Positions 1 to 44,792 of a DNA stretch of 44,792 nucleotides are shown one piece after another; position 1 is the first letter of the stretch; each line of letters begins with the position of its first letter. A program made the translations under genes and the position numbers. The notes under the pieces were generated by a model. That model saw only the letters and a program-made list of their open reading frames with translations, had not been told where the DNA came from and made no database searches. Source of the DNA: a virus; IMG/VR virus record IMGVR_UViG_3300046558_000079, positions 1-44,792 of that record, one strand, 5' to 3'.

Positions 1-1515
1 GTGGAAGAAGCCACTAAAGGCTCTACGGGGCAGGATCAAGATAGGATAATAGGCCGTATCAATAAAGAAGCAGCTGAAGCTAGAGGAAAACTAGACAAAC
101 TTGCAGATCGCATGTCCACGGTTAAAAAGTTAGCTGAAGATCGAGACAAAGCTGATAATGTTTATGAAAAGTATGGCGATGGTGCTAACGAAGCAGCGCG
201 CGCCTTGTCTAAATTACATGAGCAGCAAAAACTTATTCAAGCCAACGCTAGCGGCAAAAATCCCACAGAAATCTTTAATGCTATGGCTGGCGTTCAGCAG
301 GAATACAACAAGAAGATTAAAGAAATTAATAAGGGAACTAAACCAAAGGTAGACCATACCGGAGGTGCGGCTTCTTCGTATCTTGACGGTGCTGCGAAAG
401 ATACTATAAAGTATAATAAAGCACAGGAAGCTCTTGAGAAACAACTCAAGAAGGGTCAAATAACACAGGCTGAGTATAACAAAGGCCTTGCTGAACTTAG
501 GGATCAGTACGGCGGCGTTCTTCCGGGTTCTTCCGCCTTCACTTCTGATTTTGAGAAACTAAGAAACGAATTGATGCCGTCAACAACGGCACTTGATGAG
601 TTTACTCAGAAGAAGCAACTCCTTGATCAAGAATTTGCCAACACTGGTAATCTTCAGGAATACACTGAGCTATTGACTCGCCTGAAGAAGCAATATTCTG
701 AAGCTGCTTCAGGTGGTAGTTCTCCATGGATTTCGGGTATCAATAAAGGCTTGACCGATCTAACTAAAACATCTGAGGATTTCACTACGGATGTTGCTGG
801 CGCTGTTTCCAATGCTTTCAACGGTCTTGAGGATGCTTTGACGAGTTGGGTAACAACAGGTAAAATGGATTTCAAATCTTTGGCTCAGAGTATCTTAGGT
901 GATATTGCTAGAATCGTTATTCGTTACACAGTGATTCAGCCGATCATCAAAGCATTGTCTGGTGCTTTTGGTGGTATGTTCGGCGGCGGTTCAAGTTCAT
1001 TAGGTGGATTTGATCTTGGCGGCGGCATGTCGGCTATTTCAACTCCAATGACTTTTGCCAATGGTGGAGCATTTAATTCAGGAAAACTCATTGCTTTTGC
1101 TAACGGGGGCTTGACAAATGGTTCAAACAATGGTATAGTAAATTCTCCTACCACATTTGGAATGTCAGGAAATAGAACTGGCTTAATGGGTGAGGCTGGA
1201 CCTGAAGCGATTATGCCTCTTAAAAGAGCAGCTGATGGTTCATTAGGCGTCCAAGCCAGCGGTGCGGTTCAAGCTTCGTCTTCAGCTGTTTTTGTTCAGC
1301 CCAAAATTAATTTGAATGTTATAAATAACGGAACTAATGCTAACGCCTCAACTTCAACGAAACAAAATTCAGATGGTTCGTTGGATGTTAATGTTCTACT
1401 TGAACAAATTAAAGACGGTGTGGCCAAAGATATTTCCAAGGGTGGTACTAGCCTTAATAAAGCTATTGAAGGCCGTTACGGTTCTTCACCAGCCGCTGGC
1501 AATAAGAGAAGATAA
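1..1515 (+). CDS. Tail tape measure protein, C-terminal part (cut by window edge)
   Basis: This is the C-terminal 504 residues of a lambda-family tape measure protein, which sets tail length and is threaded through the tail tube. The frame is open to the first base, so the GTG at position 1 is probably internal. The first ~240 residues are charged and coiled-coil-like. Residues ~275-330 (the TSWVTTGKMDFKSLAQSI stretch, then a hydrophobic run) match the conserved C-terminal domain of lambda-type tape measures. A Gly/Ser-rich section follows, with the FANGG and MGEAGPEAIMPLKR motifs typical of this family. The last ~30 residues (VAKDI...LNKAIEGRYG) are repeated in the small gene at 8124-8360. 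It is followed 9 bases later by a minor tail gene. Family assignment is firm; the missing N-terminus is outside the window. Confidence 0.9.
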   Translation: MEEATKGSTGQDQDRIIGRINKEAAEARGKLDKLADRMSTVKKLAEDRDKADNVYEKYGDGANEAARALSKLHEQQKLIQANASGKNPTEIFNAMAGVQQEYNKKIKEINKGTKPKVDHTGGAASSYLDGAAKDTIKYNKAQEALEKQLKKGQITQAEYNKGLAELRDQYGGVLPGSSAFTSDFEKLRNELMPSTTALDEFTQKKQLLDQEFANTGNLQEYTELLTRLKKQYSEAASGGSSPWISGINKGLTDLTKTSEDFTTDVAGAVSNAFNGLEDALTSWVTTGKMDFKSLAQSILGDIARIVIRYTVIQPIIKALSGAFGGMFGGGSSSLGGFDLGGGMSAISTPMTFANGGAFNSGKLIAFANGGLTNGSNNGIVNSPTTFGMSGNRTGLMGEAGPEAIMPLKRAADGSLGVQASGAVQASSSAVFVQPKINLNVINNGTNANASTSTKQNSDGSLDVNVLLEQIKDGVAKDISKGGTSLNKAIEGRYGSSPAAGNKRR

Positions 1516-1523
1516 TAAAAATA

Positions 1524-2006
1524 ATGGATCAGTGGCCTACTAATCTTAACTATACATTAGATCGCGGCTCTTTCTCGATTGAAGAGAAAGAACCGGCACG
1601 CACTGATTTTGATGATGGTCCGCAGTTGGTGAGAGTGAGATTTAATAATCCTCTTCTCACTTACAGCGGCACCTTAACCATGACAAATGACGAGTTCATG
1701 GTTTTTAGAAGTTTTTATTTCGGTACACTTAATCAAGGCAGTAGATGGTTTGAACTTCCTGTTTGGGAAGGAAACAGTTACACCGTCAGAAAAGCAAGAT
1801 TTGCTGAAAAATACTCGGTTAAAGACGAGGGCTGGAACCAATACACAGTCACCATTAAATTAGATGTTAGAAATTATTTTTATTACAATACATTTTCTAC
1901 TTATTTTATCAGCATCTATGGCGCAGATTTCGCGATAGAATTGGCTGACAAACTTCAAATTATAGTAAATCAAACTTACCCGACAATTATGGCAGACTAT
2001 TTATAA
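1524..2006 (+). CDS. Minor tail protein, lambda gpM-like position
   Basis: A 160-residue protein directly after the tape measure and directly before the DUF1833-type tail protein, which is where lambda-like tails keep gpM. The sequence is beta-rich, with aromatic patches (RSFYFGTLNQGSRWFELPVW) common in phage minor tail proteins that sit at the tail tip. I see no enzyme motif. The stop is followed immediately by the next ATG, so translation is probably coupled. No good Shine-Dalgarno is visible before the ATG. The assignment rests on gene order and general resemblance; the name could equally be tail completion or distal tail protein. Confidence 0.65.
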   Translation: MDQWPTNLNYTLDRGSFSIEEKEPARTDFDDGPQLVRVRFNNPLLTYSGTLTMTNDEFMVFRSFYFGTLNQGSRWFELPVWEGNSYTVRKARFAEKYSVKDEGWNQYTVTIKLDVRNYFYYNTFSTYFISIYGADFAIELADKLQIIVNQTYPTIMADYL

Positions 2007-2582
2007 ATGGCAACATCTGACGACATTTGGGACCAAGCTATCCAAGAAGCTTATGCTTCCGCGCCTTCCGGCGAAATAATTCTGTATACGCTGGAACTTC
2101 GCCACCCATCTTTTGTGGATAGCAATGGAGACTTAACTCCTATTAGGTTGGTTAGGGATAATGGAGAGCTTCTTGAAGAAGGCGATCCTGATATTTTTGG
2201 GTATGATTTCACGCTTGAAGATGACGCCCCGGTAAATGCGGGAGAAGTGGTTCGCTACGTCTCCTGTATGTTTGATTTTGAACTTCCGGCGCAGCAAGAA
2301 GGAAGTCTGCCAACCATCGAAATCGTTATCGATAACGTAACTAAAGAAGTTGGAAAATATTTAGATTCAGTTGTTGAACTGGACACTAGCATTGAGGTTA
2401 CTTATAGAGAATATCTGTTAAGCGATTTAGAAGTACCTCAGTTTATTTTGAACGGCATGTCGATTCAATCAATAGATACCACAGTAACTCGTGTAACCGC
2501 TACGGCCAGTTTTGCCGATCTGGTTAACAGAAACTTTCCGGGAAAGTTATACAGACCTGAAGAGTTTAGAGGTTTGATTTAA
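2007..2582 (+). CDS. DUF1833-type minor tail protein, lambda gpL-like position
   Basis: A 191-residue protein whose N-terminus (IQEAYASAPSGEIILYTLEL, then RHPSF) carries the signature of the DUF1833 family of phage tail proteins. In lambda-like order this family occupies the gpL slot between the gpM-like protein and the NlpC/P60 peptidase, exactly as here. It is expected to form part of the tail tip. It abuts its upstream neighbour with no gap and is separated from the next start by one base, so the four tail-tip genes form one translational unit. I see no Cys cluster of the lambda gpL iron-sulphur type, so equivalence to gpL is by position only. Confidence 0.75.
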   Translation: MATSDDIWDQAIQEAYASAPSGEIILYTLELRHPSFVDSNGDLTPIRLVRDNGELLEEGDPDIFGYDFTLEDDAPVNAGEVVRYVSCMFDFELPAQQEGSLPTIEIVIDNVTKEVGKYLDSVVELDTSIEVTYREYLLSDLEVPQFILNGMSIQSIDTTVTRVTATASFADLVNRNFPGKLYRPEEFRGLI

Positions 2583-2583
2583 T

Positions 2584-3003
2584 ATGACAGATGATGAAAA
2601 ATTAATAGAAATTGTTTACTCTGTACTAGGTGTTAAATATGAATCTGGCTCTATGGGGCCAGATACTTTCGACTGTTGGGGTTTGGTCCGCCATGTTCAA
2701 AAAGAAGCGTTTGGTAGGGAATTACAAATTATTGAACCGCCATCTGATAATGCCAGAGATTTAGTTAAATTTATCAGAAACCATTCCGAACATTTAAATT
2801 GGGAAAAAGTAGATGCTCCGGTTCATGGTGGTGTGGTCGAACTATCCAATTCCAATAACCCACATCATATCGGGGTTTATCTAGATATCGACGGTGGAGG
2901 GATTTTACATTGCTCATTTGCCGGGGTTACTTTTGACCCTCTAATTGTTTTAAAAGCTTCTGGCTGGCGTCGTTTTAATTTTTATAAGTATAAACATGAT
3001 TGA
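2584..3003 (+). CDS. NlpC/P60 cysteine peptidase, tail assembly (gpK-like)
   Basis: A 139-residue NlpC/P60-fold hydrolase. The nucleophile Cys31 lies in the FDCWGLVRHV motif and the catalytic His95 in HHIGVYL, with the spacing expected for the family. In lambda-like tails this enzyme (gpK) sits between gpL and gpI/gpJ, is thought to help assemble the tail tip, and may cut cross-linked peptidoglycan during DNA injection. The JAMM/Mov34 domain that accompanies NlpC/P60 in lambda gpK is absent here, so only the peptidase half is present, as in many alphaproteobacterial phages and gene-transfer agents. It overlaps the start of the tip protein by 8 bases. Confidence 0.85.
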   Translation: MTDDEKLIEIVYSVLGVKYESGSMGPDTFDCWGLVRHVQKEAFGRELQIIEPPSDNARDLVKFIRNHSEHLNWEKVDAPVHGGVVELSNSNNPHHIGVYLDIDGGGILHCSFAGVTFDPLIVLKASGWRRFNFYKYKHD

Positions 3004-6000
3004 ATATAATTCACCTTTTGCTAATTTAAAAATTGATAACTATGTTTGCAGTGATACGTATTACGATATCGCTGACAAACTAGGTGCGCCTTATAAAAGA
3101 GAACCGGTAATTTGTGTACGCAACGGCGTACCGGTCCTTAGAAAGGATTGGGGGAATGTAGTCGGGATGAAGGAAGACGAGATTAAATTCGTTGTAATCC
3201 CTCGTGGCGAAACATTTAAAGATATTCTTAAAACCGTTGCTATCATTGCGCTTGGTATTGTCGCTGGTCCTATCGCTGGGCTTTTCGCGGCCTCTGGTAC
3301 ATTTGCGTTTGCACTCATTTCTGCCGCAATCGTTCTTGGCGGCACGTTTCTAATCAATGCATTCCTAGGCTCTTCAGTAAAAACCCCTAAGCAAGAATCG
3401 GCTCAAGCCGCTAGCCCTACTTATGATATTGGGGCTCAGGGTAATAGCGCCAGACTCTTAAATCCTATCCCAAGACTTTATGGGACGCATATTCTATATC
3501 CAGACTTTGCGTCACAGCCATTTCAAAGCTTTGAAAATAACGATCAATATCTATACCAATTGTTTTGCCTCGGTGTTGGTTATTATGATCTAATGAAAAT
3601 TAACATTGGCGAAACAGAATTGTGGGATACCACTTCTGGCTACAGCGGCTCGTTTTCCAATGTTCAGATAGAAGTCATTCCTCCCGGTGGAACTATTACA
3701 CTATTTCCATCCAACGTCAACACGTCGGCTGAAGTAAGCGGCCAAGAACTAATTGACACTTCTGTTTGGACCGGCCCATTTGTGGCTAACCCTAACAATC
3801 AAGCCACGGATCACCTCCAAGTTGACCTTGTCCTACCTCGCGGGCTTTACTACGCCAACGATGCTGGTGGTTTGAGCAATGCTTCTGTGAGCTACACAGT
3901 TCAAGTTAGACAGATTGATAATCTAGGCGATCCTATCGGAAGCTACATCACCGTACTTAACGAGACGTTTACGCTTGCCGATTCTACACAGCGTCGTTAC
4001 ACACGTAATATCTATGTAAGTCTCGGAAGATACGAAGTTAGAGTTAGAAGAACTAGCACGAAACAAACAGATTCTCGTTACGGTAATGATATTGTTTGGC
4101 AAAGTCTGAGAGCCTTCATCCCCGACGATAACATCTATCCAGATGTTACACTGTTAGCGGTAAAGATCAGGGCTTCTAATCAGTTAAGTAGTCAGAGTTC
4201 GACTCAAATCAATACCATCCAAAGGGGGAGAATTCCTTATTGGGATAATGGGGCTTGGCAACCACCAGCTGATACTAGCAATCCGGCATGGATCGCGGCT
4301 GACATATTAAGAAACACTGTTTACGGCGCTGGCCTGCCAGATAGTCGAATCGACATTGCCAAACTTAGTGAACTGGCTCAGATTTATGACTCCAGAAATG
4401 ATGGTTTCAACGGCGTCTTTGACACGGCCAGAACTTTGTGGGATGCACTAAATTCAGTTCTAGCCGTTGTTAGAACGCAGCCAATTCTTGTCGCTGGCAT
4501 GGTGACATTTGTCAGGGATCAACAACGCTCTCTAGCCAGAACTGTTATTACGCCTCAGTCCATTTTGAAGAACACTTTTAAAACTACGCACATTGCTAAA
4601 GGAGAAGATAGCGCTGACGATGTTATTGTAGAATTTAAAGATTCGACTACTTGGGAAGATTCTGAAATTCAATGTACTCTGCCGGGATCGACTTCGACAA
4701 AACCTGCAAGAATTCAACTTTTCGGAATCACAGATAGGTCTCAGGCTTGGCGCGAAGGAATGTATCACGCCGCGTCTAATTCTTATCGCAGAATTATGGC
4801 TTCTGTTTCGACCGAAGCTGATGGACGTTTGCTGCTCAAAGGCGATCCAGTTATTGTTAGCCATGACGTTCCGGGTTGGTCTCAGAACGGGTTGGTCGTG
4901 GATTATTTACCATCTGATAGAATTCTTGTTTTTGATAGAAACGTCACATTGAGTCAATCTGAAACAAATTATATTTCATTGAGACGCCGTGATGGTAAAG
5001 AATTTGGCCCGATAGAGGTTACATATACTGGTTTCACGAATGAGGTTCAATTAGAAAGTGGCTCGCTAGATGCTTTGGAAATTTCTCAAGACATTACAAT
5101 TGAGGAAGTTCTATCTTATGACGGCGAAGCCAAAGACACGGCTTTTGTCCTAGGTTCTACCACGGAGTACAAAAAGAGATTTATAGTTGTCGGCTCAACA
5201 ATGAGAGGCATCGATAAAGTCGATCTAACTCTGGCAATTGATGATCCTAGAGTATATAGCGCCGATACCGGTACTCCTCCTCCGGGTGTTACATATTATG
5301 GCCCCGGCGTTGTGCCTGCCGGTCCTGAAGTAACGAGCATTCATATATCTCAAGACCCATTGAGCGGCAGTGATCCAGTAGATATTAATGCTATCTGGTC
5401 CGGTGCTATTGGGGCGCAGAGTTATATTCTGCAAATTTCTTATGACGGAATTAGCTGGCAAACCGTTTACAATGGTTCCAACCTGAATTTCCAGATCGTC
5501 GCAAGTGCTGGTGATTTATATGTAAGGGTTGCGGCTTTTAATACCATCATCGGGCCTTGGAAATATATTGATCCAAATCCCCAAAGCTTTGGTACTCCTT
5601 CTCTATCTCCGGGTATAGTAAGTAACTTGGACGCAACAGCTGACGTTAATGCTGGTACACTTCAGGCCACGTTTAACGCCGCGCCACGTGCCACGTCTTA
5701 CAGAGGTGATGTTTATATTGAAAGCGTTGTAGGTAGCGGGAATTTTGATACTATCAAACTTTCTAAGACTGTATCGTCGCCGTTCTTATCATGGACCTCT
5801 TCTGAGATTACCGCTGCTGGCGGACCTTGGTCTAGGGTTCAAGTCAATGTTTATGCTATTAATGATTATGGCGAATCTGCCGCCGTGTCGGATCAAATTC
5901 TTGGTCTCACATTGGGTGCAGTTTCTGGATTATCCCTCACCTCGCCATATACCGGCGTAGAAGCTACGATCCAATGGAACACAGTTACGAGCGCCACGCT

Positions 6001-6484
6001 TTATAGAGTTAAAATTTATAATAATATTGGCACATTGGTAAGGCAAACCACGACAACTTCGAATAACTATTTCTATAGTAATTCACAGTTAATTGCAGAT
6101 GGCGGGCCTTGGAGAACTTTCTCCGTGAAAGTCAATGCTGAAAACTCAAGCCTAGTCGGGCCGGATACAACATTGAACGTTGCTGATAATGCACCAGCTG
6201 CACCTACGACAATCAGTTCAACAAGCCCAAGTGCGGGAAGAATTGATATCACGTGGAGCGCGGTATCTGGATCAGACATTATTAAATATCAAGTATTCAT
6301 GAGCACGGTAAACGGGTTTACTCCTGCCCCGGCAAACAGAGTATTTGATGCAAACGCCCTAGGTGTTTCAATTACTGGTCTGGCTTCAGGGACGACATAT
6401 TATTACAGAGTTAGTACAATCGATAGTTATGCCGGTGGTAACGGTTATCTCTATTCAACACAATTTAGTAGGACGGCAACATAA
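2996..6484 (+). CDS. Tail tip / host-specificity protein (gpJ-like) with FN3 repeats
   Basis: An 1162-residue tip-attachment protein, expected at the distal tail where it contacts the receptor. Residues ~1-75 form a small hydrophilic domain, followed by a strongly hydrophobic, glycine-rich stretch at ~78-125 that resembles lambda gpI. This suggests that the gpI function is fused to the N-terminus, since no separate gpI gene lies between the peptidase and this gene. The middle (~135-760) is the gpJ-like central fibre. The C-terminus holds about four fibronectin type III-like repeats starting near residues 780, 870, 985 and 1070; the last ends in the classic SGTTYYYRVSTID pattern. It overlaps the NlpC/P60 gene by 8 bases and the endolysin gene by one base. 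The repeats are probably the host-range determinant. Confidence 0.88.
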   Translation: MIEYNSPFANLKIDNYVCSDTYYDIADKLGAPYKREPVICVRNGVPVLRKDWGNVVGMKEDEIKFVVIPRGETFKDILKTVAIIALGIVAGPIAGLFAASGTFAFALISAAIVLGGTFLINAFLGSSVKTPKQESAQAASPTYDIGAQGNSARLLNPIPRLYGTHILYPDFASQPFQSFENNDQYLYQLFCLGVGYYDLMKINIGETELWDTTSGYSGSFSNVQIEVIPPGGTITLFPSNVNTSAEVSGQELIDTSVWTGPFVANPNNQATDHLQVDLVLPRGLYYANDAGGLSNASVSYTVQVRQIDNLGDPIGSYITVLNETFTLADSTQRRYTRNIYVSLGRYEVRVRRTSTKQTDSRYGNDIVWQSLRAFIPDDNIYPDVTLLAVKIRASNQLSSQSSTQINTIQRGRIPYWDNGAWQPPADTSNPAWIAADILRNTVYGAGLPDSRIDIAKLSELAQIYDSRNDGFNGVFDTARTLWDALNSVLAVVRTQPILVAGMVTFVRDQQRSLARTVITPQSILKNTFKTTHIAKGEDSADDVIVEFKDSTTWEDSEIQCTLPGSTSTKPARIQLFGITDRSQAWREGMYHAASNSYRRIMASVSTEADGRLLLKGDPVIVSHDVPGWSQNGLVVDYLPSDRILVFDRNVTLSQSETNYISLRRRDGKEFGPIEVTYTGFTNEVQLESGSLDALEISQDITIEEVLSYDGEAKDTAFVLGSTTEYKKRFIVVGSTMRGIDKVDLTLAIDDPRVYSADTGTPPPGVTYYGPGVVPAGPEVTSIHISQDPLSGSDPVDINAIWSGAIGAQSYILQISYDGISWQTVYNGSNLNFQIVASAGDLYVRVAAFNTIIGPWKYIDPNPQSFGTPSLSPGIVSNLDATADVNAGTLQATFNAAPRATSYRGDVYIESVVGSGNFDTIKLSKTVSSPFLSWTSSEITAAGGPWSRVQVNVYAINDYGESAAVSDQILGLTLGAVSGLSLTSPYTGVEATIQWNTVTSATLYRVKIYNNIGTLVRQTTTTSNNYFYSNSQLIADGGPWRTFSVKVNAENSSLVGPDTTLNVADNAPAAPTTISSTSPSAGRIDITWSAVSGSDIIKYQVFMSTVNGFTPAPANRVFDANALGVSITGLASGTTYYYRVSTIDSYAGGNGYLYSTQFSRTAT

Positions 6485-7560
6485 TGACAAGATTTTATTA
6501 CGGCACAGGGAGAAAAATTAGCGCTGCGGATTTCACTGCTCTAGCCAATAAGTACAACATCGCAGAATCGCGCCTCAGAGCCGTAGCAGAGGTAGAAGCA
6601 CGCGGTAGCGGTTACGACAGCCAGAACCGCCTAATCGCGCTGTACGAGCCTCATATCGCCTACCGCTACACCAAGGGCGCGGTAAGGGATAAACTCGTCA
6701 AGGCTGGCATTGCTTATAAGGATTGGGTACGCAATTACCCCAAAACATCCTATGACAGGATCGATCTTTGCGCCTCTATCGCGGGAGACGAGATCGCAGC
6801 TATGTCAACTTCGTTTGGCATGGGTCAGTGCATGGGCTTCAATCATGCCATGTTAGGCTTCCCAACCGCGCTATCCATGGTTCAGTGGATGGCTCAGAGC
6901 GAAGCTAATCAGCTTGAGGGTATTATTAAATTTGCTCAGGCCAAGGGTATCTTCGAAGCTCTGAAAAGTGGCAAGTGGGAAGTTTTTGCCGCTGGTTATA
7001 ACGGCAAGCAATATAAAGCTAACAACTATCACGTCAAGCTTCTAAACGCGGATCGCAAGTGGCAGGCCAAACTTAATAGCTCTAAGTTCACGCCTGTTTC
7101 GTATAGCAATCCAACTGTCGATATTGGCACGAAGGGCGCTGATGTTGAGGCGGTGCAGAGCGCGCTACAAACCGCTGGATATGATGTGGACTCTGATGGA
7201 GATTTTGGTGGTCACACTCAAGAAGTCGTGATGCAATTCCAAGAAGCTAACGGCCTAACCGTTGATGGCGAAGTTGGCCCACTGACGAAACAGAAGTTGG
7301 CTGAAGTTGTCGAAGATCAAGGTCAAGATCCAAGTGGCGTTTTAGGTCAACCTCCTGCTATTCAAGCCGGTTTCTTCAGCCGCTTCGGTTATTGGTTCTC
7401 ATCTATCCCGTTCGCTGGCGGACTCGCTTGGTTTCAGGACTGGCGAATTCTTGTTGCCATCTTCTTGAGCCTTATCGTTCTAGCTGTCCTAGGCATTCTG
7501 GCCCAAGATAAAATCATCAAGGCCTACACAAACTATAAAAAAGCGTTTGAGGATAAATAA
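6484..7560 (+). CDS. Endolysin: N-acetylmuramidase + peptidoglycan-binding domain + C-terminal TM
   Basis: A 358-residue lysin. Residues ~12-200 match the DUF3380 N-acetylmuramidase family, which cuts the glycan backbone of peptidoglycan. The AEVEARGSGY motif (with the probable catalytic Glu) and the LIALYEPHIAYRYT motif are typical. Residues ~217-278 are a PG_binding_1 domain (IGTKGADVEAVQSAL...FQEANGLTVDGEVGP). After a linker, residues ~323-342 form a clear transmembrane helix (RILVAIFLSLIVLAVLGILA), followed by a short basic tail. The C-terminal membrane anchor is unusual, because phage lysins usually carry an N-terminal SAR or signal segment or none. No separate holin is obvious nearby, so the anchor may replace or assist one. 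It is coupled to the i-spanin gene by a TAATG overlap. Confidence 0.85.
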   Translation: MTRFYYGTGRKISAADFTALANKYNIAESRLRAVAEVEARGSGYDSQNRLIALYEPHIAYRYTKGAVRDKLVKAGIAYKDWVRNYPKTSYDRIDLCASIAGDEIAAMSTSFGMGQCMGFNHAMLGFPTALSMVQWMAQSEANQLEGIIKFAQAKGIFEALKSGKWEVFAAGYNGKQYKANNYHVKLLNADRKWQAKLNSSKFTPVSYSNPTVDIGTKGADVEAVQSALQTAGYDVDSDGDFGGHTQEVVMQFQEANGLTVDGEVGPLTKQKLAEVVEDQGQDPSGVLGQPPAIQAGFFSRFGYWFSSIPFAGGLAWFQDWRILVAIFLSLIVLAVLGILAQDKIIKAYTNYKKAFEDK

Positions 7561-7895
7561 TGTTCAATCAAATTGGTGTATATCTGATCGTTGGTCTCTT
7601 GGCATTTGGAGCGCTAAGTTCGCTCTATGCCACGAACCAACATTTAAAAAATGAAGTTCTGCAAGTCAGTATCGAAAGAGATAATGCCAAGGCGGCATTT
7701 AAATCCAAAGCATTAGAAGTTGATAATTCTAAAGCGGCGCAGCAATCTCTTGAGAATCTACTGACACAGCAGAACGAAGCAAATAAACAATTAGAAGAAG
7801 ATTTGGAGAAACTTAGAAATGAACCTGAAAGCGATAATGGGAGTGTGTCTCCTCTCTTGGAGCGTAGCATTAGCGGGTTGCGCGGCGACAACTAA
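7560..7895 (+). CDS. i-spanin (Rz-like)
   Basis: A 111-residue inner-membrane spanin. An N-terminal transmembrane helix (~6-24, IGVYLIVGLLAFGALSSLY) is followed by a long charged coiled coil (~30-95), the Rz architecture. The i-spanin pairs with the outer-membrane lipoprotein encoded in the overlapping +1 frame from 7819, and together they fuse inner and outer membranes in the last step of lysis of Gram-negative cells. The start overlaps the endolysin stop (TAATG). The identification rests on topology, size and the nested partner gene, because spanins share little sequence. Confidence 0.85.
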   Translation: MFNQIGVYLIVGLLAFGALSSLYATNQHLKNEVLQVSIERDNAKAAFKSKALEVDNSKAAQQSLENLLTQQNEANKQLEEDLEKLRNEPESDNGSVSPLLERSISGLRGDN

Positions 7896-8124
7896 ATACG
7901 AGCCCCTGATTTATACCGTGGAAATTCCTGCCGCGTTGCGCACCTGTTCCGGCCTTCCCAAGAGGCCTACAGGAATTTACACGCAGCGTGAAGTAGGCGA
8001 ATTTATTATTAAATTGAATTCGGCTCGCCTTGATTGCAAATTGAAGCTCAAAGAAATTATTGGCCTGATCGATAAGCAGAACGAAAACGCGTTGAAGCTC
8101 AAAGAAGAATGGGGTCAGAAATAA
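7819..8124 (+). CDS. o-spanin lipoprotein (Rz1-like), embedded in the i-spanin gene
   Basis: A 101-residue lipoprotein read in the +1 frame relative to the i-spanin; its first 77 bases lie inside that gene and the rest extends beyond it. The signal peptide ends in the lipobox LAGC with Cys21 as the lipidated residue, followed by a periplasmic domain of ~80 residues. Two further Cys (~43 and ~73) could form a disulphide. The partly overlapped arrangement is one of the known spanin gene architectures. Its presence indicates a host with an outer membrane. The stop overlaps the ATG of the next small gene (TAATG). Confidence 0.87.
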   Translation: MNLKAIMGVCLLSWSVALAGCAATTKYEPLIYTVEIPAALRTCSGLPKRPTGIYTQREVGEFIIKLNSARLDCKLKLKEIIGLIDKQNENALKLKEEWGQK

Positions 8125-8360
8125 TGCTGATCACGTCCGAACATGTCACACTAGATATCACGGCGGAAGAGTTTGGGAAACTTGGATCAGATACGGTCCT
8201 GAGTATTTTAAAATTTGAGACTGTCAAGACCGTGGATATCCAAAATCTTCTTGATACGTTGAGAAGCGAAGTGGCCAAGGATATTGCTAGAGGGGCTACG
8301 GCTTTGAACAAAGCAATTGAGGGCCGATACGGAATAAGTTCTACATACGGATTTCGATAA
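8124..8360 (+). CDS. Small protein carrying a copy of the tape-measure C-terminal tail
   Basis: A 78-residue protein (83 if the ATG at 8109 is used; I prefer the ATG at 8124 because it overlaps the o-spanin stop as TAATG). Its C-terminal ~30 residues match the C-terminus of the tape measure at 1-1515: 19 of 30 aligned positions are identical, including VAKDI and LNKAIEGRYG. The codons differ throughout, so the copy is old and maintained at protein level. The N-terminal half (~40 residues, LDITAEEFGKLGSDTVLSI) is unrelated and unrecognised. It is the last gene of the late operon, just before the terminator at 8365. It may bind whatever the tape-measure tail binds, such as the tail terminator, the tip complex or a chaperone; this is inference. 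Confidence 0.75.
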   Translation: MLITSEHVTLDITAEEFGKLGSDTVLSILKFETVKTVDIQNLLDTLRSEVAKDIARGATALNKAIEGRYGISSTYGFR

Positions 8361-8364
8361 TAAA

Positions 8365-8388
8365 AAACCCCGCTTCTCAGCGGGGTTT
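8365..8388. terminator. Bidirectional intrinsic terminator between convergent operons
   Basis: A perfect 9-bp stem (8365-8373 with 8380-8388, core CCCCGC/GCGGGG) has a 6-base loop, TTCTCA. It is followed by CTTTTT on the + strand and preceded by an A-run that gives a U-tract on the - strand. It sits between the last rightward late gene (stop at 8360) and the last leftward gene (stop at 8393), so it most likely ends both transcripts. Confidence 0.92.
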
Positions 8389-8392
8389 CTTT

Positions 8393-8641
8393 TTAATCAT
8401 CAAAAGCACTATCTTCGGTTGCGTCTCGCGTCTTGTACCAAACTTCAAGCTTATCGAAGCCGCCAATCAATTCATCATTAAAGTAAATCTGAGGAACTTG
8501 CCTAAAGCCCCGAGCTTTAAAAGCTTGCAATTTTTCTTCCGTGTCGAGAATTTCTTTCCTGTAAGCCGCGCCTTTCAGGTCCAGCAAGGCATAAGCCTTG
8601 ACACAAAATCCGCAATTATCTTTACTGTACACTGTGAACAT
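8393..8641 (-). CDS. Glutaredoxin (NrdH/NrdC-like)
   Basis: An 82-residue glutaredoxin-fold thiol redox protein. The active site CGFC lies at residues ~10-13 after the first strand (FTVYSKDNCGFC), the cis-proline motif is VPQIYF, and the GGFDKL glutathione/partner loop follows. It lies 3 bases downstream of nrdF in a glutaredoxin-nrdF-nrdE-nrdI set, so it is almost certainly the electron donor that re-reduces NrdE. It differs from classic NrdH in the CxxC middle residues (GF), which are shared with some phage glutaredoxins. It is the last gene of the leftward transcript, ending at the shared terminator. Confidence 0.88.
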   Translation of the reverse strand: MFTVYSKDNCGFCVKAYALLDLKGAAYRKEILDTEEKLQAFKARGFRQVPQIYFNDELIGGFDKLEVWYKTRDATEDSAFDD

Positions 8642-8644
8642 TTT

Positions 8645-9592
8645 TTAAAAATCCCAATCTGAGTCGTCTGTATCTACTGCTTTTCCCATGACGTAATTTG
8701 AGCCAGCGCCGGAGAAAAAGTCGTGATTATCGTCTGAAGTCAGTGCAGCAATGACGGAAGGATCGGCTTGAGTCTCACTGAAATCAAACATTTCGTCATA
8801 GCCCAAATTCATCAGAGCTTTGTTTGCGTTGTAATTTAGGAATGGAATTACTTCTTCGTACCAGCCTATATCTTTATAAATTTCATAAGCATATGCCGTT
8901 TCTACCGCGTAAAGCGAGTTAAGTAGGATTTTAACTTTTTGCTCCAACTCGTCTCGCTCTGCCTGAGAAAGTTTACGCGCCGCTACTTGGAATTTATATC
9001 CAATGTAATATCCATGTACCGCTTCGTCTGCAATGATTAATTTAATAATATCAGCAGTATTAGTGAGTTTCTTTCTTGCCGATAATTTAAGCGGCAAGTA
9101 GAATCCGGAATAAAACATAAAACTTTCTAGAAATACTGAAGCTGCTTTCTTCATAAGAGGATCAGTACCGCTATAATACTTATTTACTATTTCAAATTTC
9201 TGTTGAAGGTGCTTATTATTCTTCGCCCATTCGAACGTTTTTGCGATTTCAGAGGAGCTACACAGTGTAGCGAACACTGAAGAATAAGATCGGGCATGAA
9301 TTGCTTCCATCGCACCAATGAAAGCTAGATTAGCTTCTTCGTGCTGCGTCACAGCATCTACCATGAGAGAAGGCGCACCGGCTGAGCTTTGTAAGTGGTC
9401 AAGATAGGTGAGACCGGTAAAGACTTTCACCGTTGTCTCTTGTTCTATTTCACTCATCGTGGTCCACGATGGAATATCATTGGATATCGCGATTTTTTCG
9501 GGGAGCCAAAAGCTAGAAGTCATTCTGTTCCAGACTTCCAAATCCGTGTTATCTTCTAATTGATTCCAATTAATAGCGCCAGAGAAATTCAT
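8645..9592 (-). CDS. nrdF: Ribonucleotide reductase class Ib, beta subunit
   Basis: The small subunit of class Ib ribonucleotide reductase, holding the dimetal/tyrosyl-radical cofactor. Numbering from the ORF's upstream codon at 9610, the ligands are Asp71, Glu102, His105, Glu162, Glu196 and His199, with the radical Tyr109 in HARSYSSVF. The GLTYLDHLQ and [13 protein letters not shown] blocks are typical of NrdF rather than NrdB. I place the start at the ATG at 9592 (315 residues), which forms an ATGA overlap with the nrdE stop; the longer reading adds only six residues from the nrdE tail. It works with NrdE to make dNTP precursors and needs NrdI for cofactor activation. Confidence 0.95.
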
Positions 9593-11703
9593 AGTACACA
9601 GCTTTCGCAAGAGTCTTCAGTTACTTCGATTGTTTTTGCTTCTAAAGCCTTTTTGCGAATCCTGATATAATAAATTGTCTTGATACCTTTCTTCCACGCA
9701 TAGATTTGCGCCTTGTTGATATCTTTAGTCGTCGCTGTGTCAGGGAAGAACAATGTCAGCGACAAGCCTTGATCCACATGCTGAGTAGCGGCGGCATAGA
9801 TATCAATAATCTTTTCTGGACCGATTTCGTAAGCATCTGCAAAATATTCCGCATTGTCGTTTGTGAGATGAGGCGCGGGATAGTAGACGCGTCCAATTTT
9901 ACCTTCCTTACGAGCTTCGATCTTTTCAACAATAGGATGAATTGAAGACGTGGCGTTATTGATGTACGAGATCGAGCCTGTAGGCGGAACGGCCTGAAGA
10001 TTTTGATTATACAATCCATCAATAAGGATGGCTTGAGCCAGATCGACCCAATCACCCTGTGTCGGGATAAACTTGCCGCCGAAAAGTTCTTTGACGCGTT
10101 CTGTCGCAGGTTCCCATTTTTGATTAATGTATTTATCAAAGAATGAACCATCGGCATAAGCACTCTTTTCGAAGCCGTCGAATGATTTACCACGAAGTTT
10201 CGCCAGTTCATTAGACGCACGCAGCGCGTGATATAAAACTGTATAAAAGTAAATATTCGTAAAGTCAACAGATTCTTCTGAACCGTAATGAATCTTTTCA
10301 CTCGCGAGATAGCCATGAAGATTCATTTGCCCCAAGCCGATGGCGTGGCTCTTAGCATTCCCTTCGCGTATCGAAGGCACGCTGTCTAGGGATGACATTT
10401 CCGATACAGTGTTTAAGGCAAGGATAGAAGTTCTAACGAGCCTACCAAGATCATCTGACTTCATCGCGTTGTAAATGTTAAGCGAGCCAAGGTTACACGA
10501 AATGTCTTTACCAATAACCTTATATCCGAGATCGTCTTCGTAAACAGAAGGAGTGTTTACCTGTAGGATTTCTGAGCAAAGATTAGACATGTTGATAACG
10601 CCGTCAATCGGATTTAACTTATTGACAGTATCTTCAAACATCAGATATGGATAGCCAGATTCAAACTGAATCTTAGCAATGATTTGAAACAGTTCACGAG
10701 CCGAGATTGACTTCTTACGAATCTCAGTATTCGCTACCATGTCGTAATAATTCTCTGTGATAGAGACTTCAGACATTGGCTTGCCATAGACGCGCTCAAC
10801 ATCATAAGGCGAAAACAGGAACATGTCTTCATTCTTCTTCGCCAGTTCAAACGTAATATCTGGTACGACTAGCCCGAGGGAAAGTGTCTTGATACGAATC
10901 TTCTCATCAGCATTCTCGCGCTTCGTGTCAAGAAATTCCAAAATGTCGGGGTGGTGAACGTTTAGGTAAACCGCGCCAGCGCCTTGTCGAGCCCCAAGCT
11001 GATTTGCGTAGGAGAATGAATCTTCTAAAATTTTCATCACAGGCACAACGCCGGAAGACTGATTCTCAATTTTCTTGATCGGCGCACCAGCTTCACGAAG
11101 ATTTGTGAGGAGGAGGGCAACACCACCGCCACGCTTAGAAAGCTGAAGTGAAGAGTTGATGGCGCGTGAAATGCTTTCCATATTATCTTCGACACGGAGA
11201 AGGAAACACGAAACAAGTTCGCCACGCTGCTTCTTACCAGAATTAAGGAAGGTTGGCGTAGCGGGTTGATACTCGCCCTTGACAATGGCGGAAGCTATGT
11301 CATGGGCCAGAGCTAAATCACCACGGCCAAGGTAGAGCGCTGTCATGCAGACGCGATCTTCATAGCGTTCGATATAACGCTCGCCATCGAACGTCTTCAT
11401 CGCGTATTGGGTATAAAATTTAAAAGCGCCCATGAATGAGGGGAAGCGAAACTTTACGTCATAGATAGTCTTGAATAGGTTTTTAATATCTTCAAATTTG
11501 TAGAGATCAAAAACGTCCTGCTCGTAATATTCATTCTCGATGAGGTATGCGATCTTCTCTTCCAGAGAGTGGAAGAAAACGGTATTCTGATTTATATGAT
11601 TCAAAAAATACTGACGTGCTGCTTCTTTGTCTGCGTCGAAATTTACTTTTCCGTCATGAGTGGGAATTGCCAGTAGTGCGTTAAGAGAGTGATAATCAAG
11701 CAT
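9589..11703 (-). CDS. nrdE: Ribonucleotide reductase class Ib, alpha subunit
   Basis: A 704-residue catalytic subunit reducing ribonucleoside diphosphates. Active-site residues are visible: Cys166 (VSCFLLR) and Cys403 (ISCNLGS) as the redox pair, and the N374-C376-E378 triad (NLCSEI) around the radical cysteine. The C-terminal shuttle pair CESC (699-702) is reduced by the glutaredoxin. There is no N-terminal ATP-cone, consistent with class Ib. The frame is continuous, with no intron or intein. The start overlaps nrdI by 8 bases and the stop overlaps nrdF (ATGA), giving the order nrdI-nrdE-nrdF-glutaredoxin on one transcript from the promoter at 12144. Confidence 0.96.
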
Positions 11704-12085
11704 TGAAAATATCCATTACATTTGTTACGTCGTGTTGCGTGCCGCGTAGCTCATACCTGTATAAGACTGGCACATCACATTTATTCGAGATCAGATCGCC
11801 CGCGAGACAAAAATTGCTCCCGAAGTTTTTATTACCGGAAGCCACAATACCTTTGAGGTGTGTTCTGTTATTTTGATTATTTAGAAATTTTACTATTGAT
11901 TTTGGGATAGCCCCTCGTCCGTCATTTGCTGCATAGGTCGGGATAAATAAAATGTAAGGACTTGAAATTTCTACTAAATTTGGCATTCTAGTCTTGATCT
12001 GGAATGCGTTTTCTTCCATACCTAATTTCTTAATGAATGAAAGAGTGTTACCAGTTTCGGAGGAATAAAAGACAATATTATACAC
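11696..12085 (-). CDS. nrdI: NrdI flavodoxin, activator of NrdF
   Basis: A small flavodoxin (129 residues) that supplies oxidant to the NrdF dimetal site. The FMN phosphate loop is FYSSETGNT, and later loops ([26 protein letters not shown]) match NrdI. The frame is open further upstream to an ATG at 12121, but I chose the GTG at 12085. It lies 5 bases after a perfect AAGGAGGT Shine-Dalgarno, and family homology begins at VYNIVFYSS; the upstream 12 codons would place that site inside the gene. It is the first gene of the nrd operon, with a consensus promoter about 60 bases upstream. Confidence 0.92.
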
Positions 12086-12143
12086 CTGCCACCTCCTTAT
12101 TGGCCTACTTAAAACGTCCATTTTTCATTATTGAAAGATTAAA

Positions 12144-12172
12144 ATCTTAACACAAAACTTCTAAAAAGTCAA
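12144..12172 (-). promoter_or_regulatory. Sigma70-type promoter of the nrdIEF operon
   Basis: On the - strand the -35 box TTGACT (12172-12167) and -10 box TAAGAT (12149-12144) are exactly 17 bases apart. The -35 context ACTTGACTTTTTA is shared with the promoter at 25696-25724. A palindrome, AAGATT-AA-AATCTT (12135-12148), overlaps the -10 box and could be an operator. Transcription would start near 12137, leaving a ~50-base leader before the GTG of nrdI. Confidence 0.8.
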
Positions 12173-12184
12173 GTTAAAATTATC

Positions 12185-12460
12185 TTAGTCCAGAAGAAAG
12201 AGGCCAGCTTCGCGCAATAGTCGTTCACACGAAACGTGTACACCATCTAGCATATATCCAACGCCCTTGCGCTCTTTCATACGGCGTCCTAAAATAGCTT
12301 GGCAACGTTCCATCAGCGGAAGCCCGTCATGATTCTTTGGGCGCTTTCTGCCAGTCGGCTTATTCTTCTTAGGATTTTTTGTGTCCTTCTTTTCCATCTC
12401 GAACTTTTTAAAAAGCTCGACAATGTCTTTAGGCTTCATATAAAATTTTTCTTCTGCCAT
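12185..12460 (-). CDS. Hypothetical basic protein
   Basis: A 91-residue protein I do not recognise. It is rich in Lys/Arg in the middle (KKDTKNPKKNKPTGRKRPKN), followed by a helical section with LPLMERCQAILGRRM, which could bind nucleic acid. I chose the ATG at 12460 because GGAG lies 6 bases upstream; ATGs at 12472 and 12499 are also in frame. It is separated from the MazG gene by the terminator-like palindrome at 12481 and ends just before the -35 box of the nrd promoter. Confidence 0.7.
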   Translation of the reverse strand: MAEEKFYMKPKDIVELFKKFEMEKKDTKNPKKNKPTGRKRPKNHDGLPLMERCQAILGRRMKERKGVGYMLDGVHVSCERLLREAGLFLLD

Positions 12461-12480
12461 ATCTTTCTCCATAAAAATTA

Positions 12481-12496
12481 CCCGCCACGTGGCGGG
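12481..12496 (-). terminator. Intrinsic terminator after the MazG-like gene
   Basis: A perfect 16-base palindrome (CCCGCCAC/GTGGCGGG) read on the - strand is followed by TAATTTTT. It lies between the stop of the MazG-like gene (12524) and the start of the next gene (12460), so it likely reduces readthrough. The T-tract is interrupted, so termination may be partial. Confidence 0.7.
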
Positions 12497-12523
12497 CAAT
12501 TTCTGTATAACTAATTGAATTAA

Positions 12524-13042
12524 TTAGTAATTCTTTCCGCCATGCTTATACCCGCGTTCGCGATTCTTTTGTAGTTTCTTGAGAACGATTTCCATGAACG
12601 GGAATTGATTATCGTTTGCGTACTTAACGATTTCGTCCAGAGCGATGAAGCCCCATGCCGCGTTATCTGTGACGTACCAGCTGGAAATCAGGAGGTGAAG
12701 CTCAGCCGCGAATTCTGAGAAGTCACTGTATTCACCGTCATAAGGAATGCCCTTAGTGTCAACGGTATAGCCCTGCTTGTTAGCCCCGGTCCAATCTAGG
12801 ATGCGAATCGCTGTATCAGCCAGTTCAACGGGAACACCTTTGTATTCCGGTAGCTTGTCATCGTCTAGGTCTTTACGATCCGCCTCGACCGCTTCGGAAA
12901 CTTCGGAATGCACGAGCGAGATGTGCTGAGCAAATGAGCGGTTCTCGACACCCATATCCCAAAAGCCATTAGCTTTATTAATTTCAAAAATCTCGTCCTG
13001 AAGCACGAGGAGGTCTGCCGTAGTGATTGCAACGTAAGTCAT
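12524..13042 (-). CDS. MazG-like nucleotide pyrophosphohydrolase
   Basis: A 172-residue all-alpha NTP pyrophosphatase. The metal-binding motif is visible as HSEVSEAVEADRKD (the E-x2-E pair) followed downstream by VELADTAIRILDW (E-x3-D), the MazG signature. Such phage enzymes hydrolyse (d)NTPs to monophosphates and PPi, adjusting nucleotide or alarmone pools; the substrate here is unknown. The C-terminal part (KKLQKNRERGYKHGGK) is typical of phage MazG-like proteins. A second, shorter MazG-like protein is encoded at 36662-36922. It is followed by the terminator at 12481. Confidence 0.85.
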   Translation of the reverse strand: MTYVAITTADLLVLQDEIFEINKANGFWDMGVENRSFAQHISLVHSEVSEAVEADRKDLDDDKLPEYKGVPVELADTAIRILDWTGANKQGYTVDTKGIPYDGEYSDFSEFAAELHLLISSWYVTDNAAWGFIALDEIVKYANDNQFPFMEIVLKKLQKNRERGYKHGGKNY

Positions 13043-13058
13043 TAGATTCCTTAAAAAA

Positions 13059-13238
13059 TTAAATTGGTTCTACGCGAATGTTTCTGATCCAGTCTTCAAG
13101 TTCAGGATCGCTTTGTTTGAAAACAATAATAAATCCAGTACCATGACTGTTAACGCTGATAATTTCTTTGTCAGTCGTGGTGATGAAGGAGGTTAATTCC
13201 TCCACACCATCAACCATTTTTGTTCCGTAATTATTCAT
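13059..13238 (-). CDS. Small hypothetical protein (59 aa)
   Basis: A 59-codon gene found by reading the gap. It starts with an ATG that overlaps the stop of its upstream neighbour by 8 bases (ATGAATAA), a strong sign of translational coupling, and ends 17 bases before the MazG-like gene. The product is mixed alpha/beta and acidic, with no recognised motif. Confidence 0.65.
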   Translation of the reverse strand: MNNYGTKMVDGVEELTSFITTTDKEIISVNSHGTGFIIVFKQSDPELEDWIRNIRVEPI

Positions 13239-13467
13239 CTACTTCCTGCGCCGCATTTTCTTGAGCCTCAAACGCCCTCAGTTCGTCGCCAGCCTCTTGA
13301 ACGTAGTCCTGAATGTGGCCAGTCCTGAAAAGCCAGTCCACGACATAGGTGTAAAATCCTGCGTTACTGACAGGACCGGCGCGCTCTTCGTCATTCTCGA
13401 ATTCAAACGAAGTTTCGGTAATGACTGTACCATTTTCACCGTTTGTAACTTTAATATTGCCGTACAT
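13231..13467 (-). CDS. Small acidic hypothetical protein
   Basis: A 78-residue acidic protein (many Glu/Asp, C-terminus AQENAAQEVDE) with an N-terminal beta-rich part. I recognise no family. It starts 3 bases after the stop of the upstream gene and its stop overlaps the next start, so it is part of the tight thyX-to-MazG run. Confidence 0.7.
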   Translation of the reverse strand: MYGNIKVTNGENGTVITETSFEFENDEERAGPVSNAGFYTYVVDWLFRTGHIQDYVQEAGDELRAFEAQENAAQEVDE

Positions 13468-13470
13468 GTT

Positions 13471-13677
13471 TTAACTTTCTAATAGTTTGATTTGTTTTCT
13501 GATATAACGCATGAAGAGGATAGCTTTATCTTCGTCAAGGAAAGTGGCATCGCCTGTGTCGCCAATCGGTACGGGGAAGAGAAATTCACTTTCCGTTTCG
13601 TACCAAAGATTACCGGCTCTGTAGTATTTGAATCGGACTTTCTTGCCATCCGAAACCATGTCTTTTAAATTAAGCAT
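13471..13677 (-). CDS. Small hypothetical protein
   Basis: A 68-residue protein with a beta-rich centre (KKVRFKYYRAGNLWYETESEF) and a helical C-terminus. I do not recognise the family. Its start overlaps the upstream stop by 8 bases (ATGCTTAA). Confidence 0.7.
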   Translation of the reverse strand: MLNLKDMVSDGKKVRFKYYRAGNLWYETESEFLFPVPIGDTGDATFLDEDKAILFMRYIRKQIKLLES

Positions 13678-13900
13678 CTAAAAGTTCCTGTAGTTCTTTT
13701 ATTATATTTTTAAGTTGATCTTTGCTAATATCTACGGCGAAGTAATCGTCGCAAGCTTCGATAAGAATAAAGTCATCACCGCGTCGTTGTAGTTGAAAGA
13801 TTCTGTTTCTTTGCAGCCAGTCCAAATATGACCCTTCAAAATCTTCCCCGCCGATATAACAAAGGCCATCTGCAAAGTCTTCATCGAATTCTTCAATCAT
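13670..13900 (-). CDS. Small acidic hypothetical protein
   Basis: A 76-residue acidic protein with an Asp/Glu-rich N-terminus (IEEFDEDFADG) and a C-terminal amphipathic helix (KDQLKNIIKELQELLDA). No family is recognised. It overlaps the thyX stop by 4 bases, so it is translated with thyX. Confidence 0.72.
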   Translation of the reverse strand: MIEEFDEDFADGLCYIGGEDFEGSYLDWLQRNRIFQLQRRGDDFILIEACDDYFAVDISKDQLKNIIKELQELLDA

Positions 13901-14754
13901 ACCTTTGGCTTATCACACTTAATTGCTTTAAACCCGTCATCAGCGGTATAGATTTCGAAGTCGCTGAAAATGATCGGAGCGCGTTCCTGAAGATGTTTAA
14001 GCATTTCGACTGCCAACACTCGAATTTCCAGATCGGCACCTTCACCGCCACGTAGGGCGCAGACGTGACGTGCCGCTCTCATGTTCATGGTCCATGTTAG
14101 GCGCGTCTCAGCCGCATTAGGCAGAACTGAACGGGCCGCTTCTAGAATGCGCTTCTTGCGCATCGTAGCGAGTTTTACGCCTAGTTCAGAACCTTCGCCA
14201 GAGGTAGTCAATGACTCCATAAAGGAAATCAAATCTTTATATCTTTGCAGAGAATCAAGACAAGTGTTTGCGAAAATCTTACCCACAGAATTTACGGCTC
14301 GACTATCTAGGCTCTGGATCAGGGGCGGGACAACGAAGTTAACGTCTTGAGCATCTACGTAACGCTGGCTCTCTTGGCTAGGCGCTGCCCCGGCCCTGTG
14401 ACGAATCAATTCGTGGGTCAAGGAACGTGAGACGCCAGAGATGGCAAACGAAATGTTGGCGTGCTCAAGAACTGAACCGTGTTCCATCTCGATAATGTTT
14501 TCAATATACTTATCTCTCGCTCTGCCTTTTGAAAACGAGCGATAACAATGCCGACCAGCAAATTCAGGAAGGGCGTCAAGAGAAACGTCGTTTTCGTCAT
14601 GGTAAAGATCGTGCCACAGCACGCCGAGCGGAGTTCCGCCATCATGTAGAACTTCGGTCAGGTTGTGTTCCCCGGCCCAAGCCCGTATCCCTTCGGGATT
14701 GATTTTGGTTTCAGCCACGACGTGAACCGTTGGCGCTGTAATAAACTTAGTCAC
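13897..14754 (-). CDS. thyX: FAD-dependent thymidylate synthase
   Basis: A 285-residue ThyX, converting dUMP to dTMP with methylenetetrahydrofolate, FAD and NADPH. The signature lies in HELIRHRAGAAPSQESQRYV; here eight residues separate RHR from the Ser before QRY, whereas the textbook motif is RHRX7S. The MEHGSVLEHANISF block and the C-terminal MNMRAARHVCALRGGEGAD block are also family hallmarks. It sits with dNMP kinase (8-base overlap upstream), and a thymidine kinase is encoded at 28600, so the phage has both de novo and salvage routes to dTMP. Confidence 0.94.
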   Translation of the reverse strand: MTKFITAPTVHVVAETKINPEGIRAWAGEHNLTEVLHDGGTPLGVLWHDLYHDENDVSLDALPEFAGRHCYRSFSKGRARDKYIENIIEMEHGSVLEHANISFAISGVSRSLTHELIRHRAGAAPSQESQRYVDAQDVNFVVPPLIQSLDSRAVNSVGKIFANTCLDSLQRYKDLISFMESLTTSGEGSELGVKLATMRKKRILEAARSVLPNAAETRLTWTMNMRAARHVCALRGGEGADLEIRVLAVEMLKHLQERAPIIFSDFEIYTADDGFKAIKCDKPKV

Positions 14755-15337
14755 GAATAAAATTTCCTTTACCTTTAAAATGGTTCTCTACAATTTCTCT
14801 AACCTGCTGCTGCGTGTCTTCAATTTCGACATTGACGACTTCGTAATCACATTTTAAAGATTCCATAAGTTTTTCTGATTCATGGTTGTCGGTGTTGTAG
14901 AATTTCGGGCGTCTAACTCTGATCATAATGCCATCTCTTTCTCTGACAGCGTCTACTTCATCGGGGAAGCGAACATCACTCACCGCAACTAGGTCTAGGT
15001 CAGCCATTTTCCGTTCCCAACCACTGATCCAGAAGTTTTTCCCCATAATATTTCTGCCCCACTCCGTGCCAAGAGTTTGCATCGCGAAGCGGAATTCTTT
15101 ATTATTGAAATATCTACTCCTGTGATCCTTGTACCAGTCATCGGTATAGAGATCAGTATTTTCGACGCCATTATATTCGAGCCACGCCGTGAGCATTGAC
15201 TTCAATCCGCCAGCGAAAGGAACATCGACATAACCTAGGTCTGCCAAAGCTTCGGCGCATGTCCCTTTTCCTGAGCGTTTATAACCGCAAAAACCAACGA
15301 TGCGTTTATCAATGAATTTAAATTTCTTCTCTGCCAT
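14747..15337 (-). CDS. Deoxynucleoside monophosphate kinase (T4 gp1-like)
   Basis: A 196-residue P-loop kinase phosphorylating dNMPs to dNDPs. The Walker A motif is GYKRSGKGT (~18-26). The TLGTEWGRN block and the VSDVRFPDEVDAVRERDG block are characteristic of phage dNMP kinases related to T4 gene 1. It lies between the helicase (one-base stop/start overlap at 15337) and thyX (8-base overlap), so it would act on the product of ThyX and on nucleotides from host DNA breakdown. Confidence 0.88.
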   Translation of the reverse strand: MAEKKFKFIDKRIVGFCGYKRSGKGTCAEALADLGYVDVPFAGGLKSMLTAWLEYNGVENTDLYTDDWYKDHRSRYFNNKEFRFAMQTLGTEWGRNIMGKNFWISGWERKMADLDLVAVSDVRFPDEVDAVRERDGIMIRVRRPKFYNTDNHESEKLMESLKCDYEVVNVEIEDTQQQVREIVENHFKGKGNFIRD

Positions 15338-16671
15338 TAAATTACCACTGTTAATTTATCTGCGGCTCTTGTCACAGCTGTATATCGCCACTTGTCAATA
15401 TCATCCCTGAAAACATAACCTTCGTCATGCACCACGACATGGCTCCATTGCGATCCCTGACTTAGATGAGTCGTGATGCAATGGCCCCAATCGACGTGAT
15501 GCTGTTTTTTCTTCGCCTCAAACACTTCCTTCTTGTCGCCAGTGAAATATCCGGCTTGCCTTCCGTAATGTTCTTCGAACAGAGCTTGACAAACTGTGAT
15601 GTTTCTAACGACACCATCTTCATCCGTGGCATTCATATAGAATGTGGCACGGCCCTCAACCAATTCGTAATCTTTATTATTTGTTAGGAACATGCCATTG
15701 ACAAGTTCTTTAGCGACTCTTGAATTTTTACGAACGATGAGTGGTTCGCCAGCCATTGGACCAACGAGATCATAACCAGCTGCTTTGCGAATTTTCTTCG
15801 TAAGTTTCCAACGTGTGGCATTTGTACCACAAAGCACTTGGACTTCTTTGTCCATATCTAGTGTGTCTTCGTCATCTCTCTTACGAACAATATCAACAGT
15901 CTCGCCCCACGTTCCAACTTCCAGTTCACCACCTTCTCTGATATGTGTGGCTAATGCGATGATCGGATTATCTTTGGCCTGCCTGTGAATCTCAGTCAGG
16001 AATACATCAGGAGTGCCGATGCAAAATCCGGGATTATCTTTAACGGGCTGAAGCTGTCCCGGATCACCAATTGCTAGAATTGGAATACCAAAAGATTTTA
16101 AATCATCGCGAATCATCTCACCAACCATAGACGCTTCGTCCACAATGATGAGTGAAGCTTCGCGAATCGATCCTTCAGTATTGAGGTGCCAAGTCGGCCC
16201 ATCGGTCGAAATGTAAGCCTTGTCCAAATCTTCGTTTAAAAGTTTGAGGGTGCGCTGAGCATCTTTTAGATTGTACTTCTTGCCTTCAAAGAAAACATCT
16301 GGCGCGCTGAATTCAGCAGCTGAACTAAGTGCTTTACCAAGATCAGCGATTTTATATTCGAGCACTTCAGCCTTTAGAGCTTTGGGTCTATAGATCGCGG
16401 AATGAATCGTGCTAGGGATAATATCTACACCAGCGTCACGCAGTTTTTTGCCCGCCACCCGAGCAGCCTTCCCCGTAGGGGTGACAACAAAGACTTCGGT
16501 CGTGGTCAGGCCGCAAGCTTCAACAATAAAAGGGAGAATTGCTGTTTTACCTGAACCGGCATAACCGCCTAGATAGCAAGGCTTTGGCTCTTCTTCAGTT
16601 TGGGCTTTTTTAAACCATGCCACTACTTTTTTGACTGCGGCATTTTGGTGGTCAGTTAGGGTAATTGACAT
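15337..16671 (-). CDS. SF1 DNA helicase, Dda/RecD-like
   Basis: A 444-residue superfamily 1B (5'-3') helicase. Motif I is GGYAGSGKT (~34-42), motif II is VDEASM, motif III is GDPGQLQPV, the HRQ of motif IV is visible, and the C-terminal motifs TTHLSQGSQW and YTAVTRAADKL correspond to V and VI. The length and order match T4 Dda-type helicases, which drive replication initiation and fork restart. The start has a clear Shine-Dalgarno (AAGAAGGAG). Upstream are an intrinsic terminator and a structured element, so expression may be controlled by readthrough from the ssb-like gene. Confidence 0.9.
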   Translation of the reverse strand: MSITLTDHQNAAVKKVVAWFKKAQTEEEPKPCYLGGYAGSGKTAILPFIVEACGLTTTEVFVVTPTGKAARVAGKKLRDAGVDIIPSTIHSAIYRPKALKAEVLEYKIADLGKALSSAAEFSAPDVFFEGKKYNLKDAQRTLKLLNEDLDKAYISTDGPTWHLNTEGSIREASLIIVDEASMVGEMIRDDLKSFGIPILAIGDPGQLQPVKDNPGFCIGTPDVFLTEIHRQAKDNPIIALATHIREGGELEVGTWGETVDIVRKRDDEDTLDMDKEVQVLCGTNATRWKLTKKIRKAAGYDLVGPMAGEPLIVRKNSRVAKELVNGMFLTNNKDYELVEGRATFYMNATDEDGVVRNITVCQALFEEHYGRQAGYFTGDKKEVFEAKKKQHHVDWGHCITTHLSQGSQWSHVVVHDEGYVFRDDIDKWRYTAVTRAADKLTVVI

Positions 16672-16697
16672 AGCAATCTCCTTCTTAAGTCATAAAT

Positions 16698-16721
16698 AAA
16701 AGGGCTCAGAATAGCCCTTTT
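16698..16721 (-). terminator. Intrinsic terminator / attenuator between ssb-like gene and helicase
   Basis: A perfect 9-bp stem, AAAAGGGCT/AGCCCTTTT, has the 6-base loop CAGAAT (16707-16712); on the - strand it is followed by TTTTATTTATG. It lies between the ssb-like stop (16831) and the helicase start (16671). On the - strand RNA its 5' arm contains AAAGGG, which is complementary to CCCUUU at 16753-16748 in the element just upstream, so an anti-terminator pairing is possible. Confidence 0.85.
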
Positions 16722-16728
16722 ATTTTCA

Positions 16729-16805
16729 GAAGATTTGAAACACCTTGAAAGGGTTGCCGTTAGCGTCCCAACTCACTTAAGGTTGGATGACCGTTTCAAA
16801 TCTTC
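16729..16805 (-). ncRNA. Structured RNA element with a 13-bp closing stem (candidate cis-regulator or sRNA)
   Basis: On the - strand, 16805-16793 (starting GAAGATTTGAAAC) pairs perfectly over 13 bases with 16741-16729, enclosing 51 bases. Inside is a second perfect hairpin, CCAAC/GTTGG with a 9-base loop, then a single-stranded GACGCTAACGGCAACCC segment and a short ACC/GGT hairpin. The element ends 8 bases before an intrinsic terminator. This layout (closed aptamer-like domain, linker, terminator) is what a riboswitch-type attenuator or a processed 3'-UTR sRNA looks like. I could not assign a known class. Another inverted repeat, TTTCTAAG/CTTAGAAA (16813-16837), overlaps the ssb-like stop codon. 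Confidence 0.6.
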
Positions 16806-16830
16806 GACTAGATTTCTAAGCTTTTAAATC

Positions 16831-17622
16831 TTAGAAACGACGGCGACGACCACCGGTAGCAGCGGCTTCTTCGGCCTTCTTTTCTACTACCTTTTCTTCC
16901 TTGACTACTTCTTCATCTGCCTCGGATGAATCGCCTTCATCTTCGTCATAGTTAGAAGCGTCATTCTCGCCACCATACTTCTCTTCAAGCTCTGTTTCGC
17001 TGATCCAGCCAACGATAGTGAACTTCGGAGCGTATGCCTTTTCCTTCTTCTTCGCACCCTTCGGCGTGAATTCAGTGGCCTCGAACTTTACGATGGGAAG
17101 AAGTTCTTCGCCATTCTCAATGTTCTGACCCTTCTGAATCGCCTTACCGTAAGCCGCTAGGAGATTACCAAAGGCGCGAATACCAGACTTTGAGCTATTC
17201 TTCAGGAGGAGCTTTTCACCTTCAGCATCACCACCGCCTTCAAGTACAGCGACTTCGAAGCTGATCTGCTGCTGCCAACCATCATCGTCATCATCGTAAG
17301 GACCGTGATCCTCAAGCTGACCCTTTGGCGTCGGATTACCGTCGAGGATGCGAGTCATATCTTCGCCAACGACTTCAGAATCCTTCCAGCAAATATGGCC
17401 CTGCTTAGCAGAATTCATATTTACAGCGCCTTCCCAACCGTCATCAAGTTCGTCCTTTTCAGCACCGTAGGTATAATCGCCGGTCTTGCCGCTGAAACCA
17501 GCGAAAGTGAGGCCATCATTACCGCCACCGAGTGAGGACGCAGCGCTTAGGAACGGGTTGCCAGAGGCTGCACCAGCGTTAGCGACTGCATTGTTGTTAC
17601 GGGTTGTAAGTTCATTTGCCAT
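16831..17622 (-). CDS. Putative single-stranded DNA-binding protein
   Basis: A 263-residue acidic protein. The N-terminus (~1-35) is low-complexity. The core (~40-215) is a predicted beta-rich domain with aromatic/charged segments (DGWQQQISFEVAVLEGG, KKKEKAYAPKFTIVGWISE). The C-terminus is strongly acidic (NYDEDEGDSSEADEE), then Lys/Glu-rich, ending GGRRRRF with a terminal Phe. An acidic tail ending in an aromatic residue is typical of phage SSBs that recruit replication partners. It is encoded between the helicase and a Cas4-like nuclease, as expected for a replication protein. Its leader has the pseudoknot-plus-repeat layout of T4 gene 32, which supports the SSB reading. I do not see a classic bacterial SSB signature, so the function is inferred. 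Confidence 0.6.
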   Translation of the reverse strand: MANELTTRNNNAVANAGAASGNPFLSAASSLGGGNDGLTFAGFSGKTGDYTYGAEKDELDDGWEGAVNMNSAKQGHICWKDSEVVGEDMTRILDGNPTPKGQLEDHGPYDDDDDGWQQQISFEVAVLEGGGDAEGEKLLLKNSSKSGIRAFGNLLAAYGKAIQKGQNIENGEELLPIVKFEATEFTPKGAKKKEKAYAPKFTIVGWISETELEEKYGGENDASNYDEDEGDSSEADEEVVKEEKVVEKKAEEAAATGGRRRRF

Positions 17623-17720
17623 GTTATAATTTTCTCGTTTCTTAGTTTCTTGTTTAACGTTTCGATGTTTATGTCTCTACAGTCTTTTATTTTTTTAAAT
17701 CTCCTAGAGACGATTGGAGT
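17623..17720 (-). promoter_or_regulatory. ssb-like leader: H-type pseudoknot plus AAAC repeats
   Basis: In the - strand RNA, stem 1 is CUCC (17719-17716) with GGAG (17704-17701). Stem 2 is GUCUCUA (17711-17705) with UAGAGAC (17679-17673). Loop 1 is AAUC, no base separates stem 2's first strand from GGAG, and a 21-base A-rich loop crosses stem 1: a textbook H-type pseudoknot. Then comes an unstructured A-rich run with AAAC at 17670, 17662, 17655, 17648 and 17640, spaced 8, 7, 7 and 8 bases, up to the start codon. The layout matches the T4 gene 32 autoregulatory leader. No clear promoter was seen in this gap. Confidence 0.65.
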
Positions 17721-17954
17721 TTAAATCTTGTCCTGACTTAGTAGTGCCTTGACCGCATCAAGTGTTGCAGGGTCCATACCATCTTCAAAACCAGCAACTA
17801 GAGCGGTGACGGTGGCATATACTGCGGCGTTAAAATCTTCTTCTGATGAGCCTCGCGCCTCTGCCGCCGTGGCACGATCAGTGATACACTCAATGATCGC
17901 GTTAGCCAGTTCTTCCATAAGTTCTACTACTTTGTCGTCGTTTAGCTTTACCAT
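17721..17954 (-). CDS. Small acidic helical hypothetical protein
   Basis: A 77-residue protein, mostly helical and acidic (VVELMEELANAIIECITDR, then FNAAVYATVTALVAGFEDG). I recognise no family. Its start overlaps the stop of the Cas4-like gene (TAATG) and it is followed by the ssb-like leader, so it is probably co-transcribed with both. Confidence 0.72.
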   Translation of the reverse strand: MVKLNDDKVVELMEELANAIIECITDRATAAEARGSSEEDFNAAVYATVTALVAGFEDGMDPATLDAVKALLSQDKI

Positions 17955-19045
17955 TACTTAACTTTCTTTGTCGTGACACGGAGAACTTCAAACCCTTCGC
18001 CCTCTTTTTCATAGAGCGTTAGATCAATTCCATCCTCAATCATTTTTTCTTTATCTAGACCGGTACGGCCCTTCTGCGTAGAATAAGTAACGCCCCATGA
18101 ACCATCGGTTGCTTTTAGATTTCTTGTGCCGAGCTTCTTCAGGAATTCTTTCATTTCGACGCGGATTCGTTCTTCGTCCATTTCCGCAAGTTTCTTGCGT
18201 TCCTTGGCTTCTTGTTCCGCCTCGACTAGCTTGCCCATGATAACGCGATCTTTTTCAAGCGCTGTTTTATCGAATGATTCTTGTGGCACAGCAGCCAGAT
18301 TGAGACCGTTACATTGCTTGGCCCATGGGCAAAGTTTACATGCCCCTGTGATCTTACCTTCAGCCGGTAGATCGGAAGGTTCTTTAGCCGCAAACACTTT
18401 CTTTGACCTGACCTTAGCCGCTTCGTAAGTCTTTTCATCGAAGCGAATTACGAAAGGTGTGATGTTGTCGAGGAAGGAAGCATCAACGTAAAGAATGACG
18501 CCGTAGCGGGGCTTGAAATCAGTTTGATCGCGGATTAGACCGATCTGGATATTAACCTGTCCACGGTGAATCGCTTTTTCTTCCGTGAGGGAGACGCGAG
18601 GATCGATTGACTTGACTTCGACCGTGATACAATCACTTTCGATATCATCAATGCCATAAAGGCTGAGCGCGTCACGTTCTAGATTTGCGAGCAAGCCGTC
18701 TGGCGTTGCAGATAAGCGATTCTCTTCGTCCAAGAAGGTGGTTTGATCCTGCTGACCCGCACCGATTAGATCGATACCTTCAGGAAGACCAAGTTCGAGT
18801 GCAGGTACGACATAGAAATCTTCGATAAGATTTCCGCGTTCCATCGCGCCCCAAGACTGAGAATAATCCGCGTCTTGTTCGTAATCCTTCTTCTTGAAGT
18901 ATGCCTTTCTGAGACAATCAAATGCCTCAGACGCGCCCATAGAAAGTTTACGGTCGTACATCCACTTCTTTTGTTTGCTCTCATGAGCCATGTAGTTATT
19001 AAAGATTTTATCGAAATCTAAAATTTTGGAACCTGTTACTGCCAT
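17954..19045 (-). CDS. Cas4/RecB-like PD-(D/E)XK exonuclease with Fe-S cysteines
   Basis: A 363-residue nuclease of the PD-(D/E)XK superfamily. The catalytic residues are visible: Asp in SATPDGLL and the Glu-x-Lys in ITVEVKSI, with a downstream RGQVNIQIGL helix (QxxxY-like region). Cysteines at ~42 (FDCLRKAYF) and in the GACKLCPWAKQC cluster (~240-251) are arranged like the four-Cys iron-sulphur site of Cas4/AddB-type nucleases. The C-terminal ~100 residues are charged, with a helical section. It lies next to the SSB-like protein and a DnaQ-like exonuclease, so a role in end-processing, recombination or host DNA breakdown is likely. There is no CRISPR array or other Cas gene in the window. 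Confidence 0.85.
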   Translation of the reverse strand: MAVTGSKILDFDKIFNNYMAHESKQKKWMYDRKLSMGASEAFDCLRKAYFKKKDYEQDADYSQSWGAMERGNLIEDFYVVPALELGLPEGIDLIGAGQQDQTTFLDEENRLSATPDGLLANLERDALSLYGIDDIESDCITVEVKSIDPRVSLTEEKAIHRGQVNIQIGLIRDQTDFKPRYGVILYVDASFLDNITPFVIRFDEKTYEAAKVRSKKVFAAKEPSDLPAEGKITGACKLCPWAKQCNGLNLAAVPQESFDKTALEKDRVIMGKLVEAEQEAKERKKLAEMDEERIRVEMKEFLKKLGTRNLKATDGSWGVTYSTQKGRTGLDKEKMIEDGIDLTLYEKEGEGFEVLRVTTKKVK

Positions 19046-19629
19046 TTTAATTCTCTCGGTTCAAAATTATCTACTAGGTTTTGGTAAACTCTGGCACATG
19101 CCCTAACGTCAACCATGGCATCGTGCGCCCCGTCGATATTTTCTTTAAAGAAATAGGTCATGCATTCCTGAAGCGTGGGCCACTTATAACCCTTACCGCC
19201 TTTAACTTTTGGAAGTCTGAGAATGCTTGTCGTGGCTTCCTTGGTGCAGCGAAGTTCTTTGCCTTCGAAAATGTCGCCCTGCATTTTAAGTTCGTGTGCC
19301 ATGTGGCGCATTACGAGGGAATCGAAAGACATATTGTGTGCCACGATCACATCTGCTATATCAACGAAGTCACAGAAAATCTCTAACGCGGATTGGCTTG
19401 AGACGCCATATTCTTGAGCCATCTCTAGGCTAATGCCGTGAGTTTCTTCAGCCTTTTCGCCAATAGGAACAGACGGAATAACAATCGTTTTGAGTGTAGC
19501 GATTTCGTTGTGATTGGAGTCGAACAGAATGCAACCAAGCTGAACCAGTTTACAATGACGGGGGTCAGACGGAGGTGCGCCCCAACTGACCAAGCCAGTT
19601 GTTTCGGTATCAAATACTAATGATTTCAT
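19036..19629 (-). CDS. DnaQ-like 3'-5' exonuclease (DEDDh)
   Basis: A 197-residue exonuclease of the DEDD superfamily. Exo I is VFDTETTGL (Asp7, Glu9), Exo II is IVAHNMSFDSLVM, and Exo III is GAHDAMVDVRA with the His that defines the DEDDh type. It is probably a separate proofreading or DNA/RNA-trimming enzyme, because the family A polymerase already has its own exonuclease domain. It overlaps the Cas4-like gene by 10 bases and follows the membrane protein gene at a shared boundary base. Confidence 0.9.
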   Translation of the reverse strand: MKSLVFDTETTGLVSWGAPPSDPRHCKLVQLGCILFDSNHNEIATLKTIVIPSVPIGEKAEETHGISLEMAQEYGVSSQSALEIFCDFVDIADVIVAHNMSFDSLVMRHMAHELKMQGDIFEGKELRCTKEATTSILRLPKVKGGKGYKWPTLQECMTYFFKENIDGAHDAMVDVRACARVYQNLVDNFEPRELKWQ

Positions 19630-19868
19630 TAATTTGCTCCCCGCATGTTGCGGAGGACTGTGACTGCCTCTTCATCTGTCATGAGAGGTTCAATCGTTAC
19701 GTCGTCTTCATCTTCTTCTTGAGATGTTGGTTCAGTCATGGATTGTCCAACAAGGGTATCCATGTAGAGGTTTAAGCCATTCTTGATAGCCAGAACCGTG
19801 ACGAGGTAATAAATAATAAGGAGAAAAAGAGCTACGACGCCGTAGCCGAGATATGTGAATAATGCCAT
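19629..19868 (-). CDS. Small single-pass membrane protein
   Basis: A 79-residue protein with one N-terminal transmembrane helix (~7-30, LGYGVVALFLLIIYYLVTVLA) and an acidic cytoplasmic tail (SQEEDEDDVTIEPL). It is the first gene after the consensus promoter at 19909-19937. The function is unknown; the shape is compatible with a holin-like or membrane-anchor role, but nothing proves it. Confidence 0.7.
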   Translation of the reverse strand: MALFTYLGYGVVALFLLIIYYLVTVLAIKNGLNLYMDTLVGQSMTEPTSQEEDEDDVTIEPLMTDEEAVTVLRNMRGAN

Positions 19869-19908
19869 TTATCAATTTTCTAATTTTTACTTTTGTTATT
19901 ATGTGCGA

Positions 19909-19937
19909 ACTATACCATAAAGATTTTAGATTGTCAA
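19909..19937 (-). promoter_or_regulatory. Strong sigma70-type promoter
   Basis: On the - strand TTGACA (19937-19932) and TATAGT (19914-19909) are separated by exactly 17 bases, a near-perfect sigma70 promoter. It lies in the 119-base gap between the polymerase stop (19988) and the membrane protein start (19868) and would drive the leftward run through the exonuclease, Cas4-like, ssb-like and possibly helicase genes. Nothing else was seen in this gap. Confidence 0.88.
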
Positions 19938-19987
19938 GGAAAAAATTAAAAACACTGTATAATAATTTCCTTAACAATACCAATGGT

Positions 19988-22360
19988 TTAGTGAGTCAAT
20001 GCCCAATTGTTTCCGATTTTGAACTGCGCCTCGACCGGAAGTTTGAATTTAAAGAAGTCACCAGATGCGGCAGCTGCCTCAACCGAAGTCTCGCCCGCGA
20101 TTTGTGCAATCTCTTCACGTACCGCGACCTGAATTTCGTCATGAACGAAAGCCATCATCGCAAAATCTTGTTCCCATGAATGCACGAACCCGCGATCTTC
20201 CATAAATTCTTCGAACAGAAGATACCACTTCTTGGCCAGCATCGCGCCCGCGTTCTGAAGCAAAGTATTTAGCGCGGCATGTTGTGCCCTGATATAGAGA
20301 CGACGGCCATCAATGCCTTCGATCCAACCACGACGTGCCTCTGTCTTAAGTTTCTTCATCAGCTTCTTAAGCGCTGGCATGTTACGAAGGAATCGATCTA
20401 GAAGTTCTTTACCAATTCTGGTCTGAGCGTCAGGCGTACCAAATGGTAATACAATCGATCCGATCTTTTCAGGGCCTGCACCATATAGGGTTGCATAAAT
20501 AAAAGTCTTGGCTTGCTCGCGGGTTTCTAACCCAGCGGCTTGCTGATTGACGGAGTGAATATCACCTTCAAGAAGAATCTTACCGTATTCACCGTTGTCA
20601 AATTCAGCCATGTAGTGGGCCAAGCAGCGAAGCTCGATACCACTTAGGTCGGAACCCATCATTGTGAATGGCGAGACGGTATGGAACAATGAGCGGCACT
20701 CAAAGCCCCAACCGCCTTCGCGGCCCATCTTAATAACCTTCTTCTTATTTCCAGCCTCGTCTTCAATTTCTTTTTTAGAAATCGAAGGAACCTGACCAAG
20801 ATTAGGATTGGCATGAGTGCAACGACCTGTTACAGCGCCGCAAGGATTAACGTGGTGATGGATTTTATTCTCAGCCGTTACCAGTCTGAGCCAGCCGTTT
20901 TCACCTTCGGCCAATTGGCCCAAAGTCTTTTGAACCCCGAAGTAATCCGCCAGTGATCCAGCGATTGGAATATTATCGGCGGCGTGTTTGAGTGTGATTT
21001 CGTTTACCTGCGGCTGACCCTTCTCCGTAAACTCTTCAGGCTTCCAGCCAAGTTCGATCAAACGTTCCGCGACCTGTTGACGCGATCCGGGATTGAACTC
21101 TTTGTAATAAACCGGGGTATAAGGGGCACCAGCTGTTCTATCGCCTTTAGTCACATCCTTGTAATTGATGGACCTTTTAGGGATCATGATTTGCGGCGTC
21201 TTCTTATCGCTTGGATGATTGGCCAACATTTCGTAGACCGAATTTTCAAGTTCAATGTTATTAACCGCGTCCCAATTCACACCATTGAAATCTTCTCTCA
21301 GCTGACTATATGTGACATGTTTCTGAGGTTCCATTCTGCCGGGGAACTTCTCTTCACACTCTAGGCTGATAATTTCCCTGAACTTTTCAAGCTCTAGTCT
21401 GAGTTTATTCGCCGCGTCGGTGTCGAACGGGAATCCGTTATCTTCTTGCTGAATCAGTCGATCCGCGATTTCGTGTTCGAAGATGATCGGAAACTCTGGA
21501 TAGTTAAGCTCAATGAGCATCTTCCAAAGTTCTTCAGTAACGTCAACGTCGTTTTCGCAATACTCACCCATTTCCTCATTGTAGGTTCCCCATACATGCA
21601 TATGTATTGCAAGAGGATTAGTAATTCCAAGAGCTTTTGCTTCCTTTTCTTTCTGTTCCGAATAGTCGCCTTTCCACTTCCCAATTCTGTAGCCCCAACT
21701 ATCCAAGCTGTGACGACCGATGAATTTAGACGGAAGTCTATCGCGTTCGTGGAGGCGAAAATCCAATTCTTTCTGGTGTGAGAACATCAGACGTGTCATG
21801 ACAAGCGTATCGCGAACCTTGCCACGGAATTCAAACCATGGGAAAACTTTAGCTATCGCTCTTAAGTCGAAGTCCAGAATGTTATGGCCCACGACCATCT
21901 CAGCTTGTTCAAGAAGCTTAACACCCTTTTCGATTTCCTTCAGACCAACAAATTTAAATTTTCTACCTGTCTCGAATTCCGTGATGCAAAGACAATGAAT
22001 CTTTGTCATGGGAGGAATTTCAACTAGTTCGTCTTCATATTTAATGAACTTACTTTTTAAAAGTCCATCACCTTCAATATCGAATAGCGCTGTTCTAAGT
22101 TTCATTTTTTCTTCTTTATTAGCTTTTAATAGAATAGCATCACAGTGGCAACGTTTCGGTTTGCAGAAGCAGACCAAATCTTTGCCTTTCAAATCTGATA
22201 CATCGAGAGTAGGAAGAATTAATTTTTCAAACTTGTCACACACCTCATCCCTATCACCGTCACTTCCTATGACGAAGGGATTGCCGAACCTAGAGCCGCG
22301 ACCGCAATATACGGCCCCGTTAGGGGCGGTGTTGTGATACTTATTGTGAACCCTCGGCAC
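19988..22360 (-). CDS. Family A DNA polymerase with N-terminal DUF4326-type domain
   Basis: A 790-residue replicative polymerase. Residues ~1-80 match the DUF4326 family (YCGRGSRFGNPFVIGSDGDR, then LVCFCKPKRCHCDAI). The 3'-5' exonuclease follows: Exo I Asp94/Glu96 (LFDIEGDG), Exo II Asp163 or Asp165 in GHNILDFDL, and Exo III Tyr267-Asp271 (YCENDVD). Polymerase motifs are TGR (511), motif A at Asp571 (GSDLSGIELRCLAHY), motif B at Lys619 (AKTFIYATLYGAG) and motif C at 740-742 (HDE). It resembles T7-type phage polymerases. The start is a GTG at 22360 with no obvious Shine-Dalgarno; an internal ATG at residue 86 (22105) could give a polymerase without the first domain. No stop separates the two parts. 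Confidence 0.93.
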   Translation of the reverse strand: MPRVHNKYHNTAPNGAVYCGRGSRFGNPFVIGSDGDRDEVCDKFEKLILPTLDVSDLKGKDLVCFCKPKRCHCDAILLKANKEEKMKLRTALFDIEGDGLLKSKFIKYEDELVEIPPMTKIHCLCITEFETGRKFKFVGLKEIEKGVKLLEQAEMVVGHNILDFDLRAIAKVFPWFEFRGKVRDTLVMTRLMFSHQKELDFRLHERDRLPSKFIGRHSLDSWGYRIGKWKGDYSEQKEKEAKALGITNPLAIHMHVWGTYNEEMGEYCENDVDVTEELWKMLIELNYPEFPIIFEHEIADRLIQQEDNGFPFDTDAANKLRLELEKFREIISLECEEKFPGRMEPQKHVTYSQLREDFNGVNWDAVNNIELENSVYEMLANHPSDKKTPQIMIPKRSINYKDVTKGDRTAGAPYTPVYYKEFNPGSRQQVAERLIELGWKPEEFTEKGQPQVNEITLKHAADNIPIAGSLADYFGVQKTLGQLAEGENGWLRLVTAENKIHHHVNPCGAVTGRCTHANPNLGQVPSISKKEIEDEAGNKKKVIKMGREGGWGFECRSLFHTVSPFTMMGSDLSGIELRCLAHYMAEFDNGEYGKILLEGDIHSVNQQAAGLETREQAKTFIYATLYGAGPEKIGSIVLPFGTPDAQTRIGKELLDRFLRNMPALKKLMKKLKTEARRGWIEGIDGRRLYIRAQHAALNTLLQNAGAMLAKKWYLLFEEFMEDRGFVHSWEQDFAMMAFVHDEIQVAVREEIAQIAGETSVEAAAASGDFFKFKLPVEAQFKIGNNWALTH

Positions 22361-22361
22361 G

Positions 22362-22640
22362 TTAAAAGTTTGATTTGTGTGTTTCGCTGGCCAATGATAC
22401 CGTGATATGCAGCGCGAAGTTTGTCGTATCTTCGGGATGGGTCAGGGCGTAGACAATCTTCATTCTGTAAAGGTCTTTGTCTTCTTTGATCCAACCAGAA
22501 TTGGTCATGACAGTGTTGTTATGGTCCGTGCCAAACTTGAACGCAATCTCTAGCGCCTTGGCCAGATCATGACTCGCGTTGTGGTTCCAGAACGCAATCT
22601 GAGAACCTTCTTTTTTAATTAAATATCTGATGGAGTACAT
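22362..22640 (-). CDS. Small hypothetical protein
   Basis: A 92-residue protein using the ATG at 22640, which lies one base after the stop of the upstream 58-codon gene. The frame is open further up to 22736, but that extension lies over the upstream gene. It contains SGWIKEDKDLYRMKIVYALTH and a C-terminal FALHITVSLASE strand. No family is recognised. It ends one base before the polymerase GTG. Confidence 0.65.
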   Translation of the reverse strand: MYSIRYLIKKEGSQIAFWNHNASHDLAKALEIAFKFGTDHNNTVMTNSGWIKEDKDLYRMKIVYALTHPEDTTNFALHITVSLASETHKSNF

Positions 22641-22641
22641 T

Positions 22642-22818
22642 TTAGATTGTCCATTTGGAAATTCGATAATTTTTATAAATTGATTTTTTATCAGCGTCAG
22701 AGACGTGCCAAGTCCAGTACCACAGCGCGTCGTCATGAGTTTCGTACAGCGAACGTAACTCGAAATGGCTTTCGCCTGTCACGTCTTCATATTCCAGTTC
22801 AAGGGCGTAAACAATCAT
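22642..22818 (-). CDS. Small hypothetical protein (58 aa)
   Basis: A 58-codon gene found by reading the gap. Its ATG overlaps the Nudix stop (ATGA), and its stop is one base before the next ATG. The product starts MIVYALELEYEDVTGESHF and contains an aromatic stretch, ALWYWTWHVSD. No family is recognised, but the exact coupling on both sides makes it convincing. Confidence 0.68.
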   Translation of the reverse strand: MIVYALELEYEDVTGESHFELRSLYETHDDALWYWTWHVSDADKKSIYKNYRISKWTI

Positions 22819-23255
22819 CGTTCAGTAATCTCTAGGTAGCCGGTTGTTTTATCCGTGGCGAGAGGCAGCATCCACGAAAGGTTTGGTGTAATGTTCTTTG
22901 GCAGGTTATGCATCTGGAACCATTGAACTACTTCGCCATCACCTTCAGTGTTTGAAATATTAGCCGCGTCGAAATCATCTGGAATTGTAGCGGCGAGGCA
23001 ATTAAGTTCGTAACCTTCTCCGTGCTGAGTAGCGAAGTGGTTCCAAAGATCGGGACCGATGACGAGATGAGTTTCTTCGGCAAATTCGCGCATCATAGCG
23101 CCTTCGATCCACCCATCATCTTGCTCTTCAACCTTACCGCCGATACCGTTCCATGTCGAAATGACATAGGAAGGCCCTTTGGTTTTATAAATCAAAGCCA
23201 CACAGCCGCGCCAGAACGCAAATCCTAACACATATTTTTTAATTTGTAAAGTCAT
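22815..23255 (-). CDS. Nudix hydrolase
   Basis: A 146-residue Nudix-family pyrophosphohydrolase. The Nudix box is visible as GIGGKVEEQDDGWIEGAMMR followed by EFAEETHLVI, with the catalytic REFAEE core; Thr-His replaces the usual Thr-Gly at its end. Phage Nudix enzymes clean damaged nucleotides or cut nucleoside-diphosphate conjugates; the substrate cannot be read from the sequence. It lies at the upstream end of the polymerase transcript and is coupled to the following 58-codon gene by ATGA. Confidence 0.88.
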   Translation of the reverse strand: MTLQIKKYVLGFAFWRGCVALIYKTKGPSYVISTWNGIGGKVEEQDDGWIEGAMMREFAEETHLVIGPDLWNHFATQHGEGYELNCLAATIPDDFDAANISNTEGDGEVVQWFQMHNLPKNITPNLSWMLPLATDKTTGYLEITER

Positions 23256-23444
23256 TTAAATTAATTCTTCCATGCCGCGCCAGAGGACATAATCATCTTG
23301 CTCAACAGAAAAATAGCCTCCACCACCAAAATAATCGTTTAGCTTATCCGCAATAAATTCGGCGTAATTTTTATCGACGTTTTCAGCGACTAGCCTGTCA
23401 GCCACGCTTTCTCTATCGAGATTATCTCTTATAATAATTTTCAT
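23256..23444 (-). CDS. Small hypothetical protein (62 aa)
   Basis: A 62-residue protein with an acidic helical middle (YAEFIADKLNDYFGGGGYF). GGTGAG lies 4 bases before the ATG. It abuts the Nudix gene directly and starts divergently from the rightward promoter at 23471. No family is recognised. Confidence 0.6.
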   Translation of the reverse strand: MKIIIRDNLDRESVADRLVAENVDKNYAEFIADKLNDYFGGGGYFSVEQDDYVLWRGMEELI

Positions 23445-23470
23445 ATCTCACCATGGGTTAAATTTAGGTG

Positions 23471-23499
23471 TTGACAAACTTATTGATTTTCCTTACATT
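23471..23499 (+). promoter_or_regulatory. Sigma70-type promoter for the lone rightward gene
   Basis: TTGACA (23471-23476) and TACATT (23494-23499) are separated by exactly 17 bases. The next gene starts at 23536, preceded by AAGGAGAAA. It is the only rightward promoter I could find inside the leftward block. Confidence 0.85.
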
Positions 23500-23535
23500 G
23501 GGTTTTGTTAGCCCATCACATAAGGAGAAACGTAA

Positions 23536-23868
23536 ATGGAACAGCTTACTCACGTCATGGCAGTCGGTGGCCAGTCTTGGGGCAAAGGAGAAAGCTCAAT
23601 CGAGGCCCTTAATAATTGGGCCAAAAATTTTGGCAGGATGCACGGCGACAAGGTCACTGTACACCTTCGCGCCGTGACGAAAGACGCTTACGTGGATGGA
23701 ATGGGAACACTCCATTCAGCAAGAATGGAGAAACTTCCTGATATGACTTTTAATCGTAAAGATTTCGAGGCGTGTTTTGAGGGGCAGATGATTCTTCAAG
23801 ACTTGATTCATGGATTTGAAGTTTCAGACGCGATCTACGAATTGAAGGAATCTTCTATCGAGGAGTGA
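23536..23868 (+). CDS. Lone rightward gene, unknown function
   Basis: A 110-residue protein and the only rightward gene between 8393 and the right end. It has its own consensus promoter (23471) and a good Shine-Dalgarno (AAGGAGA, 8 bases upstream). The sequence has a possible alpha/beta core (DKVTVHLRAVTKDAYVDGMG) and an acidic C-terminal helix (FEVSDAIYELKESSIEE). No signal peptide, transmembrane segment or Cys is present apart from one Cys near residue 81. No family is recognised. The isolated, well-promoted position suggests independent expression, such as early host takeover or a morons-type gene; this is inference. Its stop directly abuts the stop of the convergent gene at 23869 with no terminator. 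Confidence 0.8.
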   Translation: MEQLTHVMAVGGQSWGKGESSIEALNNWAKNFGRMHGDKVTVHLRAVTKDAYVDGMGTLHSARMEKLPDMTFNRKDFEACFEGQMILQDLIHGFEVSDAIYELKESSIEE

Positions 23869-24069
23869 TTACGCCATATCCTCATAATAGAGGGTATAAT
23901 ATTTTCCGCAAACATCACACTTGTAACGCTCGCTCTCCATCCCACCACCATTCTCATAAAGATTTGGACACTGAGACCAAGTTCCGAAGTGAGGGTTGTG
24001 GTGGGATGGAGTGAACACAGGTTTACATTCTGATGGTTGCTTTGTCGGATCGCCGTCATAATCAGCCAT
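23869..24069 (-). CDS. Small zinc-ribbon-like protein
   Basis: A 66-residue protein with Cys at ~15 and ~34 and a CDVCG knuckle (~51-54), plus a His pair (SHHNPH). This looks like a small zinc-binding fold. It follows the HTH/phosphoesterase gene by 5 bases and ends base-to-base against the convergent gene at 23868. The function is unknown; nucleic-acid binding is possible. Confidence 0.65.
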   Translation of the reverse strand: MADYDGDPTKQPSECKPVFTPSHHNPHFGTWSQCPNLYENGGGMESERYKCDVCGKYYTLYYEDMA

Positions 24070-24074
24070 TTATT

Positions 24075-25658
24075 TTACTCCGCATAAAATCTACCACTAG
24101 GGCTCATGGTCAGCATCTGGCGCTTCGCGTTAAGGTGAGTCAGGGTGTGGGTCGGGCTCCAAGAGCTAAGGCCCTTGTTATATCCCATGTCTAGTTTACC
24201 CATTACGCCACAGGTCCAAATCCCGTCAAAGATACTGGCGCTGTGAGCATGGGCCGTGTTAGCCTTCGTGCCCATGCGGGAGAAGGATCGTGGCGAAGGC
24301 CGTGCCCCGTTTGCGCCTAGATGGCCGTGCATCCCATTCTCAATTCCGCACACCTTGTATGACTGATCTTCAGGGACGAACACAAGGCCAGCTGCATTGT
24401 CAGGACTATAGCGCTTGATAGATTCCCAAAAGATGTTATAGTCGGTAACGCCATCGCGAAGAGCTTTGTATTTACCGAGTTGAGTCTCTAGGAAAAAGAT
24501 AGCGTTTACAGGGTCTTGCCTATAATCACCAGTCTTCAACCATTTAGATAGGGCTGTATCGTGATTCGATTCGATGACAACACTGTTGCACCAATCCCTC
24601 TTCGTCTCACGGAGGAACAGCGCCGCGTCCGTGAACTCGCTCTCCACATTCTCAGTATTATTTACCCACATCTCAAACCTGAAATGGGGATCGTTGATAG
24701 AGTGGTGATTTCTGCGGCGAAAATCGACCGTGTCGTGAAAGAATTGATGGTAAGGTTTCAAGATATCGAGGAGCGAATTACTGACGATATTACGCTTCAT
24801 TGATGGCGAAAAGCCTAAAGCGGCGACTGAAGCTGTTTCATCTAATTTGTCTAAATGAATGTCGCCCCACGTAATTGCAGCGACTCGATTGCCTTCTATA
24901 ACGCCATCTGCTGTGACATAGCGTGTCAAGTCGTAGAAATTACCTGTATCATCTTCGCCCATGAGGTGACGGCAGAAGAATTCGCCGTTGGCACAAACCT
25001 CAACCAGAACAGCACCATATGTGTGATGAAATTCAGCAATCAGGCCCGCCCTTTTTTGAACATAATTAGGCTTAGAGATCGTGCCAGTCGTCATGACGAT
25101 CTTTGCTGGATCGCCCTTCATCATTGGTACAGATTCTAGACGAATCTTTGCGTGCGGAATGATGCCCCACTTGTTTTCGGTATAAGTCTTTAGCCCTAGC
25201 AGTGGGTCACTTGCCGTGGGGAGGATATTCATTTCCCCGGCGAACACAACATTGTCACCTAGCAGGACTCGGTCATTCGTGAGATAAGGTTGAACCTCGT
25301 AAGGGAAAACAACTTTGTGCTTGCTATGCTCTTGGAAAAGTGATTTATTGTAGGTATAACCAGAAACCATAATTTGAGCATCGAGGTAATCGGCATAAAC
25401 TTTAAGCACATCGAAGAAAGGGTGAATCTTGGTTCCGTCTTGAACACTGGTGAGGATGTAGCGCTTTACCACACCCTTCTTCTTAGGTGCTTTAAAAACT
25501 ACCGGCTTGATAACTTTAGTTTCGGTAAGGTTCCCGGTGCGAATTCTGCGCACCGCGTCTGAGAATGTTGACTTAGGAATTCCTAATTCTTTAGCTGCTT
25601 TGCGGGCACTGCCATACTTTTTGATGGCATGGAAAATTTCTTTGTCCGATAAATTCAT
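24075..25658 (-). CDS. HTH + calcineurin-like metallophosphoesterase (possible T5 A1-like nuclease)
   Basis: A 527-residue protein. Residues ~5-42 form a helix-turn-helix of the Fis/transposase type (YGSARKAAKELGIPKSTFSD). The C-terminal half carries metallophosphoesterase motifs in order: D266-x-H268 (WGDIHLDK), an Asp near 309-312, N365-H366-D367 (ESNHDTAL), H444-G-H446 and H470-x-H472. This is the metal-site set of Mre11-type nucleases. The size and layout recall the T5 A1 protein involved in host DNA degradation, but I cannot confirm homology by eye. It is the first gene after the promoter at 25696. The middle (~65-255) is an unrecognised beta-rich region. A role in host DNA breakdown or DNA-end processing is inferred. 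Confidence 0.72.
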   Translation of the reverse strand: MNLSDKEIFHAIKKYGSARKAAKELGIPKSTFSDAVRRIRTGNLTETKVIKPVVFKAPKKKGVVKRYILTSVQDGTKIHPFFDVLKVYADYLDAQIMVSGYTYNKSLFQEHSKHKVVFPYEVQPYLTNDRVLLGDNVVFAGEMNILPTASDPLLGLKTYTENKWGIIPHAKIRLESVPMMKGDPAKIVMTTGTISKPNYVQKRAGLIAEFHHTYGAVLVEVCANGEFFCRHLMGEDDTGNFYDLTRYVTADGVIEGNRVAAITWGDIHLDKLDETASVAALGFSPSMKRNIVSNSLLDILKPYHQFFHDTVDFRRRNHHSINDPHFRFEMWVNNTENVESEFTDAALFLRETKRDWCNSVVIESNHDTALSKWLKTGDYRQDPVNAIFFLETQLGKYKALRDGVTDYNIFWESIKRYSPDNAAGLVFVPEDQSYKVCGIENGMHGHLGANGARPSPRSFSRMGTKANTAHAHSASIFDGIWTCGVMGKLDMGYNKGLSSWSPTHTLTHLNAKRQMLTMSPSGRFYAE

Positions 25659-25695
25659 TCTTTTTATTTTTCTACTTTATGTTAAAATCGTGAGA

Positions 25696-25724
25696 AGCGT
25701 ATCATATAAAAATTAAAAAGTCAA
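25696..25724 (-). promoter_or_regulatory. Sigma70-type promoter for the HTH/phosphoesterase gene
   Basis: On the - strand TTGACT (25724-25719) and TACGCT (25701-25696) are 17 bases apart. The -35 context ACTTGACTTTTTA is the same as at the nrd promoter (12167-12172). The -10 is weak. The gap 25659-25734 holds only this promoter and the leader. Confidence 0.65.
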
Positions 25725-25734
25725 GTGATCATCT

Positions 25735-26493
25735 TTAATTTTCTTTAATCCTCTTCATCATTTCAGCGCCGTTTGATCTAACGATTCTGTAACGCCCTGT
25801 TCTATTTATGATTTTCGCTACATGGCCAAAAAGTTCGTATTCGCGCGAACTAGGCACAACAATTTCTTCTTTATAAAAATAAACACCCAGCATTGCGTCA
25901 TCGCCGTAGGCGTGCCAAACATTGATATCGCGTTCTTTCAGCATGGCTTTAATTTGCTGAACACTGACACCGTTTAACTGCTTCTGGCTCCACAACGATT
26001 GAGCGACTTGCTGATACGCGTTTGTGGCGCAATCAATGAACCTGAACCTCTTGCTATCTGTCGCGACATTCTCTGGTCCGCCATAGACACGGCAGTCAAA
26101 ACCATTATAGTTTGTGACCTTATATCCTTGAATTAATTTATAAAATTCTGTGGAACAGTAGCTTGCCATCAGAGTTGCGAGCTTCACGACGCGACCTGAG
26201 TGTGGATGCTCGACCCAACCAGTTCCGTTACGGTTCTGGCGAGGGTGCCAGATCAAAGTTATTTCATCGCTTTGGGTATAACTTTCAGTCGCGCCGAAAC
26301 GTTCCATCAACAGCTTTGTCACATCTGCCATTGTCTCACGTAGCGTAGCGTCGAATGGGCGAGTCAGCCCCTTGGTGAAGTTGTGAAACCCATGCCCATC
26401 CAATCGAGCCACCATGTATTGGTCAGCCGGGATATAAGTTTCGACGCTATCTTCCAGCGTTTTTAAATAATCAAACTCTGCTAAATTTTTCAT
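25735..26493 (-). CDS. Thg1-like 3'-5' RNA polymerase (tRNA-His guanylyltransferase family)
   Basis: A 252-residue member of the Thg1 family, which adds nucleotides to tRNA 5' ends in the 3'-to-5' direction. The first metal-binding motif is ARLDGHGFHNFTKGL (Asp ~30) and the second is YTQSDEITLIW, both diagnostic of the family. The FDCRVYGGPENVATD block also fits. Bacterial and phage relatives (Thg1-like proteins) repair 5'-truncated tRNAs rather than adding G-1. GAGG lies 6 bases before the ATG, and the gene overlaps the end of the BCS1-like gene by 23 bases, so the two are co-translated. Together with RNA ligases, kinase and RlaP further right, it suggests tRNA repair. Confidence 0.9.
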   Translation of the reverse strand: MKNLAEFDYLKTLEDSVETYIPADQYMVARLDGHGFHNFTKGLTRPFDATLRETMADVTKLLMERFGATESYTQSDEITLIWHPRQNRNGTGWVEHPHSGRVVKLATLMASYCSTEFYKLIQGYKVTNYNGFDCRVYGGPENVATDSKRFRFIDCATNAYQQVAQSLWSQKQLNGVSVQQIKAMLKERDINVWHAYGDDAMLGVYFYKEEIVVPSSREYELFGHVAKIINRTGRYRIVRSNGAEMMKRIKEN

Positions 26494-27754
26494 TCAAAAC
26501 CTCAATAACTCTATCAACGCCCTCGTCATAATATTGCAGGATCAGGTCTTGCAGCACAGCACCGGGGATCGGCTCATACTCCTTGACAAAGCCTGTCGCG
26601 CCATCTACCTCAAAAAAGAACTTGACCATGCGGATAATCTCAGGCGTTTCCAATGGCTTAATCTCAATCACGTCATCGAAACGTCCCTTTCTGAAAAGGG
26701 CTGGATCGAGCTTACCTAAGTGGTTAGTAGTTGCAACCAGTATGAAATTCTCAGGCGCATTAATGCCGTCGATTGCGTTCAGTAGATCGGCAAGAGTAAT
26801 CAGGCTGAACTTCCCGGCATTATTATTTCCAGTGGATGAGTCGTCATCATCGTCATCGTCTGGCGCTTCGTCTCGCTTAGCCGTGATATTATCTGTGTCA
26901 ATATCTTCCATAATACCTAGATAAGAAGCTCTAACCCTTTCACTGCTGTAATCATCTTCGTAGATATTATTCAAAGCAACAGCAAGTCCCGGAAGTCTGG
27001 TAGGGCTTACCATAACGACGTGACGATTAGTGATGGAAGCGATGTATTTCGCCAGTGTGGTTTTACCCGTACCGGGAACACCATGCAGAAGAATGGCATA
27101 CTTATAAGGGATGCCGCGATCCTCGTACCACGCCCTATTGTTTTGGAAGAACCTAATTCTCTTCTCAATATGTTCCAAAATATCGGGAGAGATGAACACG
27201 CCTTCTCTCTTGCGCTTTGGCATATCTTTCAGATGCTGTACATACTCCTTGTCGAGAGAGTAGATTTTTATTTTATCTTTATTTTTCGCCTTACGCTCTT
27301 CGAAGAAATCTTCGTAAAGCTTTAATACTTTTTTCTTCGACGTGAAGAAATGCGTCACGGTCAGGTCTTGCTTAAAATCCTTACTATCAGACTTCTCTTT
27401 CTGCCGATCCAGCTTAACGATGTGACCACGAAATCTGGTCCACGACGTACCGAGGCCAACGCTCATTTTCTCTCCGTCTAGAATGTTCTGTCGGGATAAG
27501 AAGTTTATGGTGTTTGCATTCAGTTCAGTCACAACATCAACAAAGTTATCATTATCGCTGAACACGTTGATCGTGATAGTGGATCTGTGATACACCGCGT
27601 CCCAAACCTTACCCGGAATGCTTTTCAAGGCGTACATCACACCTGAAAGCATGACAGTGCCAATGCCAGCTATGAGAAAATCATTTTTAAGCTGAGCCTG
27701 TAGCCAAATATGAAACTGCGATTCTGCTACAGTAGTAATCGTAGAAAGGTCCAT
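26471..27754 (-). CDS. BCS1-like membrane-anchored AAA ATPase
   Basis: A 427-residue AAA protein. A transmembrane helix (~25-43) is followed by the BCS1-type middle domain (~55-190) and an AAA module. Walker A is HGVPGTGKTT (225-232), Walker B is IMEDID (281-286), an Asp-rich insert lies at about 299-305, and later comes the ATTNHLGKLDPALFRKGRFD block, the BCS1/AAA sensor and arginine-finger region. Mitochondrial BCS1 translocates folded proteins; bacterial and phage homologues are poorly understood. The overlap with the Thg1-like gene suggests shared expression, although no link between the two families is established that I know of. Confidence 0.87.
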   Translation of the reverse strand: MDLSTITTVAESQFHIWLQAQLKNDFLIAGIGTVMLSGVMYALKSIPGKVWDAVYHRSTITINVFSDNDNFVDVVTELNANTINFLSRQNILDGEKMSVGLGTSWTRFRGHIVKLDRQKEKSDSKDFKQDLTVTHFFTSKKKVLKLYEDFFEERKAKNKDKIKIYSLDKEYVQHLKDMPKRKREGVFISPDILEHIEKRIRFFQNNRAWYEDRGIPYKYAILLHGVPGTGKTTLAKYIASITNRHVVMVSPTRLPGLAVALNNIYEDDYSSERVRASYLGIMEDIDTDNITAKRDEAPDDDDDDDSSTGNNNAGKFSLITLADLLNAIDGINAPENFILVATTNHLGKLDPALFRKGRFDDVIEIKPLETPEIIRMVKFFFEVDGATGFVKEYEPIPGAVLQDLILQYYDEGVDRVIEVLNEKFSRV

Positions 27755-27756
27755 TA

Positions 27757-28275
27757 TTAAATCAACTTTCTAAACTCTTTAAGAAACTTCTCCTTTGCCT
27801 CTGCCGGGGTCCAAGGATGGAACTTCTCATCTACTTGCCTAATAATTGAAACGTCGATTGGAGCGCCCCAATGTTTAATAAACGTTGTGCCTTCGAAGTC
27901 AAGCAGAAGCTTGTCATAAATTTTGAGATAGCGGTGCTCTTCTTCAGTAGGAATACGTCCAAGAAATTTTTTATAAATTTTGGCTTGAATATTATCTTCC
28001 AGCTTTCTAAAGTCTGGAAGAATATTCTTGAACGGCGTTGGCATGTCAGAGCCATAAGCTTCACTGCCGTCATGAAGAAGACCAAGCATTTGATTTCGTT
28101 GCATGAAGCGAGCGACATAAACACTGTGCTGTGCCACGCTATAGAACGCGCTACAATGACCGGACCACCGGCAATTCATCGAAAGGGCGTGGGCAATATC
28201 TTCAATATCAAAATCGTCTTCAGTGAATTTGAGGGGATTAAAATCAATCCCCGTAAATGTTGTAATATAACCCAT
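27757..28275 (-). CDS. HD-domain 5'-deoxynucleotidase (YfbR-like)
   Basis: A 172-residue HD phosphohydrolase. The motifs RWSGHCSAFYSVAQHS and LLHDGSEAYGSDMPTPFK carry the H...HD...D metal ligands in the YfbR pattern; YfbR removes phosphate from deoxynucleoside monophosphates. I chose the ATG at 28275 because the HD domain starts just after it and the longer reading (to 28371) runs into the upstream gene. In a phage this could drain unwanted dNMPs or feed salvage. It lies two bases upstream of the BCS1-like gene. Confidence 0.85.
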   Translation of the reverse strand: MGYITTFTGIDFNPLKFTEDDFDIEDIAHALSMNCRWSGHCSAFYSVAQHSVYVARFMQRNQMLGLLHDGSEAYGSDMPTPFKNILPDFRKLEDNIQAKIYKKFLGRIPTEEEHRYLKIYDKLLLDFEGTTFIKHWGAPIDVSIIRQVDEKFHPWTPAEAKEKFLKEFRKLI

Positions 28276-28292
28276 AAAATTAAAATTTCCAA

Positions 28293-28607
28293 TTACATAA
28301 AGCTGTGGAAAATATATCCGAATGTGAGACTGACAAGCGGAACAGTAAGTCGTTTCGCCGTGGCGGTCCACAGTTTTTCCGTCGCTGACGCGGCACTTTC
28401 ATGCTTATCCAAGGCGTAGCCGTAGAATAAGAAGCCTCGGATAGCGATAATGCCAAGGGCGTGAGCCATGCCAATGACAGGAACACCTAGTGGTACAATG
28501 AACCAGAGCCAGAGATAGGCAAAGGCATAAGCGTTTAGAAATACCCCGAAAATAGTAGAAACAATATTAGCAATCAAGGCAGTAGCAGTGGCTTTATCTT
28601 CAGTCAT
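28293..28607 (-). CDS. Small multi-pass membrane protein
   Basis: A 104-residue protein starting at the ATG at 28607, which overlaps the thymidine kinase stop by 8 bases. It has at least two hydrophobic helices (ALIANIVSTIFGVFLNAYAF, then LWLWFIVPLGVPVIGMAHAL) and a third near the C-terminus. No family is recognised. The open frame continues to 28694, but this would lie deep in the tdk gene. Confidence 0.68.
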   Translation of the reverse strand: MTEDKATATALIANIVSTIFGVFLNAYAFAYLWLWFIVPLGVPVIGMAHALGIIAIRGFLFYGYALDKHESAASATEKLWTATAKRLTVPLVSLTFGYIFHSFM

Positions 28608-29166
28608 GAGCTTCTTTCCAATGGCGTCGGCAAACCGACTCGTAGTCACTGTCGCCAACTTCGACAACAGATGAAGTGATAATAGGAACGCCATTTTGGC
28701 GTCTGATGATTTGAGTTGCCTTAGCGCCGCAGTGGCACACAGTTTTTAATTCTTTAATTTGATCCGCGAGGGCGAGGAGGGCGTGGATCGCGGGTCCGAA
28801 CAGTTCGCCGTTGGAATTGTTCTTCAGGCCGTAGCAGAGAACGGGGATTTTAAAATGATCAACAATATCAGCTAGTTCGCTAATTTGCGCTGCGGTGAAA
28901 AATTGGATTTCATCGACAAAAATGACAGACTTGTCCCAATCAAACATTGAGACCTTCTCAACAAACAGGTCGTCTGAATTAAGGGCGACGGCTGCTTTTT
29001 GAATTCCAACTCTAGAACTGATGTAACCTATTCCGTCTCGATTGTCAAGCCCTGAAGTGAAATAATATACTTTCCAACCTTTAGTTTCATAATTATGTGC
29101 GGCTTGGAGCAAGGCAGTTGATTTGCCAGCATTCATAACACTATAGAAAAAATGAAGTTTAGCCAT
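28600..29166 (-). CDS. tdk: Thymidine kinase, type II
   Basis: A 188-residue type II thymidine kinase. The P-loop is FFYSVMNAGKST (~6-17), Walker B is VIFVDEIQFF, the lid/substrate loop is CYGLKNNSNGELF, and the zinc-site cysteines are in VCHCGAKA with one more in ESVCRRHW. It salvages thymidine to dTMP, parallel to ThyX. The start overlaps the stop of the upstream 55-codon gene (TAATG). Confidence 0.93.
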   Translation of the reverse strand: MAKLHFFYSVMNAGKSTALLQAAHNYETKGWKVYYFTSGLDNRDGIGYISSRVGIQKAAVALNSDDLFVEKVSMFDWDKSVIFVDEIQFFTAAQISELADIVDHFKIPVLCYGLKNNSNGELFGPAIHALLALADQIKELKTVCHCGAKATQIIRRQNGVPIITSSVVEVGDSDYESVCRRHWKEAHD

Positions 29167-29333
29167 TAGCTCGTAACTTCTTTCTTTTTAATGTTTCCGA
29201 ATTGGTCTTGAAGAACATAAACGTTACCGATACAGCCTTTAGTGCCTTCGTAAGTTTCCCCAAAAAGAGGATATGTTTCTACGATGATCCACTTACGGCG
29301 TGTAAATAAAAAGTCCCAAATCGCGATTAACAT
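29166..29333 (-). CDS. Small hypothetical protein (55 aa)
   Basis: A 55-codon gene found in the gap upstream of tdk. The ATG follows the upstream stop directly (TAAATG) and its own stop overlaps the tdk ATG (TAATG). The product is basic with a hydrophobic start (LIAIWDFLFTRRKW) and a beta-rich remainder (GCIGNVYVLQDQFGN). No family is recognised. Confidence 0.68.
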   Translation of the reverse strand: MLIAIWDFLFTRRKWIIVETYPLFGETYEGTKGCIGNVYVLQDQFGNIKKKEVTS

Positions 29334-29492
29334 TTAAGAGCCGTTCCATTCCCATTGATCGTATGTCTTAGCAAGTTCTCGTTCCACCAGAGCAATAAAA
29401 ATTCTAAGATCGTGGTGCGTCAGTTCGACGTAGCGTGAATCTAAGGCTTCTTTATTTTTAAGCCGCGTCAATAGAATTTCGTAATCCAGCAT
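29334..29492 (-). CDS. Small hypothetical protein (52 aa)
   Basis: A 52-residue helical protein starting at the ATG that overlaps the upstream stop (TGATG at 29492). It contains a TRLKNKEALDSRYVELTHHD stretch. The frame is open further upstream, but the coupling supports this start. No family is recognised. Confidence 0.62.
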   Translation of the reverse strand: MLDYEILLTRLKNKEALDSRYVELTHHDLRIFIALVERELAKTYDQWEWNGS

Positions 29493-29725
29493 CAGTACCA
29501 ATCCGCTTCTGACTGTTCCATAAATTGAATTGGATAATCGTTCGGAAGATAGTTCCAAATAGTGGAACTGTCCCATCCGCCTCCGCTAAGTGATTCACCG
29601 TCTTCGGCATATAGAATGTCACCGTTTTTATTAACATAAGCGGCGTAGCAAGACGAGCCGCGTTCCGAGACAATTACAATTTTACTCCCCGGTACGGGAG
29701 TCTCTGTCTCGAATTTACTCCACAT
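29492..29725 (-). CDS. Small hypothetical protein, DUF551-like pattern
   Basis: A 77-residue protein (82 if started at 29740; an ATG at 29734 is also in frame). The layout W-S-x-x-E-T-x-x-P-x-P-G-S-K ... W-N-Y-L-P recalls the DUF551 family of small phage proteins, but it is too short for certainty. Its stop overlaps the next start (TGATG). Confidence 0.6.
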   Translation of the reverse strand: MWSKFETETPVPGSKIVIVSERGSSCYAAYVNKNGDILYAEDGESLSGGGWDSSTIWNYLPNDYPIQFMEQSEADWY

Positions 29726-29915
29726 CGTAATCATACTCAAATTTAATTTTTAAAACTTCTTCAGCAAAATTGCGAAAATTGTAATGTGCATCACTGCCGC
29801 GATACTCGTATGTCTCGCCGTCATAATGGAACACGTTTACCGTTTCGTAATTGGAGCAACATCCGTCGCCACAGGTCCAATAATCGTCGCGCTCTTCTAC
29901 TTTAATCGTTATCAT
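29715..29915 (-). CDS. Small hypothetical protein with a CxxxCC cluster
   Basis: A 66-residue acidic protein starting at 29915, with an excellent GGTGGAG Shine-Dalgarno 5 bases upstream. It contains WTCGDGCCSNYE near the N-terminus, a possible metal-binding cluster. It overlaps both neighbours by 11-14 bases. No family is recognised. Confidence 0.66.
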   Translation of the reverse strand: MITIKVEERDDYWTCGDGCCSNYETVNVFHYDGETYEYRGSDAHYNFRNFAEEVLKIKFEYDYDVE

Positions 29916-30087
29916 AAATTCTCCACCCATCTTCAAAGAAAGGATCATTTGTTTCGGCACTGTTCTCGGCTAGGCCTGAAACTTCTTTTGTAAATATGTA
30001 GCCATCATTATTGACTTTAATAATAATTCTTTTAATTTCTTTACTATTTTTGAATTGAAGCACGTCGCCGGATTTATAACGAATCAT
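29902..30087 (-). CDS. Small hypothetical protein (61 aa)
   Basis: A 61-residue, probably SH3-like or KOW-like beta-rich protein (MIRYKSGDVLQFKNSKEIKR, then VNNDGYIF). The ATG overlaps the upstream 51-codon gene's stop (ATGA). No firm family. Confidence 0.66.
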   Translation of the reverse strand: MIRYKSGDVLQFKNSKEIKRIIIKVNNDGYIFTKEVSGLAENSAETNDPFFEDGWRIYDND

Positions 30088-30239
30088 TTAAAACCTCTAT
30101 TCAATTCGTAAGCTATGAAATTTCGATAACCATAAGCAAACGATTCATTCATCCATTTTTCTGCCAGCGCTAATTCATCAACAACGCCAACATTAAACCA
30201 AACCATATTTTCAAGTTCCCGCAGGACGTACACTGTCAT
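30084..30239 (-). CDS. Small hypothetical protein (51 aa)
   Basis: A 51-codon gene found by reading the gap. GGGAG lies 7 bases before the ATG, inside the end of the upstream gene; the stop overlaps the next ATG (ATGA). The product is helical with many aromatics (ENMVWFNVGVVDELALAEKW). No family is recognised. Confidence 0.65.
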   Translation of the reverse strand: MTVYVLRELENMVWFNVGVVDELALAEKWMNESFAYGYRNFIAYELNRGFK

Positions 30240-30528
30240 TAAGATACTCCCTTAAGTCATTGGGGAAGTGTGTAACGAGTGGATCAAACTCTTCGCCAGC
30301 CACGAATTTGTGACCCACGAGGTAGCAATAACCGTACCTACCGTCAGTGCCGTCTAGTGAAACAACGGCACGGCGTTTCTTATCTTCACTGGTCCACTCG
30401 TAAATGATTTCTAAATAATCTTCGTCCCACCAAACATCTGGTTGCCATTTTAGGTCAACCAGATGTTTTTCGAAGTGATATCGTTCCACGTCTAAAGGCG
30501 TATCTAAATTATCCACTAATGGCACCAT
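30211..30528 (-). CDS. Hypothetical protein
   Basis: A 105-residue acidic, aromatic-rich protein (WQPDVWWDEDYLEIIYEWTS). No family is recognised. It overlaps the RlaP-like gene by 13 bases, so it is probably translated with it, and it overlaps the following 51-codon gene by 29 bases. Confidence 0.7.
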   Translation of the reverse strand: MVPLVDNLDTPLDVERYHFEKHLVDLKWQPDVWWDEDYLEIIYEWTSEDKKRRAVVSLDGTDGRYGYCYLVGHKFVAGEEFDPLVTHFPNDLREYLNDSVRPAGT

Positions 30529-31535
30529 TCCGCTTTGTGAAGACCATAATCTTCTGTGATCCTATCGAGGTGGAGATCATGAACAATTTCGTCCATAAAT
30601 TTAACGTCCACTTCAGGTGGCAAATCAGATACTAACATTAATTTTTCCAATTTGTCAAGATTATCTTCTAACATTGAAGCGATTTCTTTATAAGGATGCT
30701 CCCCTCTTTTGATTGTTAGAAGTTCAGCAGCGTTGTGACGCGGAAACGTAATCGTATTGAACTGAAGTAACTCCATGGCCTGCTCAGAGACCCGTATAGC
30801 GTGATACAGCGCTTTCCAGTCCACACCCTCATTCTGTTCAGCCATGAGAGCCCTAGAGCCATACTCATCGAAGCTGCGCTTGTAGATCGCGTGAGCCTCT
30901 TTCAGAGCAATGGTGTAGCCCACCTTGCGGTTAATCGCTTCAAAGTATTCCACAGTTTCCGTTGAACCTTTGGCCACAGGCATTTCAACAAACTGAGAAT
31001 GCTCATTGACTACGATGAAGCGCTCAAGCTCTTCATGGAACATCGGAACGTCTTTGATTTTGGTGTTAGCGCCATAGCTCGCGACCCAAAATGAAAACAG
31101 GTCCATCGCGTTACGAGAAGTTGCTACACGCGATCCGCGTATACCATATTTTGCGGCCTGCGTTTTCACATATCCTACGAAACCTTTAATATCTCGTGAT
31201 ACCAGTCTGTGTTTATTTGGCAGGATAATATCTCTCCACTCAGACGACATAACAATTGCTTTTTCAACCGGAACGTGTAACAATTCTTGGGCAACCATGT
31301 CGCCCTTTTTCAGCATGTCGAAGAACTTCAGGAGTGAAAAACTTTCGTCATCGATGTCATCCACAGTGTTTTTTGTCTTATCACTGCCTGTGCTGTTGGA
31401 GATGACACGTGCCGTGTCCTGCATCACGAGATCACGACCAGCCGGGATATGCACTCCCTTATAGTCAGTATCACTTGTTGGAGTTTTCGTGCCGTACAAA
31501 TCGCTGCCAAAACTAACTTTAAATAATTGTTTCAT
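30516..31535 (-). CDS. RlaP-like nucleotidyltransferase
   Basis: A 339-residue member of the DNA polymerase beta nucleotidyltransferase superfamily. The N-terminal motif FGSDLYGTKTPTSDTDYKGV (G-S...S-D-x-D) is the nucleotide- and metal-binding signature of the RlaP (RNA ligase-associated, PF10127) family. The remaining ~270 residues are mostly helical, as in that family. RlaP proteins are found beside RNA ligases in predicted RNA-repair systems. Here two RNA ligases, a 5'-kinase and a Thg1-like protein are encoded on the same strand, which fits that role. The target and added nucleotide are unknown. Confidence 0.82.
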   Translation of the reverse strand: MKQLFKVSFGSDLYGTKTPTSDTDYKGVHIPAGRDLVMQDTARVISNSTGSDKTKNTVDDIDDESFSLLKFFDMLKKGDMVAQELLHVPVEKAIVMSSEWRDIILPNKHRLVSRDIKGFVGYVKTQAAKYGIRGSRVATSRNAMDLFSFWVASYGANTKIKDVPMFHEELERFIVVNEHSQFVEMPVAKGSTETVEYFEAINRKVGYTIALKEAHAIYKRSFDEYGSRALMAEQNEGVDWKALYHAIRVSEQAMELLQFNTITFPRHNAAELLTIKRGEHPYKEIASMLEDNLDKLEKLMLVSDLPPEVDVKFMDEIVHDLHLDRITEDYGLHKAEWCH

Positions 31536-31547
31536 CTATATTTTCTC

Positions 31548-31775
31548 TTATGCAATAGGCATTTTAATCTTCGTATCTAACTTCATATCTGAGATAGGTG
31601 CCAGTGGGATAAACTGCTTTGTCATACTTATCAGCGCCCCATGTGCTTCCTTGTAGAAATTGTACTCAACTGTCAATCGTCCTTCAAAATCTAAGAATGA
31701 TGATATATTCTTATGGACGATGACGGCTGCACTAGGACGTTCAACCCATACGTAAATATTTCTTTTCTTCGTCAT
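31548..31775 (-). CDS. Small hypothetical protein
   Basis: A 75-residue beta-rich protein (RNIYVWVERPSAAVIVHKN, then LTVEYNFYKEAHGALISMTK). It overlaps the preceding gene by 35 bases. No family is recognised. Confidence 0.62.
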   Translation of the reverse strand: MTKKRNIYVWVERPSAAVIVHKNISSFLDFEGRLTVEYNFYKEAHGALISMTKQFIPLAPISDMKLDTKIKMPIA

Positions 31776-31959
31776 TTAAATGTGCCGTTTCCGTGATAAT
31801 ATATGTCAATATATGGGTTTTTTCATCATACTTGAAATCAAGATGCGGGACCATGAATTGCTGACAAGCCCTAAGTATCTGCTTCATCATTTCTTCTCTA
31901 ACAGAAAAATGAAGGCGACTCTCGCCGCCTTCAGTATCAATCTTATAATCCGAGAACAT
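31741..31959 (-). CDS. Small hypothetical protein
   Basis: A 72-residue protein beginning directly after the stop of the secreted binding-protein gene (TAAATG), so it is co-expressed with it. It contains a LHFSVREEMMKQILRACQQF helix and a beta hairpin (FKYDEKTHILTYIITETA). No signal peptide. No family is recognised. Confidence 0.66.
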   Translation of the reverse strand: MFSDYKIDTEGGESRLHFSVREEMMKQILRACQQFMVPHLDFKYDEKTHILTYIITETAHLNDEEKKYLRMG

Positions 31960-32868
31960 TTACTGAAGCTTCTTGGTCGAGCGGACCAAATTCTTCACGT
32001 CGGGAATGGAGAGACCGACTTCGCCAAAGGCGTCAGGATTTGCGGTGGACCAAGCCGAGGAGATAACGATTTCAGCTGCAACGCCCATGGTATTTACATC
32101 CTTACGACCAAACGTACCGCTCGGCATGAGCTTACCGTAAGAGCTATAAGGCATTACCACGTTGGACCAAACAGACTGCTTCACACCATTCGAGTCTGTG
32201 TATTCCGCGTCATTGAAGTCCTTATCTTCTACCGGTACAATGACCAGAGATTCAGCGAACCTCGAAGCATCACCAGTCACGAACTTACCACCCGGAGCAC
32301 CGGTATATGCGAGACAAGCGCCCTTACCGCCATTCAGCTTAATCAAAGCAGCTGCGCCGCCTTCATTGCTGATCGGAACTTCCTTGTAATCCGCACCGCC
32401 GTTTTCAATGTCGGAAGCAATAAGACCACGTAGCGAAACATCGGAACCGGAACCTCGTCCACCGGAGTAAACCAGAGTGCCTTTGTTCAGATCGGAGAAC
32501 TGCGTCACGCCAGACTTGCGATTGCAGATCAAGTGGAAATACTCAGTGTAGAGACTATTTTCCAGCACGATCAGATCGAGCGCATTCGGATTTTCCTTGC
32601 CGTAGAGGTAAAGACTATCACTCTGCGCCGCAGCTGCGTCACAATCACCACTTGCGATCTTCTGAAGGTTTTCCATCGAGCCAGCGGTGTTGACATTGAC
32701 AACATCAACCGTACCAGCAAGTTGCTGCTTCAGAACTTCAGCGGTGAAGTCGTAAACCCCACCCTTTGCACCGGAGCAGAACTTCAGCGTCGGTACGTCC
32801 TGAGCCATTGCAACGCCAGCCATTGCCGCCAGAGCGAGAGCGGCACCCATAATCATCTTCTTAAACAT
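31960..32868 (-). CDS. Secreted TAXI/NMT1-like periplasmic substrate-binding protein
   Basis: A 302-residue exported protein. The signal peptide (~1-22) has a basic start, a hydrophobic core and an AMAQ cleavage site (MAGVAMAQ). The mature part looks like the solute receptor of TAXI-type TRAP transporters or the related NMT1/PBP type 2 fold: LKFCSGAKGGVYDFTAEVL near the start, SGDCDAAAAQSDSLYLYG, then TLVYSGGRGSGSDVSLRGL. No permease gene is present in the window. It has its own consensus promoter and a hairpin or operator before the start, and a good AAAAGGAG Shine-Dalgarno. It could modify host uptake, act as a decoy, or block superinfection from the periplasm; none is proven. Confidence 0.8.
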   Translation of the reverse strand: MFKKMIMGAALALAAMAGVAMAQDVPTLKFCSGAKGGVYDFTAEVLKQQLAGTVDVVNVNTAGSMENLQKIASGDCDAAAAQSDSLYLYGKENPNALDLIVLENSLYTEYFHLICNRKSGVTQFSDLNKGTLVYSGGRGSGSDVSLRGLIASDIENGGADYKEVPISNEGGAAALIKLNGGKGACLAYTGAPGGKFVTGDASRFAESLVIVPVEDKDFNDAEYTDSNGVKQSVWSNVVMPYSSYGKLMPSGTFGRKDVNTMGVAAEIVISSAWSTANPDAFGEVGLSIPDVKNLVRSTKKLQ

Positions 32869-32885
32869 ATTTTTCTCCTTTTGAA

Positions 32886-32910
32886 TGTTGCGGAATTTGT
32901 TTTCGCAACA
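32886..32910 (-). promoter_or_regulatory. Inverted repeat between promoter and start of the binding-protein gene
   Basis: A perfect 7-bp inverted repeat, TGTTGCG (32886-32892) and CGCAACA (32904-32910), with an 11-base spacer, sits just downstream of the -10 box and covers the expected transcription start. It is placed like a repressor operator or a 5'-end mRNA hairpin. No U-tract follows, so it is not a terminator. Confidence 0.6.
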
Positions 32911-32912
32911 CT

Positions 32913-32941
32913 GATATAGCGGTTGTCGTTTTAGTTGTCAA
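32913..32941 (-). promoter_or_regulatory. Sigma70-type promoter of the binding-protein gene
   Basis: On the - strand TTGACA (32941-32936) and TATATC (32918-32913) are exactly 17 bases apart. The -35 box overlaps the last codons of the upstream gene, so this is an internal promoter giving extra or separately timed expression of the secreted protein and genes to its left. Confidence 0.82.
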
Positions 32942-33251
32942 CAGGGATGACGTAATTAATTTGCCCTAATTTATCTAAAATCCTTACACGTTCAATAATG
33001 TAGTGCGCAACGATTTCTCTCAACCATTCACCAGCGATTGAATAAGTGTGTCCATCTTCGGCAGAAATATCTTCCAACTTAATTTCAGCAGCCGCCGCAC
33101 CGAGCCTCAAATCATTGGCACCATAAATGACGTTCCAATACAAAAGCTTAGCGGCGCGGCGAACGCATCCAACCTCTTCCGCGAGCGAGCCATAGAAATC
33201 AAAATCCTTGTCCCAATCAACCCACGTCTTATCATATCTTCTAAATTTCAT
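32931..33251 (-). CDS. Hypothetical protein
   Basis: A 106-residue, mainly helical protein (RRAAKLLYWNVIYGANDLRL, then WLREIVAHYIIERVRILDK). No family is recognised. Its 3' end carries the -35 box of the next promoter. The start overlaps the upstream stop. Confidence 0.68.
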   Translation of the reverse strand: MKFRRYDKTWVDWDKDFDFYGSLAEEVGCVRRAAKLLYWNVIYGANDLRLGAAAAEIKLEDISAEDGHTYSIAGEWLREIVAHYIIERVRILDKLGQINYVIPVDN

Positions 33252-33439
33252 CAGCTGTATTCCATCAAACCTTCTTCTTCAAGCGCATCCCTGAATTCAA
33301 GGATTAGGTGAATCGCTTCATTCACGCGGGCCGCATCTTTAGCTTCCAGCAAATTCTGAGGCTCGATATAACCACCATCGAATAGATCGTAGAAAAATTC
33401 TGATGTGATAATCGGTTCAGCGTTTGTCTTGAACTTCAT
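33251..33439 (-). CDS. Small hypothetical protein
   Basis: A 62-residue acidic helical protein starting at 33439, with GAGGAAG 9 bases upstream. The open frame extends to 33472 but overlaps the preceding small gene. It contains LLEAKDAARVNEAIHLILEF. No family is recognised. Confidence 0.65.
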   Translation of the reverse strand: MKFKTNAEPIITSEFFYDLFDGGYIEPQNLLEAKDAARVNEAIHLILEFRDALEEEGLMEYS

Positions 33440-33551
33440 TTTCTTTAACTTCCTCTGCTTTGAAAAGTTCATCTGGATAACAGCATGCCGTGAAATGTAG
33501 AACCGGCATCCTATGACATATACAATTGCACTCGCTTCTTTTTCTATTCAT
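33417..33551 (-). CDS. Small Cys/His-rich protein (44 aa)
   Basis: A 44-codon gene found by reading the gap. The N-terminal part holds ECNCICHRMPVLHFTACC: five Cys and two His in 18 residues, an arrangement that could bind zinc. The ATG overlaps the upstream stop by 8 bases (ATGAATAG) and the 3' end overlaps the next start. It is very short, so real expression is likely but not certain. Confidence 0.55.
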   Translation of the reverse strand: MNRKRSECNCICHRMPVLHFTACCYPDELFKAEEVKENEVQDKR

Positions 33552-33720
33552 CTTTAACTTCCAATATCCATTTGTGATTTTCTATGTCCTCGTTGAAGTA
33601 TAGTTTTTCTGTCACTGAGGGAGCATATTGTAACAAGTCAATTTTATTGATGGTTAGCGTTCCGCCATTTCTCTTCGCCAAAATGAAAATAAGAATTTTA
33701 AATACTTCGTTGTCTGTCAT
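33544..33720 (-). CDS. Small hypothetical protein (58 aa)
   Basis: A 58-codon gene found by reading the gap. The ATG overlaps the stop of the SNF2 helicase gene (ATGA). The N-terminus is an amphipathic, hydrophobic helix (VFKILIFILAKRNGG), followed by a mixed charged region. No family is recognised. Confidence 0.66.
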   Translation of the reverse strand: MTDNEVFKILIFILAKRNGGTLTINKIDLLQYAPSVTEKLYFNEDIENHKWILEVKDE

Positions 33721-35450
33721 TTCTTCCTATCCAGTGCGGCGTGAATCATTTCTAACTTCTCCAACACGATTTCCATCAAACGTTCTTCCAACGAACCAGA
33801 GACGATGAGGTAGTGAATCAGAGCGTGTGCGGTTTGACCGATTCTGTGAATCCTATCTTCGCCCTGCTCCAATAGTGCAGGGACGAAACACAATTCGCCC
33901 ATGACCAAGTTCCAAGCCTCGGTCAATGTGATCCCCACGCCAGCGGCATTAATGTTGCCAACGAAGACGCGGCAATCAGGATCGTTCTGGAAACGTTCGA
34001 CCGAAGCGTTCTTTTCTTTATCGCTCATGCCTCCGATGAATTTCACACTGCCTTCGAACGCGTCTGCGATCCTGTGAGCCACAGTTCTGTGAACCACGAG
34101 GACAACGACTTTCTCTCCACTCTCTAACAATGACCTGATATATTCGATCATCATGGGAAGTTTGGCTAAGCCGATTTCTTCTCTGGCATTTGCAATGGCT
34201 TCGAAGTGAGTCGCTTCATAATTATCGAAGTCTTCCACATCATCAAAGTTTTTTGTTCTTTCATGAATGTTATCAATGAGTTGCCTGAGTTGGGCATCAG
34301 TCATTTCCTCATAATCCGCTTCGGTCTTTTCACCGTTGAGGATCATAAGATTTTTCAAATTGTCTGAAAAGATTTGCTTTTCCTTCTTGACAATTCTAGA
34401 AAGGCCGTCTTGCGGAAGCGTGATGATTTGCCTGCGTTTCGGCGGCAACTCTTTCAGCACGTCGTTTTTGTGACGGCGAATCATAAACGTGGAGCGGAGT
34501 AGTTCTTGAAACTCTTCTAGATTATCTGTGCCAGTTGTGTCCCAATGGCCCCAAGGGGTTTCGAACGCGGCACAGAACTTCTTGATAAACTTAACGTAAT
34601 TGCCAAAAACATTCTCGAAACCGAATGCTGAGATGACGCAGAACATATCGAGAGGCTTGTTCAGGATCGGCGTTCCGGTTAGGAAAATCCTCTTGATAGC
34701 TTCGATAGCGCTGATTTTATCTTTTCTGCGCTTTCCCTCGTAGCCGATGACTTGCTTGGTCTTGCGGGCTTCTTTATTCTTTAAAACGTGAGCCTCGTCG
34801 CAGACCAGAACATCCCACTTGCGCGATCTTACTTCGTCATGAAATTGTTCCAACATATCGTAATTAATAATTACAATATTTTCGTCGGGCCAAATGTATT
34901 CAGTGGTGGATTTCTTCGTGCCTTCAGCATCAATAATGATTTTAGGTTTAGTATGAGCGGTGCCAATTGTCAGACCTAATTCAGACCTAACCCATTTCCT
35001 TGCTTCTTTTGCCCAATTGATTTTGAGCGAGGCAGGGACAACTAACAAAACGTTCTTAACGTTTATTAAATTATTGATAACGCCAAGAGCTTGAACCGTC
35101 TTGCCAAGTCCCGGCGAATCAGCAATCAATGTATCAGGACGTTCCAACGCAAACGCAATACCGGCGCGTTGGAACGGGAGATAGGTCAGGCCATCGGGTG
35201 CAAGAAGGTGGCCGTCATAGTCATCTGCGAAACTAGCTTCTACGAGTTGACGCTTGATTTCGTCTAAGTTATCTAGACGTTCCTTCGCCGCACCGATGCA
35301 GTTATCATAAAACTTCCTCGCCGTGTCGTCATTCTCAGTGACCCAACGAGTACCATTAAATTTAAATCCGGCACGCTTCAGTATCAAACGTTCTTCATAA
35401 GTGCATCGCGCGACATAGAGACCGTTTAGTCTGTCAATTTTTATTGTCAT
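33717..35450 (-). CDS. SNF2-family helicase/ATPase (SMARCAL1-like architecture)
   Basis: A 577-residue SF2 ATPase. The N-terminal ~60 residues look like a small HARP-like or DNA-binding beta domain. Motif I is DSPGLGKTVQ (~111-120), motif II is VCDEAHVLKN, motif III is LTGTPILN, and the C-terminal motif VI is QGEDRIHRIGQT. These identify a Snf2-type double-stranded DNA translocase. Related phage proteins act in replication-fork remodelling or recombination (compare T4 UvsW), though the substrate here is inferred. It has no nuclease domain. It overlaps the next small gene by ATGA. Confidence 0.9.
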   Translation of the reverse strand: MTIKIDRLNGLYVARCTYEERLILKRAGFKFNGTRWVTENDDTARKFYDNCIGAAKERLDNLDEIKRQLVEASFADDYDGHLLAPDGLTYLPFQRAGIAFALERPDTLIADSPGLGKTVQALGVINNLINVKNVLLVVPASLKINWAKEARKWVRSELGLTIGTAHTKPKIIIDAEGTKKSTTEYIWPDENIVIINYDMLEQFHDEVRSRKWDVLVCDEAHVLKNKEARKTKQVIGYEGKRRKDKISAIEAIKRIFLTGTPILNKPLDMFCVISAFGFENVFGNYVKFIKKFCAAFETPWGHWDTTGTDNLEEFQELLRSTFMIRRHKNDVLKELPPKRRQIITLPQDGLSRIVKKEKQIFSDNLKNLMILNGEKTEADYEEMTDAQLRQLIDNIHERTKNFDDVEDFDNYEATHFEAIANAREEIGLAKLPMMIEYIRSLLESGEKVVVLVVHRTVAHRIADAFEGSVKFIGGMSDKEKNASVERFQNDPDCRVFVGNINAAGVGITLTEAWNLVMGELCFVPALLEQGEDRIHRIGQTAHALIHYLIVSGSLEERLMEIVLEKLEMIHAALDRKK

Positions 35451-35453
35451 ATT

Positions 35454-35657
35454 TTATAAATTAACTTGACCCATAAACCCCGGCTGATCCGAGGGTCCGG
35501 GTTTGATTTCCCTCAAAGCGACTATATGGCATCCATTTCTAATTATTGTATCATAAGTAGGGATATCTTCTCCCTCTTTTACAATATAGGAAACCCATCT
35601 TCCCTCTTCGTTTGGAAGTTCGTCCCTAACTATTTTACAATGAAATTCTCTATACAT
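35454..35657 (-). CDS. Small hypothetical protein
   Basis: A 67-residue protein with a basic start and a beta-rich centre (REFHCKIVRDELPNEEGRWV). It overlaps the upstream stop by 8 bases and ends 3 bases before the SNF2 gene. No family is recognised. Confidence 0.62.
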   Translation of the reverse strand: MYREFHCKIVRDELPNEEGRWVSYIVKEGEDIPTYDTIIRNGCHIVALREIKPGPSDQPGFMGQVNL

Positions 35658-35811
35658 TATATACTAATTTTCTTAAAGTCTTTTCATTATTAATTAGTTC
35701 AAGAATTTCGTATGTCAGTCTCAACGCGACGGCTGTTGCACCGGCACTCATCGCCGCGTCTCGTTTCTCTGTTAATTTAGAAAGCTTATAATCAAATAAT
35801 TTGATGGTCAT
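35650..35811 (-). CDS. Small helical hypothetical protein (53 aa)
   Basis: A 53-residue helical protein starting at 35811, where TGATG couples it to the upstream 42-codon gene. It contains YKLSKLTEKRDAAMSAGA and is coiled-coil-like. The frame is open upstream to 35859, but this would overlap the neighbour. No family is recognised. Confidence 0.62.
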   Translation of the reverse strand: MTIKLFDYKLSKLTEKRDAAMSAGATAVALRLTYEILELINNEKTLRKLVYNV

Positions 35812-35939
35812 CAGATTTGTCTCCAAACATATTCTGACGATGGCCATTTTCTGGCCCATTCATGTAGTTCGCTCAATGAGGCAAATTCGTTTGCAATATC
35901 AAATGAACCGTCAAACATTACCCAAGCAATTTGGAACAT
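35811..35939 (-). CDS. Small hypothetical protein (42 aa)
   Basis: A 42-codon gene found by reading the gap. Both ends are coupled by TGATG: its ATG shares the A of the upstream stop at 35939, and its stop shares the next ATG at 35811. It is rich in Trp and Phe (FQIAWVMFDGSFDIANEFAS). No family is recognised. Confidence 0.62.
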   Translation of the reverse strand: MFQIAWVMFDGSFDIANEFASLSELHEWARKWPSSEYVWRQI

Positions 35940-36490
35940 CACATCACCTTAGTAAATCGAGGCAATGCGAGGCCAGTACCACAGGTCCACGTAATTCCAG
36001 CGCCAGTTCTATAATTGTACGAGCCGATTTCGATGCCAGCTATTTCGAAGTCGGTATCTGTCTCGGTCTCGTTTTCGAACGTCCAATAAATAGTTTTATT
36101 AGTTAAAGTTTTAAAGAAGTTGTACGCATCTCTGCGGATTTTGTTGTACGGGTCTTGGGCGGTTCCGAAATGAAACAATTCGACCTTCATAAAATATTTT
36201 TGATGAAGGTCATCGAGAACCGGCTCATTTCTGAAACATGGGGAGCAGGCAACATAATATTGATCTTCGATCAGTTCGCCATCAACAGCCATTTGGATCA
36301 TAGATTGTTCAGCCGAGCCGACAAACACGCCATCTTCAAACGGATATGCCCTATCGGGGCTAGGGCAAGTCAGTGCCGAAATTTCTGGCCTGACGTGCCA
36401 CGGTACACATATCTCCACATAACCCTTATCTTTATAAAAGTCAAGAGCTTTAGCGATTAGATCGTAACGAATTAGGTTATCGTCTTCCAT
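35939..36490 (-). CDS. Miniature class II aminoacyl-tRNA-synthetase-like protein (SerRS-like)
   Basis: A 183-residue protein that looks like a stripped-down class II aaRS catalytic core, closest to SerRS. The motif 1 region is DKGYVEICVPWHVRPEI (Pro30). Motif 2 is ACSPCFRNEP (Arg87, Glu89), followed by KYFMKVELFHFG, which matches the SerRS 'HQFEKVE(L/M)F' block. EIGSYNYR resembles the SerRS ATP/serine pocket (EISSCSN), and the C-terminal CGTGLALPRF (Gly171, Arg178) matches motif 3. There is no tRNA-binding coiled-coil arm and the normal SerRS is over twice as long. It might aminoacylate a carrier, make a nucleotide adduct, or act on tRNA ends. GAGAG lies 5 bases before the ATG. Confidence 0.75.
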   Translation of the reverse strand: MEDDNLIRYDLIAKALDFYKDKGYVEICVPWHVRPEISALTCPSPDRAYPFEDGVFVGSAEQSMIQMAVDGELIEDQYYVACSPCFRNEPVLDDLHQKYFMKVELFHFGTAQDPYNKIRRDAYNFFKTLTNKTIYWTFENETETDTDFEIAGIEIGSYNYRTGAGITWTCGTGLALPRFTKVM

Positions 36491-36675
36491 GACAACTCTC
36501 TTAAAAATGGCGAAGGCCTATAGGCTTCAAGCTGCGCAAGTTTATCTATAATTGGTCTGGCCCGCATTTTATATTCTTGGTCCAGATGGCGCAACTGTTC
36601 TAGAAGAAGTGATCTTACGCGCTCGTAACCTTCATCATATTCCGCCATTGAGTTTTCAAAATCATCGTCTTCCAT
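36472..36675 (-). CDS. Small acidic coiled-coil-like protein
   Basis: A 67-residue protein (ATG at 36675; a TTG at 36681 is also in frame) with an acidic start (EDDDFENSMAEYDEGYERV) and a long helix (LLLEQLRHLDQEYKMRARP). It overlaps the mini-aaRS start by 19 bases and the upstream MazG-like stop by 14. No family is recognised. Confidence 0.63.
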   Translation of the reverse strand: MEDDDFENSMAEYDEGYERVRSLLLEQLRHLDQEYKMRARPIIDKLAQLEAYRPSPFLRELSWKTIT

Positions 36676-36922
36676 TGTCAAAAGCTCGTTTCGTAATTCC
36701 TGCCATAATCATCAGATCGGCAAGACTCATATCGGGATAATTGCTGACCAGATAAGCCTGAATCGCGCCTACCATGTCAGATAATTCGACAAGGGCCATA
36801 ACCTTACAGCCCTGTTGTTCCGCGTCCTGAAGCTCAAGAATTTCCTCTAAAATCTTTGAGCTTTTACCCAACTCGCCCTTCTTGATTTCTGTGAGATGGT
36901 AGCCCATCTTTTTCTTTGACAT
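36662..36922 (-). CDS. Small MazG-like nucleotide pyrophosphohydrolase
   Basis: An 86-residue all-alpha protein with the MazG-type metal motif: KILEEILELQDAEQQG (E-E-x2-E) followed by LVELSDMVGAIQAYL (E-x2-D). It is shorter than, and not closely similar to, the MazG-like protein at 12524-13042. Phages often carry such proteins to adjust NTP or alarmone pools. Its neighbours are small genes of unknown function. Confidence 0.75.
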   Translation of the reverse strand: MSKKKMGYHLTEIKKGELGKSSKILEEILELQDAEQQGCKVMALVELSDMVGAIQAYLVSNYPDMSLADLMIMAGITKRAFDNGRR

Positions 36923-36923
36923 G

Positions 36924-37121
36924 TTACGACTCGTTCAACTTGTTGAGAAAACTAACTGCCAGCTGGATATTTACGTCGGCCTGCTTCTCAAGCGTGGTCT
37001 TCATCACGTTGATCAAGTCTTTATCATCTACGCCGTAAATGTCATATTCCAGTTGATCAGTAGCTGTTTCCAAGAGTTTCGTAACGGCTTTGAGGACTGC
37101 TGCTTTAGCTTCTTTTCTCAT
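36924..37121 (-). CDS. Small helical hypothetical protein
   Basis: A 65-residue protein, almost all helix (KAAVLKAVTKLLETATDQLE). The ATG overlaps the upstream stop (ATGA). No family is recognised. Confidence 0.65.
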   Translation of the reverse strand: MRKEAKAAVLKAVTKLLETATDQLEYDIYGVDDKDLINVMKTTLEKQADVNIQLAVSFLNKLNES

Positions 37122-37312
37122 TTATTTGCCCAACTTGCTAATTCTATGTTGAAATATACGTGGCCCACTTCTTCATACTCGTCAGGATAAAGTTCCATAT
37201 AAACTTTCTTCACTTCCTTCCGAGACGGCATTTTGTCCCAAAGGAAAATGGCGATGGGATCGCCACTTTCAGTCGTTCCACTTGTGACCCAAATTTCTGA
37301 CTTGTCAGTCAT
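37118..37312 (-). CDS. Small hypothetical protein
   Basis: A 64-residue protein starting at the ATG at 37312, which overlaps the upstream stop by 8 bases; the frame is open further to 37396. It contains a SGTTESGDPIAIFLWDKMPS stretch, suggesting a small beta-rich fold. No family is recognised. Confidence 0.63.
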   Translation of the reverse strand: MTDKSEIWVTSGTTESGDPIAIFLWDKMPSRKEVKKVYMELYPDEYEEVGHVYFNIELASWANK

Positions 37313-37787
37313 TCTTGTTGCTCCAAGAAATGGGCGTCGTGTCAAGCAGTTCCCATGTCGAAAGCTTGTTATCTGCAAATGCAGCAATCGCCGCATCCCG
37401 AGTTAGATACACACCATCGTCAAAGAAAATGTCATTGAAATCTGTGTCGCGAATCACGTTGATGAAGCCAGAGGTTTCCAAGACCTTAACAAAGCCATCA
37501 TCCTCAATATCTTCTAGGCATTCGAATAGCGAGATAGAGTTGTCGCTAAACTTAGCAACGATCTGACCAAACTCCGAAACATAAATTACTTCGATTTCAC
37601 CGGCTAGGGTGTCGTAGAATCGATCACCGACAACGACTTCACCACTATCAGGAGTGGTCGGAGCGCCAGCCACAGGAGCTTCTGCCCCGCTTAAGTCATA
37701 AGAAATGTTATAAAAATCGCTTCCGTGGACTTGACTCAATGATTCAAGATCGAAAACTACGTAATCATTAAAAGACTCGTTAGACAT
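37305..37787 (-). CDS. Hypothetical acidic protein
   Basis: A 160-residue acidic protein, beta-rich in the centre (GDRFYDTLAGEIEVIYVSEF) with a flexible Pro/Gly/Ala linker (APVAGAPTTPDSG) before it. No family is recognised. It shares its start base with the stop of the RNA ligase (37787), so it is co-translated. Confidence 0.68.
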   Translation of the reverse strand: MSNESFNDYVVFDLESLSQVHGSDFYNISYDLSGAEAPVAGAPTTPDSGEVVVGDRFYDTLAGEIEVIYVSEFGQIVAKFSDNSISLFECLEDIEDDGFVKVLETSGFINVIRDTDFNDIFFDDGVYLTRDAAIAAFADNKLSTWELLDTTPISWSNKND

Positions 37788-38836
37788 TACAAATTCCTCT
37801 CAGTTGCGAGGATATACCAATCTCTCGCTTGTTGATTTACTGCTTTAGAAACGTTCTTCCAATCAAGGCCAGAAGCTTCCAACTCATTCACAGATTCTTT
37901 CTGCACGTCTTGGCCGATCCACTTCATGAATGCGCCCATATTCTTCATCACAGCTTCCCCGCCGCAAGCCTCAGTCACGCCTTGTTCGCAACGGCCTTGA
38001 GTGACAAACTCCTTGGCAAAAGCCGCTGAGCCTTCTAGCACGGCTGGATCGATTTGAATCGAAACCTTCTTCTCAGAGGAAGAGACGTGATGGCTCTCAC
38101 CCTTAGCCTTGAAAAGAAAATCGCTGTAAACATCGAAGTCTAAAGAATCAATTGGATCAAGAGGCACAAAAACATAACCCTCACCAATGCCTTCAATTCC
38201 GTATCGATCTTTAATGTAAGGATCGACTTTGTCACAAGCTTCGACCAAAGAAGTCACTTCCTTGGTGAAACGCTCCATAGAGCTTTGCAGCCTGAAATCT
38301 ACGACAAATTCTTCCGTTCCCCAAGGGATTGTCTCAAAGACATTGTGCTTGTTAAAGACGTAATCAATTCCGCTCTTATCCAGCATCACATAATTACTTC
38401 TGTCACTTCCGCTAGGAATTCTAGGCTCGCCGGGAAGAGCTTCTAACATAACAGCGTGAGGAAGATGCGCAGCGAACACAAAGAAAGTCTTCTTGGCAAT
38501 TTGAGATACAGCCACTTTCTTTTGAATACCGGGACCGGCCCATTCACCATAAAGGATGTAGGTCCAAGGATAAACAATAAGTTTATCTTTTACAGTCTCC
38601 ACCCAATTAGCGAATCCTGCATTATCGTTCTCGACGTTGCAAACCCCGGTTCTTTTGAAGCAAGTCACTGTCCCATCTGGATCGACTCTGATCCCGGCGT
38701 TCGTGCCATGAAGTTTTACCTTGCCACGGTACAACACCTTTGGTCGATTGTCAAGTTCGAATCGACGCTTGACCGTGGCATTCACACTTGAAAACGCTTC
38801 GATAGAAGGGAATTTAATAAATTTTCCTGTCGTCAT
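37787..38836 (-). CDS. RNA ligase, T4 Rnl2-like
   Basis: A 349-residue RNA ligase of the Rnl2 family, sealing 3'-OH to 5'-phosphate ends via a lysyl-AMP intermediate. Motif I is KVKLHGTNAG (Lys41, counted from the ATG at 38836). Motif III is ILYGEWAGPG, motif IV is GIGEGYVFVP, and motif V is FLFKAKGESH. Length and motif order match T4 Rnl2 (334 residues). I chose 38836 because the ligase domain begins there; the frame is open to 38899. Downstream, ~90 residues form a helical C-terminal domain. It lies beside a HAD phosphatase and near a 5'-kinase, giving a split end-healing and sealing set. Confidence 0.9.
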   Translation of the reverse strand: MTTGKFIKFPSIEAFSSVNATVKRRFELDNRPKVLYRGKVKLHGTNAGIRVDPDGTVTCFKRTGVCNVENDNAGFANWVETVKDKLIVYPWTYILYGEWAGPGIQKKVAVSQIAKKTFFVFAAHLPHAVMLEALPGEPRIPSGSDRSNYVMLDKSGIDYVFNKHNVFETIPWGTEEFVVDFRLQSSMERFTKEVTSLVEACDKVDPYIKDRYGIEGIGEGYVFVPLDPIDSLDFDVYSDFLFKAKGESHHVSSSEKKVSIQIDPAVLEGSAAFAKEFVTQGRCEQGVTEACGGEAVMKNMGAFMKWIGQDVQKESVNELEASGLDWKNVSKAVNQQARDWYILATERNL

Positions 38837-39299
38837 TTTGGGATAAACTTTCAATAACTTTACGCATATCAGCCTCACCCTTCTTTCTGAAAAGTTCACC
38901 GGATTGTCGTACTAATAAATTTTTAATATATTCGGAACTATCTTCGAAACTTAATTGATAGGTATCGATCTGATAATAACTTCGAAGCGGCTCAGCACTC
39001 AAACTAATGCGAGTGATGGGGCGTTGGTCGGCAATTTCTTGCTGCCTAAACGAATATTTGTAGTCCGGGAACGGGACGTAACGCGGACCCTTATTAAATT
39101 GAAACTCTTCTAACTCGGCTAAATTTCTGGTGGTCTCGTAAAGTTCGAAACTTTTAATAGTGTACTTTTCTTCTAGGTATTCGTATCTGTGCCGTGGCAC
39201 AAAAGGCCAAATAATATTGATTGCTTTATTTAGGCCCGTTGCCAACCAGATGCCGAACGGTGTGACTGTCTCCGGGTCCGTTTTGAATATCTTGATCAT
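38814..39299 (-). CDS. Hypothetical protein
   Basis: A protein of about 161 residues from the ATG at 39299; in-frame ATGs at 39317 and 39341 and a TTG at 39356 are alternatives, and all overlap the HAD gene. The N-terminus has a moderately hydrophobic stretch (PFGIWLATGLNKAINIIWPF), then a helical region (YEYLEEKYTIKSFELYETTR) and a charged C-terminus. No family is recognised. It overlaps the RNA ligase start by about 23 bases. Confidence 0.58.
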   Translation of the reverse strand: MIKIFKTDPETVTPFGIWLATGLNKAINIIWPFVPRHRYEYLEEKYTIKSFELYETTRNLAELEEFQFNKGPRYVPFPDYKYSFRQQEIADQRPITRISLSAEPLRSYYQIDTYQLSFEDSSEYIKNLLVRQSGELFRKKGEADMRKVIESLSQNDDRKIY

Positions 39300-39582
39300 C
39301 TTCTTCAATAAATCCATGTACGATGTAATAAGGATCGTCATCGATCCAGATATCAATTTTGATACCGCGCCCTTCGCAGACCTTCTTCTTAGCCCTGTAG
39401 TTGCAGTAAATTATGGGAATATTTAGAGGAAGGAAATCGTTAACCAGTTCAACCGGCGTGTCCATCCCTCTCGACGTGACTAGGAAAACCTTATGACCGT
39501 GATCCAGAAACATGGGCACTACCATGCGCCACATCTCAATCGCAGCGGTATAGGTTAGGTCATAGTCAATCATTATATTCAT
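39226..39582 (-). CDS. HAD-superfamily phosphatase-like protein
   Basis: A 118-residue HAD-fold protein. The nucleophile motif is MIDYDLTYT (D-x-D-x-T), motif II is LVTSRG, and the acidic pair is IWIDDDP. The cap is minimal. HAD phosphatases form the 3'-phosphatase half of T4 polynucleotide kinase, and here a separate PNK-like kinase is encoded at 41063. End-healing of RNA is therefore a plausible role, but a nucleotidase role cannot be excluded. The ATG overlaps the upstream 59-codon gene's stop (ATGA). Confidence 0.78.
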   Translation of the reverse strand: MNIMIDYDLTYTAAIEMWRMVVPMFLDHGHKVFLVTSRGMDTPVELVNDFLPLNIPIIYCNYRAKKKVCEGRGIKIDIWIDDDPYYIVHGFIEEDDQDIQNGPGDSHTVRHLVGNGPK

Positions 39583-39758
39583 TTTTTATCTTTCAAAACT
39601 TCCTTGGTCAAATTCTCAATCATTTTGACAAATAAAGTTTTTGCGCTGTGTTCGGAAATGATTTGAGCATTGAGACGAGACGCAATTGCGTTGCCTTGGC
39701 GCAGCATTTCAAAATATTTATTTAGCTCGCCAAAGTCCTTTTTAAATTCTTCACTCAT
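39579..39758 (-). CDS. Small helical hypothetical protein (59 aa)
   Basis: A 59-codon gene found by reading the gap; its ATG overlaps the Ntn-hydrolase gene by 8 bases and its stop overlaps the HAD start (ATGA). The product is basic and helical (SEEFKKDFGELNKYFEMLRQ). No family is recognised. Confidence 0.66.
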   Translation of the reverse strand: MSEEFKKDFGELNKYFEMLRQGNAIASRLNAQIISEHSAKTLFVKMIENLTKEVLKDKK

Positions 39759-40251
39759 CGTCAGCGAAGCTCACTCTTTGCAACTCGCCGCCGCTTGTAT
39801 TGTCGTGATACATTGCCGCTTTGACAGCTTCTTCCGCCGACGCGCCATGATACATCGCGCCTAGCGCAATTTCGTATCCAGAGCCGATAGAAGCGTATTT
39901 TGCTGAGAGTTGAAAACCTTTTTGCCCGCCGTCATATTTAGTAATGATGTAACCGCCTTCATCATCTTGACAAACTGCGAGGAGAGAGCAATCATAACTT
40001 GCTTTGGTTCTTTCTCCTCCCATAAACATATTACCAATATACTCCTGAATATCCTCCAAGGTGCCAGCTGCGCCAATCAGATATTCAACCTGTTCCGGCT
40101 CTTTCCTAAAAACTAATCTATCGATCCAAGATAATTCTTCTTCGACAATCAATTTAAAAATCTTCTGGAATTCTCCAACGAAAACATCAGAACCTGAAGA
40201 TACTTTTGAATCTGATGCTAGTACGCCGTCACGAAATGCGATTGTGGTCAA
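39751..40251 (-). CDS. HslV/proteasome-like Ntn hydrolase
   Basis: A 166-residue protein resembling proteasome beta/HslV subunits. The N-terminus MTTIAFRDGVLASDSK exposes Thr2 as a potential nucleophile after Met removal and matches the first strand of the fold. Later blocks (YASIGSGYEIALGAMYHGAS, then AEEAVKAAMYHD) match the characteristic G-S-G...A-x-G-A helix region. There is no unfoldase such as HslU next to it, and the AAA protein at 26471 is of a different type. It may be a regulatory peptidase or a self-compartmentalised hydrolase. The 37-base gap upstream holds nothing notable. Confidence 0.78.
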   Translation of the reverse strand: MTTIAFRDGVLASDSKVSSGSDVFVGEFQKIFKLIVEEELSWIDRLVFRKEPEQVEYLIGAAGTLEDIQEYIGNMFMGGERTKASYDCSLLAVCQDDEGGYIITKYDGGQKGFQLSAKYASIGSGYEIALGAMYHGASAEEAVKAAMYHDNTSGGELQRVSFADDE

Positions 40252-40288
40252 ATGCCCATTCCTATTCTATTTTGTTTTTATTATTTAA

Positions 40289-40540
40289 TTATGGAACTAG
40301 AGTGAAGTGGTTCTCAAACGTGAGAGCACTCATTACTCCTAATAAATCTTCACCTTCATATTTCACTATGTAACTTCCCCAAGGGGCTAGACTATAATCT
40401 CCTTTTGAAGATTCGAACACAATGCCAACTCTGACTATTTCATAATTGGAAGGAAACCAATCAGGGACAGGCGTAGGTCCATCATTTCTAATTTTAAAAG
40501 CTTCTACCCCTTGATTAACTTGTCGCAGGTATTTTGGCAT
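40289..40540 (-). CDS. Small hypothetical protein
   Basis: An 83-residue protein with VEAFKIRNDGPTPVPDWF, then a beta-rich half (YSLAPWGSYIVKYEGEDLLG). The pattern resembles small phage proteins annotated only as hypothetical. It overlaps the metallophosphoesterase gene by 26 bases. Confidence 0.64.
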   Translation of the reverse strand: MPKYLRQVNQGVEAFKIRNDGPTPVPDWFPSNYEIVRVGIVFESSKGDYSLAPWGSYIVKYEGEDLLGVMSALTFENHFTLVP

Positions 40541-41063
40541 CTAAAGCCTTTCTGTTAAACTCCTGAATTTCTTCGAAAGTAGCCGGGGCGAAGTTGAAAT
40601 TATCAACGCCTACATCTACTCTATTCTTCCTGATTGGAACAGTCTTCGTCATGCCGTGGACATGGCCGTGTAGCATCCACGAACCTTTGAAATAACCGTT
40701 CCATTCTTCGATTGGATAATGGCAGAGCGTGATAAGCGTGCCATTCAGTTCAAGCTCTTGGTACGGAAGCGGTGTAACTCCCCAACCTTCGGCTGTGATA
40801 GTCTTTTGCCCGTCGTGATTCCCAATGATGAGGAAGAATATTTTGCCATTGAGTTGCTTCAGATAGTAATCAGCATCGACGGAAGATTTGTAGTTGAAAT
40901 CTCCGAGGTGGAAAACAACGTCATCCGGTCCTACCTTGGCGTTCCAACGCTTGATAAGTTCAGCGTCATGCTCCTGAATGGTTTTGAAGGGGCGACCCGC
41001 GCCGATAGTGATGATTCGGGCGTGACCAAAATGGGTATCACTGGTGAAGTAAACATTAGACAT
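40515..41063 (-). CDS. Calcineurin-like metallophosphoesterase
   Basis: A 182-residue phosphoesterase with every metal-site motif visible: SDTHFGH (D9, H11), HLGDFN, IIGNHD, CHYPIEEW and the closing GHVHG. The compact size and the YFTSDTHFGH start match small phage and bacterial phosphoesterases acting on phosphodiesters such as cyclic phosphates or 2',3'-ends, though the substrate cannot be read from the sequence. It shares its start base with the stop of the 5'-kinase gene (41063), hence probably acts in the same process. Confidence 0.88.
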   Translation of the reverse strand: MSNVYFTSDTHFGHARIITIGAGRPFKTIQEHDAELIKRWNAKVGPDDVVFHLGDFNYKSSVDADYYLKQLNGKIFFLIIGNHDGQKTITAEGWGVTPLPYQELELNGTLITLCHYPIEEWNGYFKGSWMLHGHVHGMTKTVPIRKNRVDVGVDNFNFAPATFEEIQEFNRKALDAKIPATS

Positions 41064-41578
41064 TACTTAATTAACTCCTTCACAATATTATTACTGAAGC
41101 CATGTCGATCCGTGACGTAATCAAAACCTTCGGAATAAACCGGATGCTGATAGGTGCGGTTCATACCATCAATGATATGGTAAGGAATGTACTTACCTTC
41201 AGCTCCGGCCCTATGATACAATCGCTTCATCCATTCGAAAGAGTCTTCAATCTCGAAATATACGCATATCTTAACATAATTATCGAATTTGTCAAGGATT
41301 TTCTTCCGCTTCTTCTCGGTTAAGTTAGTCTGATCCCAAACCACGTCAAGACTGCTATCCAAAGCTAATTTAGCATCAAGCTCGGCCTGTTTCGTAGCAT
41401 TACTCACAGCGTGTTCAAAGATTTTGCTATACGTCGTGTTGTGGCGACGTGCCGCTTCCTCGATATAATCGTCTGAAGAAATCGGCATGAATTCAAAGTC
41501 TTGCTTCAGTCTTTGGCGGAACGTGGACTTGCCGGTACAGGGCGGTCCGACAAGCACAATAATAAAATTTTTAGGCAA
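41063..41578 (-). CDS. 5' polynucleotide kinase-like P-loop kinase
   Basis: A 171-residue kinase resembling the kinase domain of T4 polynucleotide kinase. The P-loop is GPPCTGKST (~11-19), the acceptor site is ISSDDYIE (compare T4 'NRDDYR'), the WDQTNLTEKKR block matches T4 'DTNLNPERR', and the lid region YIPYHIIDGMNRTYQHP matches the T4 'VPIDVLRSMY' helix. It lacks the phosphatase domain that T4 Pnk carries; a separate HAD protein lies at 39226. The likely role is phosphorylating RNA 5'-OH ends before ligation. Confidence 0.85.
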   Translation of the reverse strand: MPKNFIIVLVGPPCTGKSTFRQRLKQDFEFMPISSDDYIEEAARRHNTTYSKIFEHAVSNATKQAELDAKLALDSSLDVVWDQTNLTEKKRKKILDKFDNYVKICVYFEIEDSFEWMKRLYHRAGAEGKYIPYHIIDGMNRTYQHPVYSEGFDYVTDRHGFSNNIVKELIK

Positions 41579-41579
41579 A

Positions 41580-41777
41580 TCAATCTCCTAGAAAAGTAAA
41601 GTACCTTCGATCATCTTGTCCGAGAAAATCACTTGATCCACTGGCCCAAATAATGTTGACACCAACGGGAGGTTCGAACAAATCTTCCTTCTCATCCACA
41701 GGGACTTCCGAATTAAGATAATCATTATAATCCAAGCGGAACTGAGAATAAGCTGCGCGGCGTTCTTCATTTGTCAT
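41580..41777 (-). CDS. Small acidic hypothetical protein
   Basis: A 65-residue acidic protein, using the ATG at 41777 (a TTG at 41783 is in frame). It contains a YNDYLNSEVPVDEKEDLFEP stretch. No family is recognised. It lies one base upstream of the kinase gene. Confidence 0.62.
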   Translation of the reverse strand: MTNEERRAAYSQFRLDYNDYLNSEVPVDEKEDLFEPPVGVNIIWASGSSDFLGQDDRRYFTFLGD

Positions 41778-41779
41778 AA

Positions 41780-41959
41780 TCAATATCCCTCACGCTTGGT
41801 TGGCATTCTAACTGTCATACCATCAACAGTTCTGAGCACTACATATTCCCATCCCGGCACATCCAGCCCGTCATCGATTGGCAGCGTTAATCCACCATCT
41901 TCGATAAGAAATACTGTCGCGTTTTCTCGCGTAATTGTTCTAGGCGGAGGTGTTTCCAT
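41780..41959 (-). CDS. Small hypothetical protein (59 aa)
   Basis: A 59-codon gene found by reading the gap. It starts METPPPRTITRENATVF and is acidic and beta-rich (DDGLDVPGWEYVVLRTVDG). It overlaps the end of the upstream gene by 20 bases and the following ATG lies 2 bases after its stop. No family is recognised. Confidence 0.64.
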   Translation of the reverse strand: METPPPRTITRENATVFLIEDGGLTLPIDDGLDVPGWEYVVLRTVDGMTVRMPTKREGY

Positions 41960-42416
41960 TTTCGACTTCCTTCTCTGCCGTGACGCGGTAATCTGTCAAG
42001 CTGTCCCAAAAGACGCGAGTTTCAAAGCCACGAGATGCTGATAGATTACGAGTGATGCCAACATCACCAAGAGGGGAGGCAGCAGTGATGCGAACAGTAG
42101 ACAGAGCAGGGATTTTAGTGAATTTCCCTTCAATGATGCTTCCAAGTGGTACTGTTGCATAAAGTTCGGGTTCATCATTTTCATCCTCCAAAATATCAAT
42201 AGCGGTGCGGGTGAAATAATTGAGATAGACCGCAAGGGGATCATCTGGGCCCAACAAGTCTCGATAGCCCTGCATCACTGGAACAATGGCGTCATAGAGA
42301 CGTTCCATCGCGGCTGCGATTGCGGTATCGGTATAAGCCTCTGGTCTAATGTTTTCTCTCAGGAAATCAAACTGCGTCACGAGGGGCATGTCAGGATTGT
42401 ACAGATATTCAGTCAT
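41940..42416 (-). CDS. Hypothetical protein
   Basis: A 158-residue acidic protein starting at the ATG at 42416, which overlaps the upstream stop by 8 bases; an open frame continues to 42476. It has a helical first half (DTAIAAAMERLYDAIVPVMQ) and a beta-rich second half (GSIIEGKFTKIPALSTVRIT). No family is recognised. Confidence 0.66.
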   Translation of the reverse strand: MTEYLYNPDMPLVTQFDFLRENIRPEAYTDTAIAAAMERLYDAIVPVMQGYRDLLGPDDPLAVYLNYFTRTAIDILEDENDEPELYATVPLGSIIEGKFTKIPALSTVRITAASPLGDVGITRNLSASRGFETRVFWDSLTDYRVTAEKEVENGNTSA

Positions 42417-42876
42417 TGTAATCTTTTCTTGTTTTAATTCCGGACTGGAACAGGTAGTGGAAATAAGTTCCGTCATACGATCTATCGCTCCAACCGAGCC
42501 AAAGCTTTAGGTAGTATTTTGAAGTGACATTGATATCGCGTTTAAAAGTGAAGCCTTTATTAGTACCTTTAAATCCAAGAACGACGGACTGCCAACCGTG
42601 GGCCGGATTACGACATACCCAACAAGTTCTTTGCCACCACAACGAGAAACCCTTTGCATCAGGATCATAACCGCCTACGTGTTGGTGAATTCCTCCATCT
42701 AGATCGTCATCAATTGTTCCGAACCACTGAAGCATACCGGGAAGCTTAGGGCCGAAAATAAAAGATAGCGCGGCAAGAACTGGCGACAGGATATAGGAGA
42801 GCAGTACGAGTAAGAGATTGAAGGGGAAGTAAACGGCATAGAGCGGATAGCTCAGCGCAATAAGGATTTTAGCCAT
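42409..42876 (-). CDS. Membrane protein, DUF7338-like
   Basis: A 155-residue protein with N-terminal hydrophobic helices (~5-45, e.g. FPFNLLLVLLSYILSPVLAA), then a soluble part containing DDDLDGG, WWQRTCWVCRNPAHGW and a YYLKLWLGWS strand. This arrangement (TM region, D-x-L-D-G-G, R-N-P-x-x-G-W) recalls a phage membrane family annotated as DUF7338; I am not certain of the number. It overlaps the upstream gene by 25 bases. The role is unknown. Confidence 0.68.
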   Translation of the reverse strand: MAKILIALSYPLYAVYFPFNLLLVLLSYILSPVLAALSFIFGPKLPGMLQWFGTIDDDLDGGIHQHVGGYDPDAKGFSLWWQRTCWVCRNPAHGWQSVVLGFKGTNKGFTFKRDINVTSKYYLKLWLGWSDRSYDGTYFHYLFQSGIKTRKDYND

Positions 42877-43475
42877 GGATCATCCATTCTTTCGTTTGTG
42901 TCATATAATGCAAATTCTGTAATCACTTTATTCAGAGGCACTTCGGACCATTTCAAAGTATCTGTTACCTCTGTCACGGTTCGGAAGTGTTCAGCCTTGT
43001 CCCTACTCCTGTAAGTGTACATCTGAACGTTTTTATCATTCTTCTTTAGGACATTTCGGGAGCGGTGGAGAAAACTTGCCAGCCCTAATATTAAAACATT
43101 GTCCATCGTACTAGGATTGTCGATAGCGAAATGCGTTTCGAAATATTGTTCCGACTCCGGGCATGAGGCTTTGGGATGCCATGGAACCGTTTCGATTTTG
43201 ATACGTTCTACGTCGTAACCAATATCTTCTAAAGCTTTTGCTATGGAATGTGCCGTGACAAACGCCATGGTGTCGTTTGAATCTTTAAGCGTGGACGTAG
43301 TCATTGAGTGGGTCGGGACGCCATGTCCCATATCAATAATGACAGGCCGTACACCGATGGCGTAACAATCGTCCACAAAAGTATCACGGTGATCCACAGT
43401 GATGTGAATCTCGTAATGAAGTGTATCGACCGGCGTAGTGAAGGGGCACGTGTCACAATTGGCGCACTCACTCAT
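42852..43475 (-). CDS. Hypothetical protein with N-terminal Cys cluster
   Basis: A 207-residue protein starting at 43475, where ATGA overlaps the lipoprotein stop. The N-terminus SECANCDTCPF holds three Cys in seven residues, a possible metal site. It also has LHYEIHITVD (His-x-Thr), and later EHFRTVTEV, a second H-x-x-T; two such motifs occur in 2H phosphoesterases, but the spacing here is not clearly right. No family is assigned. Confidence 0.66.
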   Translation of the reverse strand: MSECANCDTCPFTTPVDTLHYEIHITVDHRDTFVDDCYAIGVRPVIIDMGHGVPTHSMTTSTLKDSNDTMAFVTAHSIAKALEDIGYDVERIKIETVPWHPKASCPESEQYFETHFAIDNPSTMDNVLILGLASFLHRSRNVLKKNDKNVQMYTYRSRDKAEHFRTVTEVTDTLKWSEVPLNKVITEFALYDTNERMDDPWLKSLLR

Positions 43476-43699
43476 TGGGGGCACATTTCTTCAGTGACTA
43501 TGAGATTGTCAGTCTTCACGGAGAAGGTTTGGCCATCGCAAAGGCGCACAACAGAATAGTCTCTGGCGTAACCGCCAGCCACGACAGCGCCTAAAAGGGT
43601 TGGCCCACCCTTAGCGCCGACATAAACATTCTGTCCAACTTCAGGTCCGCAAGACGTGAGACCTAAAGCAATTAGGCCAAGGATTAAAAGCTTTCTCAT
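43472..43699 (-). CDS. Small lipoprotein, paralogue of the next gene
   Basis: A 75-residue lipoprotein starting at the ATG at 43699 (ATGA overlap). The signal peptide MRKLLILGLIALGLTSC ends in the lipobox LTSC (Cys17). The mature part has NVYVGAKGG, VVRLCDGQTF and a C-terminal CPQ. It is clearly related to the lipoprotein at 43696-43917: both share ALGLTSCG, VYV, LCDG and a final Cys, implying a disulphide between the two mature Cys. Likely a periplasmic-side or outer-membrane protein; superinfection exclusion is one option. Confidence 0.8.
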   Translation of the reverse strand: MRKLLILGLIALGLTSCGPEVGQNVYVGAKGGPTLLGAVVAGGYARDYSVVRLCDGQTFSVKTDNLIVTEEMCPQ

Positions 43700-43917
43700 T
43701 GGCATACTTCCCCGTCAGGGGCTTCAGCCATATAGCCTTCGGAGGCACTAACAACCCTGCCGTCACAAAGCTTAACAAAAGTCACGTTAAAGTTTTTTGT
43801 AATGACATAGCCAAAAAGCGTCTCAGTGTCACCTCTGACATAAACAAAATCACCTTCATCTATTCCACAAGACGTTAGACCTAACGCCATCACCCCAATG
43901 ATTATAAACTTTTTCAC
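43696..43917 (-). CDS. Small lipoprotein, paralogue of the previous gene
   Basis: A 73-residue lipoprotein with a GTG start at 43917 that overlaps the Rnl1-like stop (GTGA); a second GTG at 43920 is possible. The signal peptide ends in LTSC (Cys17 counted from 43917). The mature part has FVYVRGDTET, FVKLCDGRVV and a terminal VCQ. It is a tandem paralogue of the neighbouring lipoprotein, from duplication inside the phage. Confidence 0.8.
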   Translation of the reverse strand: MKKFIIIGVMALGLTSCGIDEGDFVYVRGDTETLFGYVITKNFNVTFVKLCDGRVVSASEGYMAEAPDGEVCQ

Positions 43918-44792
43918 CACTCACATCCTTTCAAGATTAAGGGTTTGACTCGTTCAAATTTCTGCTCAGATTCACACGCCTCTCGGAGCCGATTCATGAT
44001 TTCATCTTCCATCTCATCCAATGGAAAATCTCTGTCCCACAGATGGAAAATGATTGACTTGATCAAAGGAGGCGCTTTTGAATTAATGGCGAAGTCCTTA
44101 CGCGGGAGCTTCACTTTCAGAATGGCATTAACTTCATGAAACAAGGTTCGGCAAAGTTCTGTGATGTTCTGGTTTAACTGAATCTCGTAAGCCTCGGCCT
44201 TAGTCAAATCTTCGGCTAGCATGAATGGCTTTAGGTCGTCTAATTGACCAGCGAGCAGTATAGCAACGAAATGTCTTTCACGCTGAATCTTATCCTTGGT
44301 CCTATGGAGATTGATGTAGTCTTGCGTTTTTACCTTGACCATGTGGCCGTCGCTGAACCGAAGGACTTCACCTTCAGTCATTTCATCGGACTTCAGTTCG
44401 TAGATGAAATTAACATATTCTTCCATGGAATGAAGAGGAGCTTCGTTTTTGCTCACAACTTCTATTCCATATTCTTTTACCGCATCATAGACAACCATTT
44501 CGTCATAGGTCATGTACCAACCGTCCAAGGTGTGGCGAACAGCGGTAAGCACAAGTCTATCTACTGGATAGTCCACGACAATTCTATTCAAACGACTACA
44601 CCATTCAAAAATAGGAGTAAAACCGTCGTCCATAGCTTCGTTGCAAAATTCAATAATTTCCTGATAATGATTAGCGACTAACCAATTCTCGGTTTGCATT
44701 GAGGTATCAGTAATCCCCATTTTGGTGGCCCAACGTTGGGCACCTCTGATCCTCAACGGATGAACCATAGACCCATCAAGCTTTTCCAAACG
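43914..44792 (-). CDS. RNA ligase, T4 Rnl1-like (5' end cut by window edge)
   Basis: About 291 C-terminal residues of a T4 Rnl1-type RNA ligase. The TTG at the window edge is internal, since the nucleotidyl motif follows at once. Motif I is KLDGSM (Lys3 of the fragment), motif III is PIFEWCSRLNRIVVDYP, motif IV is EGEVLRFSDG, and motif V is VKVKTQDYINLH, which is diagnostic of Rnl1. The remaining ~110 residues match the Rnl1 helical C-terminal domain. T4 Rnl1 reseals anticodon-cleaved tRNA-Lys. It differs in family from the Rnl2-like ligase at 37787. It is directly upstream of the two lipoproteins. Confidence 0.88.
   Translation of the reverse strand, partial: RLEKLDGSMVHPLRIRGAQRWATKMGITDTSMQTENWLVANHYQEIIEFCNEAMDDGFTPIFEWCSRLNRIVVDYPVDRLVLTAVRHTLDGWYMTYDEMVVYDAVKEYGIEVVSKNEAPLHSMEEYVNFIYELKSDEMTEGEVLRFSDGHMVKVKTQDYINLHRTKDKIQRERHFVAILLAGQLDDLKPFMLAEDLTKAEAYEIQLNQNITELCRTLFHEVNAILKVKLPRKDFAINSKAPPLIKSIIFHLWDRDFPLDEMEDEIMNRLREACESEQKFERVKPLILKGCEW

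Follow-up and report, generated by a model that had tools for sequence, protein, structure and literature searches.

A candidate new family of small structured phage RNA with a conserved core and a freely varying closing stem

Introduction

What might a compact, strongly paired RNA lying between two phage genes do, and does it control the genes that follow it? The window analysed here is a virus record of 44,792 bases, which carries on its minus strand (16729-16805) a structured RNA element between a gene for a 263-aa protein (16831-17622) and a helicase gene (15337-16671). A sequence-only reading had proposed a riboswitch or protein-binding attenuator governing the helicase, dNMP kinase and thyX genes or, failing that, a stable 3′-derived small RNA. 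The closest proteins to the DNA-transfer, helicase and 263-aa proteins of the window come from large alphaproteobacterial phages (among them Lacusarx, CcrBL10 and Cp1R7A-A1) and from Microcystis phage Mwe-JY26.

The element and its flanks

The features of the locus are as follows, in the order of transcription.

16831..17622, minus strand: upstream gene, 263 aa, PHROG 9528, with an acidic tail whose last residues are GGRRRRF; only its position makes it ssb-like.
16812..16838, minus strand: hairpin that takes in the upstream stop codon (fold; also in the sister contig L019).
16793..16805, minus strand: P1, 5′ strand of the 13-bp closing stem, GAAGATTTGAAAC (sequence, perfect pairing and eight two-sided pair changes).
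16742..16792, minus strand: 51-nt core, GGUCAUCCAAC..GUUGGGACGCUAACGGCAACCCUUUCAAGGU (conserved: 43/51 identical in phage Phosso, 50/51 in L019).
16729..16741, minus strand: P1, 3′ strand, GTTTCAAATCTTC, perfectly complementary to the 5′ strand (same basis).
16694..16725, minus strand: intrinsic terminator with a 13-bp stem (counting A-U pairs), a 6-nt loop and a T-rich tail ending UUUUAUUUAU (fold; relatives also have a hairpin after this gene).
15337..16671, minus strand: downstream Dda/RecD-like helicase, 444 aa (family and domain matches).

Genes for a dNMP kinase and thymidylate synthase also lie downstream of the element. The perfect stem and the core that it encloses are both present as first described, and perfect 13-bp inverted repeats with a loop of up to 80 nt are expected by chance at a rate of 0.025 per resampled window (first-order Markov resampling of the whole window, n = 40). 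At -52.1 kcal/mol, the fold of the full 156-nt stretch has a z-score of -5.96 against shuffles, and the element with its flanks alone gives -4.26. The element almost certainly exists as a structured RNA.

The intrinsic terminator that had been placed after the element is present, starting 3 nt past P1, and the element lies in what would be the 3′ end of an mRNA in the window; the terminator is palindromic and could act on the plus strand too. The inverted repeat over the upstream stop codon also stands and is kept in L019. The minus strand of the upstream gene showed no sigma-70-like promoter, which fits release of the element from a longer transcript.

The assignment of the upstream gene as ssb could not be confirmed: PHROG 9528 (‘nucleotidyltransferase’) is the sole family that it matches, searches of Pfam and PDB gave nothing and the AlphaFold model of the protein (mean pLDDT 39.8) is too poor to use. 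This PHROG label is common to large Caulobacter phages in the form ‘polyribonucleotide nucleotidyltransferase’, a name that looks doubtful for the 263-aa gene.

Two other repeats were seen elsewhere in the window. The one at 23935-24011 (14 bp, 49-nt loop) has a geometry like that of the element and an unrelated sequence, is absent from L019 and sits inside a minus-strand ORF (23869-24069) for a 66-aa Cys-containing (CDVCGKYY) product; the other, at 30432-30468, is a perfect 13-bp hairpin with an 11-nt loop (AAACATCTGGTTG...CAACCAGATGTTT).

Distribution of the element

A BLASTN search of 50,697 phage records with the element gave a single significant match, in which the core aligned (E = 4e-7) to the Sinorhizobium jumbo phage Phosso (PV764938, 469 kb), an isolate that infects Sinorhizobium meliloti; one additional match was at chance level (E = 5). 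The sister phage contig L019, the sole carrier found in IMG/VR, has the element at the same place. The exact 17-mer GACGCTAACGGCAACCC occurs at 66 loci in IMG/VR, among which L019 is the sole homologue as judged by flanks and many others are a protein-coding reading (DANGNP). Six more viral pattern scans yielded zero further homologues, and a scan of genome contigs with a pattern that was too loose gave, among the matches listed, none with stem and core together. A covariance-model search of genomes sharing a class, family or phylum with a Rhizobium genome (overlapping samples of 385, 394 and 398 genomes; 1190 genomes and records overall) returned two weak matches of 25-29 bits, both of them inside protein-coding frames. 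The element was found neither in fifteen other phage records (including Atu_ph07, Lacusarx and Caulobacter phages) nor in plasmids; search depth was uneven between the sequence collections.

Comparison of the window with a 10-kb Phosso locus showed a DNA match restricted to the element, which is therefore present in unrelated genomes without conserved neighbours. Among closer relatives, contig L200 has a homologue of the upstream gene (65% identical) followed by a hairpin and no element, and the same holds after this gene in the GenBank records of Mwe-JY26, Cp1R7A-A1, Lacusarx and CcrBL10. Since these relatives have the hairpin and lack the element, the hairpin after the gene probably came first and the RNA was added later.

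An addition of this kind could be a selfish or mobile sequence lodging in intergenic gaps. Its patchy occurrence would suit such an origin, as would a LAGLIDADG-type ORF that in L200 (3883-4938) lies between the terminator following the gene and the helicase, at the site taken by the element in the window and L019. Against this, there is a single copy per genome, the ends are not shared (P1 differs between carriers) and no target duplication was noticed, which makes a mobile sequence highly improbable.

Conservation and secondary structure

Three homologous sequences (window, L019 and Phosso) were compared, two of them from sister phages. The window and Phosso cores are identical at 43 of 51 positions, with eight substitutions and a 2-nt insertion in Phosso, all confined to the P2 loop, the P2 closing pair and the P3 region. 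P1 behaves in the opposite way: only eight of 20 bases are shared between the two, and yet pairing is complete, the stem having been rebuilt by compensatory changes. Random placements in the Phosso locus gave ten consecutive pairs at the P1 spacing in 94 of 1,000,000 trials. We modelled the whole as a four-way junction in which P1 encloses three further helices.

16765..16791, minus strand: P2 arm (junction model and three-copy comparison).
16789-16791 with 16765-16767, minus strand: P2 pairs GUC/GAC, invariant and unproven.
16787-16788, minus strand: AU bulge of P2.
16782-16786 with 16768-16772, minus strand: P2 pairs CCAAC/GUUGG, whose loop-closing C-G is U-A in Phosso.
16773-16781, minus strand: 9-nt loop of P2.
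16756..16764, minus strand: P3, GC/GC (16763-16764 with 16756-16757), pairs invariant, model only.
16743..16752, minus strand: P4, hairpin CCU(UUCA)AGG adjoining P1, pairs invariant, model only.

In this model all 72 of 72 cells are paired and nine pairs are changed on both sides across the three homologues, eight of them in P1 and one the compensated P2 closing pair; the loop of P3 is variable, being 2 nt longer in Phosso. None of 500 shuffles was as good, and no slid or shuffled control approached the model. RNAfold gives a minimum-energy structure with an identical P1 and a different inner fold, a preference that counts against the junction; this inner fold loses pairs in Phosso (97.3% of cells paired) and has zero two-sided changes outside P1. 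The helix-preserving changes expected of a new structured RNA family are thus found in P1 and the P2 closing pair, which are backed by covariation, while the remainder of the junction, including P3 and P4, is a model.

A short reading frame that runs across the element (GTG/ATG AGT TGG GAC GCT AAC GGC AAC CCT ..., 16-17 codons in the window and L019) was considered as a leader peptide and rejected because the Phosso copy has no start codon and the 2-nt insertion shifts the frame.

Comparison with known RNA families

A cmscan search against Rfam found no match at the gathering score and nothing relevant at E values up to 10, in agreement with the earlier failure to place the element in a known class. 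The glutamine-II (Downstream-peptide) riboswitch (RF01704) was considered and rejected: the Phosso copy aligns over the full length of the model, loosely resembling CGuUCAyCC...GGgCGCA, at a score of 10.8 bits where the cut-off is 33 (E = 0.79), and the window and L019 copies were unmatched at E values up to 10. Glutamine-II riboswitches belong to the 5′ UTRs of genes for short peptides or nitrogen metabolism, whereas the element has neither downstream, its neighbours being the helicase in the window and tRNA-Arg in Phosso. The succession of GGCAACC and GGUG in the 3′ half presumably recalls the SAM-I/SAM-IV clan, a lead only; membership of that clan was likewise rejected, since no SAM family was matched at E values up to 10 in any of the three copies, and the element has no counterpart of J3/4 or P4 of that clan and no adjoining methionine or SAM gene.

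Other likenesses are of context. RNA C and RNA D of phage T4 are unexplained stable RNAs of a phage tRNA cluster, and the element resembles them as a small structured non-tRNA among phage tRNA genes that is likely to be matured with them, although it also occurs outside tRNA clusters. Bacterial small RNAs derived from 3′ UTRs end at intrinsic terminators, and the window copy likewise has a stop codon before it and a terminator after it; the Phosso context is otherwise, and a fixed core within a four-way junction is atypical of a base-pairing small RNA.

Compact multi-helix junctions with an invariant core and a stem of free sequence are a usual plan of ribozymes. The element follows this plan, with helices closing round a conserved core, and might therefore cleave itself; no Rfam ribozyme family was matched, however, and no known cleavage motif was recognized by eye, so that we regard a self-cleaving ribozyme as very unlikely.

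RNA motifs are a known kind of phage feature: cyanophages carry the metabolite-type motifs manA and wcaG (PMC2864571), and phage S-CREM1 has a riboswitch and other RNA genes (PMC9964418). With respect to Rfam 15, the family described here is new.

Riboswitch or attenuator

Control of the downstream genes would require a core, bound by a ligand or protein, whose CCCUUU opens the terminator by pairing with AAAGGG in its arm, allowing read-through into the helicase, dNMP kinase and thyX genes. The arrangement in the window is suggestive in that the terminator lies 3 nt beyond P1 and the gap ahead of the helicase is too short for a promoter, CCCUUU and AAAGGG are indeed complementary both here and in L019, and candidate phage riboswitches are known (manA and wcaG; PMC2864571). 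The complementarity behind the proposed pair of exclusive folds is therefore real, but the alternative fold itself is strongly disfavoured: over the full stretch the antiterminator reaches -29.6 kcal/mol against -52.1, 22.5 kcal/mol worse, and in an RNA ending at the 5′ arm of the terminator, before the 3′ arm exists, it is still 8.9 kcal/mol worse (-29.6 against -38.5).

Nor is the putative aptamer kept together with an expression platform. Phosso retains the core including CCCUUUCAAGG, and thus the CCCUUU, with neither an AAAGGG arm nor an intrinsic terminator between the element and tRNA-Arg, and the five relatives with a hairpin after the upstream gene do without the element. Given these observations, the cost of the antiterminator and the lack of any riboswitch match in Rfam, a riboswitch or attenuator role is unlikely.

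Context in Phosso and proposed role

In Phosso the element occupies a 77-nt spacer between tRNA-Val and tRNA-Arg, the first base of P1 following directly on the CCA of tRNA-Val and its last base lying 4 nt before tRNA-Arg. With these boundaries, maturation of the tRNA ends alone would release the element as an RNA of about 77 nt. Directly upstream of this group, on the opposite strand, is a T5orf172/MUG113 ORF (L001, 4566-4856, minus strand).

The window encodes an RNA-repair set (25735-26493, 30516-31535, 37787-38899 and 43914-44789, all on the minus strand) made up of a Thg1-like tRNA-His guanylyltransferase, an RlaP-like nucleotidyltransferase and two RNA ligases, with no tRNA gene in the fragment. 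Phosso encodes a T4 Rnl1-type RNA ligase, but searches there for RlaP and Thg1 gave no match; a tie between the element and RNA-repair genes was accordingly rejected for want of a consistent partner.

Both in the window and in Phosso the element sits just past a mature 3′ end and, we infer, is transcribed as part of a longer RNA, which would be the tail of an mRNA ahead of a terminator in the former and a tRNA array in the latter. The element would then probably be excised by ordinary RNA processing and, once released, work in trans, where its likeliest function would be to bind or mimic a protein or host RNA. The lack of a common neighbouring gene favours action in trans, and a fixed core beneath a free stem is most simply explained by an RNA to which a protein or host RNA binds. 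We put the probability that the element represents a new, rare family of small structured phage RNA acting in this way at roughly 55%; among the earlier proposals, that of a stable 3′-derived small RNA fits best.

The main rival is a role in cis: the tight junction and closing stem would either stop exonucleases or flag a site for cutting, and so shield the 3′ end of the upstream mRNA or hold the two tRNAs apart. Such an element would leave the same signs, and its position directly after a mature 3′ end in both contexts (a stop codon in the window, the tRNA CCA in Phosso) is what would be expected of it. However, 43 of 51 core bases are fixed across unrelated phages, a constraint beyond what roadblocks or spacers ordinarily call for; in relatives the hairpin alone suffices, and no further tRNA spacer of the Phosso locus fits the model. 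A cis-acting stability or processing element is thus conceivable, if rather doubtful.

Little is known about the small structured RNAs of phages, and Phosso, growing on S. meliloti, offers a directly testable carrier. The fixed core and free closing stem of the proposed trans-acting RNA point to a specific partner, and the fact that two unrelated phages carry this RNA suggests that it is worth acquiring. More tentatively, the element may stand for a new class of phage RNA with a biochemical activity of its own, as a decoy or inhibitor of a host enzyme or defence protein or as a ribozyme, that is made in tRNA arrays and mRNA tails and passed between unrelated alphaproteobacterial phages.

What the first reader, a model, noticed from the sequence alone, without database searches (positions are those of the whole stretch)
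17623..17720. T4 gene 32-like autoregulatory leader on the putative ssb mRNA
The leader RNA of the 263-residue acidic protein can fold into an H-type pseudoknot with coaxial stems (CUCC/GGAG, GUCUCUA/UAGAGAC) and an A-rich 21-base crossing loop. It is followed by an unstructured run of five AAAC units at 7-8 base spacing up to near the start codon. T4 gp32 represses its own translation by nucleating at a leader pseudoknot and binding cooperatively along A/U-rich RNA with a ~7-base site. The same logic in an unrelated-looking phage protein would support its identity as an SSB and show convergent regulation.
Basis: partly seen in the sequence, partly recalled or inferred. Interest (0 to 1): 0.83.

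Follow-up and report, generated by a model that had tools for sequence, protein, structure and literature searches.

The report
Covarying RNA pseudoknot before SSB-like phage gene
Just upstream of a phage gene that probably makes its single-stranded-DNA-binding protein, the messenger RNA carries an evolutionarily conserved knot followed by an evenly spaced A-rich repeat tract, the same layout that phage T4 uses to let its SSB switch off its own synthesis, but attached to a protein family with no detectable sequence relation to the T4 one.

Summary
The minus-strand leader at 17719-17673 can form an H-type pseudoknot: S1 CUCC/GGAG, S2 GUCUCUA/UAGAGAC, 4-nt L1, no junction base, 21-nt A-rich L3. 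Five AAAC units follow at 8,7,7,8-nt spacing. Three homologous leaders (proteins 93, 83 and 67% identical) keep S2 = 7 bp, L1 = 4 nt, junction = 0. In the most divergent, S1 is replaced throughout and S2 partly, yet both still pair: 6 of 12 pairs change on both sides, 0/500 shuffles match. The same scanner recovers T4's known pseudoknot (also 4+7 bp, no junction base). The AAAC tract is the only one of its density in 44.8 kb. The protein's confident AlphaFold core resembles SSB OB folds, T4/RB69 gp32 among the top five (weak, Z about 6.5); it has a charged, Glu/Asp-rich tail and sits in a conserved replication block in phages without another recognised SSB. By sequence it is not gp32, Enc34-type or canonical SSB. 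Best reading: an autogenous translational operator, gene-32-like in design, in an unrelated protein family. RNA structure is near certain; repression by the protein itself is inferred and untested.

The parts
17716..17719 (-). S1 5' arm, CUCC (UCUCC in L002, UCCCU in L003, CAGUAAGUU in L023)
17712..17715 (-). L1, AAUC; 4 nt in all four leaders (AAUC, AAUU, ACUC, AAUC)
17705..17711 (-). S2 5' arm, GUCUCUA (GUCGUUA in L023)
17701..17704 (-). S1 3' arm, GGAG, directly abutting S2 (coaxial geometry)
17680..17700 (-). L3, A-rich crossing loop, 21 nt (19, 19 and 12 nt in relatives)
17673..17679 (-). S2 3' arm, UAGAGAC (UGACGAC in L023)
17623..17672 (-). 50-nt A-rich (58% A), mostly unpaired tract with five AAAC units at 8,7,7,8 nt, running to the start codon
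17721..17723 (-). Stop codon of the upstream 77-aa ORF, 1 nt before S1; a terminating ribosome would cover S1
16831..17622 (-). 263-aa SSB-like protein (PHROG 9528), predicted OB-like core with a charged Glu/Asp-rich tail and RRRRF tip
17954..19045 (-). RecE/Cas4-like exonuclease, conserved neighbour of this gene
15337..16671 (-). Dda/RecD-like helicase, conserved neighbour of this gene

Best explanation
The leader is an autogenous translational operator of a phage SSB. The pseudoknot, about 50-97 nt upstream of the start codon, is a nucleation site for the SSB. When the protein exceeds the available single-stranded DNA, it binds the knot and fills the adjacent unstructured AAAC-spaced tract cooperatively up to the start codon, blocking ribosome entry. 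Shown by computation: the knot, its covariation, the spaced tract, and their position before the start codon. Inferred: SSB activity, RNA binding, cooperativity, repression.
For: Knot geometry (S2 7 bp, L1 4 nt, junction 0) is identical in four leaders, with 6/12 pairs changed on both sides and 0/500 shuffles as high; all four leaders are at or below 2e-4 in shuffles. The scanner's best hit in the T4 gene 32 leader lies at the published position, -67, with S1 4 bp, S2 7 bp, junction 0 (position per PMC3014915). The AAAC array is significant in the window and recurs in relatives; the tract is accessible. Protein: confident core; ranks 2-6 of the solved-structure alignment are RB69 gp32, T4 gp32, gp32-Dda, RB69 gp32 and PRD1 SSB. 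The replication block (DNA polymerase, exonucleases, this gene, Dda/RecD helicase, dNMP kinase, ThyX) is conserved across distant phages. No PF00436, gp32 or Enc34-type SSB was found in eight complete phage genomes that carry this family or in the window; positive controls for the last two families ring in T4 and Enc34. T4 and RB69 operators are a pseudoknot followed by more than 40 nt of less structured UUAAA repeats over the RBS (PMC535899).
Against: Only four leaders, three of them close; most covariation comes from L023. No binding or expression data. The repeat is AAAC, not UUAAA, so recognition differs or the tract has another role. Many distant homologs' leaders show no convincing knot. 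The structural match is weak (Z about 6.5; the top row is the phiC31 RDF at 8.7). A-rich leaders can also simply aid ribosome loading.
Confidence: 0.62

Rival explanations
1. The knot and A-rich tract are a protein-independent translation element (ribosome standby or enhancer, or insulation and coupling after the upstream stop codon) that gives strong SSB synthesis without feedback.
For: S1 starts 1 nt after the upstream stop codon, and in L023 S1 includes it; there is no strong Shine-Dalgarno; A-rich unpaired leaders favour initiation (general knowledge).
Against: Does not explain by itself why the knot keeps its geometry through double changes, or the regular 7-8-nt spacing; no other gene in the window has such a tract.
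Confidence: 0.22
2. The leader is an operator or switch read by another factor (host protein, other phage protein or small molecule), for example a pseudoknot riboswitch.
For: Small H-type knots occur in riboswitches (general knowledge).
Against: No Rfam family reaches its threshold; the best is GP20-a at 14 bits against a gathering score of 47.2. L3 varies in length and sequence between relatives, unlike a typical ligand pocket.
Confidence: 0.1
3. The gene encodes a single-strand annealing recombinase (RecT- or gp2.5-like role) that works with the RecE-like exonuclease, with or without autoregulation.
For: It follows a RecE-like exonuclease in the family.
Against: Fold neighbours are mostly SSBs, and no RecT, Erf or Red-beta family hit was found. 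SSB and annealing roles are not exclusive.
Confidence: 0.15
4. The inverted repeat GTCTCTA/TAGAGAC acts at the DNA level (regulator site).
For: Perfect 7-bp arms.
Against: Interleaved with S1, and arm sequences change with pairing preserved in L023; a DNA site would keep sequence, not pairing. No promoter-like match near it.
Confidence: 0.03

Closest known systems
T4/RB69 gene 32 translational operator (T4-type phages)
   Same: H-type pseudoknot upstream of a phage SSB start codon, 4-bp S1 and 7-bp S2 with no junction base in T4 too, next to the upstream gene's end, followed by 40-50 nt of A-rich short repeats over the initiation region.
   Different: AAAC units instead of UUAAA; L1 4 nt instead of 1; L3 12-21 nt instead of 5; knot further upstream (-97 against -67); the regulated protein is not homologous to gp32 by sequence and lacks the Zn-site cysteines.
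Enc34 SSB / DUF2815 (PF10991), T7 gp2.5-type SSBs
   Same: Phage SSB with an acidic tail, encoded directly after an exonuclease in the replication block (PMC5686142).
   Different: No profile-profile match (probability 1.5%).
PHROG 9528 ('nucleotidyltransferase') proteins of Caulobacter, Brevundimonas, Sphingobium and other phages
   Same: Same protein family, same gene order.
   Different: Most of their leaders have GC-rich hairpins or other short-motif arrays rather than this knot.
T4 gene 43 (DNA polymerase) RNA operator
   Same: Autogenous operator of a replication protein.
   Different: A hairpin, not a pseudoknot (PMC3014915).

Membership tests
Gene 32-type autogenous operator | H-type pseudoknot upstream of the SSB start codon | tested here: met
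   positive control T4
Gene 32-type autogenous operator | Adjacent unstructured A/U-rich repeat tract reaching the ribosome-binding site | tested here: met
   (AAAC units, 0.73-0.82 unpaired)
Gene 32-type autogenous operator | Repeats are UUAAA/UAAA | tested here: not met
   Repeats are AAAC; UUAAA occurs once in the 50-nt tract (sequence)
Gene 32-type autogenous operator | Encoded protein binds the leader and represses its own translation | not testable with these tools
   Needs binding and expression assays
gp32 protein family (PF08804) | Sequence homology to gp32 | tested here: not met
   HHalign probability 0.1%; no PF08804 match while T4 rings
gp32 protein family (PF08804) | Zn-binding Cys/His subdomain | tested here: not met
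   The 263-aa protein has a single cysteine, C78 (sequence)
gp32 protein family (PF08804) | gp32-like core fold | tested here: inconclusive
   VIA-align Z 6.6 (2a1k) and 6.5 (1gpc), below the level that stands out; Foldseek E about 0.1
Phage SSB (function class) | OB-type fold | tested here: inconclusive
   Core pLDDT above 90; SSB OB folds fill ranks 2-6, but Z is 4-7
Phage SSB (function class) | Acidic C-terminal tail | tested here: met
   Glu/Asp-rich tail, with an unusual basic-aromatic tip (RGRRF type)
Phage SSB (function class) | ssDNA binding | not testable with these tools
   Needs purified protein
Enc34 SSB (PF10991) | Sequence homology | tested here: not met
   Enc34 rings
Any Rfam 15 family | Score at or above the gathering threshold | tested here: not met

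The most novel reading that the evidence does not exclude
Autogenous RNA operators are a general, fast-evolving property of this whole phage SSB family. Each clade pairs its SSB with its own short-motif array in the leader (AAAC here; CUAAG in CcrSC, UUAG/CUAG in Gurke, an 8-nt ACUAAGGC-type repeat in L044, CAAAC in L083), with a pseudoknot or hairpin as nucleator. It would be a second, independently evolved gene-32-like regulatory lineage in which protein-operator co-evolution can be read.
Probability: 0.35. Interest if true: 0.78.

Novelty: new variant of a known kind. Interest (0 to 1): 0.64.

Why it matters
T4 gene 32 is the textbook case of a DNA-binding protein that gauges free ssDNA by repressing its own mRNA, and among T4-like phages the knot is not even universal (PMC535899). 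An equivalent layout on a protein family with no sequence relation to gp32 would show that this feedback design arises repeatedly. It would also give an SSB annotation to a family now labelled 'nucleotidyltransferase', and a comparative set for the open question of how a sequence-indifferent SSB picks out its own mRNA.

Tried and rejected
Nested folding alone gives no signal. -1 frameshift signal: UUUAAAC precedes the knot but is in the wrong frame for the upstream ORF (its codons are AUU UAA) and is absent from relatives. Promoter or terminator inside the leader: no scan match there. Riboswitch or other known RNA: no Rfam match. Homology to gp32 and Enc34 SSB by profiles: none. A DNA pattern search for the knot core found only the two close relatives; plasmids gave none, genome contigs only a distant homolog, L084. 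Automatic alignment misplaced the S1 3' arm of L023, so pairs were counted on knot cores with L3 removed. Knots scored in distant leaders are mostly hairpins with a doubtful second stem; L025 and perhaps L083, L045 and L008 look worth testing. A single family-wide motif (YAAG/YTAG) was tried: counts are only modestly over shuffles (136 against 93), though 5-8-nt spacings are 50 against about 9.5. A motif-free period test was significant for 6 of 37 leaders against 1 of 61 control gaps. A structure job on the upstream 77-aa ORF was uninformative.

Full report
What is there. The minus strand between the stop of a 77-aa ORF (17721) and the start of the 263-aa gene (17622) holds, in order, CUCC-AAUC-GUCUCUA-GGAG-(21 nt A-rich)-UAGAGAC, then 50 nt with five AAAC units spaced 8,7,7,8 nt. 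The window is a whole viral record of 44,792 bases; no named phage matches its central 24 kb at DNA level.

Is it more than chance? An H-type layout with stems at least as stable was reached by 1 of 5000 dinucleotide shuffles for the window and by none of 5000 for each of three relatives. Comparable knots by energy do occur elsewhere in the 44.8 kb (33 clusters on both strands), so the case rests on conservation. Scans of viral contigs gave relatives with 93, 83 and 67% identical proteins. Their leaders keep L1 at 4 nt, junction at 0 and S2 at 7 bp; S1 is 4, 5, 5 and 9 bp in window, L002, L003 and L023. In L023 S1 is CAGUAAGUU/GACUUAUUG and S2 GUCGUUA/UGACGAC. Counted on the knot core: 97.9% of cells pair, 6 of 12 pairs change on both sides, none of 500 shuffles reach this, and sliding the partners drops pairing to 33-50%. 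Limits: four sequences, most changes come from one of them, the cores were lined up by the structure, and the fifth S1 pair is A/A in the window.

The tract. The AAAC array is the only stretch with five or more AAAC per 50 nt in the window, and the 50 nt before this gene are the most A-rich before any listed gene. Spacing P-values are below 5e-5, 0.0014, 0.01 and 0.0155 for window, L002, L003 and L023. The tract is predicted mostly unpaired.

The protein. It belongs to PHROG 9528, named 'nucleotidyltransferase', with no Pfam match. The model has a confident core (about residues 39-218). Solved-structure alignment puts phiC31 RDF first (Z 8.7), then RB69 and T4 gp32 cores (6.6, 6.5), gp32-Dda, RB69 gp32 and PRD1 SSB. 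These Z-values are modest and Foldseek gives no match below 0.001 in the PDB, so this is support, not proof. Homologs sit between a RecE/Cas4-like exonuclease and a Dda/RecD helicase in Caulobacter, Brevundimonas, Sphingobium, Citromicrobium, Mesorhizobium and Microcystis phages, sometimes with small ORFs between. Eight such complete genomes and the window lack PF00436, gp32 and Enc34-type SSBs (controls 117, 118). No other SSB showed among the main window ORFs scanned. Members have a charged tail, Glu/Asp-rich in the window clade, most with an RGRRF-like tip.

Comparison with T4. The same scanner run on the T4 leader returns UGCC-A-GCUAUGA-GGUA-AAGUG-UCAUAGC at -67, the position given in the literature (PMC3014915). 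T4 and RB69 use a knot plus more than 40 nt of UUAAA repeats over the ribosome site; both parts are needed for T4 repression (PMC535899). The window matches in layout, stem lengths and position next to the upstream gene's end, but differs in repeat sequence, loop lengths and protein family (HHalign probability 0.1%). So it works like a gene 32 operator in design; the protein is not a member of the gp32 family by sequence; and repression is not yet shown.

Wider family. Most distant homologs lack this knot. Yet in CcrSC and Gurke the leader of this gene has the densest short-motif array among the gaps examined (CUAAG-type 6.9 per 100 nt against at most 0.7 elsewhere except one 59-nt gap at 5.1; UUAG/CUAG 7.3 against at most 1.7 on the same strand). 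L044 has 8-nt units, and L083 has CAAAC repeats after a small knot-like fold. A motif-free periodicity test was significant in 6 of 37 leaders against 1 of 61 control gaps. This hints that clade-specific arrays before this gene are a family trait, but motifs were chosen after looking and the leaders are not independent, so it stays a hypothesis.

Noticed in passing
window 16731-16803 (-): A 13-bp stem (GAAGAUUUGAAAC/GUUUCAAAUCUUC) encloses a ~50-nt core (GGUCAUCCAACC...GGCAACCC) just after the SSB-like gene; the core is kept in L002 with a changed stem end, absent in L003 and L023, and has no Rfam match at threshold.
   Followed up: partly
window 16695-16719 (-): AAAAGGGCU/AGCCCUUUU hairpin with a U-rich end, a likely terminator, conserved in L002 and L003; L023 has a different hairpin there.
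   Followed up: partly
L044, about 40 nt before its start codon: The leader of a distant homolog is an array of 8-nt units (ACUAAGGC type, YAAG spacing 8,8,8,8).
   Followed up: partly
L196:19476-19692 and L197:21005-21278: In jumbo phages CcrSC and Gurke the leader of this gene has a dense CUAAG- or UUAG/CUAG-motif array not seen in nearly all other gaps examined.
   Followed up: partly
L008 (Sphingobium phage Lacusarx), 57 nt before the start codon: Compact candidate pseudoknot CCCG-U-GGUCGG-CGGG-UAAU-CCGACC, shuffle p 0.047.
   Followed up: no
window 25735-26493, 35939-36490, 37787-38899 (-): PHROG matches to a tRNA-His guanylyltransferase, a protein labelled histidyl-tRNA synthetase and an RNA ligase in one phage record that has no tRNA gene by ARAGORN.
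   Followed up: no
window 16831-17622 (-), PHROG 9528: The name 'nucleotidyltransferase' (and 'polyribonucleotide nucleotidyltransferase' in many phage records) looks like a carried-over misannotation of an SSB-like family.
   Followed up: partly
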